A stretch of DNA of 64,000 nucleotides from Saccharibacillus endophyticus (GTDB taxonomy: Bacteria; Bacillota; Bacilli; Paenibacillales; Paenibacillaceae). The notes beneath the pieces were generated by a model, which was not told the origin of the DNA, searched no databases, and saw nothing but the letters and a program-made list of their open reading frames with translations. The stretch is taken from assembly GCF_013185185.1 (NCBI RefSeq), contig NZ_JAAZWE010000007.1, forward strand, positions 248,001 to 312,000, written 5' to 3'. The stretch's first letter is position 1. Every line of letters begins with the position of its first letter. The position numbers and the translations under genes are program-made. This document shows positions 1 through 64,000 of the stretch, in pieces.

Positions 1-348
1 CTCGTGCTCAAATACCCGGAGTTCATTGCCGAATGCGTAGGCGCCAAAGATACGACCGGCATGAACTTCGTTCTGATTCAAGGGGAAAAAGGCTATCTTC
101 AGATCGTAGGCGGAGCGAACGGCTGCAAAGAGATATTGCTTCAGCTCGGACAAGAGCCTGCCGAAACCTTAAATGCACAGACGGAAGCCAATTGGTTATT
201 TTACGAATGGCAAGCTTTTAGGGATATAGCTGCAAGTGCGGACTATAATCGATGCTACGAACTCCTCGACCACAGCCAATCCGTCATGAATGTGCTTGTA
301 CAAGCGCGCCAAAAAGCCGGAATCGTGTTTGCGGCGGATCACCAATAA
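1..348 (+). CDS. Gfo/Idh/MocA-like oxidoreductase, C-terminal fragment (cut by window edge)
   Basis: The frame is open from base 1 and ends at TAA 346-348, so only the last 115 or so residues are seen and the gene begins before the window. The piece has the alternating beta-strand pattern of the C-terminal domain of NAD(P)-dependent sugar and inositol dehydrogenases, with a segment GEKGYLQIVGG that resembles the strand where these enzymes compare mutated sequences, followed by a helix with a YEWQAF motif. The Rossmann domain and catalytic Lys are outside the window, so the substrate cannot be judged. It runs tail to tail with the RpiR-type regulator 6 bp away, and both may belong to sugar use. 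Family assignment is by general resemblance only. Confidence 0.55.
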   Translation, partial: LVLKYPEFIAECVGAKDTTGMNFVLIQGEKGYLQIVGGANGCKEILLQLGQEPAETLNAQTEANWLFYEWQAFRDIAASADYNRCYELLDHSQSVMNVLVQARQKAGIVFAADHQ

Positions 349-354
349 TAGTGC

Positions 355-1149
355 TTAGAGCGTATCCGTGATACTGCTCATATATAAAATATCGAACAGG
401 TACAGCACGGAAACCATCGACGACATTTTGGATAGCCTCAATTGCTCGTTGTAACCGTGCGTGAGCAGCGTTTCCGTGCAAGAACGGGATAACGTCGAAT
501 CATTGGAACCCGTCACGGCCACCACATTCATATTCTTATCGTTCAGCATGCGTACCACTTCGACCATCGAACGATTTTCGCCCGTATGGGAAATGACAAA
601 AGAAAGCGTCGGACTACCCGGCTTCAACGTCAGCAGATAATGCCGATCAGCATCGTTATGCGCAATGGCCGAGATCCCGAGCTCATTCCATTTGGTACAC
701 GCCTGCTGCGCTAAGTAATAGTTCATATCGCTGCCATAAATGTCGATACGCGCAGCGCTTTTCACCCATTCCGCGATCCGCACCAAAGCCGAAGGATTCA
801 GCGTACTTCGTGTATCATTCAAAGCTTGCCCATACAAATACGGAACCGACTCGATCGCGGCCACCACATCCCCCCGCTCGGCAGCAAGATCACTCTCCGA
901 CTGCAGCGCCGAAGGCTGCTGCCTATAATCCAGCGCAAGCTTAAGCTGAAAGTCCGGGTACCCTCGGGTGCCCAGCTTTTTACATAACCGCACAATCGTC
1001 GAAGCACTCGTAAACGTTTGCCGACCCAGTTCATGCGCGGTAGAATGAAAGACAACTTCGGGATCTTTTAAAATATAATCTACAATATGCTTTTCCTGCG
1101 TCGTCAACTGAGAAGCATATTTTAACTTTTGCAATAAGTTGAACTCCAT
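355..1149 (-). CDS. RpiR/MurR-family transcriptional regulator
   Basis: A 264-residue protein with the family layout: an N-terminal helix-turn-helix (about residues 1-77, with the recognition region SASTIVRLCKKLGTRGYPDF) and a C-terminal SIS domain (about 110-245) that binds phosphosugars. The start at 1149 was chosen over an in-frame upstream codon at 1224 because it has a purine-rich AGGAAATGAG site just before it and because the family normally begins near MEFNLLQKL. Regulators of this type sense sugar phosphates and control amino-sugar, inositol or other sugar genes. Target genes probably lie outside the window on the left; the convergent oxidoreductase is a candidate partner. The fold is confident, the ligand unknown. 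Confidence 0.85.
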   Translation of the reverse strand: MEFNLLQKLKYASQLTTQEKHIVDYILKDPEVVFHSTAHELGRQTFTSASTIVRLCKKLGTRGYPDFQLKLALDYRQQPSALQSESDLAAERGDVVAAIESVPYLYGQALNDTRSTLNPSALVRIAEWVKSAARIDIYGSDMNYYLAQQACTKWNELGISAIAHNDADRHYLLTLKPGSPTLSFVISHTGENRSMVEVVRMLNDKNMNVVAVTGSNDSTLSRSCTETLLTHGYNEQLRLSKMSSMVSVLYLFDILYMSSITDTL

Positions 1150-1233
1150 GTTTTTCTCATTTCCTTTCCTACCGAACTTTAATAAAACCGATGCTTTGCA
1201 TCTCAATGTACCGAAAAACCGCAACGTAGCTGG

Positions 1234-1362
1234 AAGCGAGAAGACGGAGAGAGAAATTCAGTGAAAGACGCCTTTGAACTCGGAAAATTCCTTATTCAAA
1301 TCCCATCCATTTTCCGAGTGAGACAGCGAATTGAACGAATTTCTCTCGCAGTCTTCTCGCTT
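1234..1362. repeat. Dispersed palindromic element, copy A
   Basis: First of six related imperfect palindromes in the window. Outer arms AAGCGAGAAGAC (1234-1245) and GTCTTCTCGCTT (1351-1362) are exactly complementary. Next come the conserved family arms GAGAAATTCAGTGAAAGACG and its partner ending in GAACGAATTTCTCTC, and an inner stem CTCGGAAAAT / ATTTTCCGAG around a tip of about 20 bases. It lies between the divergent RpiR and AraC genes, directly in front of the AraC promoter region. Related copies are at 18336, 36368, 56975, 57179 and 62708. Confidence 0.8.
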
Positions 1363-1431
1363 CCCCCGCCTACGTAACTTTTTCGAAACGTTGAGATACT
1401 CTGCATCTTTTATAAATTTAGGAGGCCCACA

Positions 1432-2379
1432 ATGTCTGAACTCGGCGGAAGCCTGTTCCAACAACAATTGCTGGAAAACGGATACGGCCCCCGTTTCCAC
1501 GCTTACTATTATAAACAATGGTCCGCCTACGAGATGGATTACCATCGCCATAATTCCACCGAGATCATGTACCTGATGAGCGGAAGCTGCATCGTGGACG
1601 TCATGGCGGACGAACGCGAAGAACGGTACCGGTTGAAAAAAGGCGAGCTGATCCTGCTGGACGCCAACGTGCCGCACCGCCTGATCGTCGAAAACGAAGT
1701 TGCCTGCCGGATGCTGAACGTGGAGTTTTCTTTTATATCGCTGGAGGCCGGAAGCGAGGCGGCGATCAGCATCAGCGCGCTCGCCAAGGAAGAAGCGGCG
1801 CTGGCGGAATTGCTGCAAACTCCTTTTGCCAGCCTGGTGCTGCCCGATCCCGAAGAAGTGCTGCATGCGCTGAAGTCGCTGGTGCTGGAACTGGACCGGC
1901 AGCACGGCAAACAGAACGTCATGGTGCGCCTGCTGTTCGCCGAGCTGCTGCTGCGTCTGGCCCGGCTGCACCGGGAGCAGTTGAATCCGAGCCGCCAGCA
2001 CGCCCACCACTATATTCGCAAAGTGACGGAATATTTGCATCAAAACTATGATCGCGGCATTCGGGTCGAAGAAGTCGCGGCGGCGGTCAATCTGCATCCG
2101 GGCTATCTGCATCGGCTGTTCAAGCAGCACACCGGGCGCACGCTGACCGATTACTTGAACGCCCTGCGCATGGACAAAGCCAAAATGCTGCTCGCGGGCA
2201 GCGTGATTCCGATTGCCGATATCGCGGATTATGTAGGGATCGGAAGCCGGCAGTATTTCCATCTGCTTTTTCGAAAATACAGCGACTGCACGCCTACGGA
2301 ATACCGCGAGCGTACCGAACCGGATTCGTGGAAAACGGCTGCTTTGGATCGACCTTTTCCCGAACGCGCAAATTCGTGA
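1432..2379 (+). CDS. AraC-family regulator with N-terminal cupin domain
   Basis: A 315-residue protein. The N-terminal half (about 20-150) is a cupin-type sensor with an HRHNSTEIMYLMSG strand and a KKGELILLDANVPH strand. The last 100 residues form the double helix-turn-helix of AraC/XylS proteins (VEEVAAAVNLHPGYLHRLFK and the second motif ending in YFHLLFRKYSDCTPTEYR). A TAGGAGG ribosome site precedes the ATG. The next gene, 147 bp downstream on the same strand, is a GH4 glycosidase, so this is probably its sugar-responsive activator. The effector is not identifiable from sequence alone. Confidence 0.92.
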   Translation: MSELGGSLFQQQLLENGYGPRFHAYYYKQWSAYEMDYHRHNSTEIMYLMSGSCIVDVMADEREERYRLKKGELILLDANVPHRLIVENEVACRMLNVEFSFISLEAGSEAAISISALAKEEAALAELLQTPFASLVLPDPEEVLHALKSLVLELDRQHGKQNVMVRLLFAELLLRLARLHREQLNPSRQHAHHYIRKVTEYLHQNYDRGIRVEEVAAAVNLHPGYLHRLFKQHTGRTLTDYLNALRMDKAKMLLAGSVIPIADIADYVGIGSRQYFHLLFRKYSDCTPTEYRERTEPDSWKTAALDRPFPERANS

Positions 2380-2435
2380 TGCCTGATAAAAAGGTGAGGA
2401 TTTTTGACACTTCTTCGCCAAAGTGGTCACGATAT

Positions 2436-2449
2436 TGATAACGCTATCA
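2436..2449. promoter_or_regulatory. cre-like site upstream of the GH4 gene
   Basis: TGATAACGCTATCA differs at one position from the CcpA operator consensus TGWAANCGNTWNCA and is itself a near-perfect palindrome. It lies 78 bp before the GH4 start codon. A TTGACA hexamer is present at 2404-2409, but no convincing -10 box was found at normal spacing. Catabolite repression is therefore inferred from the site alone. Confidence 0.45.
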
Positions 2450-2526
2450 TAGAGCCTCCTGCTAAGATGAACGTGCAAGTTAACCTTGAGGATAGGGTGT
2501 AGCTTTTACAATCGGAGGGGATCTTC

Positions 2527-4041
2527 ATGACAAGATTCAAAGTGGCTTTTATCGGTGCGGGAAGTATCGGATTCACGCGGGGACTGCTGCGCGACTTGCT
2601 CAGCGTGCCCGAGTTTGCGAATATCGACGTGTCGTTCATGGATATCGACCGCCGCAATCTCGATATGGTGACGGAACTGTGCCAACGGGATATCGACGAG
2701 AACGGACTTTCGATCAAGATACGTCCGACGACGAACCGGCGCGAAGCTCTGCAAGGAGCCAAGTACGTATTTTGTACAATCCGCGTCGGCGGGCTGGAAG
2801 CGTTCGCGACCGACGTGGACATTCCGCTCAAGTACGGCGTCGATCAGTGCGTCGGCGATACGCTGTCGGCGGGCGGCATTATGTACGGACAGCGCGGCAT
2901 CGCCGAGATACTGGAGATCTGCCGGGATATCCGGGAAAAGGCGGCGCCGGACGTCTTGCTGCTCAACTACTCCAATCCGATGGCGATGCTCACCTGGGCA
3001 TGCAACGTCTACGGCGGCGTGAAAACGATCGGCTTGTGCCACGGCGTTCAGCACGGCCATCATCAGATCGCGGAAGTATACGGGCTGGATAAAAAAGACG
3101 TGGATATTATCTGCGCGGGCATCAATCATCAGACGTGGTACATCTCCGCTGCGCACGAAGGCCGCGATCTGACGGAAGGGCTGCTGGAAGCGTTCGAGAA
3201 ACACCCGGAATACAGCCGCACGGAAAAAGTCCGGATCGATATGCTGCGCCGCTTCGGCTACTACAGCACGGAATCGAACGGCCATCTGAGTGAATACGTG
3301 CCATGGTACCGCAAACGCAGCGACGAGATTCAGGACTGGATCGATCTGGGCAGCTGGATCAACGGCGAGACGGGCGGTTATCTGCGCGTATGTACCGAAG
3401 GGCGCAACTGGTTCGAGACCGATTTTCCGAACTGGCTCAAAGACCCGGCTTTCGAATACGGTGAGGGGCATAGGGGCGAGGAACACGGTTCGTATATCGT
3501 GGAAGGCTTGGAAACGGGACGCGTGTACAGAGGGCATTTCAACACGATCAACGGCGGCGTGATTACCAATCTGCCGGCCGACGCGATTATCGAAGCACCG
3601 GGCTACGTCGATCGCAACGGTATCTCGATGCCGGTCGTCGGCGATCTGCCGCTCGGAGCGGCTGCCGTGTGCAACGTGAGCATCTCCGTTCAGCGCTTGG
3701 CAGTGGAAGCGGCGGTACGCGGCGACGACAAGCTGCTGCGCCAAGCCTTCATGATGGACCCGCTCGTCGGTGCCGTGTGCAATCCGAAAGAAATCTGGCA
3801 GATGGTCGACGAAATGCTGGTAGCCGGGGAGAAGTGGCTGCCGCAGTACGGCGACGCCATTGCGGAAGCGAAGAAGCGGCTGGCTTCCGGCGACCTGATC
3901 CCGACCCGCGAAGGCAACCAAGGCGCGGCGCGCCTCAAAGTGAAGTCGGTCGAAGAAATGCAGCAGGACCGCGAAGCGGCGAACAAAAACGCGGGCGAGT
4001 CGGACAAAGGCAAAGACCGGGAGAAAGTGACGCAGGATTAA
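2527..4041 (+). CDS. Glycoside hydrolase family 4 enzyme (alpha-galactosidase/alpha-galacturonidase type)
   Basis: A 504-residue cytoplasmic enzyme of the NAD+- and Mn2+-dependent GH4 family. Visible motifs are the Rossmann loop GAGSIGFTRG (residues 10-19), the metal/sugar motif NYSNPMAM (147-154), the metal-binding C171-H172-G173-V174 and the NHQTW motif with H201. In GH4 the residues after Cys track specificity: CHSV is typical of MelA-type alpha-galactosidases, and CN or CD motifs of 6-phospho-glycosidases. CHGV here therefore points to non-phosphorylated alpha-galactosides or galacturonides. The C-terminal 30 residues are charged and low-complexity, beyond the usual family end near 450. 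A strong GGAGGGGATCTTC site precedes ATG. It is probably regulated by the adjacent AraC protein. Exact substrate is uncertain. Confidence 0.88.
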   Translation: MTRFKVAFIGAGSIGFTRGLLRDLLSVPEFANIDVSFMDIDRRNLDMVTELCQRDIDENGLSIKIRPTTNRREALQGAKYVFCTIRVGGLEAFATDVDIPLKYGVDQCVGDTLSAGGIMYGQRGIAEILEICRDIREKAAPDVLLLNYSNPMAMLTWACNVYGGVKTIGLCHGVQHGHHQIAEVYGLDKKDVDIICAGINHQTWYISAAHEGRDLTEGLLEAFEKHPEYSRTEKVRIDMLRRFGYYSTESNGHLSEYVPWYRKRSDEIQDWIDLGSWINGETGGYLRVCTEGRNWFETDFPNWLKDPAFEYGEGHRGEEHGSYIVEGLETGRVYRGHFNTINGGVITNLPADAIIEAPGYVDRNGISMPVVGDLPLGAAAVCNVSISVQRLAVEAAVRGDDKLLRQAFMMDPLVGAVCNPKEIWQMVDEMLVAGEKWLPQYGDAIAEAKKRLASGDLIPTREGNQGAARLKVKSVEEMQQDREAANKNAGESDKGKDREKVTQD

Positions 4042-4091
4042 ATAGGTCGGGACGAACGCCGAGAAAATCCGCAAGCAAACTCCATCAAACG

Positions 4092-4134
4092 AAAAAAGCG
4101 AAAATCCCCGTTTCCGAGGGACTTTCGCTTTTTG
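4092..4134 (+). terminator. Rho-independent terminator after GH4
   Basis: Hairpin with arms AAAAGCGAAAATCCC and GGGACTTTCGCTTTT and a short loop, ending in a T-run, about 50 bp past the GH4 stop. Confidence 0.85.
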
Positions 4135-4267
4135 GCGTGGATATATCGGACTACGAGTGAATTACAATTCGGTGACTCGTGAAGCGAATCATGAATCAAG
4201 TATCTTTAAAATAAATACGTAAATCCAGTTAATTTGGAGTAATGAGTTCTGAGCATAAAATAACGAC

Positions 4268-4389
4268 CCATATCCATTTATTCGAGAAGAATGATTGTGA
4301 TTTGGCGGAAAGCGCATGATTTAAATGGATATGTGTTTTTATTTTCTCGAAACGATCGAAAACGGCAAAAATAAATGGATATTTGCAGG
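4268..4389. repeat. Cluster of three short A/T-rich repeats (ATAAATGGATATnTGCAGG family)
   Basis: Three copies of one motif lie in an otherwise gene-free stretch (4140-4427): reverse orientation at 4268-4284 (CCATATCCATTTATTCG), forward at 4319-4335 (ATTTAAATGGATATGTG) and forward at 4367-4389 (AATAAATGGATATTTGCAGG). The first two form an inverted pair. The third matches, including downstream bases GGTAT, a copy at 63121-63148 near the other end of the window. Nothing else was recognised in this intergenic stretch. Confidence 0.6.
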
Positions 4390-4427
4390 TATGGATTGGC
4401 TGGGTATAGTGGTTGGAATTTTTTTCT

Positions 4428-5147
4428 TCACGGGATTTTTAAAAAGTCTCGGATATCGTCCTTCACTTGATAGTCGGAGCGAAATCTTACCGTGTCGCCG
4501 TCATCTGTCAGATAGAAACGGTATAAGATAGGTTCGCCCGTATCGAAAACGATTTGATACAAGGCGGGTTCCTGTTCGGCGTCGGATGGGTAGTCCGGCG
4601 TGTAGACAGCCTGCCGAAGCATTTCGGTCAGCGTCTTGCCCTGCTCGCCGGAAGCGACGCGGATCGGCTGAACTTCGCCGAATGCATAGACGGAGACGGA
4701 AGAAGGCTCGGCACGCACAATCGACTTGAAATCCGCCTTCGGCAGTCTGTCATACTCGTCGTTCGCGTACAGTCGGTATCCGCCGATGTCGTTATCCGAT
4801 TGCACGGCGACCAGGTCCTCCGGCGCAAATCCGTCTACCTGATACAGCTCCGTGCCTTTTTCCAAATAAGCGGCGTCTCCGGGTTTGCTGCGGTAAGCCG
4901 GATTATGAACGCTGCCGTCCAATTTTTTACGGACTTCGCCCACGACATCCCGCGTCACGGTATCGGGATCGCGCAGCACGCCGTTCGATACGTTCGTGTA
5001 TGTGCCGTCGTCGGTTTTGACGAAGTCGACCCAATCGATCACCGTGGCTCGGTGCTGCCAATCCGCGCAGCCGACGATCAGGGTCAGGCAGGCCAGCAGC
5101 ACCAGAGCGATTGCGCTGCTGTTTTTCGAATTTGTCTTTTTTTTCAT
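4428..5147 (-). CDS. Predicted lipoprotein, duplicated family (copy 1)
   Basis: A 239-residue protein with a lipoprotein signal: basic N-terminus, hydrophobic stretch and lipobox LIVGC with Cys near residue 27. The mature part has no recognised domain. It aligns along its whole length with the neighbouring gene at 5190-5906, sharing blocks such as GVLRDPDTVT, YRxKPGDAA, KGTxLYxVDGF, IGGYRLYA and GEPILY. A GAGGAGGAC ribosome site lies before ATG. It is 42 bp downstream of its paralogue and on the same strand, so the two are probably one transcript. It is likely anchored to the outer face of the membrane; the function is unknown. Confidence 0.8.
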   Translation of the reverse strand: MKKKTNSKNSSAIALVLLACLTLIVGCADWQHRATVIDWVDFVKTDDGTYTNVSNGVLRDPDTVTRDVVGEVRKKLDGSVHNPAYRSKPGDAAYLEKGTELYQVDGFAPEDLVAVQSDNDIGGYRLYANDEYDRLPKADFKSIVRAEPSSVSVYAFGEVQPIRVASGEQGKTLTEMLRQAVYTPDYPSDAEQEPALYQIVFDTGEPILYRFYLTDDGDTVRFRSDYQVKDDIRDFLKIP

Positions 5148-5189
5148 CGTTCGTCCTCCTCGGTTACGATAGGTTTCGCGCCCGTTCGA

Positions 5190-5906
5190 TCACGGATTCA
5201 AAAACTTCCGGATCGCGCCGTCCAACACCCATCCTTCCTTCAGGCGAACCGCTCCGTCGTCGGCCAGCCAAAAAGCATACAGGATCGGCTCGCCGTTATC
5301 CGGCACGATCTGATAATCGATCGGCGTTTTGCCGGCAACGGCCCCGGGCTTGGTTTCGCGAATCGGACTGCTTAACAGCCCGGCGAATTCGGCCGCTTCC
5401 GCGCCGGACGTTTCGCGCAGCGGATCGGGCGAACCCGCCGGATAGACGTCGATGGAAGCCGGGCGATCCTGCAGGATGCGATCCAGGTCTTGGCTCGGCA
5501 GCGCGTCGAAGCTTTCCTTCGCGTACAGCCGGTATCCGCCGATATGCTGCTCGGACGGTGCGGCCATAAGGTCTTGCGGATCGAATCCGTCCACGCGGTA
5601 GAGCTTCGTGCCTTTATCCAAAAAAGCGGCGTCTCCCGGCTTGGCCCGGTAATCCGGATCTTCGATATGATCGTACAACTTTTGCTCGACGGTGAACGCG
5701 ATTTCTTCCGTGACCGTATCCGGATCGCGCAGCACGCCGTGATCCAAAGCCGTATACAGCGCATCCGGAGTCACGACGATATCGGGCCAGTCGATGTCGG
5801 CGACGACGCGGTATGAGGGGCCGGAACAGGCATTCAATACGAAGACAAGCAGGAGGACAAGCGCAGCGGGGAAGGCAGCCGACCGTTTTTCGAGAACCTT
5901 TTTCAT
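5190..5906 (-). CDS. Predicted lipoprotein, duplicated family (copy 2)
   Basis: A 238-residue protein with a signal peptide and lipobox VLNAC (Cys near residue 27). It is a tandem paralogue of the gene at 4428-5147: the order of conserved blocks is the same over the whole mature region, while the N-terminal and C-terminal third have diverged. The start has an AAGGGGG site. The mature part begins with a DIDWPDIVV strand and contains acidic patches. No enzyme motif was found. It is divergently oriented to the GTPase gene starting at 6014, with about 107 bp between for both promoters. Probably a surface-exposed protein of unknown role. Confidence 0.8.
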   Translation of the reverse strand: MKKVLEKRSAAFPAALVLLLVFVLNACSGPSYRVVADIDWPDIVVTPDALYTALDHGVLRDPDTVTEEIAFTVEQKLYDHIEDPDYRAKPGDAAFLDKGTKLYRVDGFDPQDLMAAPSEQHIGGYRLYAKESFDALPSQDLDRILQDRPASIDVYPAGSPDPLRETSGAEAAEFAGLLSSPIRETKPGAVAGKTPIDYQIVPDNGEPILYAFWLADDGAVRLKEGWVLDGAIRKFLNP

Positions 5907-6013
5907 GGAAGTAACGCCCCCTTTTCCTTTTGTCTTATGAACGCGCTTGACCGCAGGAATGTTTCCTTAGTACGGTTATGAGCAAATACGATTTTTCCAA
6001 AAGGAGCTTGGTC

Positions 6014-8023
6014 ATGAACAAAACGATCGGCATGCTGGCTCACGTCGACGCGGGGAAAACGACGTTCGCCGAGCAGCTGCTTTATCATACGAACAGTATT
6101 CGGAGCCGGGGACGGGTGGATCACCGGGATGCGTTTATGGACAGCCACGAGATCGAAAAAGCGCGGGGCATTACCGTGTTCGCGGGACAGGCCGTGATGC
6201 GGTACAACGAATCGACCTACTATTTGCTCGATACGCCGGGGCATGCCGATTTCTCGGCCGAGATGGAGCGCGCGCTGCGCACGATGGATTATGCCGTGGT
6301 GCTGCTGAGCGCGGTGGAAGGCGTCGAAGGACATACGGAGACCGTTTGGCAGTTGATTAAGCGTTACGGGATTCCGGCATTCTTTTTCATCAACAAAACC
6401 GATCGGGAAGGCGCGGACGCGGAGCGGGTCTTGGGCGAGATTCGCAGTCTACTGACGGAGGACGCGGCCGACCTGGCGGATGCGCTCCGGATCGGCGGAC
6501 CCGGCGAACCGCTGCTGATGGACGACTCGCTCAAAACGTTTTTGGCGGAGCGGGACGAGAGATTATTGGAAGCTTATCTGGAAGAACGGTTAACGTCCGA
6601 AGAGTGGAACCAAGCCCTGATCGACATGATCCGGCAGGGGCGGATGTATCCGTGCCTGCGCGGTTCGGCGCTGCTGGATATCGGCATTGCCGATTTTTTG
6701 GAGAAGTTCGATCGGCTGACGGTAACGAATTATGCGACGCAAGAGCAGGCGGCAGGCGAATCGTTTGCGGGAAACGTCTACAAGATCGGGCATGACGCGG
6801 GCGGTACCCGGCTGACGTACATCAAAGCGCTGCGAGGTTCGCTCGGCGTGCGGGAATTCGTGCAGTACGCAGGCAAAGGAAGCGCAAAGGACGGCGAGAA
6901 GAGCCTGCTGGAGGAAAAGGTCACCGGCCTCCGGATTTATAACGGGGAACGCTATGCGCAGGCGGATCGCGTCCATGCCGGAGATCTGTTCGCGGTCGTC
7001 GGTTTGACGGAGACGCGGGCCGGAGCGGCGGTCGGAGATGACGCCGACGAGCCGCTTCCGTTCGAGATGACGCCCACGTTGACCGCCGCCGTATCGTTTC
7101 CGCCGGAGCTGCCGGTCAAGGACGTGCTGCGGATCTTCCGCATGCTCGAGGACGAAGATCCCGCGCTCGGCTTGGCCTGGGAAGAAGAATTGCAGGAGCT
7201 TCAGATCCGGGTGATGGGCGCGATCCAGCTAGAAATCCTGACCAGCGTGCTGCGGGAACGTTTCGGCTTGGAGGTGACTTTCGGAGCGCCCGAAATCCTG
7301 TACAGGGAAACGGTAGCGGCCGCGGTTCGCGGATACGGACATTTCGAACCGCTGAAGCATTACGCCGAAGTCCATCTGGAAATACGGCCCGGCGAGCGAG
7401 GCAGCGGCGTCATATTCGCGGATGCCTGCCATGCGGACGATTTGTCGGTCGGTTACCGCAATCTGGTCGGGCAGCACGTGCGGGAGCGCGAACATCACGG
7501 CCTGCTGATCGGTTCGCCGTTGACCGACGTCAAGGTGACGCTGCTGACCGGACGCGCGCACAACAAGCATACCCACGGCGGTGATTTCCGCGAAGCGACG
7601 TTCCGGGCGCTGCGGCAGGGGTTGGAAAAGGCGGAGAACGTGCTGCTTGAACCGTGCTACCGTTTCCGGATCCGCGCCGAGCTTGAGCATATGGGCCGCA
7701 TCATGGCCGACGTGCAGCAGGCGCACGGCATTTTCGATCCGCCGGAGACGAGCGAGACGCATCTTCTGCTGACGGGTATCGCGCCTGCGGCGACGTTCAT
7801 GAATTACGGGACGGAGCTGGCTTCGTTCACGCGGGGAAAAGGCCTGCTGAGCTTGACTTACGGCGGCTACCGACCTTGTCATAACGCGGAAGAGGTGATC
7901 GCGCGCCGCGGATACGACAAAAACGCCGACCCGCTGTACACGTCCTCGTCGATGTTTTGCGCCAAAGGCGCAGGGTATTCGGTGCCGTGGGACGAAGCGG
8001 AGGCGGCGATGCATTTGTTATAG
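6014..8023 (+). CDS. TetM/Otr-like ribosomal-protection-type translational GTPase
   Basis: A 669-residue EF-G-like GTPase. GTP-binding motifs are intact: P-loop AHVDAGKT (residues 9-16), RGITV (G2 region), DTPGH (72-76) and NKTD (116-119). Domains II-V follow, ending in a conserved GYDKNADP...FCAKGAGYSVPW tail. Overall length and layout match the TetM/OtrA/TetB(P)-like ribosomal protection proteins rather than canonical EF-G (about 690-700 residues). The start at 6014 is preferred over 5978 because an AAAGGAG site sits 7 bp in front of it, and family proteins begin with MNKTIG-like sequence. Many soil Firmicutes carry such chromosomal homologues without known tetracycline resistance, so a housekeeping ribosome-rescue or intrinsic drug-protection role is equally possible. 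The gene stands alone with its own terminator. Confidence 0.85.
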   Translation: MNKTIGMLAHVDAGKTTFAEQLLYHTNSIRSRGRVDHRDAFMDSHEIEKARGITVFAGQAVMRYNESTYYLLDTPGHADFSAEMERALRTMDYAVVLLSAVEGVEGHTETVWQLIKRYGIPAFFFINKTDREGADAERVLGEIRSLLTEDAADLADALRIGGPGEPLLMDDSLKTFLAERDERLLEAYLEERLTSEEWNQALIDMIRQGRMYPCLRGSALLDIGIADFLEKFDRLTVTNYATQEQAAGESFAGNVYKIGHDAGGTRLTYIKALRGSLGVREFVQYAGKGSAKDGEKSLLEEKVTGLRIYNGERYAQADRVHAGDLFAVVGLTETRAGAAVGDDADEPLPFEMTPTLTAAVSFPPELPVKDVLRIFRMLEDEDPALGLAWEEELQELQIRVMGAIQLEILTSVLRERFGLEVTFGAPEILYRETVAAAVRGYGHFEPLKHYAEVHLEIRPGERGSGVIFADACHADDLSVGYRNLVGQHVREREHHGLLIGSPLTDVKVTLLTGRAHNKHTHGGDFREATFRALRQGLEKAENVLLEPCYRFRIRAELEHMGRIMADVQQAHGIFDPPETSETHLLLTGIAPAATFMNYGTELASFTRGKGLLSLTYGGYRPCHNAEEVIARRGYDKNADPLYTSSSMFCAKGAGYSVPWDEAEAAMHLL

Positions 8024-8039
8024 TCTGGACTCCGAAAGA

Positions 8040-8100
8040 CCTGATCGGCAGCGAAGCGGATACGCGGAGAATAACGCTTTGCTGCCGACCAGGTTTTTTT
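8040..8100 (+). terminator. Terminator after the TetM-like gene
   Basis: Arms CCTGATCGGCAGCGAAGC and GCTTTGCTGCCGACCAGG form a strong hairpin followed by seven T. Confidence 0.9.
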
Positions 8101-8135
8101 GCGCGCGGATCTTTTCCAAATTATAGAATATCGTG

Positions 8136-8164
8136 TTGACTTTTCGTTCTTACCCTCCTAAAAT
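8136..8164 (+). promoter_or_regulatory. Sigma-A promoter for the GH43 gene
   Basis: TTGACT (8136-8141), 17 bp spacer, TAAAAT (8159-8164). The leader to the GH43 start is about 150 nt. Confidence 0.7.
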
Positions 8165-8267
8165 CATCTATGCAAAGAATTTGATTAATAATTTACATAA
8201 AAGTTAACTTAAGTAAATTGACTTTGCAGAGAGGAGATTAAGCGAAACTTTAAGGTTACCGGAAAAA

Positions 8268-8281
8268 TGAAAGCGTTATCT
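8268..8281. promoter_or_regulatory. cre-like site in the GH43 leader
   Basis: TGAAAGCGTTATCT matches the CcpA operator consensus at all but the last position. It lies downstream of the promoter and 40 bp before the GH43 start, a position expected to block transcription elongation. Confidence 0.5.
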
Positions 8282-8320
8282 ATTCGACGTATATTTCACT
8301 GCGGAAAGGAATGAGCGAAG

Positions 8321-9271
8321 ATGAAACGCAAACGGTTCATTTTGTTGTTGGCTCTGGTCGTCATGGCAACCACGTTCAGCGACGTCCGAAGTTATGCGGC
8401 GCATTGGGGCTTGAGCGGGGACGTCGGCGTGCACGATCCGTCGATCATCAAGGAAGGCAACAGCTGGTATGTCTTTTCGACGGGCGAAGGTCTGCAAGTA
8501 TTGCGCTCGGACAACGGCACGGACTTTTACCGCGTGCCGCAGATTTTCCTGAGCGCGCCGTCCTGGTGGAAAACGTACGTGCCGAAGCAGGAGCCGATGG
8601 ACGTATGGGCGCCCGACGTCAAAGCGTACAACGGCAAAGTGTGGTTGTACTATTCGATCTCGACGTTTACCAAAAACACGTCCGCGATCGGTCTCGTTTC
8701 GGCGAGCAGCGTCGGAGCGGGCAATTGGAAAGACGAAGGCGTCGTCATTTCCACCAACGGCACGCAGAATTATAACGCGATCGATCCGGAACTCGTGATT
8801 GACGCAAAAGGAGACCCGTGGCTGGCGTTCGGTTCGTTCTGGACGGGGCTGAAGCTGACCAAACTCGACAAAAATACGATGAAGCCGACAGGCAGCCTGT
8901 ATTCGATCGCGCAGCGCACCGTGAACGACGGAGCGATCGAAGCGCCGTCCATCACGTATCGCGGCGGCTATTATTATTTGTTCGCTTCGATCGACAGCTG
9001 CTGCTCGGGCGTGAACAGCACGTACAAAATCATTTACGGACGTTCCAAAAACATCACCGGACCCTACGTCGACAAAAACGGCGTCAGCCTGATGAACAAC
9101 GGCGGCACGATCCTCGATTCCGGCAACGCGCGTTGGAAAGGCCCGGGCGGTCAGGACGTGTACGACGCCAATCTGATCGTTCGCCATGCTTACGATGCGG
9201 AAGACGAAGGCAAGCCGAAACTGCTCATCAGCGACTTGATCTGGGATTCTGGCGGTTGGCCGAGTTATTGA
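8321..9271 (+). CDS. Secreted endo-1,5-alpha-L-arabinanase (GH43)
   Basis: A 316-residue secreted enzyme that cuts the arabinan side chains of pectin. An N-terminal Sec signal (residues 1-26, ending near SYAA) precedes a single five-bladed beta-propeller. The three GH43 acidic residues are present in their usual contexts: D39 (VHDPS, base), D155 (AIDPELVIDAKGDPW, pKa modulator) and E207 (IEAPSI, acid). Length equals the family norm of about 320 and the C-terminus GWPSY is the usual family end, so the gene is complete. An ATG at 8311 is in another frame and overlaps the ribosome site GGAAAGGA. The promoter and cre-like site suggest inducible, CcpA-controlled expression. The free-standing gene fits the pectin and arabinan theme of this end of the window. 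Confidence 0.95.
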   Translation: MKRKRFILLLALVVMATTFSDVRSYAAHWGLSGDVGVHDPSIIKEGNSWYVFSTGEGLQVLRSDNGTDFYRVPQIFLSAPSWWKTYVPKQEPMDVWAPDVKAYNGKVWLYYSISTFTKNTSAIGLVSASSVGAGNWKDEGVVISTNGTQNYNAIDPELVIDAKGDPWLAFGSFWTGLKLTKLDKNTMKPTGSLYSIAQRTVNDGAIEAPSITYRGGYYYLFASIDSCCSGVNSTYKIIYGRSKNITGPYVDKNGVSLMNNGGTILDSGNARWKGPGGQDVYDANLIVRHAYDAEDEGKPKLLISDLIWDSGGWPSY

Positions 9272-9391
9272 ACAGGTTTGTATCCGCGAACGGTTGAATA
9301 TTGCAAGCGTCCGCGTTGCGCGTTATTCTTGTAGAAGCAAGAGGCATCGGCCTCGAACTCTCAAATCTACAAGGAATCGAGCGATAAATCC

Positions 9392-10141
9392 ATGATTACA
9401 CTCAAAAGCGAACGCGAAATTCAGAAAATGGACGCGGCCGGCGACGTGCTGGCGGCCTGCCATAAAGAAATCGCGAAAATGATCAAACCGGGCGTGACCA
9501 CGATGGAGATCGACCGGTTCGTCGAGAAGTTCCTCAAGCAGCACGGCGCCACGCCGGAGCAAAAAGGTTATAACGGTTACGAGTACGCGACATGCGCTTC
9601 GATCAACGACGAAGTCTGCCACGGCTTTCCGCGCCGCCAGCCGCTCAAAAGCGGCGATATCGTCACGATCGACATGGTCGTCAACCTGAACGGCGGCTTG
9701 GCCGATTCGGCCTGGACGTACGCGGTCGGCGAGATTTCCGAGCAGGACCGCCGCCTGATGGAAGTCACGCACCGCGCATTGGAGCTGGGCATCGAGCAGG
9801 CGGTTGCAGGCAATCGTCTGGGCGATATCGGCCATGCGATTCAAAGCTACGTCGAAGCCGAAGGTTTCTCGGTCGTGCGCGAGTTTACCGGACACGGCAT
9901 CGGACCGACGATCCACGAAAAGCCGCAGGTGCTGCATTACGGCGAGCCGGGCAAAGGCCAGCGCCTGAAAGAAGGCATGGTTATCACGATCGAGCCGATG
10001 GTCAACGTCGGAGTCTGGCAGACCTCGCGCGACGACAACGGCTGGACCGCCCGTACGGAAGACGGCTTGAACTCCGCCCAGTACGAGCATACGCTGGCGA
10101 TTACCAAAGACGGCCCGCGGATTCTGACGTCGCAAGACTGA
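9392..10141 (+). CDS. map: Methionine aminopeptidase, type I
   Basis: A 249-residue cytoplasmic enzyme that removes the initiator Met from nascent proteins. All five metal ligands are in place: D94 (TIDMVV), D105 (LADSAW), H168 (TGHGIG), E201 (IEPMV) and E232 (YEHT). Length is typical of the single-domain type Ia enzyme. The ribosome site is weak (AAGGAATCGAG, some 14 bp before ATG). It is not beside secY, adk and infA, the usual place for the main bacillar copy, so this may be a second, YflG-type enzyme; that is inference from context only. A strong terminator follows. Confidence 0.93.
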   Translation: MITLKSEREIQKMDAAGDVLAACHKEIAKMIKPGVTTMEIDRFVEKFLKQHGATPEQKGYNGYEYATCASINDEVCHGFPRRQPLKSGDIVTIDMVVNLNGGLADSAWTYAVGEISEQDRRLMEVTHRALELGIEQAVAGNRLGDIGHAIQSYVEAEGFSVVREFTGHGIGPTIHEKPQVLHYGEPGKGQRLKEGMVITIEPMVNVGVWQTSRDDNGWTARTEDGLNSAQYEHTLAITKDGPRILTSQD

Positions 10142-10222
10142 GGCTGAAGCCGGACGGTTTTGCGTGAATCGGGAACTGCGGGCTTGAGCGGCTTATGGCC
10201 GATCAGGCTTGTCGAAGAATGA

Positions 10223-10276
10223 AAAAGAGCACGGGAAACCGATCATCATCGGATTCCGTGCTCTTTGCTTTTTTCG
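10223..10276. terminator. Bidirectional terminator between map and the membrane-protein gene
   Basis: Arms AAAGAGCACGGGAAACCGAT and ATCGGATTCCGTGCTCTTT with a CATC loop. T-runs follow on the plus strand, and an A-run precedes, giving T-rich exit on the minus strand, so it can serve both convergent genes. Confidence 0.85.
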
Positions 10277-10317
10277 CAAATTCGAAAATCGAAGTTTGCC
10301 TGTAAAAACTGCCTGAA

Positions 10318-10866
10318 TCAACCTTCTTCGATGCCCAACTGCTCCCTCAGGTGCGCAATCACCATTTCTTGATCGAATACTTCTTCGTCCGACATCGCAT
10401 GCGCGTAAACCAACGTGCGGCCGTTTACGTCGAAGTAGTCGGCATGCACGTAAAAATCAGGTCCGTTCGGAACGGAAGGCCGTTCGTCGATCGTGACATA
10501 GGCGCTTGCGAAGACATGCTTTTCCGTATAGCTTCGCTCGCCCCAATCCTTCAGAATCGGCAGATAGACGGACGCGAATTCGCCGTCCTGCGGGTTTTCA
10601 AGAATAGAGACGATCGGGTCGTGTTCCCACACGCCCAGGCCTTTGCCGTCAAGCACGACGATGCCCATCTGCTGCTCGTTGGCAAGCAGCATCAACTTGG
10701 TCGGATGCTCGGCATCCGTCGAATAACCTTCATCCACGATCGTATCGTCGGCGTGAAAGCCGTACGTGCGCAAATTCGAGGAGAGGTTGAAAATAAAGAA
10801 GTAAGAAAAGAGCAGGGCGGCAATCGCGACGACAAGGGTGAGCTCAACGCTCCGGCGTACTCTCAT
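10318..10866 (-). CDS. Membrane-anchored protein of unknown function
   Basis: A 182-residue protein with one N-terminal transmembrane helix (about residues 7-29, VELTLVVAIAALLFSYFFIF) and an acidic extracellular part. The extracellular region is predicted as mixed alpha/beta with VYLPILKDWGERSY and YVTIDERPSVPNGPDFYVHADYFDVNG segments. No family was recognised. The start at 10866 was chosen because an AAAGGAGGGATAAC site lies directly before it; the frame extends upstream to 10935 but without a site. It is convergent with map and shares its terminator. Confidence 0.7.
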   Translation of the reverse strand: MRVRRSVELTLVVAIAALLFSYFFIFNLSSNLRTYGFHADDTIVDEGYSTDAEHPTKLMLLANEQQMGIVVLDGKGLGVWEHDPIVSILENPQDGEFASVYLPILKDWGERSYTEKHVFASAYVTIDERPSVPNGPDFYVHADYFDVNGRTLVYAHAMSDEEVFDQEMVIAHLREQLGIEEG

Positions 10867-10984
10867 GTTATCCCTCCTTTGCTGATCGGGGCAAAATGAG
10901 CGGTCGTTCCGAGATGAAAAGCCCCTCGCTTTCATTGTAAAGGTCTGGAGCTTGAAAGGCCAGGGATTTTGCGATTTTAGACGA

Positions 10985-11029
10985 AAAAAAGCCGCTTATC
11001 GGCAAAAAACGCCGTTAGCGGACTTTTTT
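10985..11029 (-). terminator. Terminator after the YtxH-like gene
   Basis: Stem GCCGCTTATCGGC / GCCGTTAGCGG flanked by long A and T runs; on the minus strand the exit is T-rich. Confidence 0.75.
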
Positions 11030-11092
11030 GAGTCATTATTGTGACAAGGCGCATTCCTGCTTGTTCGGAAGCGAATTATCGCGCTTCCGTCT

Positions 11093-11446
11093 TTACATGC
11101 TTCCCGCGCTTCCGTCCGTCGGCTTGCCGCCGACGCCCGAGGTGCGCAAAGAATCTTGTACGTCGGATTTGACGTCGCGGGCAGCCGAGACGGATTCTTC
11201 TTTCAGTTCTTTCACCGCGCCGAGCGTTTCCTTAACGACGCCTGTTACTTCCTGGCTTTTTTCCACGAGGGCATGACCTCGTTCATTGATGGCAGGCCCG
11301 TTGTCGCGCAGCGCTTCGATCGCGTCCATCGCTTGATAGCGAATCCGTTCGCCTCGTTCGGTAGCGACGATGACGGCGGCTCCGGCTCCGATCAGGGCAC
11401 CTGCGGCGGCGCCGATTGCGGCAGTGGTAATAAAGGATTTATCCAT
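11093..11446 (-). CDS. YtxH-like general stress protein
   Basis: A 117-residue protein with an N-terminal Gly/Ala-rich hydrophobic helix (IGAAAGALIGAGAAVIVA, about residues 10-28), followed by a TERGERIRYQAM segment and a long amphipathic helix rich in Lys, Glu and Val, the usual build of YtxH-domain proteins. In Bacillus subtilis ytxGHJ is induced by general stress through sigma-B. A sequence with sigma-B character lies upstream (11487-11511), which supports the assignment. The C-terminal 20 residues are Gly/Ser-rich. The molecular function of the family is not known. Confidence 0.75.
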   Translation of the reverse strand: MDKSFITTAAIGAAAGALIGAGAAVIVATERGERIRYQAMDAIEALRDNGPAINERGHALVEKSQEVTGVVKETLGAVKELKEESVSAARDVKSDVQDSLRTSGVGGKPTDGSAGSM

Positions 11447-11486
11447 GAGTAGTTCTCTCCCTTCAATATAAAATCTCTGTTCGTTA

Positions 11487-11511
11487 TTACCCGAAGCTGA
11501 GCGGTTCTAAC
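11487..11511 (-). promoter_or_regulatory. Possible sigma-B promoter for the YtxH-like gene
   Basis: Read on the minus strand: GTTAGA, 13 bp spacer, GGGTAA, about 40 bp before the start codon. The sigma-B consensus is GTTTAA, 12-16 bp, GGGTAT. Confidence 0.4.
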
Positions 11512-11641
11512 AATATGAATAGAGATACAGTTTCATTCTTTACATAAAAAGCGATCGTTTCAAACTTCCTCTTAACATTTCATTGGTATTCTGATACCCG
11601 ACTGGAGAGGGGTTTCCAGAATACGGATCGGGGAGCGAATC

Positions 11642-14600
11642 ATGCTTAAAACTTGGGTACGCGCATTATCTGTCATGTTGGCTTTTGTTTTATTATTGGG
11701 TGTTTTGGCGCCGGGCTTGTCCATGCGTCATGCCGCCGCGGAGGGCGAGGCAGCGGCGAACATCTTTTCTGAGGAAGGATCGCAGTCGTATACATATGCC
11801 GAAAACGATTCGCAGACCGTATCGCAGGCCGTTTACGAAAACGTTTATACGCCGGAGTCCGTCGTACTGAGTTTTAACGGCGATCCGTCCACAAGCATGG
11901 GCTTCGCCTGGTACGCATCGGAAAATGTTACGGCGACCAAGCTCGAAGTGATCGAAGCCGCTCAATTGGAAAACGGCGCTTTCCCGGCCTCCGGAGCGAA
12001 ATCGTATGAAGGAACGTCGGTCACGACTGCCGTCTACGAAAACAAAGCCGCTAAAGATATCGGAGTGAAAACAACCTATACCAGCCATAAAGTCGTTGCG
12101 GATAACCTGATTCCGGGCACGACCTACGCTTATCGCGCAGGCGACGGCATGACTGATCATTGGAGCGAAGTTGCCGAATTCACGACCAAGAAGTCGGGTA
12201 AAGAAGACTTTGATTTCCTGTTCACGACCGATTCCCAAGGAACGACGCAAGAAGATTTCGAAATTTGGAACAATGTGCTTGAAGCCGGAGTTAACCGGTT
12301 CCCGAAATCCGAGTTCATCGTGATTTCCGGCGACCAGGTCGATCACGGCGATCGCGAAGAACAGTGGAAATGGTTTTTCGGAGAAGCGCGAAATATTTTG
12401 ACCCAGCTGCCCCTGATGCCGGTAGTCGGTAATCACGAGAGCAAAAACTACGATAATTTCGCGACGCATTTCAATCTTCCGAACCTGTCGAACACGGGCG
12501 CGAAGCCGGACGGTTCCGTGTACGCGTTCGATTACGGCCCGATTCATTTCATGGTGCTCAACACCGAATATTCGGGAAGCAGCAGCAATGCGGAGATTAA
12601 AAGCATTTACGAGAATCAGGTTCAGTGGTTGAAAAACGAAGCAAGCAATACCGATCAAAAATGGAAAGTGGTCGTGCAGCATAAAGCGCCTTATTCGGTA
12701 GCGAGCCACGTGGACGATACCGACGTTCAATACTTCCGCCAAAATCTGACGAAAGTATTCGACGAATTGGACATCGATCTGGTGCTGAGCGGACACGATC
12801 ACACGTATACGCGCAGCTATCAAATGAAAGATAACGTACCGTTGACGGATATCAAGCCGGGTACGGACGGTTTCGTCAACAATCCCGAAGGCACGCTGTA
12901 CCTGATCACCAACGCGGCGGGCAAAAAGATGTATCAACCGAAACCGAACCGCACGTTCGATTATGCGGCGAAATACGGCCAGCCGAATCTGCCGATGTTC
13001 ACCGGATTCCGGGTGACCGGCGATACGCTCAGCTTCGAAACGTATACCGTCAACGATGACGGAACGTCCAAAATTTATGACAGTTACGGCATTCGCAAAT
13101 CGGAACAACCGATCGAAACGCCGAAAGTAAGCAAAGTAACGGCGACGTTCAACGGCGACAGCCAGACGTCGAAAGGATTTGCCTGGTACACGCCGGCTTC
13201 CGTAAAAGGCACGGATGTACAAGTGATCGAAAAAGGCGCTGCTGACTTTGCGCAGGCGCTGCAATTTACCGGAAGCAGCTATACGTCGACCAATTCGGCT
13301 GAAGAGACGGTGCATAAAGCCGTGGCTTCCGGTCTGACGCCGGGCAAAACGTATCAGTATCGCGTCGGAGATGCTTCGCTGAACGTATGGAGCGAGACCG
13401 GCACTTTCCGCACCGACGACGGCAACAACGCCTTTACCTTCATCGATTTGGCCGATACGCAGGCGAAAGAAGAAGAGGAAGCGATGCTGTCGGCCGAAAC
13501 GCTGCAAAAAGCGCTGCAAACCGTGCCGGACGCCGAGTTCGTGGTGCATAACGGCGATATCGTCGATACCGGTACCAAAGAAGAACAATGGAATTGGCTG
13601 CTTGGCCATTCGCAGGAGAGTCTGCTGCAAACGACCATCGCGCCGTCCGCAGGCAACCACGAAGACGAAAACTATGCGTTTATCGACCACTTCAACCTGA
13701 ATACGCCGGAAGGATCGGCAACCGAGACCGGAGCTTACTACTCGTACGATTACGGCAACGCCCACTTTATGGTGCTGAATTCGAACGAAGATTCCGCGGA
13801 ATACGCCAACTTCTCGGCCGATCAAGTGGAATGGATGAAAAAAGATGCGCAAGCCGCCAAAGCGGCAGGTGCCGAGTGGATCATCGTCAACATTCACAAA
13901 GGTCCATACACGACATCCAACCATGCGACGGATAAAGACATCATCGGCGAAAACGGCGTGCGCAGCAAAATCGCTCCGTTGATGGCCGAACTTGAGATCG
14001 ACTTCGTTTTGCAAGGACATGACCATATCTACGCCCGTACCAAGCCGATCCAAAGCAGCGGCAAAGCCGGAGAGGCTTCCGTTATTAAAGAAACCGTCGG
14101 CGGGCAAAGCGTCGAATACACGGTCAACCCGGACGGCAGCATCTACCTGATCCCGGCTACCGCAGGAGCGAAAGTCTATTACAAAAATCAAAAACCTGCG
14201 CTCGGCGATGCTTACTACAATTTGTTCGAGCGGGCGGAAGAAAATCATGCCGCGAAATACGGTCCTGATCCGTCGAACAATACGCGTCCCGTACGCGGAC
14301 AAGTGCAGAATTTCGTCGCGATCACGATCGACGGCGGTCGTTTGACGGCCACCACGTATGAAATCGATCAGAATATCGACAATGCCGAACCGTTCGTGAT
14401 CGACCGGTTCGGCATATTGAAACAAACCGAATCGCCGGGCGGAGGTACGCCTTCGATTCCTTCCGAACCGTCAAACCCGTCGCCGACGTTCCCGGTTCCT
14501 TCGCCTGCGACTCCGGTAACGCCGACGCCTGCCGTTCCGGCGCCGACCACGCCGGCACCGACAACACCAGTACCGACAACACCAACGCCTCCTGCGGATA

Positions 14601-15148
14601 ACGCATCCGTGCCGCAGCCGACGTTTGGCGACGTTGCCGGACATTGGGCGGAATCCGCCGTACTTCGAGCGGTATCGGCCGGATTCGTCACCGGCTACGC
14701 CAACGGCGATTTCCGTCCGAATGCGAAAGTCACGCGCGCGGAATTCGTGACCATGATCGTTCGTGCGCTGGATCTGCCTGTTCAAGCAAGCGCACCTTCT
14801 TTCACGGACAATAACCGTGTCGGAACCTGGGCGGTTCCTTCCGTAGCGGCAGCCGTAGAAGCCGGATTGATTAGCGGATATGCCGACGGCACGTTCCGTC
14901 CCGGCAACGCGATGACCCGTACCGAATTGACGGTTACGATCGCGCGTGCAGCCAAGCTGCCGATCGATCCTTCGGCGAAGCTGTCGTTCGGCGACGCGGC
15001 GGATATCCCGAAATGGGCCGTTCCGTACATTGCGGCCGCCCAAAAAGCCGGCCTTGCGGGCGGCGTAGGCGGCGGACGCTTCGCTCCGAACCAGCAAGCG
15101 ACCCGCGCTGAAGCGGTGAGCATGATCTTGGCGATGTTGAACAAGTAA
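11642..15148 (+). CDS. Surface protein with two tandem purple-acid-phosphatase-like units and three SLH domains
   Basis: A 1168-residue secreted protein. Order: signal peptide (1-33); Fn3-like plus metallophosphatase unit 1 (about 70-485); unit 2 (about 495-925); Pro/Thr-rich linker (about 935-985); three S-layer homology domains (about 990-1168). Unit 1 metal motifs are D197, GD 230-231, GNHE 263-266, H347 and GHDH 384-387. Unit 2 has D605, GD 638-639, GNHE 671-674, H752 and GHDH 792-795, so both halves keep every motif. The SLH domains carry TRAE, TRTE and TRAE motifs and should bind pyruvylated wall polymer, fixing the enzyme to the cell surface for release of phosphate from organic phosphates. 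Upstream TTTACA and TTAACA hexamers 33 bp apart hint at PhoP control but intermediate repeats are absent. A terminator follows. Confidence 0.93.
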   Translation: MLKTWVRALSVMLAFVLLLGVLAPGLSMRHAAAEGEAAANIFSEEGSQSYTYAENDSQTVSQAVYENVYTPESVVLSFNGDPSTSMGFAWYASENVTATKLEVIEAAQLENGAFPASGAKSYEGTSVTTAVYENKAAKDIGVKTTYTSHKVVADNLIPGTTYAYRAGDGMTDHWSEVAEFTTKKSGKEDFDFLFTTDSQGTTQEDFEIWNNVLEAGVNRFPKSEFIVISGDQVDHGDREEQWKWFFGEARNILTQLPLMPVVGNHESKNYDNFATHFNLPNLSNTGAKPDGSVYAFDYGPIHFMVLNTEYSGSSSNAEIKSIYENQVQWLKNEASNTDQKWKVVVQHKAPYSVASHVDDTDVQYFRQNLTKVFDELDIDLVLSGHDHTYTRSYQMKDNVPLTDIKPGTDGFVNNPEGTLYLITNAAGKKMYQPKPNRTFDYAAKYGQPNLPMFTGFRVTGDTLSFETYTVNDDGTSKIYDSYGIRKSEQPIETPKVSKVTATFNGDSQTSKGFAWYTPASVKGTDVQVIEKGAADFAQALQFTGSSYTSTNSAEETVHKAVASGLTPGKTYQYRVGDASLNVWSETGTFRTDDGNNAFTFIDLADTQAKEEEEAMLSAETLQKALQTVPDAEFVVHNGDIVDTGTKEEQWNWLLGHSQESLLQTTIAPSAGNHEDENYAFIDHFNLNTPEGSATETGAYYSYDYGNAHFMVLNSNEDSAEYANFSADQVEWMKKDAQAAKAAGAEWIIVNIHKGPYTTSNHATDKDIIGENGVRSKIAPLMAELEIDFVLQGHDHIYARTKPIQSSGKAGEASVIKETVGGQSVEYTVNPDGSIYLIPATAGAKVYYKNQKPALGDAYYNLFERAEENHAAKYGPDPSNNTRPVRGQVQNFVAITIDGGRLTATTYEIDQNIDNAEPFVIDRFGILKQTESPGGGTPSIPSEPSNPSPTFPVPSPATPVTPTPAVPAPTTPAPTTPVPTTPTPPADNASVPQPTFGDVAGHWAESAVLRAVSAGFVTGYANGDFRPNAKVTRAEFVTMIVRALDLPVQASAPSFTDNNRVGTWAVPSVAAAVEAGLISGYADGTFRPGNAMTRTELTVTIARAAKLPIDPSAKLSFGDAADIPKWAVPYIAAAQKAGLAGGVGGGRFAPNQQATRAEAVSMILAMLNK

Positions 15149-15177
15149 CCGACATCCTGCTTTTCATGGCAAGCCTC

Positions 15178-15222
15178 AGAACCTCGTCTCCGCTCGAATG
15201 CGGAAGCGAGGTTCTTTTTTTG
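15178..15222 (+). terminator. Terminator after the SLH phosphatase gene
   Basis: Arms AGAACCTCGTCTCCGC and GCGGAAGCGAGGTTCT with loop TCGAAT, followed by seven T. Confidence 0.9.
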
Positions 15223-15293
15223 TAATCAAAGCTTAAAAAAAAGAAATTCGCTATACTGAAAGCATAGAGACAAGCAGCCAAAGGAGCCCTCCC

Positions 15294-15953
15294 ATGAACA
15301 TCCGACACAACGACCAAACCATCGAATTCCACGTCGAATACGCCAAACGCAAAAAGATCTACGTCCAGATCGATTCGAACGGCCTCGTTACCGTCAAAGC
15401 GCCGAACGGCATGCCGGAAGAAGCGATCTGCCAAGCCGTGGCGCTTCAAGGAGACTGGATTCTGCAAAACAAAGCCAAGCAGGACAAAGCGCGCGAGGCA
15501 CCCAAACCGAAAGAATACCGCGAAGGCGGCGAAGGAGATTTTCTGCATCTCGGCCGCCGCTGCCGGCTGGACGAGCTGATCCCGACCGAAGGCCGGACCG
15601 AAGAGCAGCTGCGCGCCGACCTCAAGAAGTTCTATTTTTCCAGCTGCAAAAAAATCGTGAACGAACGGATCGGCGCTTACGCCAAGCAGCTCAAGGTCGA
15701 GCCGAAATCGATCGAGATCATCGAATCGACGACCAAATGGGGCAGCTGCGACTCGAAAAAAAGGCTCAACTTCAATTATCTGCTGGCGATGGCGCCCGTG
15801 CAGGCGATCGATTACGTCATCGTGCACGAACTGTGCCATCTTCATCACATGAACCACGACCGTTCGTTCTGGCGCAAGCTGGGCAGCGTGCTGCCGGATT
15901 ACAAGGAACGCGAAGCGTATTTGAATCGGTACGGGAATTTTATGGTGATGTAA
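15294..15953 (+). CDS. YgjP-like zinc metallopeptidase
   Basis: A 219-residue cytoplasmic protein of the YgjP (DUF45, M48-related) family. The zinc motif HELCH (H178, E179, H182) is followed by the third ligand H188 in HHMNHDRSFW, the family signature. An upstream KWGSCDSKKRLNFNYLL block is also typical. The N-terminal half is a beta-rich domain (FHVEYAKRKKIYVQID) usual for this family. Homologues in other bacteria are often next to type I restriction or housekeeping genes, and their substrates are unknown. The AAAGGAGCCCTCCC ribosome site is strong. The next gene begins 1 bp after the stop, so the pair is co-transcribed. Confidence 0.88.
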   Translation: MNIRHNDQTIEFHVEYAKRKKIYVQIDSNGLVTVKAPNGMPEEAICQAVALQGDWILQNKAKQDKAREAPKPKEYREGGEGDFLHLGRRCRLDELIPTEGRTEEQLRADLKKFYFSSCKKIVNERIGAYAKQLKVEPKSIEIIESTTKWGSCDSKKRLNFNYLLAMAPVQAIDYVIVHELCHLHHMNHDRSFWRKLGSVLPDYKEREAYLNRYGNFMVM

Positions 15954-15954
15954 G

Positions 15955-17322
15955 ATGAAGCGCGAAGAAGAAAAGCAATTGTCTGCCGCTCCCAATCCGT
16001 ACGCCGAACTCCCTGCTTTTATCGAACGTTCCGGCCTTGAAGTCAACGGTCTCGTTCTGCTGCAAAAAGGTCAACCTGTGCTGGAGTGGTATCGGAAGCC
16101 TTATCGACGCGGCATGCCGCAGTTGCTGTATTCGCTTAGCAAAAGCTTCACTTCGATCGCCGTAGGCATCGCTTGCGACCAAGGAATGCTGAAGCTGGAC
16201 GATGCCGTGATTTCCTTTTTCCCGGATCAAAGGCCCAACGAAATCACGCCTCACTTGCCTGCCATGCGTATCCGGCATTTGTTGTCGATGACCGCGGGAC
16301 ATGAAGAGGATATTTATCCGATCGTGAGGTCGCGGCAAGACTGGGCATCCGCCTTTTTGGAGCAGCCCGTGGAAAAGGAGCCGGGCACGCATTACCGCTA
16401 CAGCACCATGTCCACCTATATGCTGTCGGCGATCGTCGAACGCGTCTCGGGGTTGAATCTGGTCGATTTTCTGATGCCGACGCTGTTCGAACCGCTGGAT
16501 ATCGTCCGTCCCGTCTGGGAAACTTGTCCGCTCGGCGTGACCGCCGGGGGGATGGGCTTAAGCTTGCCTACGGAGGACGTGGCGAAGTTCGGACAGATGC
16601 TGCTTAACGGCGGAATGTATAACGGAAAAAGGATCGTCTCGGCTGAATACGTCACATTGGCTTCCGCGGAGCAAAGCGACAACCGTCTCGGCGTTTCGCC
16701 GCAGCGGATCGATTCCCGGCAGGGATACGGCTTTCAGTTCCATCTTTGCCGCTTCGGCGCATACCGGGGAGACGGATCGTTCGGTCAATTGTGTCTGGTT
16801 TCGCCCAAGCACGATCTCGTTGTTGCGGCTAATTGTGCTTTTCCGAGCATGACCAAGCTGCAAACGCTGTTGGATCGGATTTTCGAGTTGTCGGGGGAGA
16901 TCACGGAACTGCCTTTTCATATGGATCAAACGTATGCGTTGGACGATAATCCTGCGAATCTGCACGCTGTTACGTTCCGCCCCCTGCCCGATGGTTTTGA
17001 TCTGACGATGGAGTATGGAGGAACAGGGGCACGCAGCGAAACCCTCCCTTTTGCATATGACCGATCTGTGGAAACGGAAGGCGTGTTCGTCAAAGACTTG
17101 ATGCTGCACCGCCAGCGTGTCGTGACTTCGGTTGAACGAATCTCGGAAGATACCGCCGCGTTACGACTCACCCTTCGCTATATCGAAACGCCTTACGCAG
17201 TGACTTATACGGTTCAGGCTGTAGAGGAACACATTCGTTTGAGCTTTGCGGTCAATGTTTCTTTCGGATTCAACAGCTATGAGGCTTCGGGAAAGATAAG
17301 CGGCATCCCCCTGGTGCGTTAA
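15955..17322 (+). CDS. Serine hydrolase of the class C beta-lactamase/penicillin-binding fold
   Basis: A 455-residue protein without signal peptide. The N-terminal 330 residues hold the beta-lactamase-type fold: nucleophile motif S60-L-S-K63 (context YSLSKSFTSIAVG) and second motif Y149-S-T in HYRYSTMSTYML. The third motif region is less clear, around GAYRGDGSFGQ. The C-terminal 120 residues are beta-rich, like the lipocalin-like appendage of some family members. Absence of a signal suggests an intracellular esterase or peptidase rather than a penicillin-binding protein. It starts 1 bp after the metallopeptidase gene and probably depends on translational coupling, since no separate strong ribosome site is seen. 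Substrate unknown. Confidence 0.85.
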   Translation: MKREEEKQLSAAPNPYAELPAFIERSGLEVNGLVLLQKGQPVLEWYRKPYRRGMPQLLYSLSKSFTSIAVGIACDQGMLKLDDAVISFFPDQRPNEITPHLPAMRIRHLLSMTAGHEEDIYPIVRSRQDWASAFLEQPVEKEPGTHYRYSTMSTYMLSAIVERVSGLNLVDFLMPTLFEPLDIVRPVWETCPLGVTAGGMGLSLPTEDVAKFGQMLLNGGMYNGKRIVSAEYVTLASAEQSDNRLGVSPQRIDSRQGYGFQFHLCRFGAYRGDGSFGQLCLVSPKHDLVVAANCAFPSMTKLQTLLDRIFELSGEITELPFHMDQTYALDDNPANLHAVTFRPLPDGFDLTMEYGGTGARSETLPFAYDRSVETEGVFVKDLMLHRQRVVTSVERISEDTAALRLTLRYIETPYAVTYTVQAVEEHIRLSFAVNVSFGFNSYEASGKISGIPLVR

Positions 17323-17471
17323 CCGTTTTGACTCGATAATTCGGCACGGCAAAACCTTCCCGAGCGTATTTGTTACCGAATTTTAACCTCAAAATGACAA
17401 TGTAGGTGCGTGCTGTCACTTTCCGGCTTCCATAGTTTGCTATACTGGCGGCGAACGAGGAGGTTAACATC

Positions 17472-18284
17472 ATGAAGACACCGCATCGCTTTTCGATAAA
17501 TGCCAGCTGGCTGGCCGCTTTGGTTCTTGCAGGAGGTCTGCTCGCAGGCTGTACGGTCGGAGCCGGACTTTCGCAAAAAAGCACCTCGCCGCTGCCCGTA
17601 CCCCCTTCTTCCGTGGTCTACGAACCCGCAGGTAAAGAAGCACCGTCTCTATCAAGCAAAACCGAGGCCGCCAAGCCGGAGCCTTCGCAAGAACTGTATT
17701 TGGATAACGGCCTTACAGGTTGGAAAATAGAAGCACGAGTCGATGACGCATTCCGCGTGGACAATACGATTTACCGGACTGAAGACAAAGGCGCAACATG
17801 GACCGAGCTTGACGATTCGCAAAAAGGCTCGTTTCCGACAGGAGCCGTCAGAGCCTTCAGGTTCGCGGACGATACCCGAGGCTGGGTGTCGGTCGATACG
17901 CTTGAATCAGGCGATCCGCGTCTTTACGAGACGAAGGACGGAGGAGTCAGTTGGAGCAAGACCGAACTGAAAGTTCCGGCCGATTTCCGCGAAGCCTGGT
18001 TCGAACCCAAGGCCCCGATCCTGTTCGAAGGCACGCAATTGGGCGTATTTATTGCACAGACCGGATATGCAGCCGACGGGCACGACGTTAATCCGTTATT
18101 GTTTTACGTAACCGCCGACGGCGGAGCCACCTGGTCCGATCCGCTGCAAAGCGAACAGGGGGAGCTGAACGGGTTGATCTGGAAAACCAAACGCCTCTCC
18201 GACGGAGTGGGTCGCAGCTGGTCGATCACCATCGAAGGCCGCACCTGGACGTTTGAACGTAGTGCGACAGTTGAAGGGGGATAG
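17472..18284 (+). CDS. Lipoprotein with BNR/Asp-box repeats
   Basis: A 270-residue protein with a lipoprotein signal ending in LLAGC (Cys27), then a Ser/Pro-rich spacer to about residue 70. The rest is a beta-propeller-like domain with three Asp-box motifs: TEDKGATW, TKDGGVSW and TADGGATW, plus WKIEARV and GWVSVD strands. Such Asp-box lipoproteins in Firmicutes are usually surface proteins of unknown role, related in fold to sialidases and photosystem-stability factors but without catalytic residues. A GAGGAGG site lies before ATG. The gene is followed at once by the palindromic element B and a terminator. Confidence 0.85.
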   Translation: MKTPHRFSINASWLAALVLAGGLLAGCTVGAGLSQKSTSPLPVPPSSVVYEPAGKEAPSLSSKTEAAKPEPSQELYLDNGLTGWKIEARVDDAFRVDNTIYRTEDKGATWTELDDSQKGSFPTGAVRAFRFADDTRGWVSVDTLESGDPRLYETKDGGVSWSKTELKVPADFREAWFEPKAPILFEGTQLGVFIAQTGYAADGHDVNPLLFYVTADGGATWSDPLQSEQGELNGLIWKTKRLSDGVGRSWSITIEGRTWTFERSATVEGG

Positions 18285-18335
18285 TAGCCGGATAACCGAC
18301 TCTCGGGTTGCTCTCGAAAGTCAATTCGGCGGGGG

Positions 18336-18502
18336 AAGCGAGAAGACTGCGAGAAAAATTGCCAGCATACGCTTCCGAAGTGCATTTCTTCGAAATGCTT
18401 CACAAGACGCTGTCTCACTCGGAAAATGGATTGAATGTCAATAAGGAAGTTTCCGAGTTCAAAGGCGTCTTGAACTGAATTTTTCTCTCCGTCTTCTCGC
18501 TT
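18336..18502. repeat. Dispersed palindromic element, copy B (long form)
   Basis: Outer arms AAGCGAGAAGAC and GTCTTCTCGCTT are the same as in copy A. Inner conserved parts include AAGACGCTGTCTCACTCGG and CCGAGTTCAAAGGCGTCTTG. Copy B has an extra block CTTCCGAAGTGCATTTC..GAAATGCTTC that also occurs, in reverse orientation, in copy C. It sits between the lipoprotein gene and its terminator hairpin. Bases on both sides (AGCCGGATAACC at 18287 and GGTTATCCGGCT at 18538) are complementary, as if the element had entered an older terminator. Confidence 0.8.
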
Positions 18503-18532
18503 GCAGCTAGGTTGGACTTTCTCGATACTCCA

Positions 18533-18558
18533 GGAGCCGGTTATCCGGCTCCTTTTTT
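18533..18558 (+). terminator. Terminator beyond element B
   Basis: GGAGCCGG TTAT CCGGCTCC hairpin followed by six T. Confidence 0.85.
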
Positions 18559-18620
18559 GATAGATTTTTTGAGGTTGACCTGTCCCCGGAGAGCGGGTTT
18601 AGGATAAAAGTAGACTCAAC

Positions 18621-18758
18621 ATGGAGGCGATGATAGGCAGATACGCGAAGTGTGCGAGGCTTGCGGACTGACTCGAAAAGCGGTGGATTATGATGAACGA
18701 CAAGGTCTGATTCACCCGCGATACGCGGAGCACGGTTATCGGAATTTTACTGAACAGG
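18621..18758 (+). pseudogene. MerR-family regulator, N-terminal remnant
   Basis: Translated in the frame that contains base 18650, the sequence reads REVCEACGLTRKAVDYDE then RQGLIHPRYAEHGYRNFTEQD, the N-terminal helix-turn-helix and wing of a MerR-type regulator. The expected start ATG at 18621 is in a different frame, so a one-base shift lies near 18640. The similarity stops at about 18758 and the effector domain is missing. It is joined directly to a remnant of a different gene (next entry). Clearly non-functional. Confidence 0.6.
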
Positions 18759-18866
18759 ATCTTCTCCTGGCTCAAACGCCCATCCGTGCAAAACGCCATG
18801 CAAGGCGTCACCGGCTTCGTCCTCCTCGGCTTCGGCGTAAAGCTAGCGTCAGAACGCCGCTCTTAA
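18753..18866 (+). pseudogene. LysE/RhtB-type exporter, C-terminal remnant
   Basis: In a frame different from the MerR remnant, bases 18753-18866 encode a 37-residue tail ending in GVTGFVLLGFGVKLASERRS, followed by TAA. This is the pattern of the last transmembrane helix of LysE-type amino-acid exporters. The rest of the exporter is absent. The head-to-tail join of a regulator start and an exporter end looks like the scar of one deletion that removed about 1 kb between them. Confidence 0.45.
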
Positions 18867-18963
18867 ATTTTTGATCTTGTCTTTCTTTTGCCTTTTCTTT
18901 TTTCTTTCTCTTAACTCCCACCACGAAGCGCCAAATTTCTCCCGAAGCCCCTCGCGCTTCCCC

Positions 18964-19773
18964 TCACCCGTCCAACTGTTTCGTTTCCCCGCCCCGAATC
19001 TCAACCGTTTGCCCGTCCGCCGTGATCCATACCGCGATCGCGGACGGATTATGCACGATCGACCCGCTCACCGAGAACTCCAATCTCCGCAGCGCTTCCA
19101 AATAATCCGCGATTTCGATATTCGTCGCGTACCAGATGTCTTCGCGTCCCGACAGATCGGCGCAGAATTGTTCGATCTCCTGCCAGTTATCGTCGTTGTC
19201 GAACTCGAAGCTGTGTCCCCATACGTAAAGCAAAGTCAGATTCGCATAGTGGGCAGGCGGCGACAGCTCCAGGAATTTTTCCCCGTACTCGCGCATCTGC
19301 TTGTGATGACAGGTCGGATGCCAAGTCAGCGGACGGACCGGCACATGGAACTGTCCGGTCGACTCCACCGTCCGACAGTAGCGAATCCCCAGCGAACCGA
19401 GCGTCTGCGCGACTTCTTTCGTATACGTACCGAACGGATACGACATGCCGCGCACCGGATAACCGACCAATTCCTCCAACGCGCCGCGATCGTCCATCAC
19501 CTCCATAATCAGTCGCTCCCGCGGAATCCGTTCCAGAAACGGATGCGTCACGGTATGGGCCGACACTTCATGTCCGGCGTAGAGCGAAGCAATCTCTTCG
19601 TACGCCACATAATCGGGTTCGTCGAATTTGCCGGAGTTCAAGTGGAAGGTTGCTTTCAGCTTATGGCGATTAAAAATTTCGACGAGGCGCCGGTCCTGCG
19701 TGCGTCCGTCGTCGTAACTGAACGTTAACGCTTTGTGCCGTCCGCCGGGAAAAAGGTTCAAGCTGATATTCAT
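18964..19773 (-). CDS. Polysaccharide deacetylase family protein (CE4)
   Basis: A 269-residue protein without signal peptide. NodB-homology motifs are present: motif 1 SYDDG with D21 and D22, motif 2 HTVTH with the metal ligands H73 and H77, and YPFGTY in the motif 3 region. The family removes acetyl groups from chitin-like or peptidoglycan sugars, but cytoplasmic single-domain forms also act on small substrates. The C-terminal 60 residues form a small beta-domain. An AAGGAGG site precedes the ATG, and a hairpin (19791-19829) sits just upstream in the leader. It is divergent from the gene at 20051. Confidence 0.88.
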   Translation of the reverse strand: MNISLNLFPGGRHKALTFSYDDGRTQDRRLVEIFNRHKLKATFHLNSGKFDEPDYVAYEEIASLYAGHEVSAHTVTHPFLERIPRERLIMEVMDDRGALEELVGYPVRGMSYPFGTYTKEVAQTLGSLGIRYCRTVESTGQFHVPVRPLTWHPTCHHKQMREYGEKFLELSPPAHYANLTLLYVWGHSFEFDNDDNWQEIEQFCADLSGREDIWYATNIEIADYLEALRRLEFSVSGSIVHNPSAIAVWITADGQTVEIRGGETKQLDG

Positions 19774-19790
19774 AAATGCCTCCTTGGTTG

Positions 19791-19829
19791 GGCAAGCTTT
19801 AGGCGGAATCCATATGAGCTAAGCTTGCC
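19791..19829 (-). promoter_or_regulatory. Leader hairpin before the deacetylase gene
   Basis: GGCAAGCTTT and AAGCTTGCC pair around a 20-base loop and end about 5 bases from the ribosome-site region of the minus-strand gene. It could influence translation or mark the end of an old transcript on the plus strand. No gene was seen in the rest of the 277-bp divergent region. Confidence 0.35.
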
Positions 19830-20050
19830 TTTTATGCGGATTGCTCCCGATTCCACGAATAGAATACGCTTACGGCCCGGAACGGTCAATGATTGAAGAA
19901 CATGAAAATTCGATATTCTTTGTAAAAAGTGAACGCAGAACCTCGTAATCCGCTCTATAGCGGGTAAAATAACGGTAAGAGGAAGAAGGCGAGTCGGCGC
20001 TCCGGCAGCAGGCCCCTTTTCCGAATCACCCGAAACGGGAGGGATCGTCC

Positions 20051-20632
20051 ATGTGGAGACTGTTTATCAGACCCGAGAAGAAGAAGCCCAAGCGTCATGT
20101 GCCGACGAAGGAAGAGACGGAAGAATTGTGGTTCCGCTATTTTTACGAAACCCATCCCCGGCTCGAACTGAAAGAATGGGCGCGCCGTTTGCATATTTTT
20201 CGTTTTTGCCGCGCCAATGCCGATCAGACGGGGGATCGCGATCGACTGATGGCCGCGCTGCGCGTAACCTCGTTGGAGGAATTGGAACAGACCTGCGCCA
20301 AGCTGGGCATTACGCTGGAACGACTGCCGGAGACGGACGAAGCCAGCGCGGCGGCGGACGGATTCCGTATTCCGAGCTATATCAACCTGCGTCAGCCCGG
20401 TCATTTGAAGCTGTTCGGATTGCCCGCGCATGTGTGGGTTCGCCGCGAGCGTCTGGTGATTACGATCTCGGATGCGGATAAGCCGTTCGACGTCACGCCG
20501 CGCACGATCAAGGCGGTGGAGAAGATCGAAGCCAAACTCCGGGAATTGGGGCTGGTGAGCCAGATCGTCGATCCTCCTTTGAATGACAAACATTGCCTGG
20601 CTCCGAAGTTTTATCCCGAATATTTTTCTTGA
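20051..20632 (+). CDS. Uncharacterised protein, paralogue of the gene at 21582
   Basis: A 193-residue soluble protein of no recognised family. It shares the order of blocks with the protein at 21582-22145: LWFRYFYETH/RWLRYLYERH, a LxEWxRRL helix, GDRDRLMAALR/GDGDRLAAAIR, LEQTCAKLGI/LESVCEALGI, then a second half with RQPGHLKLFGLPAHVWV/GQPGHTEIGGVPAFVWI, SDxDxPFDV/SDPDNPYEV and a C-terminal CxxxxYPEYF/CPEHYPELF. The conserved Cys near the end suggests a structural or metal role. GGAGGG lies 8 bp before ATG. It probably forms one operon with the next two genes. Confidence 0.75.
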   Translation: MWRLFIRPEKKKPKRHVPTKEETEELWFRYFYETHPRLELKEWARRLHIFRFCRANADQTGDRDRLMAALRVTSLEELEQTCAKLGITLERLPETDEASAAADGFRIPSYINLRQPGHLKLFGLPAHVWVRRERLVITISDADKPFDVTPRTIKAVEKIEAKLRELGLVSQIVDPPLNDKHCLAPKFYPEYFS

Positions 20633-20679
20633 TGCGGCTTTGAATCCGTCCCGGGACGATAGGCGAAAAGGAGGAACGG

Positions 20680-21585
20680 ATGACGAAACATCTGATCAAT
20701 CTGTACGATTGGACCGCCGACGAGATCGAAGCTTTGTTCGAGTCGGCGGATCGTTTGCGTTCGCGCCCGAAGCGTGAGCGAATGCTGGAAGGACGAACGT
20801 TTTTGCTTTTTTTCCCAGAGTCCAGTTTGCGCACCCGATTGACGTTTGAGCGCGGTATTCGGGAGCTGGGCGGGGATTGCGTAATGTTCCCGCCGTCCAC
20901 TTTGGATAAACGCGAAGAACTGCGGGATGTCGCCGGGTATGCTGCCAACTGGGCGGATGGCTTGATCGTGCGGCATGCGGATGAGCCGCGTCTGCGCGAG
21001 CTTGCCGAATCTTCGCCGATCCCGGTTGTCAACGCCATGACCTCTTTAAGCCATCCATGCGAAATTTTGGCCGACCTCTATGCGTTAAAGCAGCGGCGTC
21101 CGGATTATCGGAACCTGATTTACGTTTACGTGGGGCCGATGAGCAATATCGGACGAAGCTGGGCGAACGCGGCACAGGTGATGAATTTGGAATTTCGCCA
21201 TGTTTGCGCGGAAGGCTACGAGCTCGAACCCGGCGAAGCGTACCCGAATGACGTCGCTACTCTCCGGAATTATAACTTTTACACGGATATCGAACAGGCT
21301 TTGAACGGTAGCGACGTGATTCTGACCGATTCGCTGCCGGATGATCTGCGTACGCCGGATTATGCGGGAAAATATCAGGTCACGGCAGAACGGTTGCGGC
21401 TTGCGAATCCCGGAGCGCTTCTCAATCCTTGTCCGCCTTTTTATCGGGGCGAAGAGGTATCTGACGATGCGATCGAGTCTGAACAGTTCGTGGGGTATGC
21501 GTTCAAGCGCTACTTACTGACGGTTCAGCAAGCGATTATTTTGTCCTTGCAGCAAACCGGCAAAAAGGAGGGCGGCGCGAAATGA
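20680..21585 (+). CDS. Carbamoyltransferase-like enzyme (ornithine/aspartate carbamoyltransferase superfamily)
   Basis: A 301-residue enzyme with the carbamoyl-phosphate site of the superfamily: S49-L-R51-T-R53 (canonical STRTR) and H125-P-C127 followed by Glu instead of the usual Gln. The second substrate loop is atypical. The SMG motif of ornithine transcarbamylases is replaced by TDSLPDD, and HCLP is replaced by N249-P-C251-P-P, keeping the Cys. This argues against plain argF or pyrB and suggests another amine or amino-acid acceptor. The gene lies between two paralogous unknown genes, 47 bp after the first and overlapping the second by 4 bp, so a shared pathway is likely. AAAGGAGG ribosome site. 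Confidence 0.75.
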   Translation: MTKHLINLYDWTADEIEALFESADRLRSRPKRERMLEGRTFLLFFPESSLRTRLTFERGIRELGGDCVMFPPSTLDKREELRDVAGYAANWADGLIVRHADEPRLRELAESSPIPVVNAMTSLSHPCEILADLYALKQRRPDYRNLIYVYVGPMSNIGRSWANAAQVMNLEFRHVCAEGYELEPGEAYPNDVATLRNYNFYTDIEQALNGSDVILTDSLPDDLRTPDYAGKYQVTAERLRLANPGALLNPCPPFYRGEEVSDDAIESEQFVGYAFKRYLLTVQQAIILSLQQTGKKEGGAK

Positions 21586-22145
21586 GCGGATTATGGAAAA
21601 GGTCCGACGACCCGCGCGGCGACTTCCAAGTCTCGCCGGAAGAGCGTTGGCTGCGTTATTTGTATGAGCGGCATTCGCCGGAAGAGCTGGTCGAATGGGG
21701 AAAAAAGCTGCGTTATCTGCGCTATCGCCGGGCAAGCGGCGGACACGCGGGCGACGGAGACCGGCTTGCCGCCGCGATTCGCTTCGAAGGACGCGAGCAG
21801 TTGGAGTCGGTCTGCGAAGCGCTCGGAATCGTTTTGCGGCCGCTCGCGCCAGGCGAGGAAGATCCGGTTTGGCGTCCCTGCGTCAAAGATTACCCCGATC
21901 TGGGTCAACCGGGACATACGGAGATCGGAGGCGTTCCGGCTTTCGTCTGGATTTATCGCGACCGCTTGGCGATCAGCGTGTCCGATCCGGACAATCCGTA
22001 CGAGGTCAGCGCGCCTACGGTCGATGCGGCCGCGGGAGGGCTGGAAGAGCGTCTGCATCCGCTGCGGGAGCTGTTGATCCAGCCGCCCGACCCAAGCCGG
22101 AATTGCGTATGTCCCGAGCATTACCCCGAGCTGTTCGAGCCTTGA
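21582..22145 (+). CDS. Uncharacterised protein, paralogue of the gene at 20051
   Basis: A 187-residue soluble protein overlapping the carbamoyltransferase-like gene by ATGA, which implies translational coupling. The same block order as the protein at 20051 is visible along the whole length (see that entry), with perhaps one third of residues identical. Conserved aromatic and acidic residues fall in a W/FRYLYE helix and in the SDPDNPYEV strand. No domain was recognised. Flanking one enzyme gene with two diverged copies of a small protein is unusual and suggests subunits of a heteromeric complex or a substrate-binding pair; this is inference. Confidence 0.75.
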   Translation: MSGLWKRSDDPRGDFQVSPEERWLRYLYERHSPEELVEWGKKLRYLRYRRASGGHAGDGDRLAAAIRFEGREQLESVCEALGIVLRPLAPGEEDPVWRPCVKDYPDLGQPGHTEIGGVPAFVWIYRDRLAISVSDPDNPYEVSAPTVDAAAGGLEERLHPLRELLIQPPDPSRNCVCPEHYPELFEP

Positions 22146-22164
22146 ATCTTCATAACGCGTGAAA

Positions 22165-22201
22165 GGCAGGTTTTCGCATTCGGCGGGAATCTGTCTTTTT
22201 T
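22165..22201 (+). terminator. Weak terminator after the carbamoyltransferase operon
   Basis: GGCAG and CTGTC close an imperfect stem with an inner pyrimidine/purine pairing, followed by six T. Confidence 0.45.
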
Positions 22202-22302
22202 GCTTTTCGAACTTTTTTTCGGGAATAATTGAGAAAAAGGGAAAACGCGAACGAATACATAAACGAGCACGATGATGAAGGAACAGGAGAGGAGGTCGGC
22301 CA

Positions 22303-22854
22303 GTGATCGATGATCGAAAAATTCAGCAAGCGCTGATCGCGCGGGAACCGCAGGCTTTGGAACAGGTCATGGACGCTTACGCCGGGCTGCTGTGGTCCGT
22401 GGCGCAGTCCGTGTTACATACCGATTCGGCGCAGGAGATCGAAGAATGCGCGGCGGACGTCTTTTTCGAATTGTGGCAAAAGCCGGAGGCTTACGATCCC
22501 GAAAAAGCAAGCCTGAAAACCTATCTGGCGACGGCGATCCGTTACAAAGCGATCGACCGCTGCCGTAAATTGAGCCGGGACTCTACTTTTTCGCTGCACG
22601 AGAATGACATTTACAACGAGAATATTGCAGAGGCTTTGGAACGAGAAGAAGCAGCGGAAGCGTTGAAACAAGCTGTACAGGAACTGCCCGAACCGGAACG
22701 GGAAATTGTGCGTCGACGTTTTTACCAGGGACAAAAAGCCGGAGAAATTTCCGACATGATGTCATTGGACGTCAGGCAGGTGCAAAATCGATTGTATAGA
22801 GCCAAGCAAAGACTAAGGCATTGGTGGATCAAGAAACAAAGAGGAGAGGAGTAG
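22303..22854 (+). CDS. ECF-type RNA polymerase sigma factor
   Basis: A 183-residue sigma-70 protein with region 2 (about 20-90, including a CAADVFFELWQKPEAYD segment and SLKTYLATAIRYKAIDRCRK) and region 4 (about 120-175, with PEREIVRRRFYQGQKAGEISDMM-type helix-turn-helix). It starts at GTG, preceded by GGAGAGGAGG at ideal spacing. The following gene, 5 bp downstream, encodes a single-span membrane protein with an N-terminal cytoplasmic tail, the expected anti-sigma partner. It therefore probably directs an envelope-stress or signal-specific regulon and its own operon. Confidence 0.92.
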   Translation: MIDDRKIQQALIAREPQALEQVMDAYAGLLWSVAQSVLHTDSAQEIEECAADVFFELWQKPEAYDPEKASLKTYLATAIRYKAIDRCRKLSRDSTFSLHENDIYNENIAEALEREEAAEALKQAVQELPEPEREIVRRRFYQGQKAGEISDMMSLDVRQVQNRLYRAKQRLRHWWIKKQRGEE

Positions 22855-22859
22855 GATCT

Positions 22860-24230
22860 ATGAGTGCAAGAAAAGAAGCAGAATTTTCGGCAGAAAGCCT
22901 GAAACGTATTAAGCAAGATGTTTATCAACGTGCGGGTCTGGTCACTGCAGAATTACCGGTACGATCTAAACGAACAAGACGAAATTTAGGTCGAAAAGCC
23001 GGAATTGCCGCGTCAGTCGTGCTCGCACTTGTCGTAGCAGCTGGAGCCGCCAATGCGTCCGGTTGGATCGACCTTAGCCGCGTTCTCGGGTATATCGGTG
23101 CAGACCGAGTGGGATTATTAAAATCGATCAATCAAAGTAGTGAGGATCAGGGAATCGTAATGAATGTGCTTGGAGCCGTGCGAGACGGAGAGGCGGCAGA
23201 AATTTATGTGAGTTTGCAGGATAAAGCCGGCCATCGTATAGATCCTACATTGGATATCTATGATTTCTTTGTCGAAGGAGCTTCCTCACACAATGCGCAA
23301 ACTATTCATTATGATTCCCGAACGGGACAAGCAACCGTACGCTTTTTGGTTACGGGAAAGATGCAAAATCGGATGACCTTGCGAATCACCTCTTTTTTGC
23401 GGGGAGCCCATAGGGACGAACATTATGATCCCCGGCTGGATCTAACCCATTTGCTGAAATCGCAGCCTTCGCAGCCTCATGAGGTTTTGAAAAATTTGGA
23501 CGGCGTCGGAGGCATGGGCGGACCGAAAATGCTCGAAGCAAAGGAAACGGACGAACTGCATGTACTTCCTCTGAATAAGATGTCCGTGCCTTTACCGGGA
23601 ATGGATTGGATCAAGATTTCGAACATAGGTTTTGTGGATGATAAGCTGCATATTCAATTAAATCGCGAGGGAAAGATGGCCGCTTACAATCATGGTTACT
23701 TCTATTTTTCCGAAAAAGAAGCAAGTGCAGAAACGAATTACGAATATTCTATATCGAGAGGACTTTATAAACACGCTGACGGGAGCCGGGCGGGAGATTA
23801 TGAAGAGTATGTGTTCGATATTTCGAGCATCGAGCAGCTTGAAGAGATGAAGCTTCAGGGTTATTTTGTCGAGTATGAGGAATGGATCCAAGGGGATTGG
23901 GAAGTGACTTTTGATCTGGAACAAGTATCGAAGAAGCTTGAAGGCAAAACAAAGTTCGATTGGGAAGGTGCACAGGTGCATGAGGTCGAAGTGTCGCCGC
24001 TTGGGATCATATTAAAGGGCAGCAATTTTGACAATATCGACTGGACAAATCCTGATCTCGTACAAAAGCTGGGTTTAGTAGTCCATTTTAAAGACGGCAC
24101 TGAAATTCCGGCGACCTCTGGTTTTATTCAACACGATGAAGGTCCTGTCAAATGGATCGCCTCTGAACCCTTGTCCGTGAATGATGTGACCTCCGTCAGC
24201 TTAAACGGTCAGAGCATCATTGTGAAGTAA
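22860..24230 (+). CDS. Membrane protein, probable anti-sigma partner (DUF4179-type)
   Basis: A 456-residue protein with a short basic cytoplasmic N-terminus (residues 1-48), one transmembrane helix (about 49-70, AGIAASVVLALVVAAGAANA) and a large extracellular beta-rich region of about 385 residues. The position directly after an ECF sigma gene and the topology match DUF4179/DUF5643-type regulators that restrain such sigma factors. The start at 22860 is preferred over the frame's earlier codon at 22821 because the GAGAGGAG site lies before it. Base composition is lower in G+C than in the neighbours, and codon use is more relaxed, which may mark a faster-evolving or acquired gene. Confidence 0.78.
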   Translation: MSARKEAEFSAESLKRIKQDVYQRAGLVTAELPVRSKRTRRNLGRKAGIAASVVLALVVAAGAANASGWIDLSRVLGYIGADRVGLLKSINQSSEDQGIVMNVLGAVRDGEAAEIYVSLQDKAGHRIDPTLDIYDFFVEGASSHNAQTIHYDSRTGQATVRFLVTGKMQNRMTLRITSFLRGAHRDEHYDPRLDLTHLLKSQPSQPHEVLKNLDGVGGMGGPKMLEAKETDELHVLPLNKMSVPLPGMDWIKISNIGFVDDKLHIQLNREGKMAAYNHGYFYFSEKEASAETNYEYSISRGLYKHADGSRAGDYEEYVFDISSIEQLEEMKLQGYFVEYEEWIQGDWEVTFDLEQVSKKLEGKTKFDWEGAQVHEVEVSPLGIILKGSNFDNIDWTNPDLVQKLGLVVHFKDGTEIPATSGFIQHDEGPVKWIASEPLSVNDVTSVSLNGQSIIVK

Positions 24231-24337
24231 TACAAGCGTGAACATAGACAAATTCCTTTTCCAACCTCCCTCTACGTGTTAAAATACATCAGTTATCTAC
24301 AGACACAGGCAACCAAGCATTAGGGGGAAAAGAAAGC

Positions 24338-25210
24338 ATGACACTCGCACCACGCATTTACGCTACGATCCAGCATTTGTTCATGAAAGGCATCATCGAA
24401 ACGGTCGAACTTCGGGAAAAGCCGGAGCAAGGCGAAGAAGGCAAGCGCACGTATCTGCTCACGGCGGACGGGAAGCCGAAGTACGCGCTGCGCATGGATA
24501 CGCCGGAGAACGTCGCGATGACCGAGCAACTGCACAAAGCTTATCCGGACAGCGCTTTGCTGCCGAAAATTCTGTACGCCGATCCGGTCAAAGGGTATCT
24601 GGTTCAGCCTTACGTTGCGGGAACGACGGGACACGACGCTGAAGGCCGCGGTTCGAAAAAAGTCTGGCTGCCGCTGCTCGTGACCGAGCTGCTGAACCGT
24701 TACGAAGCGGACGAAGCCGGAGGCAAATGGGGACGCCTGACCGAACCTTGCTCGTCCTGGAGCGAATTCAACGAGCGCGAGCTGTCGAAGGCACGCGAAA
24801 ATTTGAACGGCTTGCAGCCCGCCGAAGATTGCGAACGCGTAGCATTGCTGCTCGAGCCGCTCGCGAATACGGGAAGCAAATTCTTATTGCACGGCAACAT
24901 GGACGCATCGAGCTTCGTTTTCCAAAACAAAGAACTTGCAGGCGTTTTGGAATCGAAGCCGACGGCGGGTCCGGTTCTGTACGATCTGGTGCAGGCTTTC
25001 TGCTCGACGCCGGACGATTTGTCGCTGGAAGTGCTGTTCGAAGCCTATTCGCTGCTGGACGAGAAAGCCGTGGATCAGGAGCGGCTGGTGCAGGAAGCGC
25101 TGCTGCGCGTCTACTGCCGGATGGGCCAATGTGCCGCGGAGAATCGCAATGAGCTGAACGAATACGCAGCCGCTTGGCAGTTCTGGCGGATGCTGCTGCC
25201 GGAAGCGTGA
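24338..25210 (+). CDS. Degenerate aminoglycoside-phosphotransferase-like protein
   Basis: A 290-residue protein with the outline of an APH/choline-kinase fold: an N-terminal beta-rich part with TADGKPKYALRMD and GYLVQPYVAG, then a C-terminal helical lobe. The catalytic loop that should read HGDxxxxN is H185-G-N187-M-D-A-S, and the metal-binding Asp region is VLESKPTAGPVLYDL rather than an IDF/IDW type. The usual catalytic Asp is thus Asn and the second metal Asp is not evident. The fold was probably retained for binding rather than catalysis, or D189 replaces the base. An AGGGGGAAAAG site precedes the ATG. It is a single-gene unit with its own terminator. Confidence 0.55.
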   Translation: MTLAPRIYATIQHLFMKGIIETVELREKPEQGEEGKRTYLLTADGKPKYALRMDTPENVAMTEQLHKAYPDSALLPKILYADPVKGYLVQPYVAGTTGHDAEGRGSKKVWLPLLVTELLNRYEADEAGGKWGRLTEPCSSWSEFNERELSKARENLNGLQPAEDCERVALLLEPLANTGSKFLLHGNMDASSFVFQNKELAGVLESKPTAGPVLYDLVQAFCSTPDDLSLEVLFEAYSLLDEKAVDQERLVQEALLRVYCRMGQCAAENRNELNEYAAAWQFWRMLLPEA

Positions 25211-25242
25211 ACCCTGCACGACATACAGGTTAAAAAACAGAA

Positions 25243-25280
25243 GAAAGCGTTGGCTGCGATGCAGCTGGCGCTTTTTTTGC
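25243..25280 (+). terminator. Terminator after the APH-like gene
   Basis: AAAGCGTTGGCTGC and GCAGCTGGCGCTTT pair with loop GAT, followed by T-run. Confidence 0.85.
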
Positions 25281-25281
25281 G

Positions 25282-25346
25282 TTGACAAACATAAGGACAG
25301 CTATTATGATCTATTTTAACAAATGACTAATTAGATAATTGTTAAA
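25282..25346 (+). promoter_or_regulatory. Strong sigma-A promoter with overlapping inverted-repeat operator
   Basis: TTGACA (25282-25287), 17 bp, TATGAT (25305-25310). Just after the -10 box, arms TTTAACAA (25315-25322) and TTGTTAAA (25339-25346) form an exact inverted repeat across the expected start of transcription. The ArsR-type protein encoded at 28020, in the same gene group, is the natural candidate to bind it. Confidence 0.65.
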
Positions 25347-25394
25347 TTAAAAAGGCGGATTTGATCAATCTGCCCTACCCAGGAGGTAAACAAG

Positions 25395-25748
25395 ATGGTA
25401 GAAGAACATTCCAATCAAGCGATTTCTCCGAGCCTAATCCGTTTGTCTGAACAGCAGCATAAGTTAAAAAATTCCGCCATCCGGAACTTTTTCGACAAAG
25501 AAGGCCGACTGAAAAGCATCCCGTCCCAATTGAAAAAGAAGTTGATCGTGTTGGAGCACTTAGTCGATCGGTTGGACATGGAACGAGGATACGAAGAAAG
25601 CGAGATCAATGCGTATATCCGCTTGTACCACGAAGATTTTGCCACGATCCGCCGGGAATTCATCGTGCAGGGCTTTATGACCAGAGAAAATGACGTGTAC
25701 AGGCGAAATGCCCGGTCGGCCGTACGCCGCTGGGAGGAGTTGTCTTAG
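25395..25748 (+). CDS. Stand-alone DUF2087-domain protein
   Basis: A 117-residue protein that consists of one DUF2087 domain: FFDKEGRLKSIPSQLKKK, an EESEINAYIRLYHEDFATIRREFI core and an aromatic end. The same domain is the C-terminal half of the ArsR-type protein at 28020-28634, with KSIPxQLKKKLIVLE and YHEDFATxRREFI shared nearly word for word. DUF2087 is often fused to helix-turn-helix regulators, so this free copy may modulate that regulator. AGGAGGTAAAC ribosome site; strong promoter and palindromic operator upstream. It is 20 bp before the MFS gene and in the same operon. Confidence 0.85.
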   Translation: MVEEHSNQAISPSLIRLSEQQHKLKNSAIRNFFDKEGRLKSIPSQLKKKLIVLEHLVDRLDMERGYEESEINAYIRLYHEDFATIRREFIVQGFMTRENDVYRRNARSAVRRWEELS

Positions 25749-25768
25749 CCAGATAGCAGGAGGGAAGC

Positions 25769-27178
25769 ATGAACGAACTGATTGGATTGTTAAAAAAAGA
25801 ACCGGCCTACCGCAAGCTTGCCGCTGCCAACTTCGTCAGCGGCATCGGCGATTGGTTCAGCAGCGTGGCGATTTTGAGCCTGTTGCTTCAATTAACGGGC
25901 TCGGGAATGGCGGTCGGCATCACCTTGGCGGCAAGAACGCTTCCTTTTCTCGTGATGGGCCCGGTCGGAGGAATTCTCGCCGATCAACGCAATAAAAAAG
26001 CGATCCTGATCGTATCGGACTTTTCGCGGATCATGCTGGCTTTGTCCCTGCTATGGGTGGATTCGCCGGATCGGGTGTGGATCGCTTATGTCGCGACGGT
26101 CGGGTTAGTGGTATTCTCGGCGCTGTCTTTGCCCGCGCGGCAGTCGCTTATTCCGAGGATCGTAAGGGGCGAAAATCTTCAGGCCGCCAACGCGTTCGAC
26201 CAGACGTTGGGCGGCATGAACATGACGCTCGGAGCGATGCTTGGCGGCGTGGCGAGCGCGGCGTTCGGACCGCAGTGGTCGTTCCTGCTGAATGCGGCGA
26301 CGTTTTTGGTTTCAGGGTTGTGGGTCTGGCGCATGCCTTATGAATCTCAGCCGGAAGATTCGACGAGCGCCGACAGCGTCGCCACGGCATCCTTGCCGAC
26401 CGCCTTGAACGCGGAGAAGCAGAAGGTTCGGAAAAGGTTATATGGACGGCTTCGCGAAAAGAAGGCTGCCCGACGGAAAGACGCACCTGATCCTTCCGCA
26501 TTCTGGCGAACGTTTCGCCGCTCCGCCTTGATGAAGGTAGTCGCGGTCCAGTCGATTGCTTGGCCGATCGGCGGCGGGGCGATCAATGTGCTGATTAGCG
26601 TTTACGGGTATCAGGTCTTCGGCGCGGGCGATCGCGGGGTCGGCGTTTTGTACGGCTCGCTGGGTATCGGTTTTATTTTGGGCGGGATGTTGGCTCCGTC
26701 GTTCAAACGTTGGCCGGTGCAGGCGGTCATTCTCGGCGCTGCCGTAGAAGGATTGGCGCATATCGGGGTTAGCGGCGCGCCGAATCTGGTCTGGGGCGCA
26801 GCATGTATTCTGCTTGCGACGCTTGGCGGAGGTGTCGGCAACACGGCACTGGCGACGCTCATGATGCGTGCCGTGCCGCAGCAGGTGCACGGACGCGCCT
26901 TTGCGCTGAACGAGACGCTATCCAACGTCTCGATGGGCGTCTCGATGCTGGCGGCGGGTGTTTTGCTCGACTATTTGCCTGCCAGAGTCATCGGGTTGAT
27001 CGCAGGACTTTTGATTGTCGCTTCCTGCATGCCGTCGTTGGTTCTGCTTCCGCTTCGAAAGCAATTGAATGCGCAGGCCTTGGTTTCCGGCGGCAAGAAT
27101 GACGAGGCGCCAGGTCAACCGCAGGGACGCGAATCGGCGGGAACAGGAGTCTCGGGTTGCGCGGGGGGCGACGCTTAG
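25769..27178 (+). CDS. MFS transporter, probable exporter
   Basis: A 469-residue membrane protein with about 12 predicted helices and a long hydrophilic cytoplasmic loop in the middle (about residues 188-250, rich in Lys, Arg and Ser). The loop-2 motif G-x-L-A-D-Q-R-N-K-K (GGILADQRNKKAILI) is the typical MFS motif A, and SLIPRIVRGENLQAANA is typical of the macrolide/enterobactin-exporter-like group. The gene follows the DUF2087 gene in one operon, so substrate-linked regulation by the DUF2087/ArsR proteins is likely. AGGAGGGAAGC ribosome site. The substrate cannot be told from sequence. Confidence 0.88.
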   Translation: MNELIGLLKKEPAYRKLAAANFVSGIGDWFSSVAILSLLLQLTGSGMAVGITLAARTLPFLVMGPVGGILADQRNKKAILIVSDFSRIMLALSLLWVDSPDRVWIAYVATVGLVVFSALSLPARQSLIPRIVRGENLQAANAFDQTLGGMNMTLGAMLGGVASAAFGPQWSFLLNAATFLVSGLWVWRMPYESQPEDSTSADSVATASLPTALNAEKQKVRKRLYGRLREKKAARRKDAPDPSAFWRTFRRSALMKVVAVQSIAWPIGGGAINVLISVYGYQVFGAGDRGVGVLYGSLGIGFILGGMLAPSFKRWPVQAVILGAAVEGLAHIGVSGAPNLVWGAACILLATLGGGVGNTALATLMMRAVPQQVHGRAFALNETLSNVSMGVSMLAAGVLLDYLPARVIGLIAGLLIVASCMPSLVLLPLRKQLNAQALVSGGKNDEAPGQPQGRESAGTGVSGCAGGDA

Positions 27179-27207
27179 ATTCGCGCGAGGCGTGACGAAT
27201 TCGCCAG

Positions 27208-27295
27208 AAATGTTGCAAGGCTCCATCATTTTGACTGCCGAACGTTGAATAGGGCTTGATCAAGCTGCAAATGATGGAGAACTGCAACATTTTTC
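27208..27295 (+). terminator. Long hairpin between the MFS and phosphatase genes
   Basis: A 24-base arm starting AAATGTTGCA and a partner ending TGCAACATTT, with CTCCATCATTT/AAATGATGGAG in the inner part, around a 35-base loop, followed by T4. Two mismatched positions occur in the middle. It is longer than ordinary terminators here and may be an attenuator or a palindromic insertion. Confidence 0.5.
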
Positions 27296-27343
27296 GATTG
27301 TAGATCTCACACGCGTCTGGGATCGCGGAGAGGAGAAAAAAAG

Positions 27344-27982
27344 ATGAGCGTTACGTTTTGGCTCGTTCGTCACGGATTGAAAGAATCGGCCTGCGGCGAC
27401 GTGCCGCTGACTTCGGCAGGGGTACGGCAAGCGCAAGCCACCGCCGCTTTTTTAAAATCGAGACCATTATCGGCCATTGTCGCAAGCCCGTTGAGACGAG
27501 CCCGGGAAACCGCCGAATTGTCGTCTCGCGAGATCGGACTTCGGCCTTTCGAAGACAAGCGGCTGCGCGAACGGATGAATTGGGGCGATGTGCCGGGTCA
27601 GACTTTCGAAGAATTCGCTGCCGTGTGGGAACGCTGCACCCGCGAGCCGGACCGCGCACCGCCATGCGGCGGCGATTCGGCCAGGCAGGCCGCAAATCGA
27701 ATGCGCGATGCGCTGCAAGATTGGGCACAGCGCCAGGCTCCGGGCAGCGAGATCGCATTTTTTACGCACGGCGGATTGATCACTGATTTCCTGGCTTTGA
27801 TGCTGGATGTTGAGCAATTGAATGCGGTAAATCCCGATTTCATCGCTGTCCAAAGTCTGTTGATTCCCGAATGCTCGGTCACGGAATTGATCGTCGAAAA
27901 AGGAAAATACCGCTTGGGAAGTTTTGCTGACACGCGCCATCTGACCAACTTGCTTCCTTCGCCGGATTCATGCTCTAATTGA
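27344..27982 (+). CDS. Histidine phosphatase superfamily protein
   Basis: A 212-residue protein with the family core: R8-H9-G10 (phospho-histidine loop), a second catalytic Arg in SPLRRARETAEL and the late His in FFTHGGLI. The usual Glu in the GxRxxE region appears as ERMNWGDVPG. Such enzymes are phosphoglycerate-mutase-like phosphatases acting on small molecules. It stands between the MFS exporter and the ArsR-DUF2087 regulator, 38 bp before the latter, suggesting a link to metabolism of the exported compound. Strong GAGAGGAG site before ATG. Confidence 0.85.
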   Translation: MSVTFWLVRHGLKESACGDVPLTSAGVRQAQATAAFLKSRPLSAIVASPLRRARETAELSSREIGLRPFEDKRLRERMNWGDVPGQTFEEFAAVWERCTREPDRAPPCGGDSARQAANRMRDALQDWAQRQAPGSEIAFFTHGGLITDFLALMLDVEQLNAVNPDFIAVQSLLIPECSVTELIVEKGKYRLGSFADTRHLTNLLPSPDSCSN

Positions 27983-28019
27983 AGAGTAACCAAATCCATC
28001 CGAGAGGAGTTCGGTTGGC

Positions 28020-28634
28020 ATGCAATTGGAGAAATTGGTCGCGTATCACAAGGCGCTGGCCGACCCCACGCGTATCCGAATGTTGATCCTGCTTCGCGAA
28101 GGCGAATTGAACGGGCAGGCGTTGGCTCAACGATTAAGCGTCACGCCCGCTACCATTACGCATCACGCAACCAAGCTTCGGGCAGCGAGCCTGATCCGGG
28201 AGCGGCGGGATAAAAATACGATTTATTTTTCGCTGGACGATTATTTTATTCGCACCAGCGGTTCGGCCACGGCGGATCTGATCTATCGTCACGGTGCGGA
28301 AGGAGTTTCGGCCGAAGCCGATCCCGCGATCACCGAGCAGCAGGAGAAGACCCGTGCCTCCGTGCTGAAAAGCTTCGTCGCGTCGGACGGGCGTCTGAAA
28401 AGCATCCCGGCGCAGCTCAAGAAAAAGCTGATCGTGCTCGAAGACATGGTCAAGCGGCTTGAGCCGGGGCGCAAGTACGAGGAAAAAGAGATTAACGAGT
28501 TCATCAAGACCTTCCATGAAGACTTTGCCACGTTAAGGCGGGAGTTCATCATGCACCAGTACATGTTCCGCGAGGACGGGATTTACGAACTGAACCCGCC
28601 GGAGCTGTGGGAGCGCTGGGAGACGTTGAAATAA
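28020..28634 (+). CDS. ArsR-type regulator fused to DUF2087
   Basis: A 204-residue protein. The N-terminal 75 residues are a winged helix of the ArsR group (KALADPTRIRMLILL, then LAQRLSVTPATITHHATKLRAASLI). After a linker, residues about 115-204 are a DUF2087 domain nearly identical in core motifs to the free protein at 25395. The fusion is the common form of DUF2087 in Firmicutes. No Cys-rich metal site is visible, so it is not a typical arsenic sensor. The palindrome at 25315-25346 in front of the gene cluster is a plausible operator. A strong terminator follows. Confidence 0.88.
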   Translation: MQLEKLVAYHKALADPTRIRMLILLREGELNGQALAQRLSVTPATITHHATKLRAASLIRERRDKNTIYFSLDDYFIRTSGSATADLIYRHGAEGVSAEADPAITEQQEKTRASVLKSFVASDGRLKSIPAQLKKKLIVLEDMVKRLEPGRKYEEKEINEFIKTFHEDFATLRREFIMHQYMFREDGIYELNPPELWERWETLK

Positions 28635-28635
28635 G

Positions 28636-28670
28636 AAGCTGCCGGGCTTATGCTGCCCGGCAGCTTTTTC
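28636..28670 (+). terminator. Terminator after the ArsR-DUF2087 gene
   Basis: AAGCTGCCGGG and CCCGGCAGCTT with loop CTTATGCTG, followed by T-run. Confidence 0.92.
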
Positions 28671-28683
28671 ATTTAAGCTTTAT

Positions 28684-29094
28684 TTAACGCTTATCCTTCG
28701 GAACCGAGGTTGCCCACCAGATCCACCAGATGAACAACGGCTGCACGAGCAGGCGGAGCCACAGATAAATCGGCGGCGTATAGTGCTGGCCCGGCATAGG
28801 AATATTCATGATCGCGGAGTAGATGTTGGCCGGGAAGATCGCGATCAGGAAGATCGAGATAATAATGCCCATCTTTTTGCGGATCGGCGGCACGAACAGC
28901 AGGATTGCCAAGATCCATTCGGCTACGCCGGAGATCCAGATGATCCATTTTCGCAGCGGAACGAAGTCGGGCAGCATGGCGGCGAATCCGATCGTTTCCC
29001 GGAAGTGATAAATGCCTGCCGCCACGAACAATAGCGCGAACAGGATGCGTCCGATCGTGCGCGGGACGGTCGTCGGGGGATTGCGGTCGTTCAT
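28684..29094 (-). CDS. DoxX-like membrane protein
   Basis: A 136-residue protein with four predicted membrane helices (about 11-29, 45-64, 71-90 and 105-125). The first helix carries the LFVAAGIYHF motif, and WIIWISGVAEWILAILLF is typical of DoxX-family proteins. The start at 29094 is supported by a GAGGAGCTGATCACG site, and the frame's earlier codons lack one. The family includes subunits of small membrane oxidoreductases; here it stands alone. A mini-version of the repeat found upstream of dgk and dck lies in its leader (29127-29150). Confidence 0.82.
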   Translation of the reverse strand: MNDRNPPTTVPRTIGRILFALLFVAAGIYHFRETIGFAAMLPDFVPLRKWIIWISGVAEWILAILLFVPPIRKKMGIIISIFLIAIFPANIYSAIMNIPMPGQHYTPPIYLWLRLLVQPLFIWWIWWATSVPKDKR

Positions 29095-29126
29095 CGTGAT
29101 CAGCTCCTCGTAGATGGGGTTGCCGG

Positions 29127-29150
29127 GTACCCTTAGCGTTGACAAGGTAC
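29127..29150. repeat. Mini inverted repeat of the dgk/dck-element family
   Basis: A 24-bp unit with GTACC at the left, GGTAC at the right and TTAGCGTTGACAAGGTAC as its right part. The last 18 bases recur as the reverse complement at 57431, the left end of the element upstream of dgk. It lies in the leader of the DoxX-like gene. Confidence 0.55.
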
Positions 29151-29236
29151 GGGTTGCGGCTTCGATTGATGGAATGGAAAATGCTGCAAGCTATTTTTTA
29201 TTACCCTTGTATGGACGGCCATACGCCAAGCCTCGC

Positions 29237-29296
29237 AAAAAAGCGTAACGGTTTCGAACGGCCGATGCCGCCGGAAACGTTACGCTTTTCTTTTCA
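29237..29296 (-). terminator. Terminator after the first GH5 gene
   Basis: AAAGCGTAACG and CGTTACGCTTTT close a long stem with an inner GGC/GCC part; T-rich exit on the minus strand. Confidence 0.85.
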
Positions 29297-29313
29297 TGAT
29301 CGAATTGCCGAGC

Positions 29314-31008
29314 TTAAGAAGCCGTACCTGTTACGTTCGATCCGTTTTTGTTGATCGTGTACGTCACTTTTTCGCCGCTCCAGAAGTGGAAGGTCAATTT
29401 GACCGTGCCGTTATTCGTTTCGTTGAAGAAAGCCGGTTGCAGCTTGATCGCATTGCCGGTTGGGCTAAAAGCCGTTTCGAATTCTTTGAACGAAGTCCAG
29501 TTCTGCGGGCCGGCGCTGCCGCCGCTTGCGTACACGGCTTCCATCGTCGCCAGCTGATCGCCGTTGAATGCCGTCGGAATCGAGAACGAGGAAGTCGTGC
29601 CGCTCGCGTTCGACAGTTTCGGCGTTTGGTACAGCACGACATTGAACTTCCAATCCGCGCCGCCGTTGAATTTGGCCGTGATCACGGCGCTTTTGCCCAG
29701 GTTGCCGGAAGAGGTGAGTTGGCTCAGACGGGAAGCTTTGAACGTCAGATTGCTTCCGCTCAGCGTGTAGTCCGTGCCGGATTGCAGCGTCGTGCCGTTG
29801 ACCGTCAGCGAAGACAGGGTGCGTCCGTTCAGGTTGAGCGTTACATTCTTGTCCTGTGCGGAAGCGCCTTTTTTAACGTAGATCAGATCGCTGGAAGCCG
29901 TTGCGGAGCGTCCGCTCCAGCTTGCCTTGATCATATTGAACAGATCGGCATCGGACCAGGCGTACTGGGTACGGCTGAAATGCTGACCATTGTCCCAAAG
30001 CATGGTCGCGATTTGTTTCTGCTTCAGGTATTGTCCGAAGAATTCGAAGAATTTGAGTTTCTCGCCTTGTTCGATGACTCCGGTGTTTTTGTCGAAGCCT
30101 AGCAGGCCGTATTCGCCGACAATGACCGGAATTCCTTTGGCCACGAAAGTGTTGTAGACGTTGTCGAAGGTTGTGGTGATGTCGTTTTGCACTTCTTGAT
30201 TGAAGGTCGTATAACCGGCGATGTTCACGCTGAACGGCCAGAAGCCGTAGTAGTGGACGGTCGCGATAATATTTTTGTCGTTCCATTTGGAAATCGCGTT
30301 GTATGTCGCCGTCATGCGCTCCTGCGAAGGAGAAGCTTCCAGCGTCGAGATGACCAGCGGACGGGTCGTATTGCCGCCGCCGGAAGAACGTACGATATTA
30401 TGGAACGAATTGTTCAGCTCGTTGAGCAGCGCTTGCTGCTTGCCTTCGTCCGTCGTGCCGCCGTCCGTGAAGCGAGGCTCGTTCACGCTTTCGAACATCA
30501 GCTTGTCGGGGCTGTTTTTGAAGGCGCTTGCAATTTGCGTCCAAGCCGCGTTATAACGGGCCAGCGTCTGATCGCGATTGTTTTCCATTTTGCTCAGCCA
30601 GACCCAGGAGTCGTGGTGTACGTTGATCATGACGTAGAGATTGGCGTCAAGCGCCCATTGCGTGACTTCTTTGACCCGGTTCATATAAGCCGAGTCGATG
30701 GCATAATTCGGCGCGCTGCCGATATGAGCATCCCAGGTTACCGGAATCCGGATACTTTTATAGCCTTGCGCCGCGATCTTCTGAATCAGTTCCTTCGTCA
30801 CGCGAGGATTGCCCCAAGCCGTTTCGTCGGCGCCTACCGCATCGAGCGAATTACCGAGGTTCCAACCGGGCTGCATGGCTTCGACGTAAGATTGCATCGC
30901 GCTTTGCGGAGCTGCGGCCGATGCCGCGGAAGAGACCGGAAGCAGCGACAAGAGCAGGACCGCGGCCAGAGCCAGTGCAGCGATCGGTTTAACGGATCTT
31001 TTTTTCAT
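29314..31008 (-). CDS. Secreted GH5 endoglucanase/xyloglucanase with X2 and CBM46-like modules (copy 1)
   Basis: A 564-residue secreted enzyme: signal peptide (1-32), GH5 (beta/alpha)8 barrel (about 38-365), CBM_X2/Ig-like module (about 373-460) and a C-terminal CBM46-like module (about 461-564). Catalytic residues are E177 (VNEPR, acid/base) and E299 (VGEYG, nucleophile), with HHDSWVW and HYYGFWPF substrate-site motifs. Domain order and total length equal the known GH5_4-Ig-CBM46 enzymes such as Bacillus halodurans Cel5B, which act on beta-glucan and xyloglucan. The start at 31008 has an AAAAGGAG site. A cre-like site lies at 31051-31064. It is a diverged duplicate of the gene at 32543-34261. 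Confidence 0.95.
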   Translation of the reverse strand: MKKRSVKPIAALALAAVLLLSLLPVSSAASAAAPQSAMQSYVEAMQPGWNLGNSLDAVGADETAWGNPRVTKELIQKIAAQGYKSIRIPVTWDAHIGSAPNYAIDSAYMNRVKEVTQWALDANLYVMINVHHDSWVWLSKMENNRDQTLARYNAAWTQIASAFKNSPDKLMFESVNEPRFTDGGTTDEGKQQALLNELNNSFHNIVRSSGGGNTTRPLVISTLEASPSQERMTATYNAISKWNDKNIIATVHYYGFWPFSVNIAGYTTFNQEVQNDITTTFDNVYNTFVAKGIPVIVGEYGLLGFDKNTGVIEQGEKLKFFEFFGQYLKQKQIATMLWDNGQHFSRTQYAWSDADLFNMIKASWSGRSATASSDLIYVKKGASAQDKNVTLNLNGRTLSSLTVNGTTLQSGTDYTLSGSNLTFKASRLSQLTSSGNLGKSAVITAKFNGGADWKFNVVLYQTPKLSNASGTTSSFSIPTAFNGDQLATMEAVYASGGSAGPQNWTSFKEFETAFSPTGNAIKLQPAFFNETNNGTVKLTFHFWSGEKVTYTINKNGSNVTGTAS

Positions 31009-31050
31009 GATCAATCTCCTTTTCGTAAAATGGGTAAACAAAAATGTAAA

Positions 31051-31064
31051 TGTAAGCGTTTGCT
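31051..31064. promoter_or_regulatory. cre-like site upstream of GH5 copy 1
   Basis: TGTAAGCGTTTGCT fits TGWAANCGNTWNCA except the last base and lies 43 bp before the GH5 start, consistent with glucose repression through CcpA. Confidence 0.55.
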
Positions 31065-31182
31065 GATACTAAAATATCATATTAAATAATTTGGAAACAC
31101 CCCGAAAATCAGCTATAAAATCATATGGAAATTAGAGGGGATGAAAATTGGCTTGTGTCGTCTTGGGGCCGGGGAAGAGAAA

Positions 31183-31211
31183 GAAGCTGTTCGTTTAAGG
31201 AACAGCTTCCG
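31183..31211 (-). terminator. Terminator after the M29 aminopeptidase gene
   Basis: GAAGCTGTTC and GAACAGCTTC with a 7-base loop, and a pyrimidine-rich exit TTTCTCTT on the minus strand. Confidence 0.7.
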
Positions 31212-31279
31212 GAGGATTGAGGTTTTACGTATATTGGTGGGCGGGGTTGAGACGGGAAAGGGTGCTGAATCAACGGGAT

Positions 31280-32389
31280 TTAAATCAGGTTTTCCGGGTT
31301 CAGGCCTTTCAGGGAATCAAGGACGAAGAGGCCGTCTTTGCTGATCAAGGTGTCGTCGAAGTAGATTTCGCCGCCGCCGTATTCGGGTTTCATTAGCAAG
31401 ACGATGTCCCAATGGATGTCGGAACGGTTTTGGTTGTCGGCGTTTTCGTAAGCTTGGCCGAGTGCGAAGTGGATGCTGCCGTTGATTTTTTCGTCGAAGC
31501 CGATGTCGTTCATGATACGGTCGATATGCGGATTGACGCCGATCGCGAATTCGCCGATATGTCGCGCGCCTTCGTCGGTATTCAGCAGTTCGTTCAGCTT
31601 GGCATCGTTGTCGCTGCGGCAATCGACGATGCGTCCTTTTTCGAACGTGAAGGCGACGTCGCTGAAGTTCTGGCCGAGGTAGGAGGCACGGGTGTTGAAG
31701 GCGATCGTGCCTTCGACCGAATCGCGGACGGGAGCCGAATAGACTTCGCCGTCGGGCAAGTTTACTTTCCCGTCGCATTTCACGGCCGGTATATTTTGAA
31801 TAGAGAAACTCAGATCCGTGCCCGGCGCGACGATGCGCACGCGGTCGGTATTCGTCATGAGCTCGGTGAGCGGGTCCATGGCTGCGGACATCCGGCCATA
31901 GTCCATGGTGCAGGTGTCATATAGAAACTGAGCGTAACTTTCCGTGCTCATCTCGGCCAATTGCGCGTAAGCCTTGGTTGGATAGTTGAACAAAATCCAT
32001 TTCTTCTTTGTTTGTTCATCCGTAACCGGACGATACCATTTGCGGAACGCGTCTCGTTTGGCTGCCGGGACGTCCGCATATTCGGAAATATTGTCTTCGC
32101 CGAGAATCAGGACGACCGCGTCCATCTGCCGCATCTGCTCCAGCTTCATGGCGGCATCGAGGCGGAACTGCTCTTCCGTGCCATGCAGCATCATGCGCCG
32201 GTTCACGGCATAATCGGTATAGTCGATAAAAGCGTGCCCTCCGGCCGCATGAATTTCGTCGATAAAAGGAGCAAGAACGGCGGAGTCGCGTACGTCGAGC
32301 GCTCGGATAAGCACCTTTTCGCCGGGTTGGACGCTTGCCGAATAATGAACGACGGTGCGTGCAAGTTGTTGTAATCGCGGATCGGTCAT
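31280..32389 (-). CDS. M29-family metalloaminopeptidase (AmpS-type)
   Basis: A 369-residue cytoplasmic enzyme of the thermophilic aminopeptidase family, which trims N-terminal residues from peptides with two metal ions. The five ligands are E215 (PDGEVYSAP), E280 (HIGEFAIG), H307 (GSIHFALG), H326 and D328 (DIHWDIVL). Length is slightly below the usual 405-410, the difference being mainly in the N-terminal domain. It lies between the two GH5 genes with its own terminators on both sides and has no clear functional link with them. Confidence 0.93.
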   Translation of the reverse strand: MTDPRLQQLARTVVHYSASVQPGEKVLIRALDVRDSAVLAPFIDEIHAAGGHAFIDYTDYAVNRRMMLHGTEEQFRLDAAMKLEQMRQMDAVVLILGEDNISEYADVPAAKRDAFRKWYRPVTDEQTKKKWILFNYPTKAYAQLAEMSTESYAQFLYDTCTMDYGRMSAAMDPLTELMTNTDRVRIVAPGTDLSFSIQNIPAVKCDGKVNLPDGEVYSAPVRDSVEGTIAFNTRASYLGQNFSDVAFTFEKGRIVDCRSDNDAKLNELLNTDEGARHIGEFAIGVNPHIDRIMNDIGFDEKINGSIHFALGQAYENADNQNRSDIHWDIVLLMKPEYGGGEIYFDDTLISKDGLFVLDSLKGLNPENLI

Positions 32390-32465
32390 GGTAAAAGTTC
32401 CTCCTGGTCATCTGTTCGTCTCTTCGTATCATCATAAAATAAAAAGACCCTGTTGTCTTCCGGTA

Positions 32466-32511
32466 AAAAGAAAGCCGCCCGAGGAAACCGGAGATCCGGA
32501 ATCGGGCGGCT
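32466..32511 (-). terminator. Terminator after the second GH5 gene
   Basis: GCCGCCCGA and TCGGGCGGC close an imperfect hairpin with an inner CCGGA pairing; T-rich exit on the minus strand. Confidence 0.85.
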
Positions 32512-32542
32512 GAATCATTCGGCGTACATACTGCGCAAAAGC

Positions 32543-34261
32543 TTACGAAGTCGGTTGTCCGCTGATGCTTGTTCCGTTTTTCGTAACCGTATAGGTAAGC
32601 TTGTCCCCGCTCCAGAAGTAGAACGTCAGCTTCACGGCTTCGCCCTCGCGGAATGTATCAAGCAGAGCTTTGCGCAAGATGATGGTTCCGTCGCTGTAAT
32701 TCGGGCTAAACGTCGATTCGAATTCTTTGAAGGATGTCCAGTCGTTCGGACCGGCGTTGCCGCCCGACGCGTACACGGCTTCCATCGTCGCCAGCTTGTC
32801 TCCGTTCCAAACGGTCGGAATGGCGAATTCCGCGTCCGTGCTTGTCGCTGCGCTCAACACGGGCGTCTGGTGGACAGTCAAATAGAAGTTCCAATCCGGG
32901 CCTTTGGTGAAGCCTGCGGTCAGCACGGCATTCACGCCGAACTCGCCCGAAGCCGTCAAACGCTCAAGCGTCGCTGCCGGAATCGTCAGCGTCTCGCCGC
33001 TTAGCTTGTAATCCTTGTTTCTCGTCAAACGTTTGCCGTCCGCCTTGAGCGAGGTCAGCTTGTTGCCGTTCAGTTGAAGCTGCACGACTTTGTCGGTCAC
33101 GGCTTCGCCTTTTCGCAGTTGAATCAGATCGGATTCGGCTACGGACGAACGCTGCTTTTGACCGGAGCGGATGATTTCGTACAGTTCGGGATCGGACCAG
33201 GTATACTGCGTGCGGCTGAAGTGCTGCCCGTTGTCCCACCACATCGTGGTGATATGCTTTTCTTTCAGATAATAGGTCAGGAATTCGAAGAACTTCAGCT
33301 TTTCGCCTTGTTCGATCGTATCGGTATTCTTATCGAAGCCGAGCAGTCCGTATTCGCCTAGAATAACCGGAATGCCGCGAGCGGTGAAGGTATCGTACAC
33401 ATTGTCGAAAGTCGTGATGATATCGTTTCGCGTCGTGTCGTCGAAGGTGGTTGTGCCTGCAATATTGACGCTGAACGGCCAGTAACCGTAATAGTGCACG
33501 GTCGCGATCAGGTTTTTGTCGTCTTTCAGCTGCTCGAACGTTTTGTACAGCTCGTCCATGCGCTCCTGCGACGGCGACGATTCGAGCGTCGGCAGAATGA
33601 GCGGGCGAGTCGCGTTTTTGCCGCCGGAGTTACGAACGATCTCGTGGAAAGAGAGGTTCAGTTCATTCAGCATCGCTTGGGCGACCGCTTCGTCCGTCGT
33701 GCCGCCGTCGGTGAAGCGAGGCTCGTTGACGCTCTCGAACGAGACTTTGTCGGACTCGTTTTTGAACTTGTCGGCGACCTGCGTCCAGACCGCGTTGTAG
33801 CGGGCCAGCGTCTCGTCGTGATTGGTTTCCATTTTGCTGATCCAGACCCACGAATCGTGGTGAACGTTGATCAGCACGTACAGATTCTCCGAGCGTGCCC
33901 AACCTACGACTTCCGCGACGCGGTCGAGATAAGCGGGATCGATTTTGTACTCGGGCGCGGGTCCGATATGGTTATCCCAAGTCACCGGAATCCGAATGCT
34001 GTTAAAACCTTGCCGGGAGATCTGCTTGATCAATTCCTTCGTCACGCGAGGATTGCCCCAGGCCGTCTCGTCTTCGCCTACGGAGTCCAGCGTATTGCCG
34101 AGATTCCAGCCGGGCTGCATTTGGTTCACGTAAGTCTGCATTTTGCTCTTCGGCGGATTTTCCGCGGCGGAAACCGTACCTGACGCTGCCGGAAGCAATG
34201 GGAGGAGCAGGATGACGGCAAGCAGCATGGAAAAAGCGGGCTTAAAGCTTTTTTTGAACAT
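32543..34261 (-). CDS. Secreted GH5 endoglucanase/xyloglucanase with X2 and CBM46-like modules (copy 2)
   Basis: A 572-residue secreted enzyme with the same four-part layout as copy 1 at 29314: signal peptide (1-33), GH5 barrel (about 40-370), X2/Ig-like module and CBM46-like module. Catalytic residues E180 (VNEPR) and E303 (LGEYG) are present. Most of the barrel is identical or similar between the copies, while the X2 module and the end of the CBM differ more, suggesting different substrate preference after duplication. AAGGAGG site before ATG at 34261. A weaker cre-like sequence lies at 34309-34322. The gene pair is separated by the M29 gene, so the duplication is not in strict tandem. Confidence 0.95.
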   Translation of the reverse strand: MFKKSFKPAFSMLLAVILLLPLLPAASGTVSAAENPPKSKMQTYVNQMQPGWNLGNTLDSVGEDETAWGNPRVTKELIKQISRQGFNSIRIPVTWDNHIGPAPEYKIDPAYLDRVAEVVGWARSENLYVLINVHHDSWVWISKMETNHDETLARYNAVWTQVADKFKNESDKVSFESVNEPRFTDGGTTDEAVAQAMLNELNLSFHEIVRNSGGKNATRPLILPTLESSPSQERMDELYKTFEQLKDDKNLIATVHYYGYWPFSVNIAGTTTFDDTTRNDIITTFDNVYDTFTARGIPVILGEYGLLGFDKNTDTIEQGEKLKFFEFLTYYLKEKHITTMWWDNGQHFSRTQYTWSDPELYEIIRSGQKQRSSVAESDLIQLRKGEAVTDKVVQLQLNGNKLTSLKADGKRLTRNKDYKLSGETLTIPAATLERLTASGEFGVNAVLTAGFTKGPDWNFYLTVHQTPVLSAATSTDAEFAIPTVWNGDKLATMEAVYASGGNAGPNDWTSFKEFESTFSPNYSDGTIILRKALLDTFREGEAVKLTFYFWSGDKLTYTVTKNGTSISGQPTS

Positions 34262-34308
34262 GTGAGCCTCCTTGGTATGTAGAAATGGGCGGCATAAAAT
34301 CAAAATTT

Positions 34309-34322
34309 TGTAACCGCTTTAT
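34309..34322. promoter_or_regulatory. Weak cre-like sequence upstream of GH5 copy 2
   Basis: TGTAACCGCTTTAT fits the CcpA consensus with two mismatches at the 3-prime end. Reported because copy 1 has a better site at a similar place. Confidence 0.25.
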
Positions 34323-34458
34323 CCTTTACCCGAACAGCATACCGCTGAACATAAAACGTTATCGGGAAAAGAAATATTTTTGAAAAAGTCGTTTTGATCT
34401 ATGTAAAAAGCGGCTTATTGAAAATCTGATAAAGGGGCTTTATTTTCGTAAAGGCTTT

Positions 34459-34466
34459 TCCGATAA
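34459..34466 (+). promoter_or_regulatory. Possible sigma-D -10 element for the MCP gene
   Basis: TCCGATAA matches seven of eight bases of the sigma-D (flagellar) -10 consensus GCCGATAA, 65 bp before the MCP start. The -35 TAAA is not found at the ideal 15-bp distance. Confidence 0.3.
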
Positions 34467-34531
34467 ACAAATTACTGGAATACGTTTATCATTTTATAGA
34501 ACTTATTTACAACAGGGAGCGTGCAGCATAG

Positions 34532-36244
34532 ATGAAAAAGGTCAGATTCACGATCGGAGCCAAAATCGGCCTCGGTTATTTGCTCGTCATATTGGCGCTG
34601 GCGGCGGTGATTCTCGTCGTCCGCGGCCAAATCGACAAACTGGAAGAAGAAATGAATTTTATCGCGGGTCATGATATGGAAGTGCATGAACGCATCAATC
34701 AGATCTCGAAAAATGCCGTCGATATGGAAACCGGGCAGCGCGGATTCATTATCACGGGCGAGGACAAATACCTCGATCCGTACAATGCGGGCAAAACGCA
34801 ATGGGACGAAAATTATGAAGCGCTGTATCAGCTGGTCTCGGACAATCCGGCCCAGCAGGACAAGTTGGACCAGATCAAAGCGAAGATCGAAGACTGGATT
34901 CAGGTCGCCGGCGAAGCCACGATCGCGATGAAGCGGGCGGACGATTCCGCGGCTCTGGACCAATTTTTCGTGGATGATCCGGGTAAGGCGGACATGGATG
35001 CTTTCCGGGAACTGGTGGATACGTTCGCGACTACGGAAAAGAATTTGACGACCCAGCGCGTCGACGATTTGCATAACAGCAATCAGACCTTGAAAAATCT
35101 TCTGTTCGTGCTGCTCGCCGTCGTGGTGATCGCGGCGCTGCTTCTGGCGTGGTTCACTTCTTCGAGAATCGCGCGCAGCCTCAAATCCGTTACCGCCACG
35201 ATCGGCGACATCGCTTCTTCGGGAGGAGATCTGACCAAACGGATCGAAGTCCGCAGCAACGACGAAGTCAAAGACCTGGGCGAAGCGACCAACCTGCTGC
35301 TGGTCAGTTTGCAGGATATGATTCGCGATCTGAAAAACAATACGGTACAGTTGGCCGGCGCTTCGTCTTCGCTGCGCCAAGGCGCGCAGGAAAATTCGCG
35401 AGCCGTAAAAGAAGTCACGACGTCGATCCAGCGCGTGGCGGAAGGCTCGGAGCGGCAGGTCGTGCAAACGGAAGACATTACCGCCGTCATGAAAGAAACG
35501 ATCGCGGGACTGGAGCAGGTAGCCGAAGCCGCCGCGGAAGTCGCGGGATTGGCGCAACAGACGCAGAGCATGGCGGCGGACGGGGAATACCGCATTAAGC
35601 ATAGCGTGGAAGAAGTGCAAAGCGTCGCCGACGCCTTCTCGTCGATCCGGGGCAGCGTCTCGGAACTGGCGGAGCGCTCGAACGAAGTGCTGTCGATTAC
35701 CGGCTACATTTCCGAGACGTCCAGCCAAACCAATCTGTTGGCGCTGAACGCCGCGATCGAAGCGGCCCGCGCGGGAGAGCACGGTCTCGGCTTCAGCGTC
35801 GTCGCGTCGGAAATTCGCAAGTTGGCCGACCAGTCGTCGCGTTCGACGGGCGAGATCAGCCGGATCATTACGGCCATGACGTCCGGCATCCGCGATATCG
35901 TGGAGCTGGTCGAATCCAGCACCGGCAGCGTGGAGCACGGCGTCGCATCGCTGGGCGAAGCGGGAAGCTCGTTCGAATCGATCGTCGAGCGGATCGGTTC
36001 GCTCAGCGCCCAGGTGGCCGAAGTCGCGGCCAACGTCGAACAAATGTCCCAAGGCTCGCAAAGCGTCGGCGAATCGGTGACCGAAATCACGCGCGTGACC
36101 GAAGAAATGGCCGCGCTCACGCAGGAAGTATCCGCGATGAGCGAAGAGCAGTCCGCGTCGATGATGGAGATGGAAAACACGTCGGCCAAGTTGAACGACA
36201 TGGCGGATTCGCTGTCGCAGATCGTGGAGAAGTTCAAGATTTAA
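34532..36244 (+). CDS. Methyl-accepting chemotaxis protein with CHASE3-type sensor
   Basis: A 570-residue membrane receptor: TM1 (about 10-30), extracellular helical domain with the CHASE3 pattern [20 protein letters not shown] (about 35-185), TM2 (about 188-210), HAMP (about 211-265) and a signalling coiled coil whose tip [26 protein letters not shown] is the invariant kinase-contact region. It feeds CheA/CheW and probably controls swimming direction. The ligand is unknown; CHASE3 domains occur with many inputs. Start ATG has a weak AGGGAGC site. A strong terminator follows, so it is a single-gene unit. Confidence 0.95.
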
Positions 36245-36275
36245 GCGTAACCGTTGATCGATTGATCGGGCAAAA

Positions 36276-36312
36276 GAAAAAAGCTTCCGGCTGCTGCCGG
36301 AAGCTTTTTTCT
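36276..36312 (+). terminator. Terminator after the MCP gene
   Basis: AAAAAGCTTCCGG and CCGGAAGCTTTTT with loop CTGCTG. Confidence 0.93.
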
Positions 36313-36367
36313 ATCCTTCGGACCTATCTATCGAACGGTAAACGGTCCTTCGCTAGATAAGCGACAA

Positions 36368-36559
36368 GCGGAGGGAGAAATTCAGTGAAATACAGGTTTT
36401 CGAAGAAAACCTGCGGTAACATATATGAAAATGTTGGCCTTTGAACTCGGAAAACTCCTTATTTAAATCTAATTCAACTTTTCCGAGAGAGACAGCGTCT
36501 TGTGAAGCATTTCGAAGAAATGCACTTCGGAAGCCTATGCTGGTAATTTCTCCCTCCGC
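36368..36559. repeat. Dispersed palindromic element, copy C (long form)
   Basis: Arms GCGGAGGGAGAAATT (36368-36382) and AATTTCTCCCTCCGC (36545-36559) are exactly complementary over 15 bp. The inner part has GGCCTTTGAACTCGGAAAA, its partner TTTTCCGAGAGAGACAGCG, and a block GAAGCATTTCGAAGAAATGC that is the reverse complement of part of copy B. B and C are therefore the same long variant in opposite orientation. It occupies the whole gap between the MCP terminator and the end of the ABC gene. Confidence 0.8.
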
Positions 36560-36571
36560 CCTCAAGCTTCC

Positions 36572-38287
36572 CTAACGAATAGGACTTTCCCCGTCCTTAC
36601 TCCACAACTCCCGGAAATAAGCGCTGCGTTCCAGCAGCTCCTCGAATCTCCCTTGATCGACCAACTCGCCTCCGCGCATCAGCAGAATCCGGTCCACCTG
36701 CCGAATCGCGTGCAGACGATGGGCCACGACAATGAGCGTCCGCCCGCGAAACCGCTCCGACACCGTCTCCATGATCCGCCGTTCGCTGATATTGTCCAGT
36801 GCCGAGACAGGCTCGTCGAGCACAACCATATCGCGGCTTTGCGCCAGCACGCGGGCAAAGGCCAGTCGCTGTTTCTCCCCGCCGGACAGCTTCATGCCGC
36901 GTTCGCCCACGGGCGTGTCGAGTCCTTGGGGCAAACTGCGTACCTGATCGCCCAGCAGCGCGTCGTCCAGCACCTCGTACAGCTGCGCGTCTTCGATCGC
37001 CTCGTCGAACGCCAGATTCCCCCGCAGCGTATCGTCGAACACCGGAGCATCCTGCGAAATGTAGGAAAGATGCGCATACAAGCTGTCCAGTTTTATCCCG
37101 TCGATGTCTGTCCCGTCGATCGTCAAACGGCCGGAATTTTTTTTGAGCAGGCCCAGCAGCAGTTTGACCAAAGTCGACTTCCCGCTGCCGCTGAGTCCCA
37201 CGATAGCGGTCGACGAACCCGCGGGCAGCGAAAAGGAGACGTTCCGCAAAAGGTTAGGCTGATCGCCTCCATAGCCGAAAGAAACCTTTTCAAAAACGAT
37301 CTCGCCTTTGATCCGCGCAACGTCGACCCCTTGTTCCAGATTGGAGTCCGAAGGCGCATCCATATGACGCTCGAAACGGTCGTAGGCGAGCCGATCCAGC
37401 TTATAGTCGACGTAGATCACGTTGAAAATGGCGATAGGCGAATACACTTTGTCGATCAGCAGCAGAAGCGCCAGCGTAATCCCGATGGTGGAACGTCCCG
37501 CGGCGATATCCGTGATTCCGATCGCCAGCACCGCAATCTTGACCGCGATGACCAACAATTCGAACAAGGCAAAAAAAGATTCGTGGATCATGCGGATTTG
37601 TACGTTTTTGCGCACGATGTCTTCCGCGGTTCCCGTCAGCTTCTCGATTTCCCGTTTGTACCGGCGGTTCAGTCGAAATACGACCAGCTCCATAAAGCCG
37701 CGCACCGAATAACGGGACAGCTTTTCCTGGCTGATCAACAGGGATTCTTTGACCGAATAAAGAAACCGGAGCAGCAGACGCGTCAAAAGGAAGACGATCA
37801 GGTAACCGCCTGCGATAACCCACATGATTCGAGGACTGTACAGGCCGATGAAAAGCATGCTGAACACCAATGTCGGCAAAAGCTCGGAGAAAATGCGCAG
37901 GCAGAATCCGTGCACGATGCCTGATCCGGCCCGCGCGCCGTTATCGATGGTCTGGATCAGCTCACCGGTTCCGAGATTGCCGTAAGCACGGTAATCCATG
38001 CGGGAAATGCGGCCGAGCGCCAGCAGCTTGAGCCGTTCGGCGATGCCTTTGGGAAGAGCCGTCTCCGGATATTCCAGCACGTAATTGAGAACCGCGCACG
38101 CCGCTAGCAGGGCTCCGTACAGGATCAGCAGTCCGCGAAGCTCACCGAGCCCCGCTAACGCGGAGACGGAATCCAACAAGCGTTGAAAGGTCCGGACGCC
38201 GTACGCGCTGAAGAATTGCAAAGCGAAACCGAGCCCTATATATAGAAGAATTAATTTTTTGAACGCGAAAACAGAAGATTTTAACAT
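36572..38287 (-). CDS. ABC transporter, fused permease and ATPase (exporter type)
   Basis: A 571-residue half-transporter: six-helix membrane domain (about 1-305) and ATPase domain (about 330-571). Nucleotide motifs are Walker A GLSGSGKST, signature LSGGEKQR, Walker B MVVLDEP and the H-loop HRLHAIR. The domain order and sequence are those of type IV exporters (lipid, peptide or drug export); it should dimerise. The start at 38287 was chosen because AAAGGCGG lies before it and the first helix follows; the frame extends upstream to 38425 through the leader region and lacks a signal there. A strongly structured leader of about 240 nt precedes the gene (38374-38478). The substrate is unknown. Confidence 0.9.
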   Translation of the reverse strand: MLKSSVFAFKKLILLYIGLGFALQFFSAYGVRTFQRLLDSVSALAGLGELRGLLILYGALLAACAVLNYVLEYPETALPKGIAERLKLLALGRISRMDYRAYGNLGTGELIQTIDNGARAGSGIVHGFCLRIFSELLPTLVFSMLFIGLYSPRIMWVIAGGYLIVFLLTRLLLRFLYSVKESLLISQEKLSRYSVRGFMELVVFRLNRRYKREIEKLTGTAEDIVRKNVQIRMIHESFFALFELLVIAVKIAVLAIGITDIAAGRSTIGITLALLLLIDKVYSPIAIFNVIYVDYKLDRLAYDRFERHMDAPSDSNLEQGVDVARIKGEIVFEKVSFGYGGDQPNLLRNVSFSLPAGSSTAIVGLSGSGKSTLVKLLLGLLKKNSGRLTIDGTDIDGIKLDSLYAHLSYISQDAPVFDDTLRGNLAFDEAIEDAQLYEVLDDALLGDQVRSLPQGLDTPVGERGMKLSGGEKQRLAFARVLAQSRDMVVLDEPVSALDNISERRIMETVSERFRGRTLIVVAHRLHAIRQVDRILLMRGGELVDQGRFEELLERSAYFRELWSKDGESPIR

Positions 38288-38373
38288 GGCAAAGCCGCCT
38301 TTCGAAACAGGATGGGACGCCACGAGCCGAAAAAAAGGCGCAGCAAAAAGAGAATGACCGCCGAACGTCGAGC

Positions 38374-38478
38374 AAGTAACTGAATTCGAGACAAGGTACC
38401 GGGCAGAGCGGCCCGAAAGACCCACTACCCCCTTGATAGCCGGTACGCGTTTTGATCCGGCCCGAAATTCAGTTACTT
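38374..38478 (-). ncRNA. Structured leader RNA upstream of the ABC exporter gene
   Basis: Arms AAGTAACTGAATT (38374-38386) and AATTCAGTTACTT (38466-38478) are perfect complements and extend by two more pairs with one bulge. Inside, on the minus strand, GTACCGG pairs with CCGGTAC, and AGTGG pairs with CCGCT. The whole 105-nt fold ends about 85 nt before the start codon and is followed by a T-run (CTTTTTTTCGG on the minus strand). An extended -10 box TGGTATAGT (minus strand, -10 at 38533-38538) lies upstream at a sensible distance. It does not match any riboswitch class known to me. Confidence 0.55.
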
Positions 38479-38532
38479 CGAACGATGCGGCAGAACATTC
38501 TCCGATTCACCCCGTTTAGAAAAGTTAGGTTC

Positions 38533-38541
38533 ACTATACCA
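38533..38541 (-). promoter_or_regulatory. Extended -10 promoter for the ABC leader
   Basis: TGGTATAGT on the minus strand (TGn extension plus TATAGT). The -35 region is only a T-run, as expected for extended -10 promoters. Confidence 0.45.
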
Positions 38542-38640
38542 GATTCGGCGCGCGAAAAAAAATAAAAAAAATTTCGCGAACATGCAACTAAATCCGAACC
38601 CCGCGCGTCTTATAGATAACAAAAGGTTCCCGGAAACGAT

Positions 38641-38683
38641 AAAACCCGTTCCCCGGCTCATGCGCCGAAAGGAACGGGTAAAT
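38641..38683 (-). terminator. Terminator after the NlpC/P60 gene
   Basis: AACCCGTTCC and GGAACGGGT pair around an inner CCGGC/GCCG stem, with T4 exit on the minus strand. Confidence 0.8.
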
Positions 38684-38708
38684 GGAAAGGTTGAAATTTT
38701 CGTTGAAA

Positions 38709-39179
38709 TTAGCTATCCGTCATTTGTCCGTATGTCCATTCGCTGGTGACGCGCTTGGCAGTGACATAACGGTTAGCCCAATACGAGTTGGACAGGCTTG
38801 CGATGCTGACGCCTTTGCTGCTGGACGAGTTAGCGAATTTGCCGTTACCTACATAAAATCCCACATGGGAAATGCCGCGTCCCGTCGTATTGAAGAAAAC
38901 AAGATCGCCGACACGAAGATTGGATTTGGATACCGTTGTGCCTTGCTGCGCTTGGCTTGCCGCCGTGCGGGCGAGGGTCACGCCGAATTTGTCGAAGATG
39001 TACCGGGTGAATCCGGAACAATCGAAACCTGCTGTGGTTGTACCGCCGTATTTGTAAGGCGTTCCCGATACTTGACTGACTGCGGAATTGATCGGATTGG
39101 AGCTGGCGGCATATGTACTTGCTGCCCCGGATGTAAATACGATTGCTGCACCCAATACGGAAATAACGAGCTTCTTCAA
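38709..39179 (-). CDS. Secreted NlpC/P60 peptidoglycan hydrolase
   Basis: A 156-residue secreted cysteine peptidase: signal peptide (1-24), then a single NlpC/P60 domain. The catalytic Cys54 is in DCSGF and the His105 in SHVGFYVG; the third polar residue is likely N117 in FANSS. The enzyme should cut gamma-D-Glu to diaminopimelate bonds in the wall stem peptide. It lacks any wall-binding module. Expression is controlled by a c-di-AMP riboswitch just upstream, a well-known arrangement in Paenibacillaceae linking wall turnover to turgor and potassium status. GGGGGAAAAAT is the ribosome site, which overlaps the riboswitch end. Confidence 0.93.
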   Translation of the reverse strand: MKKLVISVLGAAIVFTSGAASTYAASSNPINSAVSQVSGTPYKYGGTTTAGFDCSGFTRYIFDKFGVTLARTAASQAQQGTTVSKSNLRVGDLVFFNTTGRGISHVGFYVGNGKFANSSSSKGVSIASLSNSYWANRYVTAKRVTSEWTYGQMTDS

Positions 39180-39193
39180 AAATTTTTCCCCCT

Positions 39194-39310
39194 GATGCCT
39201 ACGGAGTTAGCTAAGGGTTCGGTGGTAGGAATTTCCCTATACTCCCTCTGGAACAAGAATAATTCACCCGCAATGGTTCCCCCGTTTTCTTGCAAAAGAA
39301 ATTCGGCATT
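39194..39310 (-). ncRNA. Cyclic di-AMP riboswitch (ydaO-yuaA class)
   Basis: On the minus strand the sequence has the ydaO-class landmarks in order: ATGCC (closing stem), GGGGGAACCATTG, GGGTGAATTATTC, GGGAAATTCCTACC, CGAACCC and TTAGCTAACTCCGTAGGC. ATGCC (39305-39309) pairs with GGCAT (39195-39199). It ends 15 nt before the NlpC/P60 start codon. The class turns off gene expression when c-di-AMP is high and is commonly found in front of wall hydrolase genes. Confidence 0.9.
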
Positions 39311-39334
39311 TATTAATATTTTGTAACTATTGAT

Positions 39335-39364
39335 ACTCTACCTTATTGCCTGCTGATTTGTCAA
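39335..39364 (-). promoter_or_regulatory. Sigma-A promoter of the riboswitch transcript
   Basis: On the minus strand: TTGACA (39359-39364), 18 bp, TAGAGT (39335-39340). The start would fall near 39328, 20 nt before the riboswitch. Confidence 0.6.
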
Positions 39365-39748
39365 ACCCTTCGCGAAACTTCCCGACACCGCATGATTATA
39401 ACAGCCTCAAAATGAAACACAAGTGACAAATTTGTAATTAAGACTAGGAAAAACGTGCGAATTTGTTACAATTGAGTCGAAACGATTCAAGTTTTGCCCA
39501 AATTCTACAACTTCATGTATGATAAAAGAATTCTTACGATGCGAAAGAAAAACGAAAGCGGAATCGGAAAATGTAACTTTTGCGCAGCGGCGACGAAGAA
39601 CGCGCCTTTTATTTCTTCGGCAAGTCTAAACGATTCGAAAAGGGATTTTGCGAAAAAATTCGGATAAAATTTTAAGATTTATCTCTCGGGGAAGCGCTGA
39701 TTTGCCGATTTTAATTTATGGAGGATTCGAGCGTGGGAGGGCGTAGCG
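39365..39748. other. Intergenic region between the NlpC/P60 promoter and the Spo0E-like gene
   Basis: About 380 bp rich in A and T, with no open reading frame of coding character. A possible plus-strand promoter TTGCCC (39494-39499), 18 bp, TATGAT (39518-39523) could serve the Spo0E-like gene with a leader of about 220 nt. A small GAAGAA/TTCTTC hairpin is seen near 39587-39615. No other structure was recognised. Confidence 0.4.
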
Positions 39749-39904
39749 ATGAACAGCCAGGATATTCAAAACGAGATGGAACGCCAGCGGGTAATTCTTC
39801 ATCAATTAGCAGACGAGTTTGGATTTTTGGATGAGAGGGTTCTGGTGCAGTCGCAAAAACTGGACGAATGGTTGAACGAGTACGAACGCCAGAAAAGCAG
39901 GTAA
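39749..39904 (+). CDS. Spo0E-like sporulation regulatory phosphatase
   Basis: A 51-residue protein of two helices with the Spo0E-family signature SQKLDEWLNEY (residues 35-45; the general form is S-x-x-L-D). The first helix runs EMERQRVILHQLADEFG. These small proteins dephosphorylate Spo0A-P and delay sporulation. The ribosome site GGGAGG lies 8 bp before ATG. The gene stands alone and is followed by a terminator. It supports a spore-forming host. Confidence 0.82.
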   Translation: MNSQDIQNEMERQRVILHQLADEFGFLDERVLVQSQKLDEWLNEYERQKSR

Positions 39905-39965
39905 ACCTTTTGATCGGCTTTTCATGCAAACGCTTGCTGAGTTATTGAATATCCCCCGGTTCTTC

Positions 39966-39996
39966 GCGTGCATGTTCCCCGCACGCTTTTTTTGTT
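39966..39996 (+). terminator. Terminator after the Spo0E-like gene
   Basis: GCGTGC and GCACGC with loop ATGTTCCCC and a run of seven T. Confidence 0.8.
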
Positions 39997-40101
39997 TTTC
40001 CGGTTCCGGCCGGCCGCTTCCGGGGCTGCAAGCTTTCGGAGTATACTGGGAGGGTACGCAAACTTTAAAGAATGAAGCAGGCCGCAAAGGAGGATTTTCA
40101 T

Positions 40102-40599
40102 ATGGCAACGGAAATAGAACGCAAGTTTTTGTTGGATCGCACGCCGGAAGAACTGATCGCCGAGGGCGCGTTCAACCGCCTTTCGCAGCATCGGATCGAT
40201 CAGACGTATCTGGCACTCGATGAGCAGCAGGAGGTTCGTGTACGTCGATTGGTGGACGAAGATACGGGTGCGGTCGAATATACGCATACCTTTAAACAAG
40301 GCAACGGAATGAGCCGGGAGGAGATCGAATATTCCATTACCGAGAGCATTTACGAGCAGCTTTTCCGGGCTTCGGGTGCCGTACCGTTAACCAAAACGCG
40401 CACAACCGGAGAGTGGCAGGGTCTGACGGTCGAGTTGGATCGCTACGATCAATTGAACCTGACCGTAGCCGAGGTTGAATTCGATTCGATGGAGGACGCG
40501 GAATCTTTCGTGCCTCCGGATTGGTTCGGCGAAGATATCAGTTCGAAGCGCGAGTATAGTAATAAAAAGGTATGGAAAGAGCTGCAAAATCGAGCTTGA
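40102..40599 (+). CDS. CYTH-domain protein (triphosphate tunnel metalloenzyme family)
   Basis: A 165-residue protein starting with the signature EIERKFLL (ExExK, residues 4-8), which binds triphosphate through metal ions in the beta-tunnel. Other family strands are RVRRLV, YTHTFKQG, SREEIEYSI, LTKTRTTGEW and LTVAEVEFDS. Bacterial single-domain members are inorganic triphosphatases or of unknown function; adenylate cyclase is also in this family. AAAGGAGGATTTTCAT precedes the ATG at 40102, chosen over in-frame 40072. Confidence 0.9.
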   Translation: MATEIERKFLLDRTPEELIAEGAFNRLSQHRIDQTYLALDEQQEVRVRRLVDEDTGAVEYTHTFKQGNGMSREEIEYSITESIYEQLFRASGAVPLTKTRTTGEWQGLTVELDRYDQLNLTVAEVEFDSMEDAESFVPPDWFGEDISSKREYSNKKVWKELQNRA

Positions 40600-40695
40600 T
40601 GCACATTTCACGGATACGATCGCTGCATCGGCCTGCACGCCTATGTTACAATGAAGCCAATCCATATCAGATGGGCAATCATACTTTTGAAAGAG

Positions 40696-40974
40696 GTGAG
40701 GATCATCGCAGTTCAAATTCATATTCAACAGACGCCTAATCCCAATTCGGTCCGGATCGGAGCGGATTCCGTTCTTTTCGAAGGTCCGAAAAGCACATCC
40801 GTCAAAGCCGGAGAAGCTACGGACCATGCGCTTGCGGCGGCGCTCGTCGCGATCGACGGCGTGGACAACATTTTCGGCATGCGCGATTTTGTTACAGTAA
40901 GTAAGCTTCCTGACGCAAGTTGGGATGACATCATTCCTCAGGTTGAGGAAGCATTTAATCAAGTTTACGAGTAA
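40696..40974 (+). CDS. Nfu N-terminal-domain protein (Fe-S scaffold-related)
   Basis: About 92 residues with the Nfu_N pattern IQQTPNPNSVRIGAD, LFEGPKS, AALVAIDGVDNIFGMRDFVTVSK and a final WDDIIPQVEEAF helix. The C-terminal CxxC Fe-S domain of Nfu is absent, so it is a free N-domain as in several Bacilli. The start is uncertain. Homologues normally begin just before AVQ. The best ribosome site, AGAGGTGAGG (40693-40701), is well placed for ATC at 40705 but not for an ATG. GTG at 40696 and TTG at 40687 are the in-frame standard alternatives; GTG is used here. Confidence 0.72.
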   Translation: MRIIAVQIHIQQTPNPNSVRIGADSVLFEGPKSTSVKAGEATDHALAAALVAIDGVDNIFGMRDFVTVSKLPDASWDDIIPQVEEAFNQVYE

Positions 40975-41157
40975 ACTTTTTCTCGAAAATCCTATTTATT
41001 GAGGGCAGCGCCTAAGCTTCTCTTTCAAATTAGGATCATTCGAACAACAAGCGCTCCTTCATAGGGGCGCTTTCGCTTTTTAAGGAATAAGGAGTTAAGA
41101 AGGCAAGCGGCGGTTATTACTATAATAAGAAGAAACATTAGAAAGTTGGTAAGGCGG

Positions 41158-41910
41158 ATGCGCATCAATAAGTACATTAGCGAGACCGGGTACTGTTCGC
41201 GCAGGGAAACGGATCGACTGATTGCTGCCGGGCGAATCACGATTAATGGAGAGACGTGCGCAGCCGGAGCGGAAGTGGAAGTCGGCGATGAGGTAAAGAT
41301 CGACGGACAACCTATTCCGCGGAAAGAAGCTCCCGTTTATCTGGCGCTCAATAAGCCTAGAGGCATCGTCTGCACGCATGCGAAAGGCGTTGCGGGGAAT
41401 ATTGCGGATTACGTGAATTATCCGGTGCGTATTTTTCCGATCGGACGGCTGGACAAGGATTCGGAAGGCTTGATTTTGCTCACCAATGACGGAAGCATCG
41501 TCAATCACATGATGCGGGCGGAGCACGGGCACGAGAAGGAGTACGTGGTCACGGTGGATAAGCCGGTTACCGCGGAGTTTCTGGAGCGGATGGCGGCAGG
41601 CGTGGAGATTATGAATACGGTGACTCTTCCGTGCCGGACTTACCGCATCGCGGAGCGGGTTTTCGGCATCGTGCTTACGCAGGGATTGAACCGTCAGATT
41701 CGGCGCATGTGCAAAGAGCTGGGCTATCGGGTGCTGGAACTGCGGCGAGAGCGGATCATGAATATCCAATTGGGCAGTTTGGAAATCGGGCAGCGGCGCG
41801 ATTTGAAGGCGGAAGAGCTGCAAGGATTGTTGGCAGCGCTGGACGGAGAAGTATTCTCTGCGTCACTTCCCGACAAGATAACCTGCCGCAAAGTAGGCGA
41901 TACGTGGTAA
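41158..41910 (+). CDS. rluF: 23S rRNA pseudouridine synthase, RluF type
   Basis: A 250-residue protein: N-terminal S4 RNA-binding domain (about 1-60; [22 protein letters not shown]) and a catalytic domain with [10 protein letters not shown], whose Asp attacks the target uridine. Further RluF-type blocks are [37 protein letters not shown] cut here into its key part GRLDKDSEG, and [11 protein letters not shown]. The RluF/RluB subfamily modifies helix 80-93 sites of 23S rRNA, RluF at U2604 (E. coli numbering). The start at 41158 matches family N-termini, although AAGGCGG abuts it closely; TTG at 41146 is the alternative. It is 46 bp upstream of the vWA gene and possibly co-transcribed with it. 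Confidence 0.88.
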
Positions 41911-41956
41911 AGTGGTGAAAAAGGCTACAATTACAGAAGTGAAGGGGCTGCTTTCG

Positions 41957-42628
41957 ATGTTTGAATTCGACCAGATACCGTTTGCCGCGGAATTTGCGGA
42001 AAATCCCGAGCCGAGATGTCCCTGCATTTTATTGCTGGACACTTCGTATTCGATGAGCGGGCAGCCGATCAATGAGCTGAACCGCGGGCTCTCCTCGTTT
42101 AAAGAAGAGCTGATGACCGATAGCATGTCGGTTAAACGCGTGGAATTGGCCGTGGTCAGCTTTGGACCCGTGCAGGCGACTTCCGATTTCGGAACGCCGG
42201 ATGACTTTTATCCGCCGATGCTGACTGCCAGCGGCAATACGCCGATGGGCGCAGCGATCGAAAAAGCGGTCTCGATGCTCGAAGAACGCAAAAATGTATA
42301 TAAGCAAAACGGAATTTCCTATTACCGTCCGTGGATTTTCCTGATTACCGACGGCGCGCCGACCGACGATTGGCAGCGTGCGGCCGCGCTCGTTCGCGAA
42401 GGCGAAGCGTCGAAGTCGTTTATGTTTTTCGCGGTCGGCGTCGAGAATGCGGATATGAACGTATTGAACCAGATTGCGACGCGCGCGCCTTTGAAGCTTA
42501 AAGGTTTGCGTTTTGCCGATCTGTTCTCCTGGTTGTCGAACTCGCTCAATTCGGTCTCGCATTCGACGCCCGGCGATCAGATTCGTTTGGAGAATCCGGC
42601 ATCGCCCGAAGGCTGGGCACTGATCTGA
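41957..42628 (+). CDS. vWA-domain protein, TerY-like (first gene of a vWA/PP2C/kinase triad)
   Basis: A 223-residue soluble protein made of one von Willebrand A domain. The metal-ion adhesion site D-T-S-Y-S ([11 protein letters not shown], near residue 29) is intact, with TPMG and [10 protein letters not shown] as the second and third site parts. It resembles TerY-type vWA proteins. A GAAGGGG site lies before ATG at 41957; GTG at 41912 is an alternative. The stop overlaps the next start in TGATG. vWA, PP2C and kinase genes in this order form the triad described in tellurite-resistance (Ter) and related stress contexts, where the vWA protein is thought to scaffold or be the target of reversible phosphorylation. 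Confidence 0.88.
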
Positions 42629-43416
42629 TGTGGCGGCATGCAAATGCATCCGTGCGCGGTACCTCGCATGTGAAGACGGATAAACCTTGCCAGGACTCTT
42701 CCGTTTGTCGAACGTTTATCGATTGTAAGGGAGAAGAAGTGCTGCTTGCTGCTGCGTCGGACGGCGCAGGCAGCGCTTCGCGCTCGGACGTCGGATCGGA
42801 ACTGGCTTGTTCGATGTTTGCGGACGCGGTCGAGCGTCACCTGAAGAACGGAGGAAGCGTTGAAGAGCTGAGCCGCGAGTTTTGCGAAACTTGGCTCGGT
42901 CGTTTCCAGCGAGCGGTGCGAACCCGGGCGGCGAAGGCAGGCTGTCGTTCCCGCGAATTTGCCTGCACGTTCTTGGCGGCTGTAATCAGCGGAGAGACGG
43001 CAGTGTTCGTTCAGATCGGAGACGGCGCAATCGTATGCTCGGAGAAGGAGGGTGTCTACATGTGGGAATTCTGGCCTCAGCAAGGCGAATATGAAAATAC
43101 GACGTATTTCGCGACGCAAAGCAGCGCAAAGAAATTTTTGCAGCATAGCGTACATGTCGGTCGTTCCTGCAAAGAGGTCGCCGTATTTACGGACGGGCTT
43201 CAGCGTTTGGCGCTGCATTATCAGACGAAAACGGCTTACGAGCCTTTTTTCCGCCCCTTCTTCTCGGTGCTAAGAAAGTTGGAAACGGCGCAGGATAATC
43301 GTTATGATGATTCGCTTCGCGGGTTTCTTGATTCCGGGCGGGTAAACGAGCGCACGGATGACGACAAAACTTTGGTGCTGGCAACCCGGATCGACGCTCG
43401 GGAAGAACGATCATGA
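42628..43416 (+). CDS. PP2C-family serine/threonine phosphatase (second gene of the triad)
   Basis: A 262-residue metal-dependent phosphatase. Metal-binding motifs are D45-G-A-G (AASDGAGSASRSD), G131-D132-G133 (QIGDGAIV), FTDGL and the terminal D244-D-D (RTDDDKTLVL). The N-terminal HVKTDKPCQDSS region is typical of the PP2C_2 group found next to TerY-like proteins. It is coupled to both neighbours: it overlaps the vWA gene by one base and the kinase gene by four (ATGA). It should remove phosphates placed by the following kinase, on itself, the vWA protein or others. Confidence 0.9.
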   Translation: MWRHANASVRGTSHVKTDKPCQDSSVCRTFIDCKGEEVLLAAASDGAGSASRSDVGSELACSMFADAVERHLKNGGSVEELSREFCETWLGRFQRAVRTRAAKAGCRSREFACTFLAAVISGETAVFVQIGDGAIVCSEKEGVYMWEFWPQQGEYENTTYFATQSSAKKFLQHSVHVGRSCKEVAVFTDGLQRLALHYQTKTAYEPFFRPFFSVLRKLETAQDNRYDDSLRGFLDSGRVNERTDDDKTLVLATRIDAREERS

Positions 43417-45407
43417 AGCGGGCGGCCCGGATCGTAAATGGAAGCGGCGCGGAGGTTCGTTTCGGTCGGGAGTTGGGTCGAGGCGGCGAAGGTTCGGTGT
43501 TCGAGATCGAAGGTCGTTCCGATCTCGTTGCCAAGTTATATCATAAGCCGCTATCCAAAGAAAAACAGGATAAGATCGAAGCGATGGTTCGACTGAAGAC
43601 GGAGCGCTTGCTTCGCTTTACGGTTTGGCCGGTTGATGTGATGCGCGATGCCGGCCGGCGAGTGGTCGGGTTTTTGATGCCGTGCCTGAGCGGACAGGAG
43701 ATTCACAAGCTGTATGGGCCCAAAACAAGATTGACGGAGTTTCCGCAGGCGGGCTATTCGTTCTTGGTACATACCGCGGCTAACTTGGCGCGCGCTTTTG
43801 CAGCTGTGCACGAAGCCGGGCATGTAGTGGGAGATATCAATCACAGCAACTTTTACGTGACCGATCAGGCTACGATTCTGATGCTGGATTGCGATAGCTT
43901 TCAGGTGCAGTCCGGAGGCGCTCGATTCGGCTGCGACGTGGGGATTCCGATGTATATGCCGCCGGAGCTTCAGGGCGTAACGTCTTTCCGAGGCGTCGTG
44001 CGCAGCCGCAATCACGATAATTTCGGACTGGCCGTATTTATCTTCATGCTGCTATTCATGGGGCGTCATCCTTTTGCCGGCAAATATTCGGGAACAGGCG
44101 ATATGCCGATCGAACGAGCCATTCGCGAATTCCGTTTTGCTTACGGTTCTTCTTCGGCCGCGAGACAAATGCAACCGCCCCCCGGAGCACTGCCGCTGCA
44201 AGTTCTTCCGCCTGCCGTACAGGCATTGTTCGAGCGTGCTTTCGCGCAGGAGTCCATGACGCGCAGGCCTGACGCGCAAGAATGGATCGCTGCTTTGCAA
44301 GACATGAGCGGCGGTCTGATGCCTTGTTCCCGTAATCCCGCCCATCAATATCCTGCGCAGGCGAAGGCTTGCCCGTGGTGTGCGATGGAAGCCGCTACCG
44401 GCGGACTCTTATTCCGACCGGCGGACTCCGCGCAACGTATGGCTTCACAGGCTGGAAGCATGGGTGGAACCGGTTCAGGCATTGCGGCTGATTCGGCCGC
44501 CGGCTTCCAACTGCATCAGATCTGGGCACAAATCCAACGTGTACAGACTCCGGCTCCGGCTCGGACGCTGCCCGAGCCTTCGACGCTTGCGGCAGAACCT
44601 TCGGCTCCGGTCGCTGCTTATCTGAGAAGGCGCAAATGGCGCGGCGCGTTCTCGTTGGCGTCTTTGTTATCGGCGGCAGGGGTATGGATTTTCCTGCCGG
44701 GCTTTTGGATGATTACGGCTGGCGGATTGGTCGGCGTCAATCTGCTTTTGTTGATTGCCGGCGTCGGTCGCCGTTCGCTGCGTTCCGCGCGCAGCGAGGA
44801 GCGCGATCGGCTGCGCGAGCGCTGGAACGAATTATCCCTCCGCTACGCGGAAGCCAGCCGCCTTGCGCCATTCGCGGGCAAGTTGCGAGAATTGGAACAG
44901 GCAAAGCGCGAGTATATGGATTTGGAAGTGTTCAAGGCGACGGAACTGCGTCGTCTCGAAGCCAAGCAGCGCAGCGGCCAGATGCAGTTCCATTTGCGCC
45001 GCCATCGGATCGAACAAGCTCAGCTCGACGGGATCGGACCGGGTCGTAAAGCTTCTCTCGCCTTGTTCGGAATCGAGACGGCGCTCGAGGTCGAGACGCA
45101 CCGTCTGGCACGCGTTCCGGGCTTCGGTCCGGCCAATACCCGGATGCTGCTCGCTTGGCGCGATCGGATCGAACGCCGATTCGTATTCGATCCGACGGTC
45201 GGTAAAGTTCCCCAAGCCGAAATACTCGCGGTCGAGCGGACAGTCGAAGCTCGCACGCGCGACTTGGAGCGCAGGCTTAGTCTCGGAGCTTCGGAATTGG
45301 CGCGTCTCTCGGCGGGCATTCGTTCCCGGCAGGAAGCCGCCCTTAGAGAAGCCGGGGGAACGGCGCGCGCATTGGCCCAAGCCGAGTTGGACGTTAATGT
45401 GTTATAG
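43413..45407 (+). CDS. Membrane protein-kinase-like protein with zinc-ribbon, coiled coil and HhH motifs (third gene of the triad)
   Basis: A 664-residue protein. The kinase domain (about 10-300) has the Gly-loop LGRGGEGSVF (21-30), Lys41 in VAKLYHK, a catalytic loop GDINHSN with D141 and N146, the DFG-equivalent LDCDSF with D161, and YMPPE as APE. A CxxC zinc-ribbon-like piece (C305, H311, C320, C323) follows, then a hydrophobic segment (about 411-450, likely one or two membrane passes), a coiled coil (about 460-535) and two helix-hairpin-helix motifs (GIGPG near 541, GFGPAN near 570), which usually bind nucleic acid. All key kinase residues seem present apart from the HRD His, which is Gly. 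The HhH motifs suggest a DNA or RNA input. Terminator at 45435. Confidence 0.88.
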   Translation: MKRAARIVNGSGAEVRFGRELGRGGEGSVFEIEGRSDLVAKLYHKPLSKEKQDKIEAMVRLKTERLLRFTVWPVDVMRDAGRRVVGFLMPCLSGQEIHKLYGPKTRLTEFPQAGYSFLVHTAANLARAFAAVHEAGHVVGDINHSNFYVTDQATILMLDCDSFQVQSGGARFGCDVGIPMYMPPELQGVTSFRGVVRSRNHDNFGLAVFIFMLLFMGRHPFAGKYSGTGDMPIERAIREFRFAYGSSSAARQMQPPPGALPLQVLPPAVQALFERAFAQESMTRRPDAQEWIAALQDMSGGLMPCSRNPAHQYPAQAKACPWCAMEAATGGLLFRPADSAQRMASQAGSMGGTGSGIAADSAAGFQLHQIWAQIQRVQTPAPARTLPEPSTLAAEPSAPVAAYLRRRKWRGAFSLASLLSAAGVWIFLPGFWMITAGGLVGVNLLLLIAGVGRRSLRSARSEERDRLRERWNELSLRYAEASRLAPFAGKLRELEQAKREYMDLEVFKATELRRLEAKQRSGQMQFHLRRHRIEQAQLDGIGPGRKASLALFGIETALEVETHRLARVPGFGPANTRMLLAWRDRIERRFVFDPTVGKVPQAEILAVERTVEARTRDLERRLSLGASELARLSAGIRSRQEAALREAGGTARALAQAELDVNVL

Positions 45408-45434
45408 ACGAACCGATTTGGATCGTTATTCAAT

Positions 45435-45492
45435 AAAAAAACCGCTAAATCACCAGTCCTTATCCGGCTGCGGTGATTTAGCGGTTTTTTTA
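45435..45492. terminator. Bidirectional terminator after the triad
   Basis: AAACCGCTAAATCACC and GGTGATTTAGCGGTTT form a 16-bp stem flanked by A and T runs. Confidence 0.9.
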
Positions 45493-45618
45493 TTCGGTCG
45501 GATTCTTCTGCTGCGAACCGGACTTCGGCCTATATAAGATCATGTCTTTTTCTTCATTGCGCGCTGCTTTTTGTGCAAGGACGTCCTCGGATTTCGACTT
45601 CCTTGCTTGCATGTTCAT
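45490..45618 (-). CDS. Possible small protein, weak support
   Basis: A 42-residue reading frame on the minus strand (MNMQARKSKSEDVLAQKAAR... ending QKNPTE), charged and helical at the start. Its stop codon TAA touches the bidirectional terminator, as expected for a real gene. There is no convincing ribosome site, and the frame extends further upstream. No family recognised. Confidence 0.25.
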   Translation of the reverse strand: MNMQARKSKSEDVLAQKAARNEEKDMILYRPKSGSQQKNPTE

Positions 45619-45702
45619 TTTTTGTATATGTGCTTGGTCTATATTGTTCTTCAGGTAAAGCCGAGCAAGCACTTTTACATAAACCAAGGAGGGTTTTTGA
45701 AC

Positions 45703-48700
45703 ATGAAGAGGAGAGTCAGCCTGCTGCTGATCGGCCTGTTATTCGTTGTGCAGATCTTGCAGGGGTTCGGATTTGCGGGCATCGCAAGCGCGGAAGAAAC
45801 GGCAGCGACGATCGAACAGTCCGCAACGGCAGAACAGGCAAATACGGCGGGATCTATAGATGTCGCGCCGGAAGATACAGGAATTGCGCCAAATACACAG
45901 GGGCAAGAAGATTCCGAACTACCGGTACCGGAAGAAACCGGCACCGAAGAAAGCACAACCGGCAATCCGGCTTCGGATGAGCTCGGCGAAGAAGACGCCG
46001 ATGCGTTGCCGGATGAAGATGTCGCTAACGAGGAAAAAGATACCGATGCGGAAACTCAGGCTGAAGAAGCTGCAGAGGAACGACCTGCTCAGGCGATCGA
46101 AAAAAACTTGATCGACAGCGTGTCCTTGACAATCATGAACGGGCAGGGCGAATTCATCGCCTATGATCCCGATACGCTGTATGAGCAAAATGCGGTTATC
46201 GATTTGGCTTATACCTGGTCGATCCCTGACGATCATGAGTACCAGGCAGGCGACTGGTACGAGTTCGAACTGCCGAAAGAATTCGTCTTGGAGCGTGACC
46301 TGCAAGGTGAACTGAAATTCGGCAGCGATTCGGTAGGTACTTTCGAAATGAGCAAGTCTGATCGCAAAATCAAAATGACGTTCAACGACTTCATCAAAGA
46401 CTACAACAATATCAAAGGCGAACTGTTTGCACGCACGACTTTCAATTTGCAGGAGTTTTCAAGCGGCAAAGAAACGACCGTCGTTTTCCCCGTTAACGAA
46501 AATCTGCCTCCTTTTACATTCAAAATCAAATCGGCGGTAAAAGAATCGATCGAGAAAAAAGGAGAGGTAGACAAAAAGTTCGCCGGTCGCGTGATCACCT
46601 GGACGGTCGACTTCAATAAAACGCAGGAAAATGTAGCAAACGCCGTCCTGAACGATCCGATTCAAACCGGCCTGGAATTGGATAAAAGTTCGGTCGAAAT
46701 TTATAAACTGAATGTCGGCCTCGACGGCTCGGTCTCTCAGGGCGAACAAGTATCGAGCATGATTCCGGAAGACGGATCGGATCTTGTTTTGAAATTCGGA
46801 ACTATCGATTCGGCTTACCGGGTCGTGTACAAAACAAACATTACGGAAAATGTCGAAGGAGAACAGATCTATACCAATACCGCCACGCTCGACGGAGACG
46901 GACTGGCAGAGCCGCCGACCGCTACAGCGACGGTCTCGACTTCTTTCGGCAAGCTGCTGGACAAGACCTACGTAGATAACAGCTACAATTCTGTCAAGCA
47001 GAGCGCAACATGGAAAATCTACTATAACTACGGCTTGAACACGATCGCCGAAGCCGACGCCGTGCTCAAAGACACATTTGACGGACAGCAGAAGCTGGTC
47101 GACGGCGCGAACGGCATCACGGTTTACCGGATCGACGCTCCTGCGAAAAACGGCGACGAGTCCGGAAAAATCAAAGTTGACCTTAACGATGCGTATACGG
47201 TCGACGAAAGCTCGGACGGTTTCGAACTCCGATTCAAAGGAGACGTTACCTCCGCTTACATGATCGAATACAGCACGCAGGCAATCAATCCCGTGTATAA
47301 CAACGACGGACAGTTCGTCAATACCGTCGAAAGCGGCGGGAAGACAGCCAGCGACGAAGTCGGTACCGGCCAAGTTTACGGAATCAAAAACTACGTCGAT
47401 AAAAGCGCGAATTACGTAGACAAAACGATCGGCTGGAAAATCGAAATCAATAAAAACGATCCGAAAAGAACGATGGAAAACGTGAAGATCCAAGATACGT
47501 TTACCAACCGCGGACTTGAGCTGGTCGAAAACTCCTTCGTGATCGAAGGTCCGGACGGCGAGCTTAAGGAGGGAGACGATTATACGTTTGCCTTGCGCAA
47601 CGACGCTCAAGGGAATCCCGAAGGATTCGATATCGTCTTTATCGGAAACCATGCCACAACTTCGGACAGCTACACTTTGACTTACCTGACGAAGTTCGAC
47701 ACGGATCGTTTGAGTTCCGGAAAGACCAAGTTTCTTAACGACGCCGTCGTGACCTGGGCGGACGAATCGGGATCCCATACCGTCAACACGGGGGACGATT
47801 TCGAACCGAACGCAAAAGCTTTGAACAACGGTTATAAGTCCGGAAGCTATAACGCGATCAACAAAAAGATCAGTTGGACGATCGGCGTCAATTACAATCT
47901 GAAAGAAGTAGATTCGGCTTCGATCGTGGATACGCTGACTCACGGGCAAAAACCGGACCTAAGCAGCATCCGAGTTCACGAAATGCGGATCGACGCCAAG
48001 GATTCCTCCGGCAATAAAATCGCCGCAGGCGATCTTGTGAAAGATACGGAATACACCGTCGGATACGTTCCGGCCGTCGATTACGACCCGGCAACAGATA
48101 CGGTAAGCGGAACGCTGACCGTCACGTTCAAAAATGCCATCCCGGCAGGAAAAGGCTATATCCTTACCTTCGACACCAGCCTTGAAAACCTCGTGACGAC
48201 GGCTTCCATACCGAATACGGCCGTGCTGAACAGCGGTACGAATCCGGTTTCCAAGCAATTGAAAGCTTCCGCTTCGGTAGCGACGGGCGGAGAATTCGTG
48301 AAGAAAGAAGGCAAGCAGGACGCGGAGGACGAGGACGTCATCGACTGGACGATCTGGATCAACCGCGGACAATCCACAGTAGATAAAGCCGTGCTCGAAG
48401 ACCGACCTAGTGCCAACCAATTGTTTATGAAAGACCTGGATACATTCAAACTTTACGCGACGAAGGTATCGGAAAAAGGAGTCGTGACCAAAGACGATAG
48501 CCGAATGCTCGAACGCGGCAAAGACTATACGATCGAGTTCAAAACCGATCAAAACGGAGCCGAAACCTTCACCTTGAATTTCCTTCGCACTATCACTACA
48601 GCTTACGTGTTGGAATACCAAACGTTGACTACCGCCCAAAGCGGAGTGGAAGTATTCAACAATGCTGTCTTCAGCGGGGAAAACGCGCGCAAAATCAGCG

Positions 48701-49695
48701 GCACCGACGAAGGCAAAGTAAAAGTGATGAGATCCGTCGGAGGAGGAACGGGCAGCGGCGAGAATTACCGATTGACCGTTCTTAAAGTTCAAGAAGGTTC
48801 CGAAAGCACCGTTCTGGCGGGTGCCGAATTCAAGCTTGAACGCGTAAGAAAAGGAAAGATCAGTCTGATCGGCATCCAAACGACCGATTCGGAAGGGAAA
48901 ATCGAATTCAACAATCTGTTGTTGGGCGACTACCTGCTGACGGAAACGAAAGCTCCCGCAGGATACGTGCTCGATGACGAACCGCTGCCGCTAACGATCA
49001 AAAGCGTCGGCGACGGAGGAGAAGCCAACAACCTGCGAACCGTTACCAATCAAAAAAATCCGGAACCTCCGGTGACGCCGCCGGGTCCTCCGGTCACTCC
49101 GGAACCTCCGGTAACGCCTCCGGGCCCGCCGATCACGCCGGAGACTCCGGAAACACCTCCGGGTCCTCCGATTACGCCTCCGGAGACACCGGTCGATCCT
49201 CCGGTAACGCCTCCGGTTGATCCGGCGCCGGAAACGCCGACGCCTAAGCCGCCGGGCCTGTATTTCCCGCAACTGCCGCTTCCGACGCCTCTGATCGTAT
49301 TGCCGGAAGACGGTACGCCTTCGGGAGGACTTGAAGTCGATCCTGACCCGGTTACGCCGACTCCGGAGGCACCGATCGTGCCTGAAGCGCCGGTTGAAGT
49401 TCCTTCCGCGGTTCAACCGGTTCCGCAGCCTGTACCGGACGACGACTTGAATCTGCTTGACGAGACGCCTAGAGGCGGTCTGGATATTAATCCGGACCCG
49501 TCCGTCCCTGATGTGCCGACACAGTCTACGGACTCTTCGGTTCCGTCCGGATCGCCCGAGTTTACGAACGGTCTGCTGCCGCAAACCGGCGAAACCGGCG
49601 CGTTCCCGATGCGGGCGCTGGGCTTCGCGATGATTCTGGTCGGAGCAATCGGCTTCACATTGATTCGAAAGAAAAAGCTCAACGAACAAAAATGA
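45703..49695 (+). CDS. LPQTG-anchored adhesin with collagen-binding-type repeats
   Basis: A 1330-residue surface protein: signal peptide (about 1-31), an acidic Glu-rich region (about 32-130), a series of Ig-like domains of the bacterial collagen-adhesin type (about 135-1015; recurring KxYVDNSYN/KNYVDKSANYVDKTIGWK, VNYNLKEVDSASIVDTL and AYxLxYxT strands), one CnaB/SpaA domain (about 1020-1110; FKLERV and ETKAPAGYVLDDEP), a Pro-rich wall-spanning region with PPV/ITPP repeats, and a C-terminal sorting signal L1292-P-Q-T-G, hydrophobic helix and RKKKLNEQK tail. It should be linked to peptidoglycan by a class A-type sortase; no sortase gene is in the window. AAGGAGGG precedes the ATG at 45703. 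Confidence 0.93.
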   Translation: MKRRVSLLLIGLLFVVQILQGFGFAGIASAEETAATIEQSATAEQANTAGSIDVAPEDTGIAPNTQGQEDSELPVPEETGTEESTTGNPASDELGEEDADALPDEDVANEEKDTDAETQAEEAAEERPAQAIEKNLIDSVSLTIMNGQGEFIAYDPDTLYEQNAVIDLAYTWSIPDDHEYQAGDWYEFELPKEFVLERDLQGELKFGSDSVGTFEMSKSDRKIKMTFNDFIKDYNNIKGELFARTTFNLQEFSSGKETTVVFPVNENLPPFTFKIKSAVKESIEKKGEVDKKFAGRVITWTVDFNKTQENVANAVLNDPIQTGLELDKSSVEIYKLNVGLDGSVSQGEQVSSMIPEDGSDLVLKFGTIDSAYRVVYKTNITENVEGEQIYTNTATLDGDGLAEPPTATATVSTSFGKLLDKTYVDNSYNSVKQSATWKIYYNYGLNTIAEADAVLKDTFDGQQKLVDGANGITVYRIDAPAKNGDESGKIKVDLNDAYTVDESSDGFELRFKGDVTSAYMIEYSTQAINPVYNNDGQFVNTVESGGKTASDEVGTGQVYGIKNYVDKSANYVDKTIGWKIEINKNDPKRTMENVKIQDTFTNRGLELVENSFVIEGPDGELKEGDDYTFALRNDAQGNPEGFDIVFIGNHATTSDSYTLTYLTKFDTDRLSSGKTKFLNDAVVTWADESGSHTVNTGDDFEPNAKALNNGYKSGSYNAINKKISWTIGVNYNLKEVDSASIVDTLTHGQKPDLSSIRVHEMRIDAKDSSGNKIAAGDLVKDTEYTVGYVPAVDYDPATDTVSGTLTVTFKNAIPAGKGYILTFDTSLENLVTTASIPNTAVLNSGTNPVSKQLKASASVATGGEFVKKEGKQDAEDEDVIDWTIWINRGQSTVDKAVLEDRPSANQLFMKDLDTFKLYATKVSEKGVVTKDDSRMLERGKDYTIEFKTDQNGAETFTLNFLRTITTAYVLEYQTLTTAQSGVEVFNNAVFSGENARKISGTDEGKVKVMRSVGGGTGSGENYRLTVLKVQEGSESTVLAGAEFKLERVRKGKISLIGIQTTDSEGKIEFNNLLLGDYLLTETKAPAGYVLDDEPLPLTIKSVGDGGEANNLRTVTNQKNPEPPVTPPGPPVTPEPPVTPPGPPITPETPETPPGPPITPPETPVDPPVTPPVDPAPETPTPKPPGLYFPQLPLPTPLIVLPEDGTPSGGLEVDPDPVTPTPEAPIVPEAPVEVPSAVQPVPQPVPDDDLNLLDETPRGGLDINPDPSVPDVPTQSTDSSVPSGSPEFTNGLLPQTGETGAFPMRALGFAMILVGAIGFTLIRKKKLNEQK

Positions 49696-49751
49696 CCGGC
49701 AAACCCGCAAGACATTCTTACCCCACCTTTTAATCCGGCAATTCACGAGTA

Positions 49752-49797
49752 AAAAAAGCCATCCTCGACGCGTGCATGCGCGTCGAAGATGGCTTTT
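49752..49797. terminator. Terminator between adhesin and response-regulator genes
   Basis: AAAAGCCATCCTCGACGCG and CGCGTCGAAGATGGCTTTT with loop TGCATG; it serves both convergent genes. Confidence 0.92.
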
Positions 49798-49832
49798 CGG
49801 CTTTCATAAAAAAGCGGAGCTCAGCCGGAATC

Positions 49833-51017
49833 TTATTTTCCGTGCGGGCGTAGCGCCGCTATCTGTAGTTCCGTAGAAGAAAAAACTCCGGCATTCCAAC
49901 GTTCGTACCACTCCGACAAAACGGCGGGGAGCTCTACATCCAAATCCTGCTCGAACAGGCGCTCCGCCAATCGGTAATGCTCGTCCACGGCACCCTTGTC
50001 GCCTGAAAGGGCGTAAGCTTGAAGCAGGCCCAGATGGGCATGCTCGGAGTAAGGATGGATGTCCGTCAATTTTTTGTACTCGGCCGTAGCTTCGGAAATT
50101 CTTCCGTTTTCCAGCAAAAATAAAGCAAGGCCCGACGCATGATGCAGCTGAATAGCCCGGAGCCGCTGTTTTTCGCCTTCCGACCAAGGGTAGTCGTAGT
50201 CGGCCAGGTAGTCGCCGATGTACAGCTCGGATAATTGCAGATGCTCCGCACTGTTTTCTTTCGTTACCGGGCCGAGCGAACGGATGCCCGATTCGAAACG
50301 GTCCGTATCGAGCACCACTTCGTTCAGGCGCAGCGTATACCCTTCTCCGCCGCTGGCATTCGCGATCTCGACGGGAATTCCGCTTTGTTTGAGACATTGC
50401 CGAATCTGATAGATCGTGGTGTACAAATACGTAGACGCCTGTTTGTAAGGCGAATCCGGCCAAAAGTGCTGGATCAGCGCGTCTTTGGCGACAAAGCGTT
50501 CCCTGTGATGCAGGAGATACGCGAACGCTTCCTGGGCACGGCTGGTTCGCCAGCGAAAGGCCGGAGCCGAAGCTCCGGGATTCGCGGAGGGCCGAAGCGT
50601 TTTGAAGCTGCCGATCATGAGCTCTTGAACGGGCTTTTCCGCATTTTCGCTTTCCGTCCGCCTTCCGTTCAGCCGGGATACGGTCTTGGCAAGCCGTGCC
50701 CGTTGAACGGGCTTAAGCACGTAATCCAGGGCATTCAGCTCGAAGGCTTCGATCGCGTATCGGTCGTAACCGGTCACGAATACGATATCCGAGTCGGGAC
50801 TGGCCTGCTGAAGCAATTCCGCGGCCTGCATGCCGTTGAGATCCGGCATGACGATATCGAGGAAAATCACGTCCGGCCGGCTTTGGCGCGCCGCTTCAAT
50901 CGCTGCCGACGGGTCTGTATAGGCAGTGATTTCTTCGAATTCGGGCAGTTCGCGAAGCAGCTTTTCCATATGCATTACGGCTAGCTTCTCATCGTCGATC
51001 AGCAGAGCCTTCATCAT
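49833..51017 (-). CDS. Response regulator with REC, winged helix and BTAD domains
   Basis: A 394-residue two-component regulator. REC (about 1-120) has D8/D9, the phosphoacceptor D54 (FLDIVMP) and the K in DYVLKPV. Then a SARP-like winged helix (about 150-245) and a bacterial transcriptional activator domain made of TPR-like helices (about 250-380). The combination is typical of large Paenibacillaceae response regulators paired with 7TM hybrid kinases. AAAGAGGTGA lies before the start; ATG or the next ATG may be used. It is 28 bp downstream of the kinase gene on the same strand, so one operon. Targets unknown. Confidence 0.92.
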   Translation of the reverse strand: MMKALLIDDEKLAVMHMEKLLRELPEFEEITAYTDPSAAIEAARQSRPDVIFLDIVMPDLNGMQAAELLQQASPDSDIVFVTGYDRYAIEAFELNALDYVLKPVQRARLAKTVSRLNGRRTESENAEKPVQELMIGSFKTLRPSANPGASAPAFRWRTSRAQEAFAYLLHHRERFVAKDALIQHFWPDSPYKQASTYLYTTIYQIRQCLKQSGIPVEIANASGGEGYTLRLNEVVLDTDRFESGIRSLGPVTKENSAEHLQLSELYIGDYLADYDYPWSEGEKQRLRAIQLHHASGLALFLLENGRISEATAEYKKLTDIHPYSEHAHLGLLQAYALSGDKGAVDEHYRLAERLFEQDLDVELPAVLSEWYERWNAGVFSSTELQIAALRPHGK

Positions 51018-51045
51018 GATTGATTCACCTCTTTAGCGATTTTTC

Positions 51046-54000
51046 TCAGTCGGATGCCATATCGGAAAACGGCAAGCCCGAACCTGTCAGCGGAATACGG
51101 AACGATACGGTAGTTCCCGCGCCGGGCAGGCTGTCGATAAGCAGACCGGAACCGTACATTCTTTTTAAACGACGGTCGGTGTTCAAGGTTCCGATTCCCT
51201 GGCGTCCGCTGCTGACAGGCGTTAACAGGCTGTCGAGCGTTTGCCGGTCCATGCCGACCCCGTCGTCTTGAACGGTAACGGCAAGGCGTTCGCCTTCGAT
51301 TCGGATATCGAGCGAGACCGAGCCTCCTTTGGAGCGGCTGAGCACGCCGTGACGAACGGCATTTTCGACAAGCGGCTGTATACAGAGAGGAGGCAGCCAA
51401 ACTCCTTCCGGATCAAGGTCGGCAGCGATCGTCACCTCGGTCCGAAGCCGATCTTCGAAGCGCATGGATTCAATATACAAATACGATTGAACCAATTCGA
51501 GCTCGCGTTCCAACGTAACCAGCGGACGGGCGCTCCAATAATCGAAGCTGATTTTGAGATAGAAGCCGAAGGCTTCGATGGTTTCGTTCATTTTATCGAT
51601 ATCGATTCCGCTTAGCGCCGTGATCGAATTCAACGCATTGAACAAAAAGTGCGGCTGGATCTGAGCCTGCAAATAGGCGGCTTCCATGCTCAAGCGTTCG
51701 CCGATCGAACGCTTGAGATCGGTGAGCGCTTTGACCCGGTAATTCAATTCCAACGCATCCGCCGGTTTGGTGAGATAATCGCTTGCGCCGGCCGCGAAGC
51801 CGGCATAGATATCTTCCGGACGGCTGCGGGCGGTAAGCAGCAGGATCGGCAGCTCGGCGCGGGAGTAACGTTCCCGGATACGGCTGGATAGCTCGTACCC
51901 CGACATTTGGGGCATCATGACGTCCGCGATGATGAGGTCGCGAGGACGTTCTTCCAGCAGCTCCAACGCTTCCGCGCCGCTTAAAGCAAAATCGACCTGA
52001 TACCTTTCTTCCGGCAGCATGCTTCGAAGAGCGCGCAGATTGACCGGATCATCATCCACTGCCAGCACTCGGGGACGCTGATCGATATCGGTCCATCCGT
52101 CGGAATCCGGCTGTTCGAACGAACTTGCCGGATAGGCGGCAAGCGCCCTGTCGGCGGTGCCGGAGTCCGGCTTCCCGCTTCTCGAATCCTTCTGCATGCC
52201 ATGCGCGGTTAAGGCCGAAGTTCCTTCCGCAAGACCCGCTTCCCAAGCGGACGTTTCCGCCAAAGGAAGAGAGAAAGAGAACGTAGATCCTTTTCCTGCT
52301 TCCGACTCGGCTTCAAGTTTTCCGCCGTGCAGATCGGCCAAGCTGCGGCTGATTCCGAGTCCGAGACCTATGCCTGCGGCATTCTGAAGAGAATCCCCTT
52401 GTTCGTAGTGCAAGAAAATTCGATCCAAATCTTCTTTTGCGATACCGATTCCGCTATCGGAAACGCTAACTTCTGCGCGGTGGCCGACAATTTTCGCCCT
52501 CACGATGACCTGACCCGAAGGCGTGAATTTAATCGCGTTATGCACCAGATTGAACAGAATTTGAGTCAGCCTTTTTTCGTCCGCATAGACGGAAGGGAAA
52601 TCATCCGGAATGTCCAAGACCAGCTCCAATGGCTTGCCTGCGGTCATGTAGCGAAGCATGTCAAGCACGCCTGCGGCCGCGGACTGGATTTTGATTGATT
52701 CAAGGCGCAAAGAAAGCCTGTTTTCCCGGATTTGAGTGACATCCAGCAGATCGCCGAGCAGAAGGCTCATGCGGCGTCCCACTTGACCGAGCAGCTGCAA
52801 ATCTTTGCGGGAGCGTTCGGTCAAGGCGTCTCCTTCGATCGCCAGCACGCCGTCCGCCATATTGATCATGCCGTGCAGCGGCGTACGCAGCTCATGGGAG
52901 GTTTGGGCAAGAAAGTCGTCTTTTGCTTTATCCGCTTTTTGCAGCCGTTCGGCGAGCAGGGACAGTTCCGTATTGTTGCGGAAGTATCGGCCCACTGCGT
53001 ACGCGACCGTTCCGAGGAAGGAAAGCAGAATATCGAAAGCGTAGAAGCCCGGTTCGACCCACCCCAAATTTTTGAAGCCGCCCCAGATCATCGTGGAAGT
53101 CATGCCGGCTGCGGCAATCAACAAGAAAATGCCGTTTTGATCTTTTTGCAGCACGTAACGGATCAGAAGCAGCGGAACCCAGATCGAAGGGAACAACGTC
53201 GCAATCGTGAAAATTCCGAATTTGGCCGAAAGCAGCACGGCCTCGATCGGAGCAACCACGATGAACAGCCCGTAAAGGCCGGCCAAGGCGAAGTAAATGT
53301 TGTATTTTCGCTGACGTGCTTTTTCCAAGCAAAAGGATACGGCGATCTTGAGCATCAGCGTCGTCATGGCCGCATACGCGAACAACGAAATCTTTTTGGC
53401 GGCGGCATAATCGAACGGCCAGACAGCAAGCAGCACTTTGTCCTCGTCCAGCGAGATACTGAATACGGCCGCGACAAGGAGCAGCGTAAACAGCAAAAAG
53501 ATTTTGTCTTTTCGGCTGAACAAATAAATGATGCCGATATATATCGCGTGAAGCAGCAAAATGCCCAATGTGATCAGTTGCATCGCTACATTGTACGTAC
53601 GCTCGGAATTAACCGCATTGGAAGAACCGAACTTGATCGAACGGGCGATGCCGCCTCTGTACGCGTTCTCGAAATTCGAAGCTTCGACGATCAGATCGAT
53701 CTCGGACGCGCGCGGCAGGGAGACCAGTTCCGTATTCACTTCGGCCGCATGGGAATCGGCAGTTGCGCCGGGCTGCCCTAACTGAGCTTCCAGATCTCCG
53801 TTGGCATAAATCCGAAAAGAAGTCTGGATGTCCTTAATCATTAATTTATAGGAGCGGTCCGGCACCGGATCGAATAAAATGCGAAGGCGATAGCTGCCGT
53901 AACCTTCGGTTGAACGCTTGCCCGTACCCAGCGCTCCCTGCCAACTGCCGGGTACCCGAATAAATGAAGAATCTGCTGACCCGTAAGGATCGGTGCCGAT

Positions 54001-54246
54001 AAATTGTTCAGGGTAAAATGTCCATTCGCCATCCAATCGCACCGTATGCCAATTGTCGAGCTTCGTTCCTCTGAGATCCAATATACCTTGCGAAGCGCGC
54101 GGCGCTTCTGGCATCGAATACGGATTTGTCAAAATCAATCGAAGCCCTGACAGCATCATCAAAATAAGCAGCAAAAGCAAAAAAATCGACCATGTCGGCG
54201 ATAAGCGAAACGATTTTGCGCGTAACTTGCCTGTAAAGTGTCCCAT
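51046..54246 (-). CDS. Hybrid sensor kinase with two kinase modules (HisKA type and LytS type)
   Basis: A 1066-residue membrane kinase. Order: one N-terminal helix (about 17-40), an extracellular beta-rich 7TMR-DISM-type domain (about 50-215), seven membrane helices (about 220-425), HisKA with H451 (SHELRTP), ATPase 1 (N570, DSGIG 597-601), REC with D775 (IADVMMP), and a second histidine kinase of the LytS/YehU type with H866 (QPHFLFNAL) plus its ATPase (NAVRHG, DDGVGMD). Two histidine kinases in one chain with a receiver between allow an internal relay. The start at 54246 (ATG) is preferred to GTG at 54273, though the ribosome site is weak. The partner regulator follows at 49833. Confidence 0.92.
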   Translation of the reverse strand: MGHFTGKLRAKSFRLSPTWSIFLLLLLILMMLSGLRLILTNPYSMPEAPRASQGILDLRGTKLDNWHTVRLDGEWTFYPEQFIGTDPYGSADSSFIRVPGSWQGALGTGKRSTEGYGSYRLRILFDPVPDRSYKLMIKDIQTSFRIYANGDLEAQLGQPGATADSHAAEVNTELVSLPRASEIDLIVEASNFENAYRGGIARSIKFGSSNAVNSERTYNVAMQLITLGILLLHAIYIGIIYLFSRKDKIFLLFTLLLVAAVFSISLDEDKVLLAVWPFDYAAAKKISLFAYAAMTTLMLKIAVSFCLEKARQRKYNIYFALAGLYGLFIVVAPIEAVLLSAKFGIFTIATLFPSIWVPLLLIRYVLQKDQNGIFLLIAAAGMTSTMIWGGFKNLGWVEPGFYAFDILLSFLGTVAYAVGRYFRNNTELSLLAERLQKADKAKDDFLAQTSHELRTPLHGMINMADGVLAIEGDALTERSRKDLQLLGQVGRRMSLLLGDLLDVTQIRENRLSLRLESIKIQSAAAGVLDMLRYMTAGKPLELVLDIPDDFPSVYADEKRLTQILFNLVHNAIKFTPSGQVIVRAKIVGHRAEVSVSDSGIGIAKEDLDRIFLHYEQGDSLQNAAGIGLGLGISRSLADLHGGKLEAESEAGKGSTFSFSLPLAETSAWEAGLAEGTSALTAHGMQKDSRSGKPDSGTADRALAAYPASSFEQPDSDGWTDIDQRPRVLAVDDDPVNLRALRSMLPEERYQVDFALSGAEALELLEERPRDLIIADVMMPQMSGYELSSRIRERYSRAELPILLLTARSRPEDIYAGFAAGASDYLTKPADALELNYRVKALTDLKRSIGERLSMEAAYLQAQIQPHFLFNALNSITALSGIDIDKMNETIEAFGFYLKISFDYWSARPLVTLERELELVQSYLYIESMRFEDRLRTEVTIAADLDPEGVWLPPLCIQPLVENAVRHGVLSRSKGGSVSLDIRIEGERLAVTVQDDGVGMDRQTLDSLLTPVSSGRQGIGTLNTDRRLKRMYGSGLLIDSLPGAGTTVSFRIPLTGSGLPFSDMASD

Positions 54247-54326
54247 AAGTACTACTTTAATTCTGACAAGCACGGGAATCCATACTTTATTTGCCGATTC
54301 GTGAAGAATTCAAATATTTTGCCGAT

Positions 54327-54366
54327 AAAAAAAGCCGAAAGCAGGAAGCAAGCCTGCTTTTCGGCA
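54327..54366 (-). terminator. Terminator on the minus strand after the SGNH remnant
   Basis: GCCGAAAGCAGG and CCTGCTTTTCGGC with loop AAGCAAG, flanked by an A-run that gives T-rich minus-strand exit. Confidence 0.8.
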
Positions 54367-54391
54367 TAAAGGGTCAAGATTCGAGTCGTTT

Positions 54392-54610
54392 TCAACGTTG
54401 ACGAATCAGGTGTCCGTAATCCGCCCGCATAAAATCCAACACTTTGTCGCATATCAACCGATGTCCTTCCTTAATGGGTTGAATGCCGTCGGAGCAGAGG
54501 AAACGAGTGAAATCCGGATGCTCCAGGAAAGCGCCGCGCACGTCGATGAATCGAGTCCCGGTTGCGTTCGCTCTATTTTTCTTGCAAGCCTCTTGCGACA
54601 TCTTCGGCAA
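54392..54610 (-). pseudogene. SGNH/GDSL hydrolase, C-terminal remnant
   Basis: A 72-codon frame with the end of an SGNH esterase: FIDVRGAFLEHPDF, FLCSDGIQPIKEGHRLI and a final helix. The DGIQP..GH segment corresponds to the conserved catalytic Asp/His block (usually DGxHxN..GH), but the His is replaced by Gln. The first 130 or so residues with the catalytic Ser are missing. Upstream the sequence runs into a 19-bp inverted repeat (54631-54695) that may mark the break. The original terminator is still present. Confidence 0.6.
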
Positions 54611-54630
54611 GCAACGTGCTGTTGGGCTTT

Positions 54631-54695
54631 AGGGCGCGTACGCAAGCTTAACGACGTGCATCTTCAGCTGCCTTCGAAGTTTGCGTACGCGCCCT
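54631..54695. repeat. 19-bp inverted repeat with 27-base loop
   Basis: AGGGCGCGTACGCAAGCTT and AAGTTTGCGTACGCGCCCT pair at 18 of 19 positions. It lies between the SGNH remnant and the DUF2294 gene. No transposase is nearby. It may be an insertion-like palindrome or a terminator stem without T-run. Confidence 0.6.
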
Positions 54696-54861
54696 AGTCG
54701 ATGTTTTGAATTTTTTATTTCCCACATTTTGCTATCGCATATTGAAACAAGATCCAGTATACTTAATTGGAATGCTCATATTCGGCTGCCTCATTATTGG
54801 GTCGTAGAGCCGATGTGTCCGAATTCTGGGCATATCCTGATAAGCTGGGCCGGTGTTATTG

Positions 54862-55539
54862 ATGAACGAAAAAGAGACAATCAGCCTGGTGACGAGTTAC
54901 GTCGGAAAGCTGCTGAGAACGCGCTTCGGTAAAGGCCCCGAATCCGTGAGCGTTTTCCTGAGTGAGCGATGCATCGTGTTCCATTTGCGTAATTTCATGG
55001 GACCGGTGGAGAAATTTCTGCTCACGCAGGAAGAAGAGAAAGCATTCCGTTACACGCGCGAACTTCTGATGGAGTCGTTGCTGCCGGAATTAAGCGATTT
55101 TTTGCGAGAAAACACAGGGATGAACGTATCCGAATTTTATTACGACTGGGGCGTACACAACGCTTCGGGCGCGATCATCGGAATGTTCGATGTTAAGCCT
55201 GCCGATTCGCCTGATTATCCGGGTAAAGCCGACGTTCACGAAAAAGTGATCGAAGTGACGGCCGCGATTCAAAAGGTTCCGGAACATATCGATTCTTGGT
55301 GGGTAAATCCGCGGATGCTCGCCGTCTTTCGACAGGGTATAACCGTACTGCTGGAAAAGGAAATGGTCGAGCTCGGTTATACGGAAGTATTAAAATCGGC
55401 TAAACGAAGGCTTGAAAAACGAATGCTGGAACAGGATGCGGATGCGGGAATTATTTTGAACAAGACGCTGACGGATCTATACGCGGATTGGGATTTCAAT
55501 CTCGATCGCAGCATCGTCATTTACATATTTGAGGAATAG
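54862..55539 (+). CDS. Double DUF2294 protein (copy 1)
   Basis: A 225-residue protein with two DUF2294-like halves: residues about 5-112 (VTSYVGKLLRTRFGKGPESVSVFL and FRYTRELLMESLLPELSDFLRENTG) and about 125-225 (VTAAIQKVPEHI, LAVFRQGITVLLEKEMVELGY and LTDLYADWDFN). It aligns along its length with the protein at 56264. The fold's function is unknown; B. subtilis YbcI is a single-domain member and in other bacteria DUF2294 is joined to signalling proteins. The two copies flank a receiver-domain gene. No strong ribosome site. Confidence 0.82.
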   Translation: MNEKETISLVTSYVGKLLRTRFGKGPESVSVFLSERCIVFHLRNFMGPVEKFLLTQEEEKAFRYTRELLMESLLPELSDFLRENTGMNVSEFYYDWGVHNASGAIIGMFDVKPADSPDYPGKADVHEKVIEVTAAIQKVPEHIDSWWVNPRMLAVFRQGITVLLEKEMVELGYTEVLKSAKRRLEKRMLEQDADAGIILNKTLTDLYADWDFNLDRSIVIYIFEE

Positions 55540-55562
55540 TACCTTTGGTGTTGACCAGGTAC
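55539..55562. repeat. Mini inverted repeat of the dgk/dck-element family
   Basis: GTACC(TTT) at the left and AGGTAC at the right, with GTGTTGACCAGGTAC as right part; related to the units at 29127 and at both ends of the elements upstream of dgk and dck. It begins on the last base of the DUF2294 stop codon. Confidence 0.5.
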
Positions 55563-55624
55563 AGATTCGACAACGTATAGGATCGGTAACGGTTCAGACT
55601 CCTTCGGGATGCGCTGATTAATCG

Positions 55625-55666
55625 GGCCGAAGAAGAGGTGCGCGCACCTCTTCTTCGGCCTATTTT
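55625..55666 (+). terminator. Perfect 36-bp palindrome terminator
   Basis: GGCCGAAGAAGAGGTGCG and CGCACCTCTTCTTCGGCC are exact complements with no unpaired loop bases in the written DNA, followed by TATTTTTAT. Confidence 0.88.
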
Positions 55667-55687
55667 TATGCGGAAAGGATGGTCGAA

Positions 55688-56083
55688 ATGCGGAAAAAAG
55701 CGGAATATGTACTTTACATCGAAGACGATCGCTCCAGTATGCTGCTTATGCGTCATATTTTCAGAAAAAAACTGCCTGAACTCCAATTGCTGGAAGCCGT
55801 TACGATGGAAGAAGGGATAACGCTCATGGACCTGCATCGGCCGAGCCTGATCCTCATGGATATTCAGTTGCCCGGCATGGACGGATACGAGGGACTTGAA
55901 CGTTTGCGTTCCGATCCGAATACAGCGATGATTCCAATATGGGCAATCAGTGCCAGTGCACTGAATGACGATGTACAGCGTGGCCTGGATGCGGGATTTC
56001 GGAAATATCTGAAAAAACCGTTGGCCATGGAAAGCTTTGTTCACCAAATCAGGGGAAGTCTGTTAACCGCAGACGATCAGTAG
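55688..56083 (+). CDS. Single-domain response regulator (CheY-like)
   Basis: A 131-residue receiver domain. Acidic pair E/D-D near residues 11-13 (YIEDDRSS), phosphoacceptor in LILMDIQLPGMDGYEGL (Asp near 58), S in WAISASAL and K in KYLKKPLA are all present. No output domain. The start at 55688 is set by a GGAAAGG site 9 bp before it. It sits between two DUF2294-DUF2294 genes, so it may receive phosphate from a kinase elsewhere and act through the DUF2294 proteins. Confidence 0.9.
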   Translation: MRKKAEYVLYIEDDRSSMLLMRHIFRKKLPELQLLEAVTMEEGITLMDLHRPSLILMDIQLPGMDGYEGLERLRSDPNTAMIPIWAISASALNDDVQRGLDAGFRKYLKKPLAMESFVHQIRGSLLTADDQ

Positions 56084-56263
56084 CGCGGGGAGTCGATTAT
56101 CGGAAGGTATCGGCGTATAATGGCGGTGAATGCTCACGTTCTGCCACACTGCCGCAGCCAAGTGCACCGGACATCGCGATTCGCAAGATTGATTGAATGC
56201 GTCTGTGTACCATATTCTGAACGCCGGGTATATCTTCGGAAAACGAATGCGGGTGCTTGAACC

Positions 56264-56950
56264 ATGGAAACGAAAGAAATCGTACAGTCGATCACCGGAT
56301 TTGTCGGAAAATTGCTCAGAGCCCGTTTCGGTAAGGGGCCCGAAGCGCTGAGCGTTTTTCTGGACAAACAAAGTGTCGTGCTTACGCTAAATCGCTTCAC
56401 CAATCCGGTCGAAGACGAACTGCTAGCCCGGGAAGACGAGAAGACCTTTCGATACACGCGCGAACTGTTGATTAAGTCGTTGATTCCGGATATCCAAACC
56501 TTTTTTGAACAGGAGCTTGGGCTTCCGCCCATGAACTTCTTCTATGATTGGAATATTGGGCAGGCTTCGGGAATGATTACAGGTCTGGTCCGTGACGAGT
56601 CTAAAATTCTGAAAGCCGCGCAGGATTATCCGGGGCGGGAATCGGTGCACAAGCAGATCGCCGATTTGTTAGGCAAAGTGCAAACGACGCCGGACCTTAT
56701 TCTATCTTGGTGGATCGATCCGGATAACCTGTTGGTTTTCCGTAAAGGACTTGCTATCTTGCTGGAAAAAGAATTCAACGACTTGGGACAGTCCGACATT
56801 CTGAAGACGGCCAAGCGCAAGCTGGAAAAAGGATTATTATGGCAAGACGCCAGAATCGGCAGCGCGCTGGGCAGGCAGATGACGGACCTGTACATCGATT
56901 GGGACTTTGACCGCGACGACAGCGTGCTCATATGTCGGTTCGGGGGGTAG
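56264..56950 (+). CDS. Double DUF2294 protein (copy 2)
   Basis: A 228-residue paralogue of the gene at 54862 with the same two halves: VGKLLRARFGKGPEALSVFL, FRYTRELLIKSLIPDIQTFFE and, in the second half, LLVFRKGLAILLEKEFNDLGQ and MTDLYIDWDFDRDD. The copies agree best in the LFR/FGKGPE, FRYTRELL and FYDW blocks. Upstream 180 bp contains no clear ribosome site but a likely promoter region. It is followed by palindromic element D. Function unknown. Confidence 0.82.
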   Translation: METKEIVQSITGFVGKLLRARFGKGPEALSVFLDKQSVVLTLNRFTNPVEDELLAREDEKTFRYTRELLIKSLIPDIQTFFEQELGLPPMNFFYDWNIGQASGMITGLVRDESKILKAAQDYPGRESVHKQIADLLGKVQTTPDLILSWWIDPDNLLVFRKGLAILLEKEFNDLGQSDILKTAKRKLEKGLLWQDARIGSALGRQMTDLYIDWDFDRDDSVLICRFGG

Positions 56951-56974
56951 GAATATCCTGTTCGTGGAGGCGCT

Positions 56975-57065
56975 GCGGGGGAAATTCGTTCAAGACGCTG
57001 TCTCACGCAGAAAGCCTACGGCTTTCCGCGTTCAAAGGCGTCTTTCACTGAATTTCCCCCTCCGC
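56975..57065. repeat. Dispersed palindromic element, copy D (short form)
   Basis: Family arms GCGGGGGAAATTC and GAATTTCCCCCTCCGC with AAGACGCTGTCTCACGC and its partner GCGTTCAAAGGCGTCTTTC. Inner tip GAAAGCC/GGCTTTC. Orientation is reversed relative to copy A. Confidence 0.8.
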
Positions 57066-57178
57066 TGGTCCGCACGAAAAGCGAACAGGAATTTCTTTTT
57101 TTGCGCAGGAAAAAAAGATTTTTGAATGTTAATTCAAAAGAAGAGGCGGGAAGATTTGTTTTGCTGGTGAAGATAGAG

Positions 57179-57292
57179 GCGGAGGGTGAAAATTCAGTGA
57201 AAGACGCCTTTGAGCCCAAGAATGTATGATTTGAATATATTCAAATCATACATTCTTGGGCGAGACAGCGGCTTGAACGAATTTTCACCCGC
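57179..57292. repeat. Dispersed palindromic element, copy E with a perfect 46-bp palindromic tip
   Basis: Arms GGAGGGTGAAAATTCAGTG and CGAATTTTCACCCGC with AAAGACGCCTTTGAG and CGAGACAGCGGCTTGAA. The central tip is a perfect palindrome from 57215 to 57260, starting CCCAAGAATGTATGA and ending with its reverse complement, unlike the tips of the other copies. It is 113 bp from copy D. Confidence 0.82.
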
Positions 57293-57338
57293 AGCCGGCT
57301 GCTTTTCCCAAGCGAATAGGATCTTCTACGACTTTTCC

Positions 57339-57361
57339 AAGACCCGGAAGGGTCTTTTTTT
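57339..57361 (+). terminator. Small terminator-like hairpin
   Basis: AGACCC GGAA GGGTCT followed by seven T, between element E and the element upstream of dgk. Confidence 0.7.
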
Positions 57362-57428
57362 GATTTTTGAATTGGGGGGTCCGGTTGGTAGTCGGCTGTG
57401 ATACAATGTTGTACGGTGTTCGGTCTGT

Positions 57429-57573
57429 AGTACCTTGTCAACGCTAAAAGTAAGATTACGTTTGGCTGAGATTTCGTACCTAAACCGTGCACGAAGTCTC
57501 CAACGGAAACAAACCTAAAGCGTGTTTGTTTCAGCCAAACGTAAACCTCTGATTAAGAGTTGAAAGGGTAGTA
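57429..57573. repeat. Nested inverted-repeat element upstream of dgk
   Basis: Outer arms TACCTTGTCAAC (57431-57442) and GTTGAAAGGGTA (57559-57570) pair at 9 of 12 positions. Inner arms TTACGTTTGGCTGA (57456-57469) and TCAGCCAAACGTAA (57531-57544) pair perfectly. The right side reads CGTAAACCTCTGATTAA, close to the right side of the element upstream of dck. The element ends 81 bp before the dgk start. No open reading frame of note is inside. Confidence 0.7.
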
Positions 57574-57653
57574 GATCGACGCCTTATTTTTTCGAAACGA
57601 AAGCCGCCGATCAAGGCAAGTTCAAAGGCGGCAGCGGAGGCAGGAGGATTTTT

Positions 57654-58292
57654 ATGAATCAAGTTCCTTTTATCGCGGTCGAAGGCGCGATCGGGGCAGG
57701 CAAGACGACGCTTGCTTCGATGTTGGCCGCGGAGTTAGATATGCCTTTGCTCAAAGAAATCGTCGAGGAAAACCCGTTCATGGAGAGATTCTATCAGAAC
57801 CTGGACGAATGGAGTTTTCAGCTTGAGATGTTCTTTCTGTGCAATCGGTACAAGCAGCTCGGCGATACCGAATCCAAGTTGATCCGGCAGGGGCAGCCCG
57901 TCGTGTCGGATTATCATATTTACAAAAACCTGATTTTCTCCGAACGCACGCTCAAAGGGCGCGAACGCGAGAAGTATCGGCAGATCTATCATGTGCTGAC
58001 GGACGACCTGGCAAAGCCGGATATCATCGTGTACATCAAGGCTAGCCTGGAAACGCTGCTCGCCCGGATCGCCAAGCGCGGCCGTTCATTCGAGCAGGAT
58101 ATGGATCATGCTTACCTGGAGCAGTTGATCGAAGATTACGAATCGGCCATGTCTTCGCTTGCTGTCACGGAGCCGGAGACTACGATTATCACGGTTGACG
58201 GGGATTCGACGGATTTCGTTGCGGACCCGGAACATTTTGCCCATATTGTCTCGCAAGTCAAATCGCGTATCTCCAGCGGTCATCCCCGCTGA
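57654..58292 (+). CDS. dgk: Deoxyguanosine kinase
   Basis: A 212-residue deoxynucleoside kinase of the dCK/dGK family: P-loop GAIGAGKT (11-18), the EIVEENPF region of the substrate site, LDEWSFQLEMFFLCNRYKQ lid partner, and a VVSDYHIYKN motif in place of the DRS motif of the dCK type. Length and motifs match the B. subtilis Dgk branch. It salvages purine deoxynucleosides; the adjacent gene covers pyrimidine and adenine deoxynucleosides. AGGAGGATTTTT precedes ATG. A structured repeat lies in the leader. Confidence 0.92.
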   Translation: MNQVPFIAVEGAIGAGKTTLASMLAAELDMPLLKEIVEENPFMERFYQNLDEWSFQLEMFFLCNRYKQLGDTESKLIRQGQPVVSDYHIYKNLIFSERTLKGREREKYRQIYHVLTDDLAKPDIIVYIKASLETLLARIAKRGRSFEQDMDHAYLEQLIEDYESAMSSLAVTEPETTIITVDGDSTDFVADPEHFAHIVSQVKSRISSGHPR

Positions 58293-58328
58293 TTGCCTGC
58301 TTGCCGTTTACCGGAAGCAGAGCCCTAT

Positions 58329-58430
58329 TACCATGACCGCTTAAGATGTTAGCTTACGCCCATCGGAAACCCACTTGAACCTTGCGTGTTTCCGATGAGC
58401 GTAAACCTTGGATTTGATGCGGTCAAGGTA
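58329..58430. repeat. Nested inverted-repeat element between dgk and dck
   Basis: Outer arms TACCATGACCGC (58329-58340) and GCGGTCAAGGTA (58419-58430) pair at 11 of 12. Inner arms TTACGCCCATCGGAAAC (58354-58370) and GTTTCCGATGAGCGTAA (58388-58404) pair except one position. The right side CGTAAACCTTGGATTTG matches the skeleton of the element before dgk, but the stem sequences are different. It ends 41 bp before dck. Confidence 0.7.
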
Positions 58431-58471
58431 CTATTTCAAGTTATTCAAACAGAAGGAGTCTGACTTTAACG

Positions 58472-59140
58472 ATGACACAAATTTCTATTCCCTCCGATGC
58501 GCTGATTACGGTAGCCGGTACAGTAGGCGTGGGCAAATCGACGCTTACGGCTGCTCTTGCCCAGCGCCTTGATTTCCGGACTTCGCTGGAGAAGGTTGAC
58601 CATAACCCGTATTTGGAAAAGTTTTATCACGATTTCGAACGCTGGAGCTTCCATCTGCAAATCTACTTCCTCGCGGAGCGTTTTAAAGAACAAAAAGCGA
58701 TCTTCGAAGCGGGCGGCGGTTTCGTGCAGGATCGTTCGATCTATGAAGACACCGGAATTTTCGCCAAAATGCACGCCGACCAAGGCACGATGTCCGCAGT
58801 CGATTACGAGACGTATTCGAGCCTGTTCGAAGCGATGGTAATGACGCCTTATTTCCCGCATCCGGACGTTCTTATTTATCTGGAAGGCAGTCTTCCGTCG
58901 ATTCTCGGACGCATTACGGAGCGGGGTCGCGAGATGGAGATTCAGACCGAAGTGACGTACTGGGAAAAGATGCACGGACGTTACGCGGATTGGATCGGCA
59001 GTTTCGACGCTTGCCCGGTATTGCGTCTCAATATTGACGAATACGACGTAAACGATCCTTCTTCGTTGGATGACATCATTTCCAGAATCGGAGTCGCTAT
59101 TCAAGAATCGCGCAGGGCCAAAGCAAGCTTGAACGTCTAA
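58472..59140 (+). CDS. dck: Deoxyadenosine/deoxycytidine kinase
   Basis: A 222-residue deoxynucleoside kinase: P-loop GTVGVGKST (16-24), FYHDFERWSFHLQIYFLAERF, and the D-R-S motif in QDRSIYEDTGIFA that is standard in the dCK branch. Same family as dgk next to it, from an old duplication. It salvages deoxyadenosine and deoxycytidine. AGAAGGAGTCTGAC precedes ATG. The pair order (dgk then dck) and the interposed repeat mean that dck may have its own transcript. Confidence 0.92.
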   Translation: MTQISIPSDALITVAGTVGVGKSTLTAALAQRLDFRTSLEKVDHNPYLEKFYHDFERWSFHLQIYFLAERFKEQKAIFEAGGGFVQDRSIYEDTGIFAKMHADQGTMSAVDYETYSSLFEAMVMTPYFPHPDVLIYLEGSLPSILGRITERGREMEIQTEVTYWEKMHGRYADWIGSFDACPVLRLNIDEYDVNDPSSLDDIISRIGVAIQESRRAKASLNV

Positions 59141-59162
59141 TTCATCAACGGAGGTGGCGGTC

Positions 59163-59861
59163 ATGAAGCTGTTTCGAATCTCGCCGTTCGTACAGGGACG
59201 AAGCCGGATGGAGGACTTTCTGCGGGATTGTTTTGTCAGCATGGGATATCCGGGAATCGGAAATCTTGAACATGCGGACGAAGCGGAGGTTTCTAAGCGG
59301 CTTAATCGGGTGTATGGATATGAAGGGACCGGATTACGGCGTGTCCTTGCAGATGTGAACATCTTCGTACAAGGCATGGAGGACGGCGATTACGTGGTCG
59401 TTTCGGCTCAAGGGAATGTCTGGTTAGGCGATCTCGGCGACTACTATTATCGGGACGACTACGATAGCCCCGAAGAAGCGACTTGCCATCGGCGGGGTGT
59501 CACCTGGCTTGGCGTGCTGCCGGAATCTTCGCTGAACCCGTTGCTGCGAGACTTCGTTTCCCAATCGGCCGGAGCGGAAGGCGGGAATATGGCTTCTTTC
59601 CCGCTGCCTGTCGATCTGGCCGGATTGGAACTGTTCGCGGCGCAATCGCCCGGAGGCACTGTCCCCGGGCTTTCGAGTGCGGCAGAACCGGCGTCGAGCG
59701 GTACTCCAAACTCTGCCCAATCTGCTGCGAATCATTCGCGGGCGCAGGTGGACGAGGAGACGGTTCGCGAAGCGATTGCCGCTTTGCGCGACATGCTTCG
59801 CAGTGACGATTCGGAGCTTCGTTTGCGTGCGGCGGAAGCGCTGCTCAAGTATGCGAAATAA
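59163..59861 (+). CDS. Uncharacterised protein with a C-terminal HEAT-like repeat
   Basis: A 232-residue protein. The N-terminal 125 residues (MKLFRISPFVQGRSRMEDFL ... GDYVVVSAQGNVWLGDLGDYYY...CHRRGVTWLGVLP) resemble small PUA/EVE-like modules associated with restriction or RNA-binding proteins, with a CHRRGVxW motif. A linker rich in Ser, Ala and Pro follows (about 140-185), then one HEAT-like repeat (EAIAALRDMLRSDDSELRLRAAEALLKYA). GGAGGTGG lies before ATG at 59163. It starts 22 bp after dck and may be co-transcribed. Function unknown. Confidence 0.65.
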   Translation: MKLFRISPFVQGRSRMEDFLRDCFVSMGYPGIGNLEHADEAEVSKRLNRVYGYEGTGLRRVLADVNIFVQGMEDGDYVVVSAQGNVWLGDLGDYYYRDDYDSPEEATCHRRGVTWLGVLPESSLNPLLRDFVSQSAGAEGGNMASFPLPVDLAGLELFAAQSPGGTVPGLSSAAEPASSGTPNSAQSAANHSRAQVDEETVREAIAALRDMLRSDDSELRLRAAEALLKYAK

Positions 59862-60021
59862 CGAATTCGGCGGGTAACGGCTTCTCGGCAAAAGGGAATA
59901 GGGAAACCGGAAAAATTCCGGCTTTCGATCCTTTCGACGCGGGCTGGTTTCTTCCGCCGCCGCCGTGCTAAGATGAGTTGAACTGAATCAGACAAAAGAA
60001 AGTGGAGAGAGGCGTGAGAGA

Positions 60022-60867
60022 GTGGATTGGGATTTATTTTCATTATTTAAATCACTGATTCTGGGCTTCGTCGAAGGGATGACGGAATTTGCGCCGGTAT
60101 CGTCGACCGGGCATATGATTATCGTCGACGATCTATGGTTGAAGTCGAAAGAGTTTTTGGGTTCTCCTTACGTGGCCAACACGTTTAAGGTCGTGATCCA
60201 GTTAGGCTCGATTTTGGCCGTCGTTATTTTGTTCCGCGAAAAGTTCTATGAACTGCTCGGATTGAAAGGACGGCATTCCGGCGCTCCCAAAGGCACGCCG
60301 AAACTGAACCTGCTGCATATCTTGGTCGGTCTGCTGCCTGCGACCGTGCTGGGTCTGCTGTTCGACGATTATATCGACGAGCATCTGTTTTCGCTCAAAA
60401 CGGTATTATGGGCGCTGGTGGCCGGAGCGATCCTGATGATCGTGGCCGACCTCGTGATGCGCCGATCGAATCGTCGGGTGACCGAGAACGTGGACGAAAT
60501 TACATACGGCAAAGCGCTCTCGATGGGGCTGTTCCAATGCTTGTCGCTATGGCCGGGTTTTTCGCGCTCGGGCGCGACGATCTCGGGCGGCGTGCTGGTC
60601 GGGATGAGCCACCGCGCTTCCGCCGATTTTACGTTCATCATGGCCGTGCCGATCATGGCGGGCGCAAGCCTGTTGTTCATCGTGAAAAACTGGGAGTACT
60701 TTACGATCGACGCGCTGCCGTACTTTATCGTCGGATTCATTAGCGCTTTCGTATTCGCGATCATCTCGATCCGCTTCTTCCTGAAGCTGATCAACCGGGT
60801 CAAGCTGATTCCGTTCGCGATCTATCGGATCGTGCTCGCGGCTATCATCTACCTGGTTTGGTTCTGA
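60022..60867 (+). CDS. uppP: Undecaprenyl-diphosphatase
   Basis: A 281-residue membrane protein with eight predicted helices. Family motifs are FVEGMTEFAPVSSTGHM near residue 16 (the EG and STGH residues form the active site) and PGFSRSGATISGG near 178. It recycles the lipid carrier undecaprenyl diphosphate for wall synthesis and gives bacitracin tolerance. Starts with GTG, with a GGAGAGAGG site 9 bp before. A terminator-like hairpin follows. Confidence 0.95.
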   Translation: MDWDLFSLFKSLILGFVEGMTEFAPVSSTGHMIIVDDLWLKSKEFLGSPYVANTFKVVIQLGSILAVVILFREKFYELLGLKGRHSGAPKGTPKLNLLHILVGLLPATVLGLLFDDYIDEHLFSLKTVLWALVAGAILMIVADLVMRRSNRRVTENVDEITYGKALSMGLFQCLSLWPGFSRSGATISGGVLVGMSHRASADFTFIMAVPIMAGASLLFIVKNWEYFTIDALPYFIVGFISAFVFAIISIRFFLKLINRVKLIPFAIYRIVLAAIIYLVWF

Positions 60868-60887
60868 TCGACGGGTAGAGGTATAAT
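60858..60887 (+). promoter_or_regulatory. Possible promoter for the Trp-rich gene
   Basis: TTGGTT (60858-60863), 18 bp, TATAAT (60882-60887) inside the end of uppP. The following hairpin (60891-60928) with T-run would then lie within the leader, making attenuation possible. Weak -35. Confidence 0.3.
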
Positions 60888-60890
60888 TGA

Positions 60891-60928
60891 AGCCTGTACG
60901 GCCTTTGAGGCCGTGCGGGCTTTTTCAT
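60891..60928 (+). terminator. Terminator or attenuator after uppP
   Basis: AGCCTGTACGGCC and GGCCGTGCGGGCT with loop TTTGA, followed by T5. Confidence 0.8.
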
Positions 60929-60949
60929 ATCGGAAAGGAGAGGAAGCGC

Positions 60950-61501
60950 ATGACCGTCCCGCATCTGCTGAAAAACGTGCTCAAAAGCCTCGTGTTCGTG
61001 CTGTACTTTCCGATCTATCTGATTCAAACGGCATTCGGCTGGTTGTGGAACAAAGTGCTGGAACCGATAACGTCCTGGTTCATGCTGCGGATCGTAATGC
61101 CGATTACGGCTTGGGTCTGGCGATTTATGCTGGAGCCGCTGTGGCGGTACGTGTTTGAAATTCCGGGACGCTGGCTGTGGAAAAACCTGCTGAGGCCGCT
61201 GCTTCTTTTCATATGGAAAGGAATCGTCTATCCGTTTTTCTACTATATTCTTTATATTCCGCTTCGTTTTCTCTGGGTGTATCTGCTTCGGGGTTTTTAC
61301 GTGCATATTTTGAAACCGGTGCTGCACGCTTGCGAGATTGCGGCGGTCTGGATCGGAAAAGCGTTGGCGGCCTTATGGCGCATGATCGTGGTTCGTCCGC
61401 TGCGATGGCTGTGGCGAACCGTTCTTTCGCCTCCGTTATCTTGGTTGAAAAAGGAAGTGCTGAAGCCGATCGCCGATCAATTCCGTCAATGGTTCGGTTA
61501 A
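60950..61501 (+). CDS. Trp/Pro-rich amphipathic protein of unknown function
   Basis: A 183-residue protein with about 20 Trp (11%) and many Pro, Leu and Arg. It has imperfect units of the type W-(L/W)-x-x-x-L-x-P-(L/I)-x-x-W spaced about 15-22 residues (LWNKVLEPITSW, AWVWRFMLEPLWRYV, RWLWKNLLRPLLLF, RFLWVYLLRGFY, LWRMIVVRPLRWLW, LSWLKKEVLKPIADQF). Hydrophobic stretches suggest membrane contact rather than classic transmembrane helices. GGAAAGGAGAGG precedes the ATG. The position after uppP suggests an envelope role; the family was not recognised. Confidence 0.7.
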   Translation: MTVPHLLKNVLKSLVFVLYFPIYLIQTAFGWLWNKVLEPITSWFMLRIVMPITAWVWRFMLEPLWRYVFEIPGRWLWKNLLRPLLLFIWKGIVYPFFYYILYIPLRFLWVYLLRGFYVHILKPVLHACEIAAVWIGKALAALWRMIVVRPLRWLWRTVLSPPLSWLKKEVLKPIADQFRQWFG

Positions 61502-61806
61502 AATGTTTACGATTCGGATACAATTCGGCGGCCTTTTCGAAATAAGGAATCTCTAAAATAAGGATTGCAGCAGGCGGAAGGCGGGAGAAAAGATACAGTT
61601 TTGACGCTTTTGCACAAAACAATAGCAAGCGGTTTAGTTTCGGGTAAAATAAGGCGAGGACGTTTCGCGAAACGTGAACATATGAGCAAATGAGGAAAAA
61701 CGTGTCGATTTGTGCAACTTGTCTCGTATAGCTGACGTCTAAAGTAAAGAAGAGCGTCCGATTAAAGAATCGCATAAGCGCATGACGCACCAGAAGGGGG
61801 ATCCAC
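61502..61806. other. Intergenic region upstream of the L,D-transpeptidase gene
   Basis: About 305 bp without a gene. It contains a perfect 16-bp palindrome ACGTTTCGCGAAACGT at 61660-61675, possibly an operator. No convincing -35/-10 pair at standard spacing was found, although TTGACG (61601) and TATAGC (61726) are present. Confidence 0.4.
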
Positions 61807-62700
61807 ATGAAGAATTTGAGAAGATGGATGACGGCACTGACTTTGTTGGCCCTGTTTGTAGGAAGCTTTTCCTTTGCGGGAGCCGCGCAGGCTGCCGAAA
61901 GTACGGGGCAACTGATTATTATCAACAAAAAGACGAACCAATTGGCCTTTTTCGATAACGGCAAGTTGAACGCCACGTTCTCCGTAGCTACGGGCAAGAC
62001 GAACGATTTGACGCCGGAAGGCAAATTCAAGATCGTCAACAAAATCAAAAACCGTCCTTACTATAAGGACAACATTCCGGGCGGCGATCCGAAGAACCCG
62101 CTGGGCGACCGTTGGTTGGGCCTTGAAGTGGGCAGCACGTACGGCACCACTTACGCGATCCACGGCAACAGCAACGAGAACTCGATCGGCAAGTACGTGA
62201 GCGCGGGCTGCATCCGCATGCACAACGAAGAGATTCGCGGGCTGTTCGAGAAAGTCGATAAAGGCACGTACGCCGTGATCACGACGTCGAGCTTGAGCTT
62301 CGAGCAAATCGCGGCCAACAACGGCTACTCGGTAAGCGGCAGCGGCGAATTCGCGGGCAGCGTATTCGTGAACGGCAAGCTGCAAAAGATGGACGACAAA
62401 ATCATGAACATCAACTCGACGCTGTACGTGCCGCTGCGCGAAGGGTTCGAGATGCTGGGCGGAACAGTGAACTGGAATGCCAAAAACATGACGGTTACCG
62501 CGACGGTCGGCAAAAAAACGATCGTTCACACCGCGAAGTCCAAGACTGCGAAAGTGAACGGCAAGTCGGTTAACATGACGGCTTCGCGCTTCGTGGGCAA
62601 CAAGTTGTACGTTCCGCTGCGCGACGTGTCCAAGCTGTCGGGATACACGGTGAAGTGGTATGGGAAAGAGAACGTCGTATCTCTGATCGCGCCGAAGTAA
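61807..62700 (+). CDS. Secreted L,D-transpeptidase with a copper-amine-oxidase-N-like domain
   Basis: A 297-residue secreted protein: signal peptide (1-30), YkuD catalytic domain (about 34-160) with H119 in AIHGN and C135 in SAGCIRMHN, then a C-terminal domain (about 190-297) with the NGKLQKMDDKIMNINSTLYVPLREG / ADSRFVGNKLYVPLRD pattern of Cu_amine_oxidN1 domains common in Paenibacillus wall proteins. It makes 3-3 cross-links in peptidoglycan or attaches proteins to it. AGAAGGGGGATCC precedes ATG. Confidence 0.93.
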   Translation: MKNLRRWMTALTLLALFVGSFSFAGAAQAAESTGQLIIINKKTNQLAFFDNGKLNATFSVATGKTNDLTPEGKFKIVNKIKNRPYYKDNIPGGDPKNPLGDRWLGLEVGSTYGTTYAIHGNSNENSIGKYVSAGCIRMHNEEIRGLFEKVDKGTYAVITTSSLSFEQIAANNGYSVSGSGEFAGSVFVNGKLQKMDDKIMNINSTLYVPLREGFEMLGGTVNWNAKNMTVTATVGKKTIVHTAKSKTAKVNGKSVNMTASRFVGNKLYVPLRDVSKLSGYTVKWYGKENVVSLIAPK

Positions 62701-62707
62701 GGGCGCT

Positions 62708-62798
62708 GCGGGAGAAATTCGGTAAAGACGCTGTTTCGCTCGGAAAGCCTCCGGCTTTCCGGACTCAAAGGCGTCTTGACCTGAATTTCTCCCTCCGC
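62708..62798. repeat. Dispersed palindromic element, copy F (short form)
   Basis: Arms GCGGGAGAAATTC and GAATTTCTCCCTCCGC, AAGACGCTGTTTCGCTCGG and its partner CAAAGGCGTCTTGACC, tip GAAAGCC/GGCTTTC. Near-twin of copy D and directly behind the L,D-transpeptidase stop codon. Confidence 0.8.
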
Positions 62799-62962
62799 TC
62801 CGCTGGGATTTCGGCAGGAGAATAACATTCTCGGTTTGGTAAAAGGGAAGGGATTCAGGCGGAATAGTCCTAAATCGCATTACGATGCATGAATGAGAAG
62901 AAATCGGAAGAACGAAGATCAAAAGGCTCGGTTTCCACTTCGGTGGGAGCGGGGCTTTTTTT

Positions 62963-63148
62963 GATTAAGTGGATATGTGCAGTTATTTTCGACAGTATGG
63001 GAAGAGGATCGGGGAATAAGTACATATATACAGTTAATACGTCTGGTTGTTGTGCTTTTGCGGGTATTCTCTTTGATTAACTGTATATATGTATTTAATT
63101 TTTCGGGATAGGGTGTTCAAGGCAAAATAGATGGACATATGCAGGTAT
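62963..63148. repeat. Cluster of four short A/T-rich repeats (same family as at 4268-4389)
   Basis: Copies at 62963-62991 (GATTAAGTGGATATGTGCAG), 63012-63037 (AATAAGTACATATATACAG), 63074-63105 (reverse orientation) and 63121-63148 (CAAAATAGATGGACATATGC). The second and third form an 18-bp perfect inverted pair (TACATATATACAGTTAAT). The 62799-63177 stretch holds this cluster and no recognisable gene. Confidence 0.6.
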
Positions 63149-63177
63149 CGGGTGAGTGGTTGAATCGCATCGTCTGT

Positions 63178-63567
63178 TTAACGGTATTTCCGTACCTGCA
63201 CGAATTCGATCATCGGATGCAGGAACAGGCCGATCACGAGCAGGATCAGAAGGAAAGGCGATTGGGTGCCGTAGAACCATTGTTCGCTGACGCATGCAAG
63301 AAACAGCAGGGCGAGCAGGATGTAGTAGCCGATCATGCCGCTTTTTTCGGAGATGCGTTTTCCCAACTCCTCGTCTTGGCGGACGCCGTTGTCTTCTCCT
63401 TTGCGACCCCAAGTCACGGCGGAGAAGAACAGCATCAAGGTGGAGCCGATCGCGAGTATTTCGTTGAAGCCCGTAGGCTGCCCGGAGAATACCTTGTACA
63501 GCGTATAGCTGGTGATCATGACTGCGGTTGCTCCGGTAATCCAACTGAGGATGCGTTTGGTGGTCAT
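63178..63567 (-). CDS. Small membrane protein, partner of the XRE regulator
   Basis: A 129-residue protein with four predicted helices (about 8-24, 35-52, 78-96 and 102-120) and a charged loop GRKGEDNGVRQDEELGKRISEKSG between the second and third. It resembles DUF2178-like membrane proteins often found behind small XRE regulators. AAGGAAGGAATAAACC precedes ATG. Its start is 3 bp after the regulator stop, so the two genes are one operon. Confidence 0.78.
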   Translation of the reverse strand: MTTKRILSWITGATAVMITSYTLYKVFSGQPTGFNEILAIGSTLMLFFSAVTWGRKGEDNGVRQDEELGKRISEKSGMIGYYILLALLFLACVSEQWFYGTQSPFLLILLVIGLFLHPMIEFVQVRKYR

Positions 63568-63570
63568 GGT

Positions 63571-63771
63571 TTATTCCTTCCTTTCCGGAATGAAGCATTG
63601 CTCCATCGTGAGTCCGAGTATGCGTGCAAGGTCAAAGGCAAGCTGGAGGCCGGGATCATATTTGTCGTTTTCGATCGCGTTGATCGTTTGACGGCTGACG
63701 TCGCACAGTTCGGCCAAACGCCCCTGAGATAAGCCGAGTTGTTCCCGATGTTCTTTGATACGATTTTGCAT
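63571..63771 (-). CDS. Small XRE-family regulator
   Basis: A 66-residue helix-turn-helix protein: REQLGLSQGRLAELCDVSRQTINAIENDKYDPGLQLAFDLARIL, the usual Cro/CI-like layout with the Firmicute-type RQTI-xx-IE recognition helix. It has no sensor domain and probably autoregulates the two-gene operon. Upstream on the minus strand are two direct repeats TTTACACT (63842-63849 and 63867-63874) that could be its operator, overlapping a possible promoter. Confidence 0.9.
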   Translation of the reverse strand: MQNRIKEHREQLGLSQGRLAELCDVSRQTINAIENDKYDPGLQLAFDLARILGLTMEQCFIPERKE

Positions 63772-63841
63772 GGCAGGACCGCTTTCTGTAGAGGATCAAA
63801 ATACTGGAAAAAAGAGCAGCAAAGAAAAATCGAACATTTCA

Positions 63842-63874
63842 AGTGTAAAATATGTTTGACACATTGAGTGTAAA
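63842..63874 (-). promoter_or_regulatory. Direct repeats, possible XRE operator
   Basis: Two copies of TTTACACT on the minus strand, 25 bp apart, 70-103 bp before the XRE start. The first is also a passable -35 (TTTACA) with TATTTT 16 bp downstream. Confidence 0.35.
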
Positions 63875-64000
63875 TCAAAAAGAGCAGCCTGTAAAGAGTT
63901 TTTGACACCTGAACCTATTTTCAAACTTCGAATACGCTTCGCCAAGTTCGAAGATCCGCTGGAACTGTCTCTAGTAATTAACGCGGATATGCGTTACCGT
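63875..64000. other. Right edge, no gene recognised
   Basis: The last 126 bases contain TTTTGACACC (possible plus-strand -35) and an ACTTCGAA/TTCGAAGA inverted pair, but no reading frame of coding character is complete. Confidence 0.3.

Follow-up and report, generated by a model that had tools for sequence, protein, structure and literature searches.

BOX elements of Streptococcus pneumoniae are modular: their ends are constant and the number of their central units varies. Among the bacterial MITEs whose transcripts fold are Correia/nemis, ERIC, RUP and YPAL (Delihas 2007, PMC2229807; reviewed in PMC10969869). In the Bacillus cereus group, the mobility of the bcr repeats has been tied to TTTAT repeats and possible site-specific recombination (PMC6542083).

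The element family of Saccharibacillus described here resembles Correia/nemis, ERIC, RUP and YPAL in being 100-200 bp long, in having terminal inverted repeats with TA at both ends, in duplicating its target, in lying between genes and in a predicted transcript that forms one long stem-loop. Its size, its inverted repeats, the duplicated target and the predicted folding of its transcript place it with the bacterial MITEs, the likeness observed being one of features. Unlike these four families, the Saccharibacillus element duplicates a 4-bp CTAG-type target and comprises subfamilies with swapped complementary arms and 0, 1 or 2 apical hairpins. Compared by architecture, it is modular as BOX elements are, but what varies in it is a single hairpin tip carried by one nested stem. 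It shares with the bcr1 repeats the character of a lineage-restricted, dispersed Gram-positive repeat with tens of copies per genome (PMC6542083), and differs from them in its 4-bp CTAG duplications. The IS5-like insertion sequences of Saccharibacillus have the genus and the 4-bp CTAG target in common with the element, but not the ends. In the papers searched, we found neither an earlier description of the family nor a paper on the repeats of Saccharibacillus.

The two elements upstream of the kinase genes

The window, i.e., the whole stretch of 64,000 nucleotides of S. endophyticus DNA analyzed, contains two copies of the element (Table 1). Both share the skeleton TACC...TTACG(stem)...CGTAAACCT-NN-GATT...GGTA, with stems that differ between the two and are self-complementary in each. 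Their minimum free energies corresponded to z-scores of -6.0 (element 1) and -7.2 (element 2), and none of the shuffled sequences folded as stably. The description in the earlier note of one skeleton with both stems exchanged and pairing kept is thus confirmed, as is the position of the elements in front of deoxynucleoside kinase genes, since the two downstream genes matched the Pfam family dNK (PF01712) with E-values of 1e-49 and 1e-62. Element 1 is present as that note had it, except that it was given a single apical hairpin; it has two, which make a three-way junction that had been overlooked. No Rfam family matched over its gathering score at the two elements in the window or at five loci with other copies.

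Table 1. Positions of the elements, the kinase genes and other features in the window.
Feature	Position	Strand	Remarks
Element 1	57431-57570	+ (strand shown)	140 nt, long form, two apical hairpins; covariance-model match, E 2.3e-16
Element 1, left target-site duplication	57427-57430	.	GTAG
Element 1, right target-site duplication	57571-57574	.	GTAG
Element 1 with target duplications	57427-57574
Element 2	58329-58430	+ (strand shown)	Standard 102-nt form, one apical hairpin, outer-arm type GACCGC; covariance-model match, E 7.9e-20
Element 2, left target-site duplication	58325-58328	.	CTAT
Element 2, right target-site duplication	58431-58434	.	CTAT
Element 2 with target duplications	58325-58434
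Deoxynucleoside kinase 1 (dgk-like)	57654-58292	+	Pfam PF01712
Deoxynucleoside kinase 2 (dck-like)	58472-59140	+	Pfam PF01712
TACAAT, putative -10 box of dgk	57402-57407	+	From alignment; conserved both in relatives that have the element and in those that lack it
Near-perfect long inverted repeat GCCCAAGAATGTATGATTTGAA...TTCAAATCATACATTCTTGGGC	57213-57262		Between dgk and the preceding gene
Second dispersed repeat, GAATTTCCCCCTCCGC and relatives	56972-57065; also 36368-36559 and 62783-62798
c-di-AMP riboswitch (ydaO/yuaA leader)	39181-39318	-	Rfam RF00379, 70 bits

Dispersal, termini and target sites of the family

The exact skeleton CGTAAACCTN{1,3}GATT was found 11 times in the genome of S. 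endophyticus, and its reverse not once. Aligning 31 copies gave a consensus structure with 28 pairs, compensatory changes being seen in 17 of them, and the covariance model built from this alignment and run on the same genome returned 142 strand matches, which correspond to at least 96 distinct places (E <= 0.01, 150 candidates scored). The earlier note had itself named the occurrence of the same elements at many unrelated loci as the result that would tell against a kinase-specific RNA, and the roughly 96 places are that result. The copies sit near or between genes in every orientation, and the orientation of the adjacent genes was unbiased (32 both forward, 26 both reverse, 21 convergent and 19 divergent). 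The family was present in 10 of 17 Saccharibacillus genomes and absent both from 84 relatives of other genera and from a family sample of 280 genomes outside the genus (the two samples may overlap), and the plasmid and phage collections searched contained no match to the element. By eye, several copies lie inside the stem or loop of a hairpin resembling an intrinsic terminator (L006 at ~1500, L169 at 3644-3753 and L002 at ~1500). The second dispersed repeat of the window, of the GAATTTCCCCCTCCGC type, had 47 matches with at most 2 mismatches in ~1.12 Mb of S. endophyticus DNA, where the reversed pattern had none.

Three forms of the element were distinguished. The standard form is 102 nt long (TACCTTGNC...GNCAAGGTA) with one apical hairpin, the short form lacks this hairpin and measures ~79 nt with flanks, and the long form, to which element 1 belongs, is 147-148 nt with the three-way junction. 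The long form also occurred at five other places examined in the S. endophyticus genome and in S. sacchari, with similar hairpin tips, and one further copy of this length was among the covariance-model matches in S. endophyticus. The result is a new family of MITEs in which the apical hairpins are modular and number 0, 1 or 2.

The ends of the element are terminal inverted repeats (TACCTTGTCAAC/GTTGACAAGGTA and variants), and the 102-nt sequence has no coding capacity, any given frame being open in at most 10 of 123 copies. Among 149 copies, the 4-nt flanks of TACC...GGTA proved to be direct repeats, with 416 matching bases against 338.7 ± 6.9 after shuffling (reached in 0 of 5000 shuffles), while inverted matching of the same flanks was at chance (339 against 337.9). 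Perfect 4-bp duplications were found in 39 of the 149 copies; the consensus is CTAG, and 20 of these 39 are not CTAG. A duplication of TA only within CTAG, as in the IS630 type, was rejected because the flanks match above expectation at their outer C and G too. Tandem copies are spaced by 106 nt and have one CTAG in common. In S. sacchari, a filled site (G007:C1:1539904) could be compared with the empty site AAGCTAGGTGTTGG of the S. endophyticus genome, which carries a single CTAG; this is the only clean empty site, the others being blurred by later change. Because dispersal, termini, direct repeats, empty kinase loci in relatives (see below) and the lack of coding capacity have been shown, elements 1 and 2 are very probably two insertions of a non-autonomous DNA transposon (MITE) found only in Saccharibacillus. 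It counts against this assignment that the arms within the terminal inverted repeats vary among subfamilies, as is not usually seen when a single transposase moves a MITE; the single clean empty site and the outcome of the transposase search below count against it as well. The element would insert at CTAG-like sites with duplication of 4 bp of target, presumably moved by a DDE-type transposase supplied in trans.

In the 1.56 Mb of DNA searched, no long element combining matching ends with a transposase was found, and none of the DDE_Tnp_1 genes of the genus was bounded by the ends of the element. As mobilizer, an IS701-type DDE_5 transposase (PF13546) was rejected, PF13546 being absent from the genus, and so were the IS5-like elements with CTAG duplications, the ends of which differ (e.g., GGCGTGTCTTCAAAAT instead of TACCTTGTCAAC). 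These IS5-like insertion sequences (L269, L272 and L275) are 829-856 bp long, have CTAG target duplications and match at 14-15 of 16 terminal bases. The only plausible long pair in the 1.56 Mb was discarded as well: the gene that its two MITE copies enclose does not resemble a transposase. This gene, a 402-aa ORF that looks like a nucleotidyltransferase, lies between two inverted copies (L001, 1480-2982), each of which has the same CCAG on its outer side; the arrangement may be a composite transposon or a product of chance.

Movement as a REP/RAYT-type palindrome, in which a Y1 (HUH) transposase would act on single-stranded hairpins, would accord with a short palindromic unit in many copies, with the GTAG start of some copies and with a structure biased to one strand. 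We nevertheless regard it as very unlikely: the Y1_Tnp domain (PF01797) was not found in the S. endophyticus genome, whereas 5 of 14 control genomes were positive, and the element has 4-bp direct target duplications. Single-strand transposition by HUH enzymes is not known to make direct target duplications.

The kinase loci in related genomes

The dgk and dck genes were located in ten other Saccharibacillus genomes; for eight of these, the locus was aligned with the window. Both elements were missing in seven of the eight. The two genes are separated by one base in three relatives (G001, G004 and G005) and by a short spacer without the element in four (G002, G003, G009 and G010). Only S. sacchari (G007), which is 93% identical, holds both insertions, each reduced and with the core missing: element 1 remains as TAGTACCTTGTCAACGCT and AAGGGTAGTAG, and element 2 has lost 36 nt of its core. 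As the kinase loci of the relatives are empty or reduced, the insertions are lineage-specific and the structured core is dispensable at dgk and dck.

The putative -10 box of dgk (GTGATACAAT) was kept in the aligned relatives whether or not the element is present, and element 1 probably sits in the dgk leader, just 3' of this box. Both elements lie 5' of dNK genes and fold strongly, and element 1, following the conserved putative -10 box, is probably transcribed; these points would suit the cis-regulatory RNA specific to deoxynucleoside kinase genes that the earlier note had proposed. Such an RNA is extremely improbable, however, given ~96 copies genome-wide, target duplications, orthologous loci that are empty or decayed and so reveal no conserved association with dNK genes, and wobble pairs on the strand opposite to the kinase mRNAs (see below). 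The insertions at dgk and dck are very probably incidental and would confer no kinase-specific regulation.

Covariation and the folded strand

Among 123 copies of equal length, at least two Watson-Crick types, each in at least three copies, were found at 23 of 36 pairs. Comparison of 60 sister pairs showed 80 double changes at paired columns, 50 of which left Watson-Crick pairing intact, whereas the eight slid controls gave 2-6. The outer-arm types, including GTCAAC, GACCAA, GACCGC and GTCTCA, each face their own complement. The covariation seen earlier between two copies as a sign of conserved structure is therefore real and extends to the whole family. The complementary arms and the inner hairpin are maintained by such compensatory changes.

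The wobble pairs distinguish the two strands. On the strand shown, the stems had undergone 96 A·C against 38 G·T events (56 sister pairs; p = 6e-7). The outer arm alone gave 23 A·C and 13 G·T, which is not significant (p = 0.13). With columns 35-37 left out, the inner and middle stems still had 44 A·C against 22 G·T. The test is good but not clean, as one of the eight slid controls (+1) also showed an excess, 48 against 9. A·C on the strand shown is G·U on the opposite one, and thus an RNA, if selected, would be read antisense to dgk and dck. The apical hairpins on that opposite strand share a similar tip, ACACG..UUAGGU.

It is possible, and we entertain it tentatively, that the element is a MITE whose covariation stems from DNA mechanics, namely template switching that corrects imperfect palindromes and the fitting of both ends to one transposase, instead of selection for a folded strand. 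The frequency of compensatory double changes between close copies and the weak wobble bias of the outer arm agree with such an origin. Template switching and end recognition are strand-blind, yet the inner stems had 55 A·C against 15 G·T on the strand shown (p = 1.7e-6). Furthermore, the A·C excess arises from G-C and A-T pairs alike, unpaired sites lack a corresponding bias (A/G 87, C/T 71), and in 113 of 123 copies the opposite strand had the more stable predicted fold (mean -50.8 against -43.1 kcal/mol), a count whose p-value cannot be taken literally as the copies are related.

Judged from the aligned copies, the wobble evidence favors a folded structure on the strand opposite to that shown (-), and most probably this strand would have to fold, as a transcript or as single-stranded DNA, for the element to persist. 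The folded strand may be single-stranded DNA with G·T pairs. Alternatively, we tentatively suggest a mobile element transcribed from one strand into a structured RNA under selection, which the element needs in order to spread or which is tolerated for its effects on host transcripts; the element would then be more than a transposase substrate.

A family of insertions can pass for a conserved regulatory element, since two copies that covary within one genome are paralogous repeats; here, the false lead of an RNA switch for nucleoside kinases has been removed. The strand-specific wobble signal offers a simple test, for other MITE families too, of whether a folded strand or only a DNA palindrome is under selection.
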